From: an uncultured Bacteroidales bacterium
GTDB taxonomy: Bacteria > Bacteroidota > Bacteroidia > Bacteroidales > Bacteroidaceae
DNA: 33,842 nucleotides
Assembly (NCBI GenBank): GCA_902792555.1
Contig: CADAZW010000014.1
Location: 1 to 33,842 of the forward strand
Direction: 5' to 3'
Shown here in pieces: positions 1-33,842 of the stretch. Position 1 is the first letter of the stretch, and each line of letters begins with the position of its first letter. Under the pieces are notes generated by a model, which did not search any database, was not told where the DNA came from, and was given only the letters and a program-made list of their open reading frames with translations. The translations under genes were made by a program, and so were the position numbers.

Positions 1-3
1 TCC

Positions 4-66
4 ACGGGATTAGTTTATTTTTCCACGGGATTAAAACTTTTTTGAACGGGATTAGATTAAACTTAG
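4..66. repeat. 21-bp-period tandem array A (at least 3 units, runs off the window edge)
   Basis: The core ACGGGATTA recurs at 4, 25 and 46, exactly 21 bp apart, separated by T/A-rich filler. The array is cut by the window start, so its length is unknown. The third unit (ACGGGATTAGATTAAACTT) closely resembles units of the array at 29780-29842 (CGCGATTAGATTTGACTT). The rest of 67-208 holds small dyads (for example AATGCAG/CTGCATT near 149-172) but no gene that I can support. Confidence 0.8.
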
Positions 67-208
67 GCAATGATCACGCAAAAGACTCGGAATAAAAGTC
101 TCATGTCTATTCTAATCAACGCTGCTAAGCAATAAACATACAACTAATGCAGTCAGAATTGGCTGCATTATGAGTAATCTGTGCCAACATTTATATCATT
201 GCTAAAAT

Positions 209-586
209 TTATATACAAAGATATAAATTGTAAGCTATGCTGCATACGACATAAATGTATATAATAGTTCCTATATGCCGTTCTATGAAAGTCCGGTCGT
301 ATGCGCTGTTGTCATGCACTGCAATGACAAGGTCGTGAATTTCTTTCTTTGCTTCCTCTGCCGGCAATGATGTTATGGCAGTCAGTTCTTCGTCAGTGAA
401 GTCGTACATCCCTAATAGTTTTCGAGGGAATCTTCGGAATCTCCCCATAAGTCTTATGACAGCCTGCTCTTTCAGCTCTTGGTCGTCGAAGACAAACGCA
501 ATGTGCAGCTTTTCAATGCTGTATCGCTTTATCCATTGGTTAATGCGCCCTCTAAATCTTTTCAGTTTTCGTAGGAAGTTGTTCAT
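209..586 (-). CDS. hypothetical protein, 125 aa
   Basis: I do not recognise this protein. It has a basic N-terminus (KLKRFRGRINQWIKRY), a middle part rich in charged residues and a hydrophobic, Tyr-rich C-terminus (TIIYIYVVCSIAYNLYLCI) that could be one membrane segment or read-out into AT-rich DNA. Its start lies inside the 3' end of the GNAT gene on the same strand (35-bp overlap), which suggests co-transcription. The DNA is clearly more AT-rich than the neighbouring genes, so it may be recently acquired, truncated, or not a gene at all. Confidence 0.4.
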   Translation of the reverse strand: MNNFLRKLKRFRGRINQWIKRYSIEKLHIAFVFDDQELKEQAVIRLMGRFRRFPRKLLGMYDFTDEELTAITSLPAEEAKKEIHDLVIAVHDNSAYDRTFIERHIGTIIYIYVVCSIAYNLYLCI

Positions 587-1040
587 TGCTGGTCGTAATT
601 TGTTGTTTGGAAATATTAGGACGCAGCTGATAGACGTTGGTCTGCTTGGTTTCCATCAGCTGTGAGTAGATGTGGTTGGCAGCGTGGCGCGAGGGCCGCG
701 AGGTGAGCATCAGCTTGGCGGTGGGGTAGAGGTGGTGGGCTTCGCTGATGGCGGTCTCCACCATCTGGCGGCCGAGCCCCTGCCCTTGGTGGCTATGGGC
801 AATGACCACGTCCTCCAGCCAGACGGTGAGGCCGCAGGGATGGAGGGTGGCGCAGAGGGTGAACATGCCGATGGCCTCATCACCCTCGCGTATTATATAA
901 AGGTGGGTGTGGCTGTCGCTGACTATCTGGCTCAGCTGCCCGATGGTGAGGGGTTGAGCGGTGGCGCTGAGCTCGGGCAGCAGCCTATTGACGGCGGCAA
1001 GGGCCTCGGTGGTGGCGGTGGTCTGTTCGGTTATCTGCAT
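552..1040 (-). CDS. GNAT-family N-acetyltransferase
   Basis: This protein probably transfers an acetyl group from acetyl-CoA to an unknown amine. The acetyl-CoA-binding signature of the GNAT fold is visible (SHQGQGLGRQMVE, of the Q/RxxGxG/A type), preceded by a beta strand (VWLEDVVIA) and followed by the helix that completes motif A. An in-frame ATG at 1058 would give 168 aa. I prefer the ATG at 1040 (162 aa) because the -7 box at 1063-1070 would place the transcription start at about 1056, on top of the upstream ATG. The last ~20 residues (NISKQQITTSNEQLPTKTEKI region) are low-complexity and overlap the next gene. The substrate cannot be read from the sequence. Confidence 0.8.
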   Translation of the reverse strand: MQITEQTTATTEALAAVNRLLPELSATAQPLTIGQLSQIVSDSHTHLYIIREGDEAIGMFTLCATLHPCGLTVWLEDVVIAHSHQGQGLGRQMVETAISEAHHLYPTAKLMLTSRPSRHAANHIYSQLMETKQTNVYQLRPNISKQQITTSNEQLPTKTEKI

Positions 1041-1062
1041 GGTGTGGCTATATTGCATGGTG

Positions 1063-1070
1063 CAAAGTTA
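1063..1070 (-). promoter_or_regulatory. putative Bacteroidota -7 box for the GNAT gene
   Basis: On the minus strand the sequence TAACTTTG matches the TAnnTTTG -7 consensus of the Bacteroidota housekeeping sigma factor. No good -33 TTTG is seen at the usual distance. That position is partly covered by the palindrome at 1088-1106. Confidence 0.5.
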
Positions 1071-1087
1071 GTGAAAAAGATGCATAT

Positions 1088-1106
1088 GTCTGCCATTTTG
1101 GCAGAC
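1088..1106. promoter_or_regulatory. perfect 19-bp palindrome between GNAT gene and clpB
   Basis: GTCTGCCA-TTT-TGGCAGAC is a perfect 8-bp inverted repeat with a 3-bp centre, 82 bp upstream of the clpB start and in the -33 region of the divergent GNAT promoter. It is not the CIRCE sequence bound by HrcA. It has the form of a dimeric-repressor operator, and with clpB beside it a heat-shock or protein-stress regulator is a reasonable guess, but no regulator is identified here. Confidence 0.5.
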
Positions 1107-1187
1107 TGTGTTTTTGGTACGCCGATTGAAATTGGGTAGGCAGAAGGGTTACAAGATAAATTGATAACAAATTAAAAAAGAGATACT

Positions 1188-3791
1188 ATGAACTTAGACA
1201 AATTTACAATCAAAGCAAGCGAGGCCCTGCAGAAGGCTGTGCGCAAGGCGCAGCAGATGGGCCAGCAGGCCGTGGAGCCTGAGCACCTCTACTGGGGCAT
1301 CCAGGAGGAGGGCGACAATGTGCTGGGCTTTGTCTATGGCAAGCTCGGCGTGAATGGCGACGGTCTGCGCCGTGCCGTGGAGGCACAGATCAGCTCGCTG
1401 CCCAAGGTCAGCGGCGGCGAGCCTTACCTGAGCCGCGACACCCAGAAGGTGGTGGAGCAGGCTGAGACTCTGGCCCAGAAGATGGGCGATGAGTTTGTGG
1501 GCATCGAGGTGCTGCTGCTGGCTGTCATTGACACCGGCTGCACCATGAGCCGTCTGATGAAGGATGCCGGCATTACCCGTGACGGCCTGCTGAAGGCCGT
1601 GCAGGAACTCCGTGGCGGCGAGAGCGTCAAGTCGGCCAGTGCCGAGGAGAACTACCAGTCGCTGGAGAAGTATGCCCGCGACCTTGTGAAGGCTGCCCGC
1701 GAGGGTAAGCTGGACCCCGTCATCGGCCGTGACGACGAGATTCGCCGCGTGCTACAGATACTGAGCCGCCGCACCAAGAACAACCCCATCCTGCTGGGTG
1801 AGCCGGGCACCGGCAAGACAGCCATCGTGGAGGGCCTGGCCGAGCGTATCATGAAGGGCGATGTGCCCGAGAACCTTAAGAACAAACGACTGTTGTCGCT
1901 TGACATGGGTGCGCTGCTGGCCGGTGCCAAGTATAAGGGCGAGTTTGAGGAGAGGCTCAAGAGCGTTGTGAAGGAGGTGGAGCGCAGCAATGGCGAGATA
2001 ATCCTCTTTATTGACGAGATTCACACCCTGGTGGGTGCCGGTGGCGGTCAGGGTGCCATGGATGCTGCCAACATACTGAAGCCGGCCCTCAGCCGAGGCG
2101 AGCTGCGCAGCATCGGTGCCACCACCCTCGATGAGTATCAGAAATACTTTGAGAAGGACAAGGCCCTGGAGCGCCGATTCCAAATGGTGATGGTTGACGA
2201 GCCGTCGGCAGAGGACAGCATATCCATCCTCCGCGGACTGAAGGAGCGCTACGAGAACCACCACAAGGTAAGGATTCAGGACGATGCTGTGATAGCCGCT
2301 GTCACGCTGAGTGAGCGCTATATCACCAACCGCTTCCTGCCCGACAAGGCCATCGACCTGATGGACGAGGCTGCCGCCATGCTCCGCATAGAGCGCGACT
2401 CGATGCCGCAGGAGCTGGACGAGGTGAAGCGCCGTCTGGGCCAGCTGGAGATTGAGCGCGAGGCCATCAAGCGCGAGAATGATGAGGCCAAGCTGCGTCA
2501 GCTCTCCGCAGAGATAAGCAACCTGCAGGAGCAGGCCAGCTCGATGCAGGCTAAGTGGCAGCATGAGAAGGACCTGGTGAACAAGATACAGCAGAACAAG
2601 CAGCAGATAGAGACCCTGCGCTTTGAGGCCGAGCGCGCCGAGCGCGAGGGCAACTATGCCCAGGTGGCTGAGATACGTTATGGCAAGCTCAAGGCCCTGG
2701 AGGACGAGATACGCAGCGTGCAGGCTGAGCTGGCTACCGCCCAGGGCGGCCAGGCAATGATCAAGGAGGAAGTGACTGCCGACGACATTGCCGAGGTGGT
2801 GAGCCGCTGGACCGGAGTGCCCGTGCAGCGCATGCTGCAGAGCGAGCGTGAGAAACTGCTTCATATGGAGGAGGAGCTCCATCGCCGCATCATCGGTCAG
2901 GACGAGGCGATCAGTGCCGTCAGCGATGCCGTAAGGCGCAGCCGTGCCGGAGTGCAAGACCCCAAGCGACCGATAGGCTCGTTTATCTTTATGGGTACTA
3001 CAGGCGTTGGCAAGACCGAGCTGGCCAAGGCGCTGGCCGACTACCTCTTTAACGACGAGACCATGATGACGCGTATTGATATGAGCGAGTATCAGGAGAA
3101 ATTCAGCGTGAGCCGTCTGATAGGTGCCCCTCCGGGTTATGTAGGATATGATGAGGGCGGTCAGCTGACCGAGGCTGTAAGGCGCAAGCCCTATAGCGTG
3201 GTGCTCTTTGATGAGATAGAGAAGGCCCATCCTGACGTGTTTAACATTCTGCTGCAGGTGCTCGACGATGGCCGCCTTACCGACAACAAGGGAAGGACTG
3301 TGAACTTCAAGAATACCATTATCATCATGACCAGCAACCTGGGCAGCCACTACATCCAGGAGCGTATGGCCGAGATGGATGGTAAGAGCAGCAGCGAACG
3401 CGACAGCATAATGGAGCAGACGCGCCAGAAGGTGCTGGAGATGCTCAAACAGCAAATCAGGCCGGAGTTTATCAATCGTATTGACGACATAATACTCTTC
3501 CAGCCTCTCACCCGCGAGCAGGCCGACGAGATTGTGCGCCTGCAAGTGGCAGCTGTCAACAGCAACCTCAAGGAGAATGGTATAGAACTCCGTGTGAGCG
3601 ATGCTGCAGTGCATGCCCTTGGCGAGCTGGGCTTCGACCCCGAGTTTGGTGCACGCCCCATCAAGAGGGCTATCCAGCGCTATTTGCTTAATGACCTCAG
3701 CAAGGCCATCTTGGCCGACTCGGCGCTCGACAAGACCAAGCCTATCTTGGCTGATCTGCAAGGCGGCAAGATAGTGTTCAGCAATGAGTAA
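1188..3791 (+). CDS. clpB: ATP-dependent chaperone ClpB (Hsp100 disaggregase)
   Basis: ClpB is a cytoplasmic hexameric disaggregase that pulls proteins out of aggregates together with DnaK/DnaJ/GrpE. All family parts are present in 867 aa, the usual length: a Clp N domain (about 1-145), a first AAA module with Walker A GEPGTGKT at 204-211 and Walker [16 protein letters not shown], the long charged coiled-coil M domain (about 400-525) that separates ClpB from ClpA and ClpC, a second AAA module with Walker A GTTGVGKT at 603-610 and Walker [12 protein letters not shown], and a C-terminal domain with FINRIDDII and [10 protein letters not shown]. The presence of the M domain and lack of a ClpP-binding IGF loop support ClpB. 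It stands alone between a palindromic site upstream and a terminator downstream. Confidence 0.98.
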
Positions 3792-3817
3792 AGCTTTTGA
3801 AAGACTATATTTGATTA

Positions 3818-3861
3818 GGGCCTTTCCGTGATAAAAAACGGAAGGGTCCTCTTCTTTTTTG
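3818..3861 (+). terminator. rho-independent terminator after clpB
   Basis: GGGCCTTTCCGT (3818-3829) pairs with ACGGAAGGGTCC (3838-3849) over 12 bp, including two G-U pairs, around an 8-nt loop. It is followed by CUCUUCUUUUUU. Confidence 0.85.
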
Positions 3862-3903
3862 TATGAGTTTGGATGACAAGGAACAGTTTTTTCAGTGAGA
3901 AAG

Positions 3904-3934
3904 TTGGTCGTTTCGTGAAAATGTGCTAATTTTG
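3904..3934 (+). promoter_or_regulatory. promoter of the L25-pth-S4 operon
   Basis: TTG at 3904-3906, a 20-bp gap, and TAATTTTG at 3927-3934 match the Bacteroidota promoter layout. Transcription would start near 3941, leaving an untranslated leader of about 80 nt before the L25 gene. Confidence 0.7.
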
Positions 3935-4020
3935 CCGCGCTTTTTAGGCTACATATACGTGTGATGGCAGATTAAGCTAGAGAAAAAACTTAATTTAGAG
4001 TAACACAAAAACTTTAAGAA

Positions 4021-4629
4021 ATGAAGACATTTGAACTTAAGGGCACTGCCCGTGTTGCTGGCGGCAAGAGGGCTGCCAAGATTCTTCGTGCCACTGGCGC
4101 AATTCCCTGCAATCTCTACGGCGTGGAGAAGGATGCAGACGGCAAGGCTGTGGCTACCAGTTTCAGCGTAACCTTTGAGGCTGTACGCAAGCTCATCTAC
4201 ACTCCCGAGATTTTCGTGGTTAACCTCGACATCGACGGCAAGGTATGCAAGGCCGTGATGAGGGAACTGCAGTTCCATCCCGTGAAGGACAACGTCCTGC
4301 ACATCGATTTCTACCAGATTACCGACGACAAGCCTATCGTGATGGCTGTGCCCGTTACTTATAGCGGTCACGCTGTCGGTGTACGCGAAGGTGGTGCTTT
4401 CCGCTCGCTTATCCGCAACCTTAAGGTAAAGGCTACTTATGACAAGATTCCCGAGCGCCTCGACATCGATATCACAGAGCTTGGCATCGGCAAGTCCATC
4501 ATCGTTGGCGACCTCGACTTTGAGGGCCTTGAGATTGTAACTCCCAAGCAGGCACTGGTTTGCACAGTCAAGGCTACCCGCAACTCCAAGTCTGCTGACG
4601 AGGAGGAAGGAGAGGCTACTGAGGCATAA
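4021..4629 (+). CDS. rplY: 50S ribosomal protein L25/general stress protein Ctc
   Basis: This protein binds 5S rRNA in the large ribosomal subunit. The 202-aa length fits the two-domain Ctc/TL5 form rather than the short E. coli L25. The N-terminal L25 domain (about 1-95) has the typical opening FELKGTARVAGGKRAAKILRATG, followed by IPCNLYG and FHPVKDNVLHIDFYQI. A TL5-type beta domain (about 100-185) contains VPVTYSGHAVGVREGG and ending segments LDIDITELGIGKSIIVGDL. The tail is acidic (ADEEEGEATEA). It leads an operon with pth 30 bp downstream, a common pairing in bacteria that links ribosome and tRNA recycling. Confidence 0.96.
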   Translation: MKTFELKGTARVAGGKRAAKILRATGAIPCNLYGVEKDADGKAVATSFSVTFEAVRKLIYTPEIFVVNLDIDGKVCKAVMRELQFHPVKDNVLHIDFYQITDDKPIVMAVPVTYSGHAVGVREGGAFRSLIRNLKVKATYDKIPERLDIDITELGIGKSIIVGDLDFEGLEIVTPKQALVCTVKATRNSKSADEEEGEATEA

Positions 4630-4659
4630 GATTCCCCCCACCGGACAAGGATTAGGATC

Positions 4660-5292
4660 ATGCTAGGCTTTCTGAAGAAGCTGTTTTCCTGTCCCTGCCA
4701 CACGGAGGAAACTTCAAATCCCCAAGAGATGAACTATCTGGTTGTTGGGCTCGGTAATATAGGCAACGAGTATTCGGGCACACGCCACAATATTGGATTT
4801 ATGGTATTGGATGCCCTTGCCGGGGCATCCAATATTGCTTTTGAGGATAAGCGTTACGGTTTCGTGGCAGAGATGAGGCTGAGGGGACACAGGGTGACTC
4901 TCCTCAAGCCTTCCACATATATGAACCTCAGCGGCAATGCTGTGCGCTACTGGGTGAAGCAGAAGAAGATAGAGCCCGAGCGCCTGCTGATAGTCAGCGA
5001 TGACATTGCCCTGCCTTTTGGCACGCTGCGGATGAAGCCCTCCGGCAGCGAGGGAGGCCACAATGGTCTGAAGAGTATCACCCAGTGTCTGGGCTCCAAC
5101 CAGTATGCTCGCCTGCGTTTTGGCATAGGCAATGAGTTTGCCAGGGGCCATCAAGTGGACTTCGTCCTCAGCAAGTTTACCGACGAGGAGAGTGCTGCCA
5201 TGGCCGAGCGTCTGCAGCAGGCAGGCGAGGCCGTGAAGGCTTTTGTGCTCAGTGGCGTGCAGTTTGCCATGAACAATTATAACAACAAATAA
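4660..5292 (+). CDS. pth: peptidyl-tRNA hydrolase
   Basis: Pth cleaves peptidyl-tRNA released by stalled or aborted ribosomes and so recycles tRNA. The family core begins at NYLVVGLGNIGNEYSGTRHNIGF, which contains the catalytic His of the TRHN motif. LKPSTYMNLSG, the DDIALPFGTLRMKPSGSEGGHNGLKSI block and LRFGIGNE follow, all diagnostic. From the ATG at 4660 it is 210 aa and carries a 23-residue extension (MLGFLKKLFSCPC...) before the core; the ATG at 4729 would give the standard ~187-aa enzyme. I keep the longer start but cannot decide. A perfect 12-bp hairpin (4805-4834) lies inside the reading frame. Confidence 0.95.
   Translation: MLGFLKKLFSCPCHTEETSNPQEMNYLVVGLGNIGNEYSGTRHNIGFMVLDALAGASNIAFEDKRYGFVAEMRLRGHRVTLLKPSTYMNLSGNAVRYWVKQKKIEPERLLIVSDDIALPFGTLRMKPSGSEGGHNGLKSITQCLGSNQYARLRFGIGNEFARGHQVDFVLSKFTDEESAAMAERLQQAGEAVKAFVLSGVQFAMNNYNNK
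4805..4834. repeat. perfect 12-bp inverted repeat inside pth
   Basis: TATTGGATGCCC (4805-4816) and GGGCATCCAATA (4823-4834) are exact reverse complements around a 6-nt loop. An upstream copy of part of the left arm, CAATATTGGAT (4788-4798), can also pair perfectly with ATCCAATATTG (4827-4837), giving two competing hairpins in the 5' part of the coding region. Confidence 0.75.
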
Positions 5293-5341
5293 CTCTTCAA
5301 TCCTTCAATTTTTTAATTCTTTAATTTTTTAATTTTTCATA

Positions 5342-5749
5342 GTGGAGGCCAGAATAGATAAATGGTTGTGGGCAGCCCGTATATTTAAGACGCGAACCAT
5401 TGCTGCCGACGCCTGCAAGAATGGACGTGTCACCAAGGGTGGCGCACGCCTTAAGGCTTCCCACATGGTGAAGGAGGGCGATGTGATAGATGTGCGCAAG
5501 CCGCCCATCACTTATTCTTTTCGCATTCTGAGAGCTATTGAGAAAAGGGTAGGGGCAAAGATGCTACCGGAGATTCTGGAGAATGTAACAGCGCCCGAGC
5601 AGTATGAACTGCTGGAAATGAGCCGTGTGAGCGGATTTATCGACAGAGCACGAGGCACTGGACGTCCTACCAAGAAGGACCGCCGCGCCCTTGACGACTT
5701 CAATACTCCAATATTTTTGGATACAGACTTCGATTTTGACGAAGATTAG
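5342..5749 (+). CDS. S4-domain RNA-binding protein, Hsp15 (HslR) family
   Basis: The N-terminal S4 RNA-binding fold is clear (EARIDKWLWAARIFKTRTIAADACKNGRVTKGG, about residues 2-34), followed by VKEGDVIDVRKPP. E. coli Hsp15 binds stalled 50S subunits carrying peptidyl-tRNA, which fits its place right after pth. The length of 135 aa is normal. The start is GTG at 5342; no nearby ATG retains the S4 motif. The C-terminus is strongly acidic (DTDFDFDED). The 49-bp gap from pth is a run of AT-rich spacer repeats, and a terminator overlaps the stop codon. Confidence 0.9.
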   Translation: MEARIDKWLWAARIFKTRTIAADACKNGRVTKGGARLKASHMVKEGDVIDVRKPPITYSFRILRAIEKRVGAKMLPEILENVTAPEQYELLEMSRVSGFIDRARGTGRPTKKDRRALDDFNTPIFLDTDFDFDED

Positions 5750-5779
5750 CCGGAGATTATTGAGATTTCCGGCTTTTTT
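5748..5779 (+). terminator. rho-independent terminator after the S4-protein gene
   Basis: AGCCGGA (5748-5754) pairs with TCCGGCT (5768-5774), followed by a run of six T. It begins within the stop codon of the S4-domain gene and overlaps the -33 element of the next promoter. Confidence 0.75.
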
Positions 5780-5789
5780 GTTATTTTTG
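5760..5789 (+). promoter_or_regulatory. promoter of the ATPase/DUF4435 pair
   Basis: TTG at 5760-5762, a 19-bp gap and TATTTTTG at 5782-5789 fit the Bacteroidota consensus. It is embedded in the preceding terminator and would give a leader of about 200 nt that contains the GC-rich hairpin block at 5875-5960. Confidence 0.6.
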
Positions 5790-5863
5790 CAAACGGATAA
5801 GAAGACAAACCTTTGAGGATAGAAGGCTTAACACTATTATACTTTATCGCTTGCAACAACTTA

Positions 5864-5971
5864 AATTTCTAATTGCCGCTTCGCTCTCAGACTCTCTTTT
5901 GTCAGCCCGCGCCGCTGGCGCGACCACAGACAGAGTCTTTGCGATGCCTTCGGCATTCCTAATTTCTAATT
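5864..5971. repeat. GC-rich hairpin block flanked by 11-bp direct repeats
   Basis: AATTTCTAATT occurs at 5864-5874 and 5961-5971 and encloses an 86-bp GC-rich block in otherwise AT-rich DNA. Inside are nested dyads: AGACTCT (5889-5895) with AGAGTCT (5932-5938), CGCGCC-GCT-GGCGCG (5908-5922), and ATGCC-TTC-GGCAT (5944-5956). It resembles a small non-autonomous palindromic element dropped into a spacer. It carries no coding capacity. Confidence 0.6.
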
Positions 5972-6001
5972 CCTAATTTTTAATTCCTAACTTAAAAGCG
6001 T

Positions 6002-6838
6002 ATGGTTGCCAATTACATAGAACAGATAGAGATTGAGAGCCTGTGGAACGGGCGCCGCCACATATGCTGGCAGTTAAATCCCGATGTCAACATCCTTAGT
6101 GGTGTCAATGGCATGGGCAAGACCACAATTCTCAACCGTGTGGTCAGTGAGCTTGAGGCCCTCAACGATGCCGTGCCAAGCACCTCCCTTAGGGAGCCCC
6201 GTACGTCAAATGTGCATATCACTCTCGCTCCGCAGGATGCCACCGAGGTGAGGTTTGACGTGGTACGCAGTTTTGACAACACGATGATTCCCACCTCGCT
6301 GGCGGCCAAGATAACTGACGGCATAATCCGCTCCGAACTCGACTGGCATCTTTATGAGCTGCAGCGCCGCTATCTGGATTATCAGGTCAATGTGGGCAAC
6401 CGCATGATACAGATTCTCACTGCCGGCGGAGCCAACGCGCAGCAGGAAGCCATGCAGGTCAGCAGTGCCAAGACGGAGTTCCACGATATCATCGACTCTC
6501 TCTTCAGCGAGACTCTCAAGACCATCGACCGCAGCAGCAATGAGTTGGCCTTCATGCAGTTTGGTGAGCGCCTGTCGCCCTACCGCCTTTCCTCGGGCGA
6601 GAAGCAGATGCTTATCATCCTGCTTACCGTGCTTCTGCAGAACCAGCAGCCCTATATCTTGCTGATGGATGAGCCCGAAGCCAGTCTCCACGTAGAGTGG
6701 CAGCAGCGCCTGGTAAGCATCATACGCAAGATGAATCCCAAGGTCCAGGTTATCCTCACCACCCACTCGCCAGCCCTCATCATGGACGGATGGCTTGACT
6801 CCGTGACCGAGGTAAGCGATATAGTAGTGGACCAATAG
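6002..6838 (+). CDS. AAA/ABC-type ATPase (AAA_21/OLD-like), partner of DUF4435 protein
   Basis: This is a cytoplasmic ABC/SMC-like ATPase of 278 aa. Visible motifs are Walker A GVNGMGKTT (34-42), an ABC signature SSGEKQML near residue 200, Walker B ILLMDEPEASLH near 220 and the switch His in TTHSPALI near 254. No nuclease or TOPRIM domain is attached. The next gene, 117 bp downstream, encodes a DUF4435 protein, the TOPRIM-like partner seen in the PARIS anti-phage system (AriA ATPase plus AriB) and a split version of the OLD layout. As I recall AriA is considerably longer. Similar pairs appear in many Bacteroidales genomes, so a housekeeping DNA or RNA role is also possible. Confidence 0.85.
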   Translation: MVANYIEQIEIESLWNGRRHICWQLNPDVNILSGVNGMGKTTILNRVVSELEALNDAVPSTSLREPRTSNVHITLAPQDATEVRFDVVRSFDNTMIPTSLAAKITDGIIRSELDWHLYELQRRYLDYQVNVGNRMIQILTAGGANAQQEAMQVSSAKTEFHDIIDSLFSETLKTIDRSSNELAFMQFGERLSPYRLSSGEKQMLIILLTVLLQNQQPYILLMDEPEASLHVEWQQRLVSIIRKMNPKVQVILTTHSPALIMDGWLDSVTEVSDIVVDQ

Positions 6839-6955
6839 AAGAGTTGAAAATTGAAAAATTGAAAAATTTAAGAACTGAAGAATTGTATTTTCTTTTTTTC
6901 TACTTTTCCGTTTTTCAGTTTTTCCATTCTTAAAATTCTGTTTTTAGAAAAAGCA
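6839..6955. repeat. AT-rich spacer repeats between ATPase and DUF4435 genes
   Basis: The gap begins with repeats of TTGAAAAA (6845-6870) and continues with pyrimidine-rich TTTTTC variants. It contains no open frame or convincing promoter, so the two genes are probably co-transcribed. Confidence 0.5.
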
Positions 6956-7951
6956 ATGTCTCATCGTCTCAACAAATACGTAACCAGCAATTATGTCAGT
7001 GCAATGCAGCGGCTGCGCGGCCACAGCAAGCGCCGTAAGGTGGTGGCATACGTTGAGAGCTATGACGACATTTTCTTCTGGCGCTCCCTGCTGAGTGAGC
7101 TTGAGACCGAGCAGATGTATTTTGAGGTGATGCTTCCCTCGCGTACCACCTTGCAGAAAGGTAAGAAGACAGCCTTGCTGGAGGGTCTTGCCAAGGGACT
7201 TGGGCGCGATATGATAGTATGCGTGGATGCTGACTATGACTATCTGCTGCAGGGTTGCACCCGTTCGTCGCAGGAGGTGTGCGGCAATCCATACGTATTC
7301 CACACCTATACTTACGCCATCGAGAACTATCAGTGCTATGCTCCATCGTTGCACGGCGTGTGCGTGATGGCCACCCTCAACGACGATCACTCGCTGATTG
7401 ACTTCGAGTCTTTCATGGCTGAGTATTCGAGCATAATCCACCCTCTCTTTGTCTGGAACGTGTGGGCTTATCGCTACGGCCGTTTCAAGGAGTTTTCCAT
7501 GGCCGATTTTGCCACCGTCGTCACCCCCGGCAGCATAGACATATTCAATCCCTCCACCGCTCTGGGCAGACTGCAGCATAAGGTCAACGTAACGATATCG
7601 CGACTGCAGCAGATATTTCCCGAGGGAAAGGAGACATACAAGCCTTTTATGGAAGAGCTGGCCGGGCTGGGCCTTACCCCTGAGACTACCTATCTGTATA
7701 TGCGCGGTCATGATCTGGTAGACAAGGTGGTAGCCCCGCTGCTGGAGAATGTATGCAACATACTGCGCCGCCGCCGCCAGAAGGAGATAAATAAACTTGC
7801 CGTCCACTCCACCCAGCGACAGAACGAGCTGGCAGGCTATCAGCACTCCTCTGCCGAGCCTCTCGAGATGCTGCGCAAGCATTCCGACTATCGCCGCTGT
7901 GCACTGTACAAGCAGATACAGAGCGACATCGCGGAGCAGTGCCTCGCGTAA
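6956..7951 (+). CDS. DUF4435-domain protein (TOPRIM-like)
   Basis: The acidic residues typical of DUF4435 are present in order: VESYDDIFFW (Glu34, Asp37, Asp38), VCVDADYDYLL near residue 90 and TYTYAIENYQCY near 120. They form a TOPRIM-like metal-binding centre as found in nucleases and primases. The C-terminal ~150 residues are helical, with a basic stretch (RRRRQKE). At 331 aa it is near the size of AriB of the PARIS system, where release of the DUF4435 protein by the ATPase leads to tRNA cleavage. That function is known for PARIS, and for this protein it is inference from domain pairing only. Confidence 0.85.
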   Translation: MSHRLNKYVTSNYVSAMQRLRGHSKRRKVVAYVESYDDIFFWRSLLSELETEQMYFEVMLPSRTTLQKGKKTALLEGLAKGLGRDMIVCVDADYDYLLQGCTRSSQEVCGNPYVFHTYTYAIENYQCYAPSLHGVCVMATLNDDHSLIDFESFMAEYSSIIHPLFVWNVWAYRYGRFKEFSMADFATVVTPGSIDIFNPSTALGRLQHKVNVTISRLQQIFPEGKETYKPFMEELAGLGLTPETTYLYMRGHDLVDKVVAPLLENVCNILRRRRQKEINKLAVHSTQRQNELAGYQHSSAEPLEMLRKHSDYRRCALYKQIQSDIAEQCLA

Positions 7952-7972
7952 AAACGGCAATTCTACTTAACG

Positions 7973-9550
7973 TTATTGTACTGCACGCACGGGGAGTCCG
8001 ACTCCGCGGGCTAGGTGTATCTGCGCGAAGTCTTCGTTCACGTCGTCGGGATACTCTCCGTCGGTGGGGTCATACCAATAATTGTGATAGCAGGCCGCGG
8101 CATTGGACTCAAGGCAATATCCCTGGAAGTCGGTAACGGAGGTGGAGGTCCAGTACTCCATAGGGTTGTATTTGTCGTAACGGAACTCAGCTTCCACTTT
8201 CTTTCCGCAATAGGGCAGGAAGATGCTGTGGCCGTTGGAGGCAACGATGCGGAGGCCTGGTGTGCCGCTGAGTGTTGCCTTTTCCTTGCGGATGCTGGAG
8301 TCATTGAGCTTCTCGAAGCGGGCCATGGTGGGCATGTACCACGAGCCGCCCCACTGCAAGCGTGCTATGTCGTAGGCAGGATGGAGGACAGCCTTGTCGT
8401 TCCACATATTCCACTTATAGCCCCACCATTCAGTACCGTCGTCAAAGGTACCCCAGAGGCAGGCGGTCTCATTCTCAGGCACGGCGCCGTAGAAACTGAG
8501 CTCCTTCGTGCCGCCCCAGCAGTAGTAGCTGCCTCTCTCCCATGGTGCCGAAGCTCCCACGTTGCAGCACGCCCACTTGCCGGCTGCGCCCATGTCGATA
8601 ACGTGAGGATGCTGGGTGTCGGGGCAGTAGCCGTACATCACGGCCTCGTCGGGCTTGGGCTTGGGTACGCAGACTATGGGGCGGACGTTATTGCTGTAAA
8701 AAGGTTCGTCTCTTCTGCCCCTTAAATACGAATAGTCAACCTGGGCCTTTGCCGGGTCATACCACGTGGCTATGGAATAATATATGTATCCGCTGTATTC
8801 TTTCCAGTCTTCTATCCACTTGCCACCTTGATAATAGCCCCATTCTTTTTCGGTCTTGTATTGGGAGGTGTAATAGGATGTCATGTGATCGCTGTCTGCA
8901 TGCATATACAGCACCCTGCCGTTGGTGCCTGTGATTTTCCTCACACTTTGTCCTCCCACTTCCGTCCATTCGTAGGGGAGGTCAAGCAATGCCCTGAACT
9001 GGTCATCGGTGGGCATGCACCATGTGTTTCCCCATGTCATGTATGCCACGTCATATTCGGTCTGCGAGATGTCGTCGCCGATGTTCTTTACGGCGGGGTA
9101 TCCTGCCGCCTCATCGCGGTGGGGATAATTGTCCCAACGGCAGCTGTAACCGTAGGGATGAAGCACAGGGTCTCCCCATACGCATTGTTCGCCTTTTTCC
9201 CAGGGCAGCGAGCCGCCCATGTTGCAGCACGCCCACTTGCCGGCAGAGCCCATGTCGATAACATGTGGATGGAATCTGTCGGGGCAATAGCCCATGGCCA
9301 CTGCGGCATCCTCGGTCTTGATTATGTTGATGGCGGCCACCACATCGACGATGTCTATGGTGCCGTCCCGGTTCACGTCGGCCGTGGCGATATACTTGGC
9401 GTCGCCGGCCATGCCACTGATTATTGCCGCAATATCTTTGGTGTCCAACGCTCTGTCTTTGTTGACATCGGCATTCATCCAATTTTGCGCTTTTGCTGAC
9501 TGCATGGCAATCGCAAGGAAGGACAGGAATAGAATCTTTATAGTTTTCAT
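7973..9550 (-). CDS. secreted protein: dockerin-like repeats plus two FISUMP-type domains
   Basis: A signal peptide (MKTIKILFLSFLAIAMQSAKA) leads a 525-aa exported protein. Residues ~26-75 are a type I dockerin-like pair of calcium loops, DVNKDRALDTKD (with Arg where Gly is usual) and DVNRDGTIDIVD. Two copies of a FISUMP-like domain follow (about 88-305 and 312-525), each opening with HPHVIDMGxAGKWACCNxG and a Trp-rich segment and containing a WxxxWCMPT or GGSWYMPT block. Two DNA blocks around 8550-8640 and 9210-9300 are nearly identical, which shows internal duplication. The start codon lies 1 bp after the stop of the cohesin-like gene, so the two are tightly coupled. Role unknown; it is probably displayed on the surface or secreted. 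Confidence 0.88.
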   Translation of the reverse strand: MKTIKILFLSFLAIAMQSAKAQNWMNADVNKDRALDTKDIAAIISGMAGDAKYIATADVNRDGTIDIVDVVAAINIIKTEDAAVAMGYCPDRFHPHVIDMGSAGKWACCNMGGSLPWEKGEQCVWGDPVLHPYGYSCRWDNYPHRDEAAGYPAVKNIGDDISQTEYDVAYMTWGNTWCMPTDDQFRALLDLPYEWTEVGGQSVRKITGTNGRVLYMHADSDHMTSYYTSQYKTEKEWGYYQGGKWIEDWKEYSGYIYYSIATWYDPAKAQVDYSYLRGRRDEPFYSNNVRPIVCVPKPKPDEAVMYGYCPDTQHPHVIDMGAAGKWACCNVGASAPWERGSYYCWGGTKELSFYGAVPENETACLWGTFDDGTEWWGYKWNMWNDKAVLHPAYDIARLQWGGSWYMPTMARFEKLNDSSIRKEKATLSGTPGLRIVASNGHSIFLPYCGKKVEAEFRYDKYNPMEYWTSTSVTDFQGYCLESNAAACYHNYWYDPTDGEYPDDVNEDFAQIHLARGVGLPVRAVQ

Positions 9551-9551
9551 G

Positions 9552-10154
9552 TTACTTAACGAGTATTTTTTTGCCGTTGATGATATAGATTTGAGGGGTG
9601 AGGGGTGAGTGTGAAGAGTGAGTGTGAGCCCTTCCCTGCAGGTCGTAAATCTTTGAATTTTGAGAGTTGAGATTTGAAATTTCTGTGCTGATTATGCCTT
9701 CGGGTTCTGTCACGGTGATATCGAAGGTCAGGGACTGGGCATCTTTGCCGACACTCTCTGCATTGGAGGAGCGCACGGATTGCACTTCACACTGGTAGGT
9801 GCCTGCCTGCTCGCAGGCTTTCACGGGGATACGGAGCAGTTCGCCGTCAGGCAGGGGGGTATTGTTGAGATTGTAGAAGACAAACAGATAGGTGTTGTCC
9901 TTAGTGCGTCTCCATTCCATGTCATGCCCTTCCATGGCGCTGCCCTTGCTAATGGATGCCACGCTTACCTCAAATCCCTGGGGCAAGGCCATGCTTAGCT
10001 GTAATGCCACGGCATTGTCTGCGGCCTCGTTGGCAAGGACTATTTCGATATTTGAACTTGCCTCTACGTCAATGGCTGATGTGCTTAGTTTTTGTGCTAC
10101 TGATGCGACAGTGCACAGGGACATGATTAGCCCGAATAGATAGTATTTTTTCAT
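9552..10154 (-). CDS. secreted cohesin-like protein with sorting-type C-terminus
   Basis: The start is the ATG at 10154, which opens a signal peptide (MKKYYLFGLIMSLCTVASVA); a longer open frame upstream only reads through the threonine aldolase gene. The mature 200-aa precursor has one beta-sandwich domain like type I cohesins (ASSNIEIVLANEAADNAVALQ, LPQGFEVSV, LPDGELLRIPVKA, GTYQCEVQSV). The end IYDLQGR ... IYIINGKKILVK is a variant of the C-terminal sorting motif common on Prevotella exported proteins. Between these, NLNSQNS and THSSHSPLTPQ are encoded by DNA of the same type as the intergenic spacer repeats. The dockerin gene follows after 1 bp, so a cohesin-dockerin partnership is plausible. 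Confidence 0.8.
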   Translation of the reverse strand: MKKYYLFGLIMSLCTVASVAQKLSTSAIDVEASSNIEIVLANEAADNAVALQLSMALPQGFEVSVASISKGSAMEGHDMEWRRTKDNTYLFVFYNLNNTPLPDGELLRIPVKACEQAGTYQCEVQSVRSSNAESVGKDAQSLTFDITVTEPEGIISTEISNLNSQNSKIYDLQGRAHTHSSHSPLTPQIYIINGKKILVK

Positions 10155-10165
10155 AGTGTAGTGGT

Positions 10166-11197
10166 TTATAACAATTCTATCAGTTTGTCGACGTCCTCGG
10201 GGTTGGTGGCCCACGAGGTGGCGAAGCGTATGGTCACGCGGTCGCCGTGGGGTGGTTCCCACTGATCGTAGGTGAGATGTTTGCGGAATGCTTCTGCCTG
10301 GCTGAGGCTGACTTCCACAAACTGCTGGTTGGTGGGGGATAGGTAGGGCAGTTTGTACCCCTTGTCCTGCAGAGCCTTGCGCAGGCGCATGGCTTCTGTG
10401 ATGGCATGGCGGCATCCTTGGTAATAGAGGGTGGCGGTCAGGGTGTCGCCCTCCAGCAGGGTGTCGAACTGCATGGCTGTTATCCATCCCTTGGCGATGA
10501 GGGCTCCGTGGCGCTTGATGTGGGTAAAGAAGCGTGAGTCGGGCTTGGGGCGCGGTATCACGGCTGCCTCTCCAAACATCGTGCCGCACTTAGTGCCGCC
10601 AATATAGAAGGCATCGCACAGGCGGGCAATATCTGCGAGAGTTATGTCTGTGGCTGCAAGGGCATAGCCGAGGCGTGCTCCGTCGAGGTAGAGGGGTATG
10701 TTGTGTTTGCGGCACACTGCGCTAAGCTGCTCCAGCTCGCTGAGCGAATAGAGGGTGCCGTACTCGGTGGGCTGAGTGATATATACCATGCCCGGGGGCA
10801 CGATGTGCGGCCAGTTGGGGTCGCTGTAGTAGGTGGTGATGTAGTCGTCCACCTGCTCTGCGCTTATTTTGCCCTCTTTGGCGGGCAGAGGCAGCACCTT
10901 GTGCCCTGTGAACTCAACGGCTCCCGACTCATGGATGGCGATGTGGCCGCTCTCTGCGCACACCACTCCCTCAAAGGAGCGAAGCAGAAAGTTTATCATC
11001 ACCATGTTGGTCTGTGTGCCGCCGCAGAGAAACTGTACCTCGGCATCGGGGCACTGGCAGAGGCGGCGCACTTTCTCGCGTGCCGACTGGCTGATGGCGT
11101 CGGTGCCGTAGCCGGAGAATTGGCGGTTCTGCATCTCTTGCATCCGCTGCAGTATGAGCGGATGGCAGATGTTCATGTAGTCGCTATCGAAGTGCAT
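10166..11197 (-). CDS. ltaE: low-specificity L-threonine aldolase
   Basis: This is a PLP-dependent fold-type I enzyme that splits threonine or allo-threonine into glycine and acetaldehyde. The 343-aa protein shows the family landmarks: NDGYGTDAISQSARE-like opening (GYGTDAISQSAREKV), LCGGTQTNMVMINFLL, the Asp of LDGARLGYALAA that holds the PLP ring, and the PLP lysine in IGGTKCGTMFGEA. Its first codons overlap the end of tyrA by 14 bp, so it is translated with the aromatic operon although threonine breakdown is not part of that pathway. It might provide glycine or remove beta-hydroxy amino acids. Confidence 0.92.
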   Translation of the reverse strand: MHFDSDYMNICHPLILQRMQEMQNRQFSGYGTDAISQSAREKVRRLCQCPDAEVQFLCGGTQTNMVMINFLLRSFEGVVCAESGHIAIHESGAVEFTGHKVLPLPAKEGKISAEQVDDYITTYYSDPNWPHIVPPGMVYITQPTEYGTLYSLSELEQLSAVCRKHNIPLYLDGARLGYALAATDITLADIARLCDAFYIGGTKCGTMFGEAAVIPRPKPDSRFFTHIKRHGALIAKGWITAMQFDTLLEGDTLTATLYYQGCRHAITEAMRLRKALQDKGYKLPYLSPTNQQFVEVSLSQAEAFRKHLTYDQWEPPHGDRVTIRFATSWATNPEDVDKLIELL

Positions 11198-11960
11198 TTG
11201 CTTTTATTCTTTTTATAAAGGCGGTGAGGCGGTCAGCGTCTTTGTGGTCAATGATGTCGATGAGGCTCTTGAGTTCCTCGCGTATCTTGCTTACCTGGGG
11301 CAGGGTGTTGGGATTGAAGAGTATCTCGCGCAGCAGGGTCTCGTCTTCGTTGAGCACTCCCTTGGCAATGGCCATGTGGCGCTTGAAGGTGGTGCCCGGT
11401 GCGTCCTGCGGCTTCATGACAGCAGCGAAGACGAAGGTGCTGACGAAGGGAATGCTCAGCGAGTATGCCACTATCTCGTCGTGCTCCTCGAAGGAGTATT
11501 CGCAGATGTGGAGGCCGAGCTTCTGGTAGAGGTCCTTGAAGAAGATGCGTCCCATGTAGTCGCCGTCGGTGATGATGATGGCGTTCTCATTGCTCAGCGC
11601 GCCGAGGTTTGCGAAGGTGGGGCCGAACATGGGGTGGGTGCTGACGAAGGGGTGGCCGCACTGCTTGTAGTAGTCGAAGAAGTCGGTCTTCACCGAGGCG
11701 ATGTCGCTTAGTATGCAGTGGCTGGGCAGGTGCGGCTCTACCTGGCGGAAGACGTCAAGGGTATGCTTGAGCGTTACGGCGTTGATGACGAGGTCGGGCT
11801 GGAAGGCATCAATCTCGTCCATCGAGGTGAAGCGCTGGGTGTTGTACATAAAGCGCAGTCGCCTGGCGTCGATGTCGAAAACTGCTGTTTCATGCTCAAA
11901 GCTGAGCAGGTCAACGAAGAATGAGCCCATCTTGCCGGCTCCGAGAATTAGGATTTTCAT
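11184..11960 (-). CDS. tyrA: prephenate dehydrogenase
   Basis: The enzyme oxidatively decarboxylates prephenate to 4-hydroxyphenylpyruvate, the step that commits to tyrosine. The NAD(P)-binding Rossmann motif is at the N-terminus (ILILGAGKMGSFFVDLL with GxGxxG, then VFDID), and SDIASVKTDFFDYY followed by FVSTHPMFGPTFA is the typical substrate-binding block with the conserved His. The C-terminal half is all-helical, as in TyrA dimers. At 258 aa it has neither a fused chorismate mutase nor an ACT domain. Chorismate mutase activity comes from the gene just upstream. Confidence 0.93.
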   Translation of the reverse strand: MKILILGAGKMGSFFVDLLSFEHETAVFDIDARRLRFMYNTQRFTSMDEIDAFQPDLVINAVTLKHTLDVFRQVEPHLPSHCILSDIASVKTDFFDYYKQCGHPFVSTHPMFGPTFANLGALSNENAIIITDGDYMGRIFFKDLYQKLGLHICEYSFEEHDEIVAYSLSIPFVSTFVFAAVMKPQDAPGTTFKRHMAIAKGVLNEDETLLREILFNPNTLPQVSKIREELKSLIDIIDHKDADRLTAFIKRIKANALR

Positions 11961-11980
11961 GAAAGAGGTTAAGGAAAAAG

Positions 11981-12025
11981 GTCGGACAGGTCAGACAAGT
12001 CGGACATGTCAGACGTGTCGGACAA
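11981..12025. repeat. 9-bp tandem spacer repeat (5 units)
   Basis: Five 9-bp units of the form GTCNGACNN follow one another exactly (11981, 11990, 11999, 12008, 12017) in the gap between tyrA and the DAHP synthase gene. This looks like spacer repeat. Each unit contains a GTC/GAC dyad. Confidence 0.85.
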
Positions 12026-12026
12026 A

Positions 12027-13091
12027 TTATTTGTTTATTATCTCCATCTGCTGGCGCACGCTCTCTTCGTGGATGTGCTCAAAGATGTTCTTTACACACT
12101 CAGGGGCGATGCCGAGCAGCGAACCCTGTGCACCGCGCTTGTCGAGAATCTCGGTGTAGCGCTTGGGCTGCACGATGGTCATGCCCTTCTCCTTCTTGTA
12201 TTCACCCATCTTGCGTGAGATGCGCATACGGCGGGCGAGCAGCTCGATGAGGTCGTTGTCCACCTCATCAATCTTCTTACGCAGCGAGGCGAGGTCCTCG
12301 CCGAGGTCCACCTTCTCGCGTATCACGAGCATTGAGAGGATGTAGTCGAGTATGTCGGGCGTAACCTGCTGTGCGGCGTCGCTCCATGCATCGTCGGGCG
12401 AGCAGTGGCTCTCCACGAGCAGTCCGTCGAAACCGAGGTCCATGGCCTGCTGGCAGAGCGGAGCGATGAGGTCGCGGCGTCCGCCGATATGGCTGGGGTC
12501 GCAGAAGATGGGCAGGGCAGGGATTCGGCGGTGCAGCTCAATGGGTATTTGCCACATCGGGGCATTGCGGTAGAGTTTCTTCTCATAGCTGGAGAATCCG
12601 CGGTGCACGGCAGCAAGGCGAGTGATGCCTGCTCCGTTGATGCGCTCCAGTGCGCCGATCCACAACTCGAGGTCGGGATTGACGGGATTCTTGACCAGCA
12701 CGGGCACATCCACGCCCTTGAGCGAGTCGGCGAGCAGCTGCATGGCAAAGGGGTTGGCACTGGTACGGGCACCTATCCATAGGATATCGATGCCGTACTT
12801 GAGAGCCAGCTCCACATGCTCCGGCGTGGCTACCTCGGTGGCTACGAGCATGGCTGTCTCCTCTTTCACTCGCTTCATCCAGGGCAGGGCTTTCTCGCCG
12901 TTGCCTTCAAAGCCGCCCGGCTTGGTGCGTGGTTTCCACACGCCGCCTCTGAACATGTGGCAGCCCTTGCCGGCGAGCTGCTTGGCGGTAGTTATCACTT
13001 GCTCCTCGGTCTCGGCGGAGCAGGGTCCTGCAATTACGAACGGGCGAACATTGTCGCTAGGCAGGTTGAGGGGTTGTAAATTTAGTTCCAT
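12027..13091 (-). CDS. bifunctional DAHP synthase/chorismate mutase (type II)
   Basis: One polypeptide carries the first enzyme of the shikimate pathway and the branch-point enzyme to Phe and Tyr. The DAHP synthase domain (about 1-255) is of the KDO8P-synthase-like type I-beta class: FVIAGPCSAETEEQV, MFRGGVWKPRTKPGGFEG, DILWIGARTSANPF, LVKNPVNPD, FCDPSHIGGRRDLI and LVESHCSPDDAWSDA. The AroQ chorismate mutase domain (about 265-350) shows LRKKIDEVDNDLIELLARRM and KGMTIVQPKRYTEIL. The DAHPS-first order with a C-terminal mutase is usual in Bacteroidota. Fusion puts entry and branch point under one control, here also set by the upstream attenuator. Confidence 0.95.
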   Translation of the reverse strand: MELNLQPLNLPSDNVRPFVIAGPCSAETEEQVITTAKQLAGKGCHMFRGGVWKPRTKPGGFEGNGEKALPWMKRVKEETAMLVATEVATPEHVELALKYGIDILWIGARTSANPFAMQLLADSLKGVDVPVLVKNPVNPDLELWIGALERINGAGITRLAAVHRGFSSYEKKLYRNAPMWQIPIELHRRIPALPIFCDPSHIGGRRDLIAPLCQQAMDLGFDGLLVESHCSPDDAWSDAAQQVTPDILDYILSMLVIREKVDLGEDLASLRKKIDEVDNDLIELLARRMRISRKMGEYKKEKGMTIVQPKRYTEILDKRGAQGSLLGIAPECVKNIFEHIHEESVRQQMEIINK

Positions 13092-13121
13092 ATTTTAAAT
13101 GTTTTCAATTTTTCATCTTTT

Positions 13122-14315
13122 TCAATTCTTCAGCTCTTCAATTCTTTGTAGTGCTTCTTGCATCTTCTCCTTCTTGGCACATAGGGAGATGCGTATGTAG
13201 CGTTGTCCGTTGCTGCCGAAGATGAAGCCGGGGGTGATGAACACGTGCGCCTCGTTGAGCACTCGCTCTGTCAGTTGCTCGCAGTCCTGGTAGTTGTCGG
13301 GGATGCGGCCCCAGAGGAACATGCCCACTTGGTTGGGGTTGTAGGTGCAGCCGAGGGTGGTCATAATCTGCTCAGCAATGTCGCGGCGCTCACGGTAGAG
13401 GGTGATGTTGGCCTGCTCATGCCACTGAGCGCTGTTCTGGTAGGCTTGAGCTGCGGCGAGCTGCAAGGGGCGGAAGGTGCCGGAGTCGATATTGGATTTC
13501 ACTTTGAGTATCCACTGCACGAACTGGCTGTTGGTGGCGAGCATGCCCACGCGCCAGCCGGGCATGTTGTGGCTCTTGCTCATCGAGTTGAACTCAATGC
13601 AGCAGTCCTTGGCGCCGTCCACCTGCAGCAGGCTCAGTGGCTGGGAGTTGAGGATAAAGCTGTAGGGATTGTCGTTGACCACTACGATGCCGTGGTCCTT
13701 GGCGAACTTCACCAGCCGTTCGTAAGTTTTCATCTGCGCATTGGCTCCCGTCGGCATATTGGGATAGTTGGTCCACATCAGTTTGACGCCGCTGAGGTCC
13801 ATCTGCTCCAGCTGACCAAAGTCGGGTTGGTAATCGTTGGCCTCGTTGAGGTCATAGTTCACTACCTGGCACCCCAGCAGCTTAGTGAGTGAGGTGTAGG
13901 TGGGGTAGCCGGGATTGGGCACAAGCACCTTGTCGCCCACATTGGCCAGGGCAAGGGTGGTATGCAGGATGCCTTCCTTGCTGCCGATGAGCGGCTGTAT
14001 CTCGGTCTGCGGATTGAGCTCCACGCCGTACCAGCGCTTGTACCAATCGGCCATCGCCTCGCGCAGCTGCGGTATGCCCACCGTGGGCTGGTAGCCGTGG
14101 ACGTCGGCTTTCTGTGCCTCGCGGCACAGGGTGTCGATAGTTTCCGGCGAGGGTGGCATGTCGGGGCTGCCGATGGCAAGGCTGATAATGTCTTCGCCCT
14201 CGGCATTGCGGCGGGCAACCTCCTTCAGCTTGCGGCTGAAGTAGTATTCGCTGACCAGGCTTAGGCGGTCGGCGGGTGTGAACTCAATTTTCGTACATTT
14301 ATTTGTAGGCTTCAT
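13122..14315 (-). CDS. class I/II aminotransferase, probably aromatic/prephenate-pathway
   Basis: This is a PLP aminotransferase of fold type I, 397 aa. It shows ISLAIGSPDMPPS, the LIGSKEGILH loop, VLVPNPGYPTYTS, MWTNYPNMPTGA, VVNDNPYSFI and the PLP lysine in FNSMSKSHNMPGWRVGML, with the C-terminal Arg in YIRISLCAKKE. By sequence type it belongs with LL-diaminopimelate/aspartate-like aminotransferases. Its position between prephenate dehydratase (17-bp overlap) and DAHP synthase suggests transamination of phenylpyruvate and 4-hydroxyphenylpyruvate, the last step to Phe and Tyr. A role in lysine synthesis is the alternative. Confidence 0.9.
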   Translation of the reverse strand: MKPTNKCTKIEFTPADRLSLVSEYYFSRKLKEVARRNAEGEDIISLAIGSPDMPPSPETIDTLCREAQKADVHGYQPTVGIPQLREAMADWYKRWYGVELNPQTEIQPLIGSKEGILHTTLALANVGDKVLVPNPGYPTYTSLTKLLGCQVVNYDLNEANDYQPDFGQLEQMDLSGVKLMWTNYPNMPTGANAQMKTYERLVKFAKDHGIVVVNDNPYSFILNSQPLSLLQVDGAKDCCIEFNSMSKSHNMPGWRVGMLATNSQFVQWILKVKSNIDSGTFRPLQLAAAQAYQNSAQWHEQANITLYRERRDIAEQIMTTLGCTYNPNQVGMFLWGRIPDNYQDCEQLTERVLNEAHVFITPGFIFGSNGQRYIRISLCAKKEKMQEALQRIEELKN

Positions 14316-15132
14316 ATTCTCCGAGGATTTTTATTTGTTTGATAAGCGGGCGGATGGCATCGATGCTCTGCAGGTAGCGGCTGTAGTTGTCGTAGGTCAG
14401 GTCAACGTAGAAGAGATACTCCCACTCGTGGCCTATGATGGGCAGCGACTGAATCTTAGTCAGGTTGATGTTGTAGAAGGAGAAGATGCTCAGCACCTGG
14501 CTCAGACTACCGCTCTCGTGGGGTACGGAGAAGACAATACTGCTCTTGTTGCTCTTGTACTTGTCTCTCATGTTGTCGGCTACGTAAGGGTCGGCCAGCA
14601 CAAGGAAGCGGGTGAAGTTGTGCTTGTTGTCCTCGATGGCCTCCTCCAGCACCTTCATGCCGTAGATGGGCGCGGCGTGCTTCGAGCAGATGGCGGCGCG
14701 GCCCTTGAGCTGTGCCTTGCTGATGTCGGCGGCGGCACCGGCGGTGTCGTCCGTCTCCACAATCTTCCAGCCGGGATGTTTCTGCAGGAAAGAGCGGCAC
14801 TGCATCAGTGCTACGGGGTGGGAGTTAACCTCGGTGATGTCGGCAGCCTCGTCGTCGGGCAGTACCAGCAGGCTATGCTCGATGTGCAGCTTATGCTCGC
14901 CCACTATGGTCATGTTGCTGTCGCGCAGCAGCTCATAGTTGTGCAGCAGGCTGCCGGCGATGGTATTCTCTATGGCCACTACGGCCAGCATCTCAGGGTC
15001 TTTCCTGACGGCCTCAAACAACTGCTCGAAAGTGTCGCAACAGGTCAGGCTTATCTCCTCTTCCTTAAAATAAAGGTGGGAGGCAATGTCGTGGAACGAT
15101 CCTTCAATTCCTTGTATGGCGATGTTCAACAT
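14299..15132 (-). CDS. pheA: prephenate dehydratase with ACT domain
   Basis: The enzyme converts prephenate to phenylpyruvate on the way to phenylalanine. The catalytic domain (about 1-180) has IAIQGIEGSFHDIAS, VVAIENTIAGSLLHNYELL, EHKLHIEHSLLVLP and the diagnostic NFTRFLVL with the catalytic Thr-Arg-Phe. The ACT domain (about 195-270) opens SSIVFSVPHESGSLSQVLSIF and runs to YLFYVDL. The ESRP motif that helps bind phenylalanine in E. coli PheA reads QSLP here, so feedback inhibition may differ. Unlike E. coli PheA it has no chorismate mutase domain. It is the first structural gene behind the Phe/Tyr attenuator. Confidence 0.95.
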   Translation of the reverse strand: MLNIAIQGIEGSFHDIASHLYFKEEEISLTCCDTFEQLFEAVRKDPEMLAVVAIENTIAGSLLHNYELLRDSNMTIVGEHKLHIEHSLLVLPDDEAADITEVNSHPVALMQCRSFLQKHPGWKIVETDDTAGAAADISKAQLKGRAAICSKHAAPIYGMKVLEEAIEDNKHNFTRFLVLADPYVADNMRDKYKSNKSSIVFSVPHESGSLSQVLSIFSFYNINLTKIQSLPIIGHEWEYLFYVDLTYDNYSRYLQSIDAIRPLIKQIKILGEYEAYK

Positions 15133-15155
15133 AGTAGGAGTAACGGTTATCGGTT

Positions 15156-15196
15156 AAAAAGAAAAGTCCTGCTTCCTTGGTGTGAAGCAGGACTTT
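15156..15196 (-). terminator. attenuator terminator hairpin of the Phe/Tyr operon
   Basis: On the minus strand AAAGTCCTGCTTC (15196-15184) pairs perfectly over 13 bp with GAAGCAGGACTTT (15175-15163) around an 8-nt loop, followed by TTCTTTTT. It lies between the leader peptide and pheA, so it can stop transcription before the operon. Its 5' arm plus loop (15190-15179) is also an exact 12-nt complement of 15249-15238, the antiterminator arm at the end of the leader peptide. Confidence 0.92.
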
Positions 15197-15249
15197 CGTT
15201 ATGGTTCTCTGTAATGACTCAATACGGCACAGCCAATCTGCTTCACACC
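15179..15249 (-). promoter_or_regulatory. antiterminator pairing of the Phe/Tyr attenuator
   Basis: GGTGTGAAGCAG (15249-15238) is perfectly complementary to CTGCTTCACACC (15190-15179). The first arm covers the stop codon of the leader peptide. A ribosome that reaches the stop would mask it and let the terminator form. A ribosome stalled at the Phe/Tyr codons would leave it free to sequester the terminator's 5' arm. Confidence 0.85.
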
Positions 15250-15305
15250 CTTGAGGAGGCAAAGTAGTAATAGTAAAAGCCGAAAAACTGCACCTGAGAA
15301 ATCAT
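15243..15305 (-). CDS. Phe/Tyr leader peptide (attenuation sensor), 20 aa
   Basis: An ATG at 15305 opens a 20-codon frame ending in TGA at 15243. Its middle reads FFGFYYYYF: four Phe and four Tyr among nine residues, exactly the amino acids made by the operon that follows. It begins about 25 nt after the predicted transcription start and ends over the antiterminator arm. This is the arrangement of Phe and Trp leader peptides in enterobacteria. Here Phe and Tyr codons together would report both end products of the shared operon. Confidence 0.9.
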   Translation of the reverse strand: MISQVQFFGFYYYYFASSRV

Positions 15306-15332
15306 TTTTGCTGATTTTGTTCGTTTCGACTG

Positions 15333-15362
15333 CAAAATTAGAACAAAAAAATTAAAAACAAA
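15333..15362 (-). promoter_or_regulatory. promoter of the aromatic amino acid operon
   Basis: On the minus strand TTTG (15362-15359), an 18-bp gap and TAATTTTG (15340-15333) match the Bacteroidota consensus, the spacing being 1 bp short. It would start transcription near 15326, just ahead of the leader peptide. The remaining bases up to the CDP-alcohol phosphotransferase start at 15440 are AT-rich, and I see no clear plus-strand promoter in them. Confidence 0.75.
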
Positions 15363-15439
15363 GAAAATTCATAAATAAATAGCCCTTTTGCAGTAAAAAA
15401 GATAAAACATACGCCCAAATCTGCCGTTTATAACACAAA

Positions 15440-16369
15440 ATGCTTAACTTCGCAGCCCAATCAGACGCCATGCCCACATTAAAGCAGCAAGTACTCGCCA
15501 CCATGAAGTCGCGCGACACCGAGGGCCCCTTCGAGCTCTATGTGACGCGTACGCCCGGCTATCTGTGGGCGCTGCTGTTCCGCAGGATGAGGGTGCACCC
15601 CATAGTGGTGACAGTGGTCTCCATGCTTATCGGCTGCGCCAGCGGCTACTTCTTCTATCTGCCCGAGCTGAAGTATAACGTGGTGGGAATGGTGCTGCTC
15701 ATCTGGGCCAACTGGTACGACTGCGCCGACGGCCAGCTGGCGCGCATGACAGGCAAGACCAGCCAGATAGGCCGGGTGCTGGACGGATTTGCAGGCGACC
15801 TCTGGTTCTTCTGCATCTATTCAGGCATAGCCGAGCGCCTGCGCCCCGAGTGGGGGCTGTGGAGCTGGGTGCTGGTGGTGGCGGCAGGAATATTCTTCCA
15901 TGCACGCCAGTGCTCGCTGGCCGACTACTACCGCAATGCCCACCTCTACTTCATCGGTGCGGCAAACGAGCTGGAGCGCTCAGCCGACATCGAGGCTGAA
16001 TATCACACCCTCAAATGGCGCTCGCGGGACTGGTTTCACAAGCTCTACCTGCTGTGCTACGGCAGCTACACCCGCGGTCAGGAGAACCCCACGCCGCAGT
16101 TTCAGAAACTATATAATAATGTACGCGAACGATACGGCAACAATCTCCCCGCTGAGCTGCGCAGTAGCTACCGCGCCTTCTCCAAGCCGCTGATGCCGCT
16201 CTGCCAGATACTCACCTTCGACGCCCGCGTGGGAGTGCTCTTCCTCTCGATGATCGTAGGCCTACCCTGGCTCTACCCCGCTCTGGAGATCACCGCCTTC
16301 GAGGCACTGCGCATCTACGTCAACCACCGACACGAAAAAGAATGCAAGAAACTAGGAATATTGTTTTGA
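15440..16369 (+). CDS. CDP-alcohol phosphotransferase family membrane protein
   Basis: Members move a phospho-alcohol from a CDP-linked donor to a lipid or polyol acceptor. The family signature DG(x)2AR(x)nG(x)3D(x)3D is present as DCADGQLARMTGKTSQIGR...LDGFAGD (around residues 95-122), with all metal-binding Asp residues. Hydrophobic segments flank it (for example PIVVTVVSMLIGCASGYFF and WVLVVAAGIFFHA). At 309 aa it is longer than typical PgsA or PssA because of a soluble C-terminal region. An ATG at 15470 (MPTLKQQ) is an alternative start. It overlaps the next gene, a cytidylyltransferase, by 28 bp; such an enzyme could supply its CDP-activated substrate. Confidence 0.88.
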   Translation: MLNFAAQSDAMPTLKQQVLATMKSRDTEGPFELYVTRTPGYLWALLFRRMRVHPIVVTVVSMLIGCASGYFFYLPELKYNVVGMVLLIWANWYDCADGQLARMTGKTSQIGRVLDGFAGDLWFFCIYSGIAERLRPEWGLWSWVLVVAAGIFFHARQCSLADYYRNAHLYFIGAANELERSADIEAEYHTLKWRSRDWFHKLYLLCYGSYTRGQENPTPQFQKLYNNVRERYGNNLPAELRSSYRAFSKPLMPLCQILTFDARVGVLFLSMIVGLPWLYPALEITAFEALRIYVNHRHEKECKKLGILF

Positions 16370-17049
16370 TTTTGGCCGGAGGCCGAGGCACGCGCTTCAA
16401 CTCCATGCGCCCCAAGCAGTACATAGAAGTGGACGGCCTGCCTATCCTCTCCTATACACTGCGTGCCTTTGAACGCCACCCGCTGGTCACCGACATCTTC
16501 GTGGTCTGCTCACCCGAGTGGAACAGCTATGTCGAGGCGCAGGCGGGCCGTCATGGCTTCACCAAGTTCAGGGATTGCATAGCTTCGGGCGATACATCCT
16601 ATCGCTCTATGTGTAACGGCATCCACGCTTTGGTGGCAGCGGGCGTGGACAGTGACAGCGTGGTCATGGTGCATGATGCCGTTCGCCCGCTTATTTCTCA
16701 CGACACCATCACCAACAACATCACCGTGTGCCGCCAGTATGGCAACGCCATCACGGTCATCTATAGCAACGAAGCCTACATGCGCGTCACCGGCTCCAAC
16801 GAAGCCGCCGGCTTTGCCATGCGCGAGGACTTCATGCGCGCGCAGACTCCCCACACCTTCCACCTCGCCGACCTCAGTGCACTCATTGATCAGGCCGATG
16901 CGCAGGGCATCACGTGCTCGCAGTCACTCTTCACCCTCGCCAACGAGCTCGGCCACAAGCCCCTCTACATCGCGCAGGGCAACATGCTCAACTTCAAGAT
17001 AACGCAGCCCCACGACCTCAAGTATTTCCGTGCCCTGAAGGATATCTGA
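16342..17049 (+). CDS. IspD/TarI-type cytidylyltransferase
   Basis: The GT-A-like nucleotidyltransferase fold is evident: LILAGGRGTRFNSMRPKQYIEVDGLPIL (CTP-binding loop with Arg and Lys), VVMVHDAVRPLI, RAQTPHTFHL and NFKITQPHDL. It transfers CMP onto a sugar or polyol phosphate. True IspD proteins carry a T-D-(D/E)-x-S segment before the last strand, and here the segment reads TCSQSLFTLANELG, closer to TarI-type (ribitol phosphate) relatives. Its overlap with a CDP-alcohol phosphotransferase makes synthesis of a CDP-polyol for a lipid headgroup or surface polymer likelier than isoprenoid synthesis. Length 235 aa is normal; a terminator follows. Confidence 0.82.
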   Translation: MQETRNIVLILAGGRGTRFNSMRPKQYIEVDGLPILSYTLRAFERHPLVTDIFVVCSPEWNSYVEAQAGRHGFTKFRDCIASGDTSYRSMCNGIHALVAAGVDSDSVVMVHDAVRPLISHDTITNNITVCRQYGNAITVIYSNEAYMRVTGSNEAAGFAMREDFMRAQTPHTFHLADLSALIDQADAQGITCSQSLFTLANELGHKPLYIAQGNMLNFKITQPHDLKYFRALKDI

Positions 17050-17081
17050 AACCATAACAATAACCAATAATGACGTCTTAC

Positions 17082-17113
17082 AACGGAGCCTGCATACGCG
17101 GGCTCCGTTTTTT
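17082..17113 (+). terminator. rho-independent terminator after the cytidylyltransferase gene
   Basis: AACGGAGCC (17082-17090) pairs with GGCTCCGTT (17101-17109) over 9 bp around a 10-nt loop and runs into six T. Confidence 0.88.
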
Positions 17114-17146
17114 ACTGTCTTTCCCAGGGAGTTATCTCCTATCTCT

Positions 17147-17335
17147 CGCGAACTATCCCCGTATTCTCGCGAACTCTCCCCGTGTCACCGCGAACTCTCC
17201 CCGAGTTAGCGCGAACTTCCCCCATATTACCGCGAACTATCCCCGAACTCCCGCGATTTTATCGCGTGTTCGCGGGATTTTTCTGCGAGCCCGTTGAAAA
17301 TTTCTGCGATCTCGTCGAATTTATGTCCGTGCTCG
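17147..17335. repeat. 21-bp-period tandem array B (9 units)
   Basis: Units start at 17147, 17168, 17189, 17210, 17231, 17252, 17273, 17294 and 17315, always 21 bp apart. Units 1-5 share CGCGAACTNTCCCCG followed by about six variable bases. Unit 6 keeps only CGCGA. Unit 7 has CGGGATTT, like array A. Units 7-8 share TTTCTGCGA. The period equals seven codons, so one frame reads as heptapeptides (ANSPRVT, ANSPRVS, ANFPHIT), but that frame would start upstream of the terminator and I do not call it a gene. Confidence 0.85.
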
Positions 17336-17347
17336 CTTGTTTTTCTT

Positions 17348-17424
17348 AGCTAAGAAAAGTTCTAACCTTAACTAAGAAAAGTTCTTTCCTTAACTAAGAA
17401 AAGTTCTTTTCTTAACTAAGAAAA
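17348..17424. repeat. 22-bp tandem array (3.5 units)
   Basis: ANCTAAGAAAAGTTCT recurs at 17348, 17370, 17392 and (partial) 17414, a 22-bp period. Each unit contains an AAGAA...TTCTT dyad, and unit junctions form CTTANCTAAG palindromes. It ends 36 bp before the -7 box of the HU-like gene. Confidence 0.88.
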
Positions 17425-17459
17425 TAGAATTTCCTCTGCTTTATTTCGCGGGAAATGGC

Positions 17460-17467
17460 TATATTTG
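17460..17467 (+). promoter_or_regulatory. putative -7 box of the HU-like gene
   Basis: TATATTTG fits TAnnTTTG. The upstream -33 element is weak (TTTA near 17441). The site lies directly after the stacked repeats. Confidence 0.5.
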
Positions 17468-17492
17468 CAGCTGAGAACGGGAAAAAATTTAA

Positions 17493-17531
17493 TGAGATAA
17501 CTATAAAAAATATTGAGATAACTATAAAAAA
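17493..17531 (+). repeat. 21-bp direct repeat in the 5' leader of the HU-like gene
   Basis: TGAGATAACTATAAAAAA occurs at 17493-17510 and again at 17514-17531, 21 bp apart, between the -7 box and the ATG at 17542. The position inside the leader, close to the start codon, is suitable for control of translation or binding of the gene's own product. Confidence 0.8.
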
Positions 17532-17541
17532 ACACGAAGTC

Positions 17542-18138
17542 ATGAATGTTCAAACTGTATTGAGGAGAAGTAACCTTACCGACGGCAAAGGCAAGGGCAA
17601 GGTGTATGCTACTCTGGCGCGCTACAGCACTATCACCACGCCGGAGCTGATAAACTACCTGCTCCAGAACTCGCAGGTGGGTGCCGGCGAGGCACGCAGG
17701 GTGATTGAGGGCCTGCTGGAGCAGTTTAAGGTGTTCCTGCCTAATGGGCACGCCATAAAGATTGACGGGCTGGGCACATTCTCGCTGCGCATGCGCAGTG
17801 ATGTGGAGCTGGACGAAGACGGCAAGTATGTGCTCAAGAACGCGCGCATCGACAAGGTGAATTTCGTGCCGGACCGCAGGCTGGTGATGGAGCTGAACAA
17901 GATTCACTTCCTGCCGCCGAAGGCTGACCTGACCAATGTGCGTCACCTCACCGACGAGGAGGCTGAGGCTCTGGCGCTGAGCATGCTGGGGGAGAGCGGA
18001 TTCTTTATGATAGAGGATTTCATGTACTCCGCCCGCGTGTCTTACTCAACGGCTTACCGCCACCTCAAGAAGCTGGTGGAGCGCGGGGTGCTCTACAGAG
18101 GCGGCGGCCGTGGACGCGCAGTTTATATGAGGCCTTAG
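17542..18138 (+). CDS. HU-like DNA-binding protein with C-terminal winged helix-like domain
   Basis: From the ATG at 17542 the protein is 198 aa. Residues ~1-120 match the HU-related family of Bacteroidota (YATLARYSTITTPELINYLL, GEARRVIEGLLEQFKVFLPNGHAIKIDGLGTFSLRM), with the GLGTFSLR strand typical of HU/IHF arms. Residues ~128-198 add a helix-turn-helix-like segment (VSYSTAYRHLKKLVERGVLYRGG) followed by a basic wing (GRGRAVYMRP), which reads as a winged helix. HU family members bend and organise DNA; the extra domain suggests site-selective binding. An in-frame ATG at 17455 lies upstream of the predicted transcription start and is rejected. The gene sits behind three different tandem repeats. 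Confidence 0.85.
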   Translation: MNVQTVLRRSNLTDGKGKGKVYATLARYSTITTPELINYLLQNSQVGAGEARRVIEGLLEQFKVFLPNGHAIKIDGLGTFSLRMRSDVELDEDGKYVLKNARIDKVNFVPDRRLVMELNKIHFLPPKADLTNVRHLTDEEAEALALSMLGESGFFMIEDFMYSARVSYSTAYRHLKKLVERGVLYRGGGRGRAVYMRP

Positions 18139-18171
18139 CAGGCTGGCGTCGGGCTAAGGCTGCGGCCTGCG

Positions 18172-18870
18172 TCAGAGGTCGTAGTCGTCGATGGTGTCGT
18201 TGAGAAAGTCGATGAATGGCTTGCCGGCCTTGAAGCGTTGGGCTACCTGGTCCAGCCAGTCGGGAGCCTGAAAGAAGTCAATGGGCAGGGCGCATCCGCT
18301 GGAATACATGCGCGGCTGCAGATACTGGGGGTAGGGGAAGTCTTTGGGGAAGCCCTTGGGCATGGTCTTGAGCAGATCGTAGCCAAGGGTGGGGAAAGCC
18401 TTGCGGAATTGCGGTTCCTCAACTATCTCGCGGAAGGTGGCGAGGTCCTCCACGATTGACATGCGCACTTCCCGGAGTATGTTTGGCGGCAGATACCATG
18501 TGCCGGCGGCCATGAACGGGCCGTTGAGCTCCTCCCACTGGCTTTCGTTGGCAGGCGATGGCGGCTGCAGGTGGAGATAGTAGCCGGCGTGGAAGCTCTG
18601 CTTGCCCTTGGCGCTGATGTAGCAGCCCAGGTGGGTCTTGTAGGGCGATTTGTCCTGCGAGAAGCGCACGTCGCGGTAGATGCGGTAGGTGCAGTCCTTG
18701 ACGTCGAGGTGGCTGACGGTGGGGTCAAACTGGCTGATGCGCACCAGCAGGCCTTTCACGATGTCGTTGAATTGCGAGCGCACCTCGTCGTACCAGGCGC
18801 GGTGGGACTGAAACCATTCTCTGTTGTTGTTGGCCGCCAGCTCGCGGAGGAAACGGAATATTTCTTGCAT
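18172..18870 (-). CDS. DUF2461 domain protein
   Basis: This is a full-length (232 aa) member of the DUF2461/TIGR02453 family of unknown biochemical role. The hallmark segments are LRELAANNNREWFQSHRAWYDEV, the TYRIYRDVRFSQDKSPYKTHLG core, and GYYLHLQP with GTWYLPPNILREVR. It has no signal peptide and no membrane segment, so it is cytoplasmic. It stands alone between an HU-like gene on the other strand and the nuo operon. A -7-like box lies upstream at 18967-18974. Confidence 0.9.
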   Translation of the reverse strand: MQEIFRFLRELAANNNREWFQSHRAWYDEVRSQFNDIVKGLLVRISQFDPTVSHLDVKDCTYRIYRDVRFSQDKSPYKTHLGCYISAKGKQSFHAGYYLHLQPPSPANESQWEELNGPFMAAGTWYLPPNILREVRMSIVEDLATFREIVEEPQFRKAFPTLGYDLLKTMPKGFPKDFPYPQYLQPRMYSSGCALPIDFFQAPDWLDQVAQRFKAGKPFIDFLNDTIDDYDL

Positions 18871-18886
18871 GAATGTTGGGGTTTGC

Positions 18887-18921
18887 GGTTAATGGTTATT
18901 GGTTAACGGTTATTGGTTATA
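18887..18921. repeat. 7-bp tandem spacer repeat (5 units)
   Basis: Five consecutive 7-bp units GGTTANN run without a break. A 19-bp stretch (18901-18919) recurs exactly, in reverse complement, at 27957-27975 between nuoM and nuoN. Confidence 0.85.
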
Positions 18922-18966
18922 GAATTTTTCTAACCTCTAACCTTTCCGCGTTGTTTGTCTGTGCTG

Positions 18967-18974
18967 CAAAGGTA
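18967..18974 (-). promoter_or_regulatory. putative -7 box of the DUF2461 gene
   Basis: On the minus strand TACCTTTG fits TAnnTTTG. A TTG lies 17 bp upstream, 2 bp short of the usual spacing. It would give a leader of about 90 nt that carries the 7-bp repeats. Confidence 0.45.
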
Positions 18975-19130
18975 GCAAAATTGTCGGTAGGCAAGGGCGA
19001 ATCAAGGCAAAAAGAGACAAAAGGTTGCTGCGGGGCAATAATTGTGCGCCTATTATATAAGGTATTAGGAAAAAAATGTTTAATTTCGCGGCGCAAATTG
19101 ATATATTTTAACTTTACTAATACCAGAGTT

Positions 19131-19481
19131 ATGAACTTTACTTTATTTTTGACCGTCTTGCTTACAGGCATCCTGTTTGTAGGACTGGTGGTGGTGCTTG
19201 CCGGCTGGCTGGCTCCCCGCTCGTTCAACAAGCAGAAGCTGGAGGCTTACGAATGCGGTATCCCGACGCGCGGCTCCTCGTGGGCTCAGTTTCATGTGGG
19301 ATACTATTTGTTTGCCATTCTGTTTTTGATGTTTGACGTTGAGACGATGTTTCTCTTCCCATGGGCCACGATTGCCAAGAGCCTCGGCTCGGGCGGCCTG
19401 CTGGCTGTATTGTTCTTCCTCGTCATTTTGGTTCTGGGCCTTGCATATGCCTGGAGGAAAGGAGCGTTAGCATGGAAGTAA
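19131..19481 (+). CDS. nuoA: NADH-quinone oxidoreductase subunit A
   Basis: This is a small membrane subunit of complex I, 116 aa with three transmembrane helices, at the junction between the peripheral and membrane arms. The family block YECGIPTRGSSWAQFHVGYY, followed by LFLMFDVETMFLFPWA, is present, including the conserved Cys loop and the acidic D-E pair in the second helix. The start is the ATG at 19131; the open frame upstream is non-coding leader. A degenerate -7 box (TAATTTCG, 19081-19088) may drive the operon. It overlaps nuoB by 10 bp. Confidence 0.95.
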   Translation: MNFTLFLTVLLTGILFVGLVVVLAGWLAPRSFNKQKLEAYECGIPTRGSSWAQFHVGYYLFAILFLMFDVETMFLFPWATIAKSLGSGGLLAVLFFLVILVLGLAYAWRKGALAWK

Positions 19482-20059
19482 AAAAGAGAGCCAAGATTAA
19501 GTCCTTCCCCTACGAGGAGTTTAAGGACAACGAGACTTACGAGAAACTGGTGCAGGAGCTCAATCAGAACGGCGCCAACGTGATTGTAACCCAGCTGGAC
19601 AACCTCATCGACTGGGGTCGCAGCAACTCGCTGTGGCCGCTGACGTTTGCCACCAGCTGCTGCGGCATCGAGTTTATGGCCGTGTGCGCTGCACGCTACG
19701 ACATTGCCCGCTTCGGCTTTGAAGTGACTCGCAACAGTCCGCGCCAGGCTGACGTGATACTGGTGAGCGGCACCATCACGACCAAGATGGCGCCGGTGCT
19801 CAAGCGACTCTATGACCAGATGGCCGACCCCAAGTATGTGGTGGCCGTGGGCGGATGCGCCATCAGCGGCGGACCGTTCACCAAGTCCTACCATGTGCTG
19901 AAGGGCGTTGACAAGATCATACCCGTTGACGTCTATGTGCCCGGCTGCCCGCCGAGACCGGAGTCGTTCCTCTACGGCATGATGCAGCTGCAGCGTAAGG
20001 TTAAGGTTGAGCAGTTCTTCGGAACTACTAATAGGAAGGAAAAAGAACCAAAAGAGTAG
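19472..20059 (+). CDS. nuoB: NADH-quinone oxidoreductase subunit B
   Basis: NuoB holds iron-sulfur cluster N2, the last redox centre before quinone. All four ligand cysteines are visible in context: the adjacent pair in TSCCGIEFMA, VGGCAISGG and VPGCPPRPES. From the ATG at 19472 it is 195 aa, with a charged N-terminal ~30 residues and a basic/acidic tail (NRKEKEPKE). Its start lies within the last codons of nuoA, which points to translational coupling. The nuoCD gene follows after 6 bp. Confidence 0.97.
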   Translation: MEVKKRAKIKSFPYEEFKDNETYEKLVQELNQNGANVIVTQLDNLIDWGRSNSLWPLTFATSCCGIEFMAVCAARYDIARFGFEVTRNSPRQADVILVSGTITTKMAPVLKRLYDQMADPKYVVAVGGCAISGGPFTKSYHVLKGVDKIIPVDVYVPGCPPRPESFLYGMMQLQRKVKVEQFFGTTNRKEKEPKE

Positions 20060-20065
20060 AATACC

Positions 20066-21634
20066 ATGACTTTAGATAATATCAAGACTTTGGAGCCCTC
20101 GCAGCTCCGCGCCGAGATGCAGGGGCTCAAGGCCAAGGGCTTTGACTACCTCAGCAACCTCATCGGCATGGACTGGGGCGAGGAGGGCGGCCTGGGAGTG
20201 GTCTATTGCGTGGAGAACACCCAGACCCACGAGCAGGTATGGCTCAAGACTGCCACTGCCGACCGCGAGCAGCCCGTGCTGCCCACCGTGAGCGACCTCT
20301 GGGACATCGCCAACATCTATGAGCGCGAGGCCTACGACTTCTATGGCATCATCTTTGCCGGCCATCCCGACATGCGCCGCATCTTCCTCCGCGAGGACTG
20401 GGTGGGATACCCCATGCGCAAGGACGACAAGCCTGCCGAACAGAACCCGCTGCGCATGACCAACGAGCCACTGGCCGACGATACTACTGAGTACACCATG
20501 CAGCCCGACGGCACCCTGACCACCAAGAAGAACGTGGTGTTCGGTCCCGACGACTACGTGGTAAACATTGGTCCGCAGCATCCCTCTACTCACGGAGTGC
20601 TCCACTTCCGCGTAGCGCTGGACGGCGAGATTATCCGCAAGATTGACCCCGTGCTGGGCTACATACACCGCGGCGTGGAGAAGCTCAATGAGAGCTACAC
20701 CTATCCGCAGACGCTGGCCCTGACCGACCGCCTGGACTACCTGGGCGCCATGCAGAGCCGCCATGCGCTGTGCATGTGTATTGAGAAGGCCATGGGCATT
20801 GAGGTGAGCGACAGGGTGCAGGTGGTACGCACCATCCTCGATGAGTTGCAGCGTATTGACAGTCACATACTGTTCTTCAGCTGCCTCTGCCAGGATATGG
20901 GCGCCACTACGGCATTCCTCTATGGATTCCGCGACCGCGAGAAGATTCTCGACATCTTCGAGGAGACCTGCGGCGGGCGCCTCATCATCAACTACAATAC
21001 TATTGGCGGCCTGATGGCCGACATTCACCCCAACTTCCAGAAGAGGGTGAAGGAGTTTATCCCCTATATGCGTAAGAATATCAAGGAATACCACGCTCTG
21101 TTTACCGGCAACGTGATATTCCAGAATCGCTCCAAGGGCATCGGCCCGCTCACCAAGGAGCAGGCTATCAGCTTCGGCTGCACCGGTGGTACGGGCCGTG
21201 CTGCCGGATGGGCCAACGATGTGAGGAAGAATCATCCTTACGCAGCCTATGACAGGGTTGAGTTCAATCAGGTGCTCCGCGAGAGCGGCGACAGCTTCGA
21301 CCGCTACATGATACGTCTGGACGAGATATTGGAGAGCCTCAATATCATTGAGCAGCTCATCGACAATATCCCCGAGGGCAATTACAAGGAGAAGACCAAG
21401 CCCATCATCAAGGTGCCGGAGGGCACTTACTATCAGGCTGTTGAGACCAGCCGTGGCGAGTTTGGCGTATTCCTGGAAAGCAAGGGCGACAAGAGCCCTT
21501 ACCGTCTGCACTATCGCTCCACAGGCCTGCCTCTGGTGGCTGCCATGGATACTGCGTGCCGCGGATTTAAGATTGCCGACTTAGTAACCATCGGTGGCAC
21601 AATGGATTATATCGTGCCTGATATTGACCGTTGA
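20066..21634 (+). CDS. nuoCD: fused NADH-quinone oxidoreductase subunit C/D
   Basis: This fusion forms part of the connecting module of complex I and the quinone pocket. Residues ~1-150 are NuoC ([60 protein letters not shown]). Residues ~165-522 are NuoD, with [38 protein letters not shown] and the C-terminal end DIVPDIDR-like terminus ([10 protein letters not shown]). The His of HPSTHG lines the quinone site. The NuoC part lacks the longer N-terminal region of stand-alone NuoC. Fusion of C and D is shared with E. coli and other Bacteroidota. Confidence 0.97.
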
Positions 21635-21662
21635 CAATTACCTAATTTATTATTATAGAAAA

Positions 21663-22742
21663 ATGTTTGATTTCAAAGTCGTAACCAATTGGATAGACAC
21701 CCTGCTGCTTTCTTTCCTGCCAGGGTGGGCGGCTACGCTGGTCGAGTGCGTACTGGTGGCGTTGGCCATCATCACGCTGTATGCCGTGTTTGCCATTATC
21801 CTGATTTATATGGAGCGCAAGATATGTGCCTTCTTCCAGTGCCGCCTCGGCCCCAACCGCGTGGGTAAGTGGGGCAGCATCCAGGTGCTGGCCGATGTGC
21901 TCAAGATGCTCACCAAGGAGATTATCGACATGAAGAACGTTGACCGCCTCTTGCACAAGATGGCGCCGTTCCTCGTGATTGTGGCCTCGATGCTTACCTT
22001 TGCATGCTTGCCCTGGAATAAGGGCGCCGAGGTGCTGGACTTCAACATCGGTATCTTCTTCTTCCTTGCCGCAGGCAGCATAGGTGTTGTCGGCATTCTG
22101 CTGGCCGGATGGAGCTCCAACAATAAGTATGCTCTCATCGGTGCCATGCGAAGCGGTGCTCAGATCATCAGCTACGAGGTGTCGATAGGCCTTGTGATGC
22201 TGACCATGATCGTGCTGACCGGCACTATGTCGTTCTCCGAGATTTGCCAGCAGCAGGCCGACCTGGGCTGGAATATCTTCCGTGGCCATATCCCCGCTGT
22301 GCTGTGCTTTATCATCTATCTGATAGCCGGCAATGCAGAGTGCAACCGTGGCCCGTTTGACATGCCCGAGGCAGAGAGCGAGCTTACCGCCGGCTACCAT
22401 GTGGAGTACTCCGGTATGCATTTCGGCTTCTATTACCTGGCCGAGTACCTCAATCTCTTTATCTGTGCAGGCATTGCCAGCACTATATTCCTTGGCGGTT
22501 GGGCTCCGTTCCACATCCCCGGTCTGGAGGGTTTCAACCATGTGATGGACTATATCCCCGGCGCCGTATGGATGGTGGGCAAGACATTCTTCGTGGTATT
22601 CCTGCTGATGTGGATCCGCTGGACATTCCCTCGCCTGAGGATTGACCAGCTGCTGGCCCTGGAGTGGAAGTACCTCATGCCCATGAGCCTCGTGCTGCTC
22701 GTGCTGATGGCTGTATGCGTTTCGCTTGGCCTGACATTCTGA
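21663..22742 (+). CDS. nuoH: NADH-quinone oxidoreductase subunit H
   Basis: NuoH is the membrane subunit that encloses the quinone channel and couples it to the proton pumps. At 359 aa with about eight membrane helices it is of normal size. Landmarks are [32 protein letters not shown] and the acidic loop [30 protein letters not shown]. The ATG at 21663 is chosen because an upstream in-frame region (21594-21662) overlaps nuoCD and is hydrophobic noise. Confidence 0.97.
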
Positions 22743-22785
22743 GAGCCCGATAACAGACCTTAACAAAAAAAGACTTTATAACGAT

Positions 22786-23607
22786 ATGTCAAATAACAAT
22801 TATTTTTCGGGCCTCTTCTTCGGCATCAAGTCGCTGCTTATCGGCTTGGGGGTGACCATGAAGGAATTCTTCACCCGCAAGATCACCGAGCAGTATCCTG
22901 AAAACCGCAAGGAGCTGAAGATGTTCGACCGCTTCCGCGGCCGCCTTATCATGCCCCACAATGAGAATAATGAGCATAAGTGCATAGGCTGCGGCCTCTG
23001 TCAGATGGCTTGCCCCAACGGTAGCATCAAGGTGACCACCGAGATGGTCGAGGCCGAGGACGGCAAAAAGAAGCGCAGCCTCGTGAAGTACGAGTATGAC
23101 CTTGGCTGCTGCATGTTCTGCGAGCTCTGCATCACTGCCTGTCCGCAGGGTGCCATTGAGTTCTGCACCGACTTTGAGAATGCGGTGTTCGACCGCACTA
23201 AGCTCGTGCAGCAACTTAATAAGCCCGGTAGCAAGGTGGCCGAGAAGAAGCCCGTGGCTAAGCCCGCAGCTCCTGCTGCTGCTAAGCCTGCTACTGAGGC
23301 TAAGCCCGCTGCTCCCGCCGCTGCTAAGCCCGCTACTGAGGCTAAGCCTGCTGCTCCCACTGCTGCTAAGCCCGCTACTGAGGCTAAGCCCGCAGTTCCC
23401 GCCGCTGCCGAGCCCGCTACTGAGGCCAAGCCCGCTGCTCCCACTGAGGCTAAGCCCGCAGCTCCCGCTGCTGCTAAGCCTGCAACTGCTGCTAAGCCAG
23501 CTGCTCCCGCCGCTGCTAAGCCCGCCGCTGAGGCTAAGCCTGTCGAGCCTGCCGAGGCACATGCTGAGAAAAAAGAGTCTAACCCTGAAACATCCGCAGC
23601 CGTATGA
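22786..23607 (+). CDS. nuoI: NADH-quinone oxidoreductase subunit I with Ala/Pro/Lys-rich tail
   Basis: NuoI carries two [4Fe-4S] clusters (N6a and N6b) that pass electrons to NuoB. Both ferredoxin motifs are complete, CIGCGLCQMACPNG (from residue 66) and CMFCELCITACPQG (from about residue 109). The core ends near residue 150, as in ordinary NuoI (about 150-180 aa). Then comes a ~118-residue tail of AAKPATEAKPAAPA-type repeats (nt 23259-23555), ending ESNPETSAAV. The tail is predicted to be extended and flexible. The stop overlaps the nuoJ start by 4 bp. Confidence 0.95.
   Translation: MSNNNYFSGLFFGIKSLLIGLGVTMKEFFTRKITEQYPENRKELKMFDRFRGRLIMPHNENNEHKCIGCGLCQMACPNGSIKVTTEMVEAEDGKKKRSLVKYEYDLGCCMFCELCITACPQGAIEFCTDFENAVFDRTKLVQQLNKPGSKVAEKKPVAKPAAPAAAKPATEAKPAAPAAAKPATEAKPAAPTAAKPATEAKPAVPAAAEPATEAKPAAPTEAKPAAPAAAKPATAAKPAAPAAAKPAAEAKPVEPAEAHAEKKESNPETSAAV
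23259..23555 (+). repeat. degenerate coding repeat for the NuoI Ala/Pro/Lys tail
   Basis: Repeats of the type GCTAAGCCCGCTACTGAG encode KPATEAKPAAPAAA-like units of about 42 nt, with many silent differences between copies. That mix of silent and coding changes suggests that the peptide has been kept in use rather than freshly duplicated. Confidence 0.8.
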
Positions 23608-24125
23608 ATACAGAATCAATAGTTTTCCTGGTGCTGGCCTTTTTTGTCGCCCTGTTCTCCGTTCTGTCGGTGACCACTAAGCGCATAATCCGTGCCGCCA
23701 CTTACCTGCTCTTCGTGCTTTTTGGCACTGCAGGCCTCTATTTTCTGCTGGGCTACACCTTCCTGGGTGCAGTGCAGATAATGGTCTATGCCGGCGGCAT
23801 CGTGGTGCTCTATATCTTTGCCATTATGCTCACAGGCAAGACCGGTGACGCCAAGCAGCACACCCTGACGGTCGGCAAGCGAGCCGCTGCCTTGGTGGCC
23901 GCCCTTGTCGGTGCAGGTCTGCTTATGTTCGTGATTATTACCCATCAGTTTGTCAGCCATCAGCTTGGTGCCGATGTCACCAACGAGGCTGCTGCCCCCA
24001 TCAGTCAGATAGGCTCGTCGCTGCTAAATGCCGGCGAGGAGGGCAACCTGCTGCCCTTTGAGGCAGTCAGCGTGCTGCTGCTGGCATGCATCATCGGCGG
24101 ACTGATAATTGCCCGCAAACGTTAA
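23604..24125 (+). CDS. nuoJ: NADH-quinone oxidoreductase subunit J
   Basis: NuoJ is an integral membrane subunit next to NuoA and NuoH, 173 aa with five helices. The segment GYTFLGAVQIMVYAGGIVVLYIFAIMLTG contains the pi-bulge helix typical of the family. It starts with ATG overlapping the nuoI stop (ATGA), which indicates coupled translation. Confidence 0.96.
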   Translation: MNTESIVFLVLAFFVALFSVLSVTTKRIIRAATYLLFVLFGTAGLYFLLGYTFLGAVQIMVYAGGIVVLYIFAIMLTGKTGDAKQHTLTVGKRAAALVAALVGAGLLMFVIITHQFVSHQLGADVTNEAAAPISQIGSSLLNAGEEGNLLPFEAVSVLLLACIIGGLIIARKR

Positions 24126-24150
24126 ACCCTAAAGAAACCATTCTACAGTT

Positions 24151-24459
24151 ATGAATATCACAATAGATTATTTCCTGATATTGTCCGCCGTTATGCTGGG
24201 TGCTGGAATGTACGGTTTCTTTACCCGTCGCAATACGCTGGCAATACTCATCTCCATTGAGTTGATACTCAATGCTGCCGACATCAACTTTGCCGCCTTC
24301 AACCGTCTCTGCCAGACGGGCATCGAGGGCTACGTGTTTACCCTGTTCTCCATAGCTATCTCCGCCGCTGAGACGGCCATAGCCATTGCGGTGATGATCA
24401 ATATCTACCGCATGCTGAAGAACAACTATGTTGACGAACTGGACACCCTCAAATGGTAA
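24151..24459 (+). CDS. nuoK: NADH-quinone oxidoreductase subunit K
   Basis: This is an MrpC-like membrane subunit, 102 aa with three helices. It holds the two buried glutamates of the proton path, seen in ISIELILNAADINF and SAAETAIAIAVMINIYR. Length and motif spacing are as expected. It lies 25 bp after nuoJ and 21 bp before nuoL. Confidence 0.97.
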   Translation: MNITIDYFLILSAVMLGAGMYGFFTRRNTLAILISIELILNAADINFAAFNRLCQTGIEGYVFTLFSIAISAAETAIAIAVMINIYRMLKNNYVDELDTLKW

Positions 24460-24480
24460 CGACAAAACTGATTTAAGACT

Positions 24481-26433
24481 ATGACATATACATTATTTAT
24501 AATATTGCTGCCGCTGATCAGCTTTCTCGTCCTGGGAATTGCCGGTAAGTGGTTCAGCCATAAGACTGCAGGCTGGATAGGTACTCTTGCCCTGGCAGGA
24601 GTGACAGTTTTGTCCTACTATGCCGCCTACGAATATTTCTTCGTCATTGGCCGTGATGCCGTCACCGGAGCCTTCGAGCGCCAGGTGCCCATTAATTTCT
24701 GCTGGCTGCCATTCTTTGATCAGAGCCTCCACTTCGATATGGGCATACTGCTCGACCCCATCTCGGTGATGATGCTCATCGTTATCTCTACCGTGAGCTT
24801 CATGGTCCACATCTACTCCTTCGGCTACATGAAGGGCGAAAAGGGATTCCAGCGCTACTATGCCTTCCTATCCCTCTTCACCATGTCGATGCTGGGATTG
24901 GTGGTGGCCACCAATATCTTCCAGATGTACCTCTTCTGGGAGTTGGTGGGCGTCAGCTCCTATCTGCTCATCGGATTCTATTACACTTCGCCCGCAGCCG
25001 TTTCGGCCAGCAAGAAGGCTTTTATCGTTACCCGCTTTGCCGACCTGTTCTTCTTGATTGGTATTCTTATCTACGGCTTCTACACGGGCTCCTTCGCCTT
25101 TGTCTTCGACACTCCCGAGGGACTTGCCTCCTATGCTCAGGCAGGCTTCATCCTGCCGCTGGCTCTCACCCTGATGTTTATCGGTGGTGCTGGTAAGAGT
25201 GCCATGTTCCCCCTGCATATCTGGCTTCCCGATGCTATGGAGGGTCCCACTCCCGTCAGTGCCCTCATCCACGCCGCCACCATGGTTGTGGCCGGTGTGT
25301 TCCAGGTTGCCAGGCTCTTCCCCCTCTGGGTCACCTACGCCCAGGACTGGATGCCTGTGATTATCTGGGTGGGAGTGTTCACCGCCTTCTATGCCGCTGC
25401 AGTGGCCTGTGCCCAGAGCGACATCAAGCGTGTGCTGGCCTTCTCCACCATCTCCCAGATTGCCTTCATGATGGTGGCCCTCGGTGTCTGCACCGAGCTG
25501 CAGACCGGCCATGAGCACGTGGGCAGCGTAGGCTATATGGCCTCCATGTTCCACCTGTTCACCCATGCCATGTTCAAGGCCTGCCTCTTCCTTGGCGCAG
25601 GCTGCATCATTCATGCCGTCCACAGCAACGAGATGAACGCCATGGGCGGGCTCCGCAAGTATCTGCCCCTCACCCACATCACGTTCCTCGTGTCCTGTCT
25701 GGCCATCAGCGGTATACCCTTCTTCTCGGGCTTCAGCTCTAAGGATGAGATTATCACCGCCTGCATGGCTTACAGCCCCGCCGTCGGCTACATCATGACC
25801 GGCATCGCCGCCATGACCGCCTTCTATATGTTCCGTCTCTACTACGGCATCTTCTGGGGCACCGAGAATAAGGAGCTTCATGCTGCCCATCATCCCCACG
25901 AGACCAAGGTAATGACTTGGCCGCTCGTCATACTGAGCATCATCACCGTGGGTGTGGGTGCCTACACCACCCTGGCAGGCTTCGGTATGTTTGAAGGCTA
26001 CAGCTTCGGTTCGCTCGTCAGTGCTGACGGTCAGGACTACCGCATCCACTTCGACACCACCGTGGCCCTCACCTCCACCATTGTGGCCATCTGCGCCATC
26101 GGCCTGGCCACCTGGATCTTCAAGGGCGATCGTCAGCCCATTGCCGACAAGCTCTATGCCACCTTCCCCCGTCTGCATCGCTGGGCATACAAGCGCTTCT
26201 ACATGGACGAGGTCTATCAGTTTGTTACCCACAAGATCATCTTTGCCTGCGTCAGCAAGCCCATCGCCTGGTTTGACCGCCATGTCGTTGACGGCTTCTT
26301 CAACTTCCTCGCATGGGGCACCAATGCCACATCCAATGGCATTAAGACTCTGCAGAGTGGTCGCGTTCAGCAGTACGCCCTGGTATATCTTGTAGGCATT
26401 ATCCTGCTAATAGCAATGTTACTAATCTTCTAA
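24481..26433 (+). CDS. nuoL: NADH-quinone oxidoreductase subunit L
   Basis: NuoL is the distal proton-pumping subunit (Mrp antiporter-like), 650 aa. It contains the essential Glu in LFWELVGVSSYLLIGFYY and the Lys/His blocks GGAGKSAMFPLHIWLPDAMEGPTPVSALIHAATMVVAG and HLFTHAMFKACLFLGAG. The C-terminal part (about 540-650) includes the amphipathic lateral helix and the final anchoring helix (YALVYLVGIILLIAMLLIF). It is somewhat longer than E. coli NuoL. Confidence 0.97.
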   Translation: MTYTLFIILLPLISFLVLGIAGKWFSHKTAGWIGTLALAGVTVLSYYAAYEYFFVIGRDAVTGAFERQVPINFCWLPFFDQSLHFDMGILLDPISVMMLIVISTVSFMVHIYSFGYMKGEKGFQRYYAFLSLFTMSMLGLVVATNIFQMYLFWELVGVSSYLLIGFYYTSPAAVSASKKAFIVTRFADLFFLIGILIYGFYTGSFAFVFDTPEGLASYAQAGFILPLALTLMFIGGAGKSAMFPLHIWLPDAMEGPTPVSALIHAATMVVAGVFQVARLFPLWVTYAQDWMPVIIWVGVFTAFYAAAVACAQSDIKRVLAFSTISQIAFMMVALGVCTELQTGHEHVGSVGYMASMFHLFTHAMFKACLFLGAGCIIHAVHSNEMNAMGGLRKYLPLTHITFLVSCLAISGIPFFSGFSSKDEIITACMAYSPAVGYIMTGIAAMTAFYMFRLYYGIFWGTENKELHAAHHPHETKVMTWPLVILSIITVGVGAYTTLAGFGMFEGYSFGSLVSADGQDYRIHFDTTVALTSTIVAICAIGLATWIFKGDRQPIADKLYATFPRLHRWAYKRFYMDEVYQFVTHKIIFACVSKPIAWFDRHVVDGFFNFLAWGTNATSNGIKTLQSGRVQQYALVYLVGIILLIAMLLIF

Positions 26434-26449
26434 AAACTGTCCAACTACT

Positions 26450-27952
26450 ATGAATTTCCTTTCATTATTTGTATTGATTCCGCTTTTGATGTTGCTCGGC
26501 CTATGGCTGGCCAAGGGCGTTAAGGCCGTACGCGGCGTGATGGTGGTTGGCAGTTCGCTGCTTTTGGTGCTGGCCACATACCTCACCATCGATTTCCTTG
26601 CCCAACGTGCCGGCGGCAATACCGCTGAGATGCTCTATCAGGCCAGCTTCACGTGGTTTGAGCCCCTCAACATCAGCTACCGCGTGGGTGTTGACGGTAT
26701 CTCTGTGGCCATGCTGCTGCTGAGCGCCGTGATAGTCTTTACCGGCACCTTCGTAAGCTGGAAGCTCTCGCCCAACCTCAAGGACTATTTCCTGTGGTTT
26801 ACCCTCCTGTCGATGGGCGTGTTCGGTTTCTTCATCAGTATCGACATGTTTATGATGTTCATGTTCTATGAGATAGCCCTCATCCCCATGTATCTGCTCA
26901 TCGGCGTATGGGGCACGGGCCAGAAGGAGTATTCAGCCATGAAGCTTACCCTTATGCTCATGGGTGGCTCCGCCTTCCTTATGCTCGGCATCTTCGGTAT
27001 CTTCTACGGTGCCGGCGGCCAGACCATGAATATCCTCGACATCGCCAACCATACCGGCGGTGCCCATGCCATCGACTTCGCCGGTCAGTGCATCTGGTTC
27101 CCGCTCACCTTCGTTGGCTTCGGTGTGCTGGGCGCCCTGTTCCCCTTCCACACATGGAGCCCTGACGGCCATGCCTCCGCGCCTACCGCCGTGTCGATGC
27201 TTCATGCCGGCGTGCTTATGAAGCTCGGCGGCTACGGCTGCTTCCGCATAGCCATCTTCCTGCTGCCCGAGGCTGCTAACGAACTTAACTGGATATTCCT
27301 CATCCTCACCGGCATCTCCGTGGTCTATGGTGCCATGAGTGCCTGCGTGCAGACCGACCTCAAGTATATCAATGCCTATTCGTCGGTTAGCCACTGCGGC
27401 CTCGTGCTGTTCGGCATCCTGATGCTCACCACCACCTCCACCACCGGTGCTGTGCTGCAGATGCTCTCCCACGGCCTTATGACCGCCCTCTTCTTTGCCC
27501 TGATTGGTATGATCTACGGCCGCACTCACACCCGCGACGTGCGCCTCATGACCGGCCTCATGCAGATAATGCCCTTCCTGGGAGTCTGCTTCGTCATCGC
27601 CGGTTTGGCCAACCTCGGTCTGCCGGGCTTGAGCGGCTTCGTGGCAGAGATGAGCATCTTCGTCGGTTCTTTCCAGAATGCTGACACCTTCCATCGTGTG
27701 CTCACTGTGATGGCCACCTGCTCCATAGTTGTGGCTGCCGTCTATATTCTGCGTATGGTGGGCAAGATGCTCTATGGCGTCTGCACCGATGAGCATCATC
27801 TCAAGCTCACCGATGCCACTTGGGAGGAGCGCTTCGCCGTTATCTGCCTCATCGCCTGCATAGCCGGCATCGGCCTCTTCCCCTCATGGATTAGCAGCAT
27901 GATCAGCGACAGCGTAGCTCCGATAATCGATGCAGTAAAGCAAGCAATTTAA
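26450..27952 (+). CDS. nuoM: NADH-quinone oxidoreductase subunit M
   Basis: NuoM is the second antiporter-like pump subunit, 500 aa with about 14 membrane helices. Proton-path residues are seen in MFYEIALIPMYLLIG (Glu) and LGALFPFHTWSPDGHASAPTAVSMLHAGVLMKLGGYG (His, Lys). The stop codon is followed at once by 7-bp spacer repeats (27948-27975) before nuoN. Confidence 0.97.
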   Translation: MNFLSLFVLIPLLMLLGLWLAKGVKAVRGVMVVGSSLLLVLATYLTIDFLAQRAGGNTAEMLYQASFTWFEPLNISYRVGVDGISVAMLLLSAVIVFTGTFVSWKLSPNLKDYFLWFTLLSMGVFGFFISIDMFMMFMFYEIALIPMYLLIGVWGTGQKEYSAMKLTLMLMGGSAFLMLGIFGIFYGAGGQTMNILDIANHTGGAHAIDFAGQCIWFPLTFVGFGVLGALFPFHTWSPDGHASAPTAVSMLHAGVLMKLGGYGCFRIAIFLLPEAANELNWIFLILTGISVVYGAMSACVQTDLKYINAYSSVSHCGLVLFGILMLTTTSTTGAVLQMLSHGLMTALFFALIGMIYGRTHTRDVRLMTGLMQIMPFLGVCFVIAGLANLGLPGLSGFVAEMSIFVGSFQNADTFHRVLTVMATCSIVVAAVYILRMVGKMLYGVCTDEHHLKLTDATWEERFAVICLIACIAGIGLFPSWISSMISDSVAPIIDAVKQAI

Positions 27953-28012
27953 CCGTTAACCAATAACCGTTAACCGCTAAATTTCAAATCTCAACTTTAA
28001 AATTTCAAATAA
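27948..28012. repeat. spacer repeats between nuoM and nuoN
   Basis: Four 7-bp units of form NNTAACC (27948-27975) are followed by AAATTTCAAATCTCAACT (27979-27996) and a second partial copy. The 7-bp block is the reverse complement of the array at 18887-18921. The 18-bp motif recurs exactly, inside a coding region, at 9665-9682. Confidence 0.85.
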
Positions 28013-28019
28013 AAAAGAG

Positions 28020-29477
28020 ATGGATTATTCACAGTTTCTCAATATGGGTCAGGAGCTCTCGCTGCTTGCAGTGATACTCATCCTGTTTGTGGCCGACCTC
28101 TTTATGTGCACCGACCGCAAGAGCGGTAAGGGCGTTCTCAACACCCCGCTGCCTGTTATCCTCCTGACCGTCCACACCCTACTGGGCCTCGCGCCGCTGG
28201 TGTGCCCTTGCTGCGTAGCCGACGCAACTGCCTTTGGCGGCATGTATGTCAGCAGCGCCATGGCCGTGGTGGTCAAGACCATACTCAACGTCGGCACCGT
28301 CATAGTGTTCCTCACTGCCCACGAGTGGCTCAAGCAGCCCGACATGGCCAACAAGCAGGGCGAGTACTACACCCTCACGCTGTTCACCCTGCTGGGTATG
28401 TACTTCATGGTCAGCGCGGGCCACTTCCTGATGTTCTTCATCGGCCTTGAGCTTGCCTCCGTGCCCATGACAGCCCTCATAGCCTACAGCAAGAAGTCGC
28501 AGGAAAGCGCCGAGGCCGCTGCCAAGTACATCCTGACGGCGCTGTTCTCATCAGGCCTCATGCTCTACGGCATCTCGCTCATCTACGGCACCACCGGCAC
28601 ACTCTATTTCGACCAGATAGCCCCGCAGATACACGCCACCAACCTCGTGCAGCTGGCAGCCCTCGTGCTCTTCATCGGCGGCATAGGCTTCAAGATAAGC
28701 CTCGTGCCCTTCCACCTCTGGACAGCCGACGCATACCAGGGAGCTCCCACCACAGTGACATCTTACCTCAGCGTCATATCCAAGGGAGCCGCAGCCTTCG
28801 TGCTCTTCGTGGTGCTCTACAAGGTGTTCGCCCCCATCATCGACCAAGCCAACCTCCTGTTCTTCTGGATCATCATCTTCAGCATCACGCTGGCAAACAT
28901 CTTTGCCGTGCGCCAGAACAACATCAAGCGATTCATGGCCTTCTCCGCCATCAGCCAGGCCGGCTACCTCGTGCTCGGCGTCATGGGAGCCACACCGCAG
29001 GGCCTGACCGCCATCGTCTATTACCTGCTTGTCTATATGGCAGCCAACCTCGGCGTGTTCCTCATCATCAGCATCACCGAGCAGCGGAGCGGCGGCAAGG
29101 TCAATATCTCCGACTACGACGGCTTCTACCGCACCAATCCCAAGCTCTCCTTCCTGATGACACTCTGCCTGTTCAGCCTCGCCGGCATACCGCCCTTCGC
29201 AGGCTTCTTCAGCAAGTTCTTCATGTTCATGGCTGCCTTCAAGGCAGGCTTCGTGGTGCTCGTGCTCATCGCATTGGTCAACACCGTCATCTCCCTCTAC
29301 TACTATCTGCTCATCGTCAAGGCCATGTACATCATTCCCAGCGACGAGCCGATACCCACTTTCAAGAGCGACGGCTACACCAAGCTCGGTCTTGCCCTCT
29401 GCACCCTCGGCGTGGTGCTCATCGGCATCATCAGCTGGTTCTACAGCTATATCGATCAGTTCAGCTTCGGGCTGTAG
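28020..29477 (+). CDS. nuoN: NADH-quinone oxidoreductase subunit N
   Basis: NuoN is the third antiporter-like pump subunit, 485 aa, last in the operon. Family landmarks are [41 protein letters not shown] (Glu and Lys of the channel), [28 protein letters not shown] and the [18 protein letters not shown] end block. A strong terminator begins 23 bp after the stop, so the operon ends here without nuoE, nuoF or nuoG. Confidence 0.97.
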
Positions 29478-29500
29478 AGATAAAAAGTCGATAACACAAC

Positions 29501-29542
29501 AAATCAGAGGAAGATGTGTAAGCACCTTCCTCTGATTTTATA
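29501..29542 (+). terminator. rho-independent terminator of the nuo operon
   Basis: AAATCAGAGGAAG (29501-29513) pairs perfectly with CTTCCTCTGATTT (29526-29538), a 13-bp stem with a 12-nt loop, followed by a short U-rich run. Confidence 0.9.
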
Positions 29543-29651
29543 TAATATTCAAGAACACTGCTGTTTGAAAAGAAAATACTTTTGTAAAGAGAACGAAGAA
29601 GTACGAGAAACATTTCATTCAGCGGAATACGGGGACTTAAGGGGAAATAGT

Positions 29652-29863
29652 TGCGGGGCGAGAAAATCCTGTTGCGAGGACACATCGTTTTGTCGCGAGG
29701 ATACACTGTTTTATCGCGAGGAAATTTTATTTTATTGCGAGAAGAAAAAATTTAAACGCGAGGAGACTGGCAGTTTCGGCGCGATTAGATTTGACTTTGG
29801 CGCGATTAGATTTGACTTGTGCGCGATTAAATATTTTCTTTGCGCAATAATTTTTGGGGAGTG
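29652..29863. repeat. 21-bp-period tandem array C (10 units)
   Basis: The anchor NGCG recurs at 29652, 29673, 29694, 29715, 29736, 29757, 29780, 29801, 29822 and 29843. All steps are 21 bp except one of 23. Units 1-6 share GCGAGGA followed by T-rich filler; units 7-9 share CGCGATTAGATTTGACTT. The last type matches array A at the window start. An open frame through it reads as heptapeptides (CREDTLF, YREEILF, FGAIRFD), but it begins inside the nuo terminator. Of the rest of this 505-bp gap, 29539-29651 holds nothing I can name and 29864-29982 holds the zeta-gene promoter. Confidence 0.85.
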
Positions 29864-29924
29864 TGTGATTGGGCGTAAATAGTTGACATTGTCTGCGTCT
29901 TATTGTTTTTTTATACTTAAAATA

Positions 29925-29954
29925 TTGCGGTGAAAGATTTTATGACTACCTTTG
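29925..29954 (+). promoter_or_regulatory. promoter of the zeta-like kinase/fkp operon
   Basis: TTG (29925-29927), a 19-bp gap and TACCTTTG (29947-29954) match the Bacteroidota consensus closely. Transcription would begin near 29961, about 20 nt before the GTG start. Confidence 0.75.
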
Positions 29955-29982
29955 TCGCATAAAATGTTTAACTAGGGATACC

Positions 29983-30552
29983 GTGGCTAAGAAGATGTAT
30001 ATCATTGCGGGATGCAACGGGGCGGGCAAGACGACTGCCAGCTTCACTATCCTGCCGGAGTTTATGCAGTGCGACGAGTATATCAATGCCGATGAGATAG
30101 CACGCGGTCTGTCGCCCTTCCACCCCGAGAGGGTGCCCGTAGAGGCCGGCAAGCTGATGATCTCGCGCATCACTGAGTTTATGAAGAAGGGCACCACCTT
30201 TGCCGTGGAGACCACGCTGTCGACCCACTCGTATGTGAACCTTATCAAGAAGGCTCACAAGGCTGGATACATCGTGGAGCTCATTTTCCTGTGGCTCTCG
30301 TCAGCCGACGTGGCTGTCAAGAGGGTGGCTAAGCGTGTGGCTGAGGGAGGCCACAATATTCCAGAGGACGTCATACGACGCCGCTATGATGCAGGCATAC
30401 GCAATCTGATTGAGATATACAGTCAGATCGTGGATCGCTGGATACTGATTGACAACAATTCCACCTCCGTGGTGGTGGCCGAGACCCGCAACGGTGATAC
30501 TACCGTCTTTGACCTCGACCGCTATAACAAGATACTGAGCCATGATGCATAA
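29983..30552 (+). CDS. zeta-toxin-like P-loop kinase
   Basis: This 189-aa protein has the zeta/AAA_33 kinase layout: Walker A AGCNGAGKTT (residues 9-18), YINADEIARGLSPFHPE with the substrate-binding Asp, VETTLSTHSYVNLIKKAHKAGY, and the arginine-rich lid KRVAKRVAEGGHNIPEDVIRRRY. Zeta toxins phosphorylate UDP-N-acetylglucosamine and so block wall synthesis, but many chromosomal homologues are uncharacterised. The start is GTG at 29983; the ATG at 29995 is possible. A small gene overlaps its 3' end by 11 bp, so the order is kinase first, opposite to epsilon-zeta. Confidence 0.85.
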   Translation: MAKKMYIIAGCNGAGKTTASFTILPEFMQCDEYINADEIARGLSPFHPERVPVEAGKLMISRITEFMKKGTTFAVETTLSTHSYVNLIKKAHKAGYIVELIFLWLSSADVAVKRVAKRVAEGGHNIPEDVIRRRYDAGIRNLIEIYSQIVDRWILIDNNSTSVVVAETRNGDTTVFDLDRYNKILSHDA

Positions 30553-30760
30553 CGAATATAATTCCCCGCTCACCCCTTATGCGAGGAAGGTGCAGCAAGG
30601 CATGGCGGTGGCCAACCGCAAGATGATGGCCCGGGCCTCGGTATTCGGTTACTCGCTGGTGATAGGCTCGCTTGATGGCACTTGTAACGAGAAGGATGCC
30701 GCCCAGCTGATGAATGAGCTGCGAAGAACGGCATGGTGGAAACGTCACTTTGACGATTAG
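30542..30760 (+). CDS. small protein, candidate partner/antitoxin of the zeta-like kinase
   Basis: The 72-aa protein overlaps the kinase gene by 11 bp and ends 2 bp before fkp. It has a helical, basic stretch (ARKVQQGMAVANRKMMARASVFGYSLVIG) that resembles the small proteins often found beside zeta-type kinases, with a pattern of Lys/Arg-rich helix, then Gly-Tyr-hydrophobic strand. The end is charged and Trp-rich (RRTAWWKRHFDD). The second ATG (30545) is an equally good start. The antitoxin role is inference from position and size. Confidence 0.7.
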   Translation: MMHNEYNSPLTPYARKVQQGMAVANRKMMARASVFGYSLVIGSLDGTCNEKDAAQLMNELRRTAWWKRHFDD

Positions 30761-30762
30761 AA

Positions 30763-33498
30763 ATGCCTTTCCTCCTATCGTTACCGCCTAGTTTGGTGGA
30801 AACTTTCCACTCGCTCACCGGCAAGGATGCCGGCGAGTGGTTTTGTGCAGCAGATCCTGTAGGCAAAAGGCTGGGCTCGGGTGGTGGCACCGTGTGGCTG
30901 ATGAGGGAAGCCCAGAGCCCCGAAGCCCAAAGTCCCAAAGTCCTAAGCCCCGAAGCCCTCTCTAACTCCCCCTCAAGGGGAGAACTCTGGCGCCAGGGGC
31001 CCTCCCTTGAGGGGAGGGTTGGAGAGGGGCTCAGTGCTTTCATCATCATTCATGCCGGGGGATGCAGCCGGCGCATTCCGGCGTATGCTCCGAGCGGTAA
31101 GGTGCTCATTCCAATGCCCCCATGTAACGGCAAAAGGGGCCAGACGCTGCTTGACCTGCAGACGGGTCTCTTTGAGCGCATCATGAGGCAGGCCCCTGAG
31201 GGGCTGCATACGCTTATTGCCTCTGGCGATGTGCTGATTACTGCGCAGAGTGTGCCGCATATTCCTGATGCCGACGTGGTATGCCTCGGCATGGTGGAGA
31301 AGCCTGAGCTGATGCAGAACCACGGCGTCTTTGCCATCAGGCGCGACAAGCCGGAGAAGCTGGATTTTATGCTGCAGAAGCCTTCCGTTGCAAGGATGGG
31401 CGAGCTGGAGGACACCCACGAACTGCTGATGGATATCGGCTTGTGGCTGTTGAGCGACAGGGCCGTGGAGCGTCTGAAGACTCTGGCTTCAGATGCCGAG
31501 GGCAATATCTGCTTCTACGACCTGTACGGCACCTTCGGCCTTGGCCTCGGCGCCAACCCCGCTAAGTCCGAGCCGTTGCTGGCCGACCTTTCGGTGGCCA
31601 TCGTGCGGCTTGACGGGGGACGATTCCTTCACTACGGCACCAGCCGGGAGCTGCTCAGTTCCACGGCTGAGGTGATGGGAGAGGGCAGCGTGTTTGTCTT
31701 CAATTCCGTCTGCCATGCTCACATCAGCGAAGGGGCTGACAATATCTGGGTGGAAAATTCGCGACTCACTGCTGGCTGGACCCTAAGAGGGCGTAATATA
31801 GTTACGGGAGTGATAGCAGAGTCACAGAGTCACAAAGTCGCAGAGTCGCAGAGTCACAGAGTTGCAGAGGGGCCTCTGGTCCTGCAGGATGGACAGTGCG
31901 TTGATGTGGTGCCGGTGGGGGAGAGCGACTATGTGCTACGCCCCTACGGCTTTAACGATAAGTTTAGCGGCAGTGTGGCTGATGCCATGTATATGGAGCA
32001 GCCCATGGCCGGGTGGATGGCCAGGCGCGGCGTGAGCATTGCCGACTTTGCCTCCGCAGATGATATTCAGGATGCTGAGCTCTTCCCCGTGGTCAGCGAC
32101 ATGACCGCGATGGGCAGACTGCTGCATTGGTTCCTGGATGAAGAGCCTGACAAGGCCGTGACCGCCCTGTGGCGCAGCAGCCGCCGGCTGTCGGCCAACG
32201 CTCTCTCCGACCAGGCCGATATGCCGCGACTCTTCTGCCAGCGCAAGGCCCTGTATGAGCAGGCCCTGGCCGATGATATGCATGCTGCCATGAAAGACTC
32301 CTGCTCCGACAGGGCATTCTCGCTGCTGCGCGAAGGCCTGCTCAATGGGATAGTCACTGCCAAGAGCTTGCCGCGGCTTGACGTGATGCCCGACCAGGTG
32401 GTGTGTGCGCAGAGCCCGGTGAGGGCTGACGTGGCTGGCGGCTGGACCGACACTCCGCCTTACTCAGTCTATAATGGTGGCAGCGTGGTGAACTTTGCAT
32501 TCAATACTAACGGGCAGAGACCGCTGCACGTATATGTTAAGCCGTGCCCTGACAACTATGCCATAGTGTGCCATAGCGTGGACCTCGGAATGAGTGAGAC
32601 AATCAGCACATACGAGGACCTGGCCGCATACGACAGGGTAGGGTCGCCATTCTCCATCCCCAAGGCAGCATTGGCGCTGGCTGGTTTCCTGCCGCGCTTC
32701 TGCAAGGAGGAGTATGGCAGCCTGCGCCAGCAGCTGGAGGCCTTCGGCTGCGGATTCAGTATCACCACTGTAGCTGCCGTGCCCGCAGGCTCAGGCTTGG
32801 GCACCAGCAGCATACTTGCCGCCACGGTGCTGGGGGCTTTGTCAGACTTCTGTGCCCTGCACTGGACCGAGGCCGAGATATGCCGCCGCACTCTTGCGCT
32901 GGAGCAGTTGCTTACCACCGGCGGTGGCTGGCAGGACCAGTATGGCGGGGTGTATGGCGGAATAAAGATGCTTGCCGGCAACAAGGGCTTTGAGCAGGAT
33001 ATAGCCGTAAGCATGCTGCCCAGTGCGCTGTTTGGCGGTGATCAGGCAGGATGCCACCTGATGTACTACACCGGCATCACCCGTACCGCCAAGCATATAT
33101 TGGTGGACATCGTGAAAGGCATGTTCCTGCATGAGGAGGAGCGCATGGCCATACTCGGCGAGATGAAGCAGCACGCCCTTAATATGCAGCACGCCGTGGA
33201 GAGGGGCGACTTTGAGGGCTATGGCCGATTGGTGCGCCATTCGTGGGAGCTGAACTGCCGCCTTGACAGTGGCACCGACCCCGCCAAGGTGAGGGAGCTG
33301 TGCAGCCGCATTGATGACCTCTGCCTAGGCTATAAGTTGCTTGGGGCCGGAGGAGGCGGATATATGTATATGGTGGCCAAGGATGCCGAGGCCGCCCGGC
33401 GACTGCGCTGCGAGCTTACCGACAATCCGCTATGCGCCACCTCTCGCTTCGTGGATATGGAGATTGCAGACACCGGACTGACAATATCCCGGAGCTAG
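30763..33498 (+). CDS. fkp: bifunctional fucokinase/L-fucose-1-phosphate guanylyltransferase
   Basis: Fkp turns free L-fucose into GDP-fucose for fucosylated surface glycans. The 911-aa protein follows Bacteroides fragilis Fkp closely (from memory): N-terminal pyrophosphorylase with DPVGKRLGSGGGT, IHAGGCSRRIPAYAPSGK and LDFMLQKPS; C-terminal GHMP kinase with SPVRADVAGGWTDTPPYS, VPAGSGLGTSSILAATVLG (from residue 673), TTGGGWQDQYGG and LGAGGGGYMYMVAKD. Two in-frame blocks look foreign: residues 48-91 (SPEAQSPK..., then a palindromic element) and 353-368 (two ESQSH[KR]VA units). Both lie where surface loops are likely and leave the catalytic motifs intact. It is probably co-transcribed with the two genes upstream. 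Confidence 0.96.
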   Translation: MPFLLSLPPSLVETFHSLTGKDAGEWFCAADPVGKRLGSGGGTVWLMREAQSPEAQSPKVLSPEALSNSPSRGELWRQGPSLEGRVGEGLSAFIIIHAGGCSRRIPAYAPSGKVLIPMPPCNGKRGQTLLDLQTGLFERIMRQAPEGLHTLIASGDVLITAQSVPHIPDADVVCLGMVEKPELMQNHGVFAIRRDKPEKLDFMLQKPSVARMGELEDTHELLMDIGLWLLSDRAVERLKTLASDAEGNICFYDLYGTFGLGLGANPAKSEPLLADLSVAIVRLDGGRFLHYGTSRELLSSTAEVMGEGSVFVFNSVCHAHISEGADNIWVENSRLTAGWTLRGRNIVTGVIAESQSHKVAESQSHRVAEGPLVLQDGQCVDVVPVGESDYVLRPYGFNDKFSGSVADAMYMEQPMAGWMARRGVSIADFASADDIQDAELFPVVSDMTAMGRLLHWFLDEEPDKAVTALWRSSRRLSANALSDQADMPRLFCQRKALYEQALADDMHAAMKDSCSDRAFSLLREGLLNGIVTAKSLPRLDVMPDQVVCAQSPVRADVAGGWTDTPPYSVYNGGSVVNFAFNTNGQRPLHVYVKPCPDNYAIVCHSVDLGMSETISTYEDLAAYDRVGSPFSIPKAALALAGFLPRFCKEEYGSLRQQLEAFGCGFSITTVAAVPAGSGLGTSSILAATVLGALSDFCALHWTEAEICRRTLALEQLLTTGGGWQDQYGGVYGGIKMLAGNKGFEQDIAVSMLPSALFGGDQAGCHLMYYTGITRTAKHILVDIVKGMFLHEEERMAILGEMKQHALNMQHAVERGDFEGYGRLVRHSWELNCRLDSGTDPAKVRELCSRIDDLCLGYKLLGAGGGGYMYMVAKDAEAARRLRCELTDNPLCATSRFVDMEIADTGLTISRS
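30904..31035. repeat. repeat block inserted in frame in fkp (residues 48-91)
   Basis: The block starts with short repeats of the type AGCCCCGAAGCCC/AAAGTCCC and continues into a large imperfect palindrome: an arm at 30955-30983 (core CTCCCCCTCAAGGGGAG) and its inverted partner at 31001-31030 (core CTCCCTTGAGGGGAGG). Each arm is itself a hairpin. Such elements normally sit between genes in Bacteroidota. Here it is read through in frame. Confidence 0.8.
31819..31866. repeat. second repeat block in fkp, two 24-bp units (residues 353-368)
   Basis: Six 8-bp words of type GAGTCACA form two 24-bp units, 31819-31842 and 31843-31866, that encode ESQSHKVA and ESQSHRVA. Three 8-bp words equal eight codons, so the frame is kept. 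Confidence 0.88.
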
Positions 33499-33528
33499 GG
33501 AGAAAAGGAAAGAATAGCTTAGACAGAG

Positions 33529-33573
33529 CCAATAGTGCCTATAGTTCCTATAGTATCTATAGTTCCTATAAAA
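33529..33573. repeat. 9-bp tandem spacer repeat after fkp (5 units)
   Basis: Five 9-bp units of form CCTATAGTN (33529, 33538, 33547, 33556, 33565) fill most of the gap between fkp and the next gene. Confidence 0.85.
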
Positions 33574-33582
33574 AATAAAAAG

Positions 33583-33819
33583 ATGATTAAGCAAGACCCG
33601 CTACAACTGCTCGCCGATCTTACCCTGCGCCTGCAGGAGGACCCCGACAATGCCGACCTGCTGATGCAGCGCGGACAACTGCGTTACCAGATGGGTGACA
33701 AGAATGGCTCATGGCAGGACTTGCAGCGAGCCCTGGAGCTTAAGCCTGCGCTGATGGCCTCTATCACTGGCGAGGCCAAGACGCCGGAGCGGAAAGTGTT
33801 TAAAATGCCCAAGAATTGA
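33583..33819 (+). CDS. small TPR-like protein
   Basis: I take the ATG at 33583, giving 78 aa; the in-frame ATG at 33535 would translate the 9-bp spacer repeat (IVPIVSIVPI) and is unlikely. Residues ~20-55 (DPDNADLLMQRGQLRYQMGDKNGSWQDLQRALELKP) match one tetratricopeptide repeat pair of helices with the usual G-Y-G-A-like positions. The tail is basic (TPERKVFKMPKN). Such small single-TPR proteins usually mediate protein contacts; no partner is visible except fkp upstream. Confidence 0.75.
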   Translation: MIKQDPLQLLADLTLRLQEDPDNADLLMQRGQLRYQMGDKNGSWQDLQRALELKPALMASITGEAKTPERKVFKMPKN

Positions 33820-33842
33820 TAATTGTAAAATTTTAAAGATAT

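Follow-up and report, generated by a model that had tools for sequence, protein, structure and literature searches.

The locus analysed here raises the question of what a short reading frame rich in Phe and Tyr codons, and the hairpin behind it, are doing directly ahead of the genes of the phenylalanine and tyrosine branch in an uncultured Bacteroidales bacterium, and whether the two together form a switch that is read by the translating ribosome. All coordinates refer to the window, the whole stretch of 33,842 nucleotides that was analysed, and all features described lie on its minus strand.

A promoter box of the -7 type (TAATTTTG, 15333..15340, consensus TAnnTTTG) precedes a leader peptide ORF of 20 codons (MISQVQFFGFYYYYFASSRV, 15243..15305), which starts with ATG at 15305, ends with TGA at 15243 and has the core FFGFYYYYF. 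The putative antiterminator arm 2 (GGTGTGAAGCAG, 15238..15249) spans the leader stop codon, starting 4 nt ahead of it, and arm 3 (CTGCTTCACACC, 15179..15190), which takes in the 5' part of the terminator stem and the loop, is its exact 12-nt complement. The intrinsic terminator (15156..15196) consists of a 13-bp stem with 13 of 13 pairs Watson-Crick (AAAGTCCTGCTTC, 15196-15184, and GAAGCAGGACTTT, 15175-15163), an 8-nt loop (ACACCAAG) and a U-rich tail that runs to 15156; a terminator scan of the window called the same terminator, and found the stem to be terminator-like on the opposite strand too. In the predicted fold of the leader a further segment 1 (GGUGCAGUU, 15286..15294) pairs with 15234-15226, that is, with segment 2' (GGCUGUGCC, 15226..15234) directly 3' of arm 2, and an outer stem (15306-15299 with 15220-15213) is also present. 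Downstream, Pfam places pheA, encoding prephenate dehydratase (PF00800, PDT; 14299..15132), a class I/II aminotransferase (PF00155; 13122..14315), a DAHP synthase-chorismate mutase fusion (PF00793 DAHP_synth_1 and PF01817 CM_2; 12027..13091) and tyrA, encoding prephenate dehydrogenase (PF02153, PDH_N; 11184..11960). The box, the 20-codon ORF, the 12-nt arm, the 13-bp terminator and the four genes had all been listed in the first-pass annotation of the window, whose coordinates are right, and all were found again. The same gene order (pheA, aminotransferase, DAHP synthase-chorismate mutase, tyrA) occurs in 71 of 80 named loci, and the DNA examined for the other nine holds pheA and the aminotransferase (4) or these two with the fusion gene (5).

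We compared the region upstream of pheA at increasing distance from the source organism. For the family, 151 genomes were searched, 128 had a PheA match and 110 were read upstream, one of which (L023) was too short; the 18 left out comprise 13 distant matches (31-34% identity), 2 weak and 2 fragmentary ones, and G011. For the order, 118 genomes were searched and 47 further genomes had a match, of which 45 were used, 2 partial genes being dropped, and one (L206) was too short. The 21 class loci, chosen for spread over families and genera, and the 14 loci of other classes were picked by hand (247 searched). A named set, which overlaps the family sample, is made up of the best 80 of 542 relatives found. 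Together 270 loci gave 245 leaders, 225 of them distinct; 223 have a hairpin, and folding was restricted to the 197 among them whose arm 2 is clear.

With a leader defined as an ATG-initiated ORF holding at least 6 F/Y in 10 codons and lying no more than 330 nt 5' of pheA, such an ORF precedes the gene at 101 of 109 loci in the family, 39 of 44 in the order, 20 of 21 in the class and 4 of 14 in other classes of the phylum. Under the same rule dinucleotide shuffles returned 3/1090, 4/440, 2/210 and 0/140, respectively, and the reverse strands 2 (of 109 in the family), 1, 0 and 0. Ahead of genes other than pheA in the 80 named loci, a laxer rule, with pheA excluded by its own coordinates, found an F/Y-rich ORF in only 2 of 314 cases. 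Of the 14 loci of other classes, the four that bear the leader have the best PheA matches; they lack the promoter box, and the remaining 10 have no leader.

Widening the search to 700 nt and any start codon raises the family count to 103/109, and one further family locus (L033) has leader and pheA joined in a single reading frame. In L148 (Alloprevotella sp. OH1205_COT-284, 4848-5001) an F/Y leader without a stop codon likewise runs in frame into pheA, with 327 codons to the first stop, so that the leader peptide appears to be fused to prephenate dehydratase in L148 and, over the same stretch, in L033. Five family loci have pheA and no leader (L088, L092, L097, L102 and L103). In L088 the gene lies directly behind trpA (3-689; PF00290, E 4.7e-67), as if pheA had moved behind the trp genes. 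The other four belong to one genus and their pheA shows lower identity (61-62%), while L013, L014 and L021 from the same genus carry the leader; replacement or relocation of pheA in the four is possible. Among the named relatives, which include strains of Prevotella, Alloprevotella, Prevotellamassilia and Xylanibacter, 76 of 80 have the leader by the strict rule. Three exceptions are L131, which is cut by a contig end with F/Y codons still visible, the fused L148, and L176, where the leader stands at -364; in the fourth, L156, there is no leader within 900 nt of pheA and the terminator-like hairpin is still there. In the source genome itself six consecutive F/Y codons occur, in some frame, at 17 places in ten loci, and in all ten a script found only the pheA leader to combine an ATG ORF of less than 60 aa with a strong hairpin behind it. 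The other runs were rejected as leaders, including a 25-aa ORF in L282 whose hairpin is weak.

Which amino acids such a leader would sense can be read from its codons. Phe occurs at least twice in 225 of 225 distinct leaders and Tyr at least twice in 221 of 225, with a mean of 4.2 Tyr per leader, and all four codons (TTT, TTC, TAC and TAT) are in use in the F/Y run. Other pyrimidine-rich codons are rare there (Ser 83, Leu 11 and Pro 6 of 2250), and F/Y codons number 8.1 per ten in frame compared to 2.6 and 1.6 in the other frames, a difference that is partly by construction, as leaders were picked by their in-frame F/Y content. The codon content favours a leader that senses Phe as well as Tyr, in keeping with the products of the operon, and these counts support the first-pass claim that one leader senses the two amino acids. 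We considered whether a single amino acid, most likely Phe, is truly sensed and the Tyr codons are passengers, as TTY and TAY differ by one base and the only leaders with fewer than two codons of either kind, 4 of 225, are short of Tyr and never of Phe. The abundance of Tyr across nearly all leaders and an operon that makes both amino acids speak against this, and we regard it as unlikely, though of the alternatives discussed here it survives best. Trp is also present in 27 of the 225 distinct leaders. In ten leaders (L005, L118, L213, L222, L229, L231, L239, L243, L244 and L247) a Trp codon falls among the last ten codons of the F/Y run, and might add Trp sensing for the shared DAHP synthase.

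A hairpin that scores 20 or more and ends in a T-rich tail lies in 200 of the 225 distinct leader-to-gene stretches, compared to 10 of 1125 shuffles. When arms were paired within their own locus and then across swapped loci, own-locus pairing stood out with z 11.3 in the family (158 loci), 12.5 in the order (41) and 6.8 in the class (20), values that ignore kinship, and in each of the three the observed mean lay beyond all 150 permutations. Reversing one arm brings z down to 2.3, 1.8 and 0.9. The arm sequences change wholesale between families (CCCGC, CCTGC, CCCGT, CCCGG, CTCG and others) and most stay complementary; ten listed loci with leader and hairpin have no arm 2 by the arm-search rule. 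In the window's clade of 21 members, one column common to arms 2, 3 and 4 changes in step, the pair of arm 2 with arm 3 being GC in 14, AU in 4 and GU in 3, and that of arm 3 with arm 4 being CG in 14, UG in 4 and UA in 3. Over the whole clade alignment the paired cells and covariation score of 2:3 lie above all 500 shuffles, and pairs changed on both sides are no more frequent than in shuffles (229/500). The region upstream of pheA thus holds a reading frame made of codons for the operon's products, a terminator between it and the first gene, and a competing antiterminator with compensatory changes. A conserved F/Y-rich ORF with covarying arms, which the first-pass annotation had proposed to look for in relatives, is accordingly present in the family, the order and the class, and its reading of the locus as leader-peptide attenuation is supported by the ORF, the terminator and the coevolving antiterminator.

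RNAalifold on the 21 relatives recovered the terminator and a short stem between F/Y codons and arm 2. In clade alignment A1 (columns 74-79 with 93-98, window ~15266-15243) the last F/Y codons, CUUUAC, complement part of arm 2, GUGAAG, and are nearly invariant. In this clade the last F/Y codons may therefore have two roles, one in sensing and one in an upstream hairpin.

That same RNAalifold run did not recover the helix between segment 1, ahead of the F/Y run, and segment 2', just past arm 2, probably because segment 1 is poorly aligned, and for this reason we turned to a permutation test on unaligned segments. The two segments coevolve, with z 8.1 in the family, 5.3 in the order and 3.6 in the class when kinship is ignored, and in each group the observed pairing exceeds the best of 200 permutations. 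The signal drops when one segment is reversed (z 0.5, 1.4 and 0.7) or when the 5' flank is used instead (z -1.0, -0.9 and 1.6). In the window's clade of 21, none of 500 permutations reach the observed 1:2' mean, and partners as different as CTGTACG/CGTACAG, ACACGC/GCGTGT and ACATCAT/ATGATGT are found. A 9-pair register derived from the window leaves 46% of cells paired across the clade, a level that 7 of 500 shuffles reach; shuffles give 39% and shifted registers 27-42%, and pairs changed on both sides are not above shuffles (450/500). Taken alone, the upstream hairpin of the window does not stand out (z -0.36), being matched by 63 of 200 shuffles. When naked RNA is folded only through arm 3, the probability of 2:3 falls by more than 0.3 in 63 of 197 leaders, and shuffling the upstream part lowers this number to 12. 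Of the 63, 46 have arm 2 paired upstream of where the F/Y run ends and 17 have it paired downstream, and in many of the folds examined a segment ahead of the F/Y run pairs just past arm 2. What the sequences offer thus looks like a four-segment form that is supported by comparison with relatives and not by the window alone.

The distance between the last F/Y codon and arm 2 bears on where the ribosome would act. In leaders with a clear arm 2 (search zone 45 nt), the median gap is 11 nt in the family (136 leaders; interquartile range 10.75-12 nt), 12 nt in the order (36) and 9 nt in the class (11). The start of arm 2 relative to the stop codon, on the other hand, ranges from 42 nt before to 8 nt after it in the 136 family leaders. 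The leading edge of a ribosome lies about 12 nt past the first base of the A-site codon, a distance that agrees with these median gaps, and with that value an A site on the last Phe codon of the window puts the edge 1 nt short of arm 2. The narrow gap to the F/Y run set against the variable distance to the stop codon indicates a general rule set by the stall site and not by the stop site, and the overlap of arm 2 with the stop codon is a feature of the window's clade and some others.

These observations also speak against a simpler switch of three segments, in which there is no upstream hairpin and a ribosome resting at the stop codon masks arm 2. Such a design draws on the window itself, where arm 2 overlaps the stop codon and the upstream hairpin is no better than chance; the coevolution of segments 1 and 2' in relatives and the placement of arm 2 by the F/Y run, at widely varying distance from the stop, make it improbable. 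The first-pass annotation had described a layout simpler than the four-segment form with no separate 1:2 pause hairpin, which is not supported, given the coevolving upstream hairpin of the relatives, ordinary as that hairpin is in the window. Its proposal that arm 2 is masked at the stop codon fits this window and does not hold as a general rule.

We therefore return to the four-segment form, for which the following course of events is proposed. With Phe and Tyr plentiful, the ribosome would pass the F/Y codons and cover arm 2, leaving arms 3 and 4 to form the terminator. When either amino acid is short it would stall within the run, its front reaching almost to the 5' end of arm 2, where it would block the upstream pairing, so that 2:3 could form and RNA polymerase would read into pheA-tyrA. 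If the leader is not translated, the folds suggest that segment 1 would pair with 2' and enclose arm 2, and that the terminator would form.

Folding of the window leader, which assumes equilibrium and a guessed transcript start and is illustrative only, agrees with this scheme in part. The naked leader reaches -49.8 kcal/mol as 1:2 plus 3:4 and -41.2 kcal/mol with 2:3 forced. With a ribosome at codons 1-4 the terminator has a probability of 0.95-0.97, at codons 5-11 the antiterminator 2:3 is favoured or even (0.51-0.79), and at codons 16-21 the terminator returns (0.97). At codons 12-15, however, 3:4 takes 0.89-0.96 at full-length equilibrium, 2:3 being fully formed before arm 4 is made. Over the 197 leaders, a ribosome at the last F/Y codon gives 2:3 a probability of 0.95 before arm 4 and 0.21 after it, with 3:4 averaging 0.70. 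As equilibrium favours 3:4 with the ribosome at the end of the run, antitermination from there needs an assumed kinetic trap. Naked RNA made only through arm 3 has 2:3 at 1.00 at equilibrium in the window and at a mean of 0.67 over the 197 leaders, so that 1:2 must win kinetically.

A sigma-70 promoter scan of the window found no promoter, and a search for the box TAnnTTTG was used in its place. Of 159 family leaders, 143 have the box no more than 75 nt 5' of their ATG, with a median start at -36, compared to 6.5 after base shuffling; the corresponding counts are 28 of 41 in the order (1.8 shuffled), 12 of 20 in the class (1.6) and 0 of 4 in other classes (0.1). From its position in the window we infer a transcript start near 15328.

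Taken together, the locus very probably encodes a ribosome-mediated transcription attenuator of four segments, through which the charging of tRNA-Phe and tRNA-Tyr would control the operon of the Phe/Tyr branch. This reading is built on parts that are present and conserved, on two coevolving helices and on the narrow spacing of codons and arm, from which we infer stalling and read-through. A further role in trans for the terminated leader RNA or the peptide, for which peTrpL of Sinorhizobium is a precedent (PMC7298713), is very doubtful, as the alignments examined hold no pointer to it. Least credible of all is a plain terminator of another transcript with an accidental ORF, or an F/Y bias that is a by-product of a pyrimidine-rich RNA strand. 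In its favour are the terminator-like stem on the other strand, the pyrimidine richness of F/Y codons and the ability of the last of these to pair with arm 2 in the clade. Against it, shuffles, other genes and reverse strands hold almost no F/Y ORFs, few codons of the run stand for Ser, Leu or Pro, the promoter box is conserved just upstream, and the antiterminator coevolves.

On the wider scale we consider it likely that this is an ancestral attenuator of the Bacteroidia, with kin in some other classes, in which a mixed Phe/Tyr leader keeps some 11 nt between its last F/Y codon and the antiterminator arm, even as the sequences of the arms drift. If so, transcription and translation would be closely coupled in Bacteroidota. 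Such a switch requires a ribosome that stays close behind RNA polymerase, which makes the coupling directly testable. The literature searched gives no more than hints of leader-peptide attenuation in this phylum, and the locus offers a conserved attenuator that lends itself to experiments. An RNA family curated from the leader and its arms could serve to annotate a small ORF across many gut genomes, and a Phe/Tyr leader would, as far as we are aware, add Tyr to the amino acids sensed by attenuation.

As for known elements, no Rfam covariance model reached its gathering score in the window, and the seven matches at E <= 10 held no useful one. Phe_leader was not among the seven, T-box was found neither there nor at gathering score, and Thr_leader (RF00506) scored 20 bits (E 0.15), below its gathering score of 55. 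Bacteroid-trp (RF01692), which we take to be a Trp attenuator, was matched neither by this leader nor elsewhere in the source genome, and gave a match at E <= 0.001 in 2 of 31 genomes searched. It has been described as a Bacteroidota element that is probably cis-regulatory (PMC2864571). In Bacteroides thetaiotaomicron, sORFs reminiscent of leader peptides are mentioned (PMC7366714), and strong clues for leader-peptide attenuation before amino-acid operons were given in 2021 for Flavobacterium psychrophilum (PMC9723704). The first-pass remark that such attenuation is little described in Bacteroidota is therefore fair, although the field is not empty, given these clues and the Rfam entry RF01692. 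A mixed Phe/Tyr leader, or its spread through the phylum, was not described in the literature searched, most subscription papers lying outside it, and a search on mixed Phe and Tyr leader codons gave no match.

The flavobacterial work reports a structured element 5' of pheA, also in other Flavobacteriaceae and without an Rfam hit (PMC9723704). It shares the gene and the phylum with the attenuator proposed here, and differs in that its description, as far as consulted, names no peptide, Tyr or arms; it is probably the flavobacterial branch of the same attenuator.

The closest classical counterpart is the pheL-pheA attenuator of enterobacteria (Rfam Phe_leader), with which the present locus has in common a Phe-rich leader ORF, overlapping antiterminator and terminator, and control of pheA. 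Unlike pheL-pheA, it mixes Phe and Tyr codons, its operon adds tyrA, the DAHP synthase-chorismate mutase and an aminotransferase, and its promoter is of the Bacteroidota type. Leaders for several amino acids are known, with Thr and Ile in thrL and Ile, Val and Leu in ilvL, and they too place codons of several amino acids tied to the operon in a single leader; their amino acids are other than Phe and Tyr, and we know of no Phe and Tyr leader. The mechanism is thus classic, while the mixed Phe/Tyr specificity is unusual and its conservation wide.
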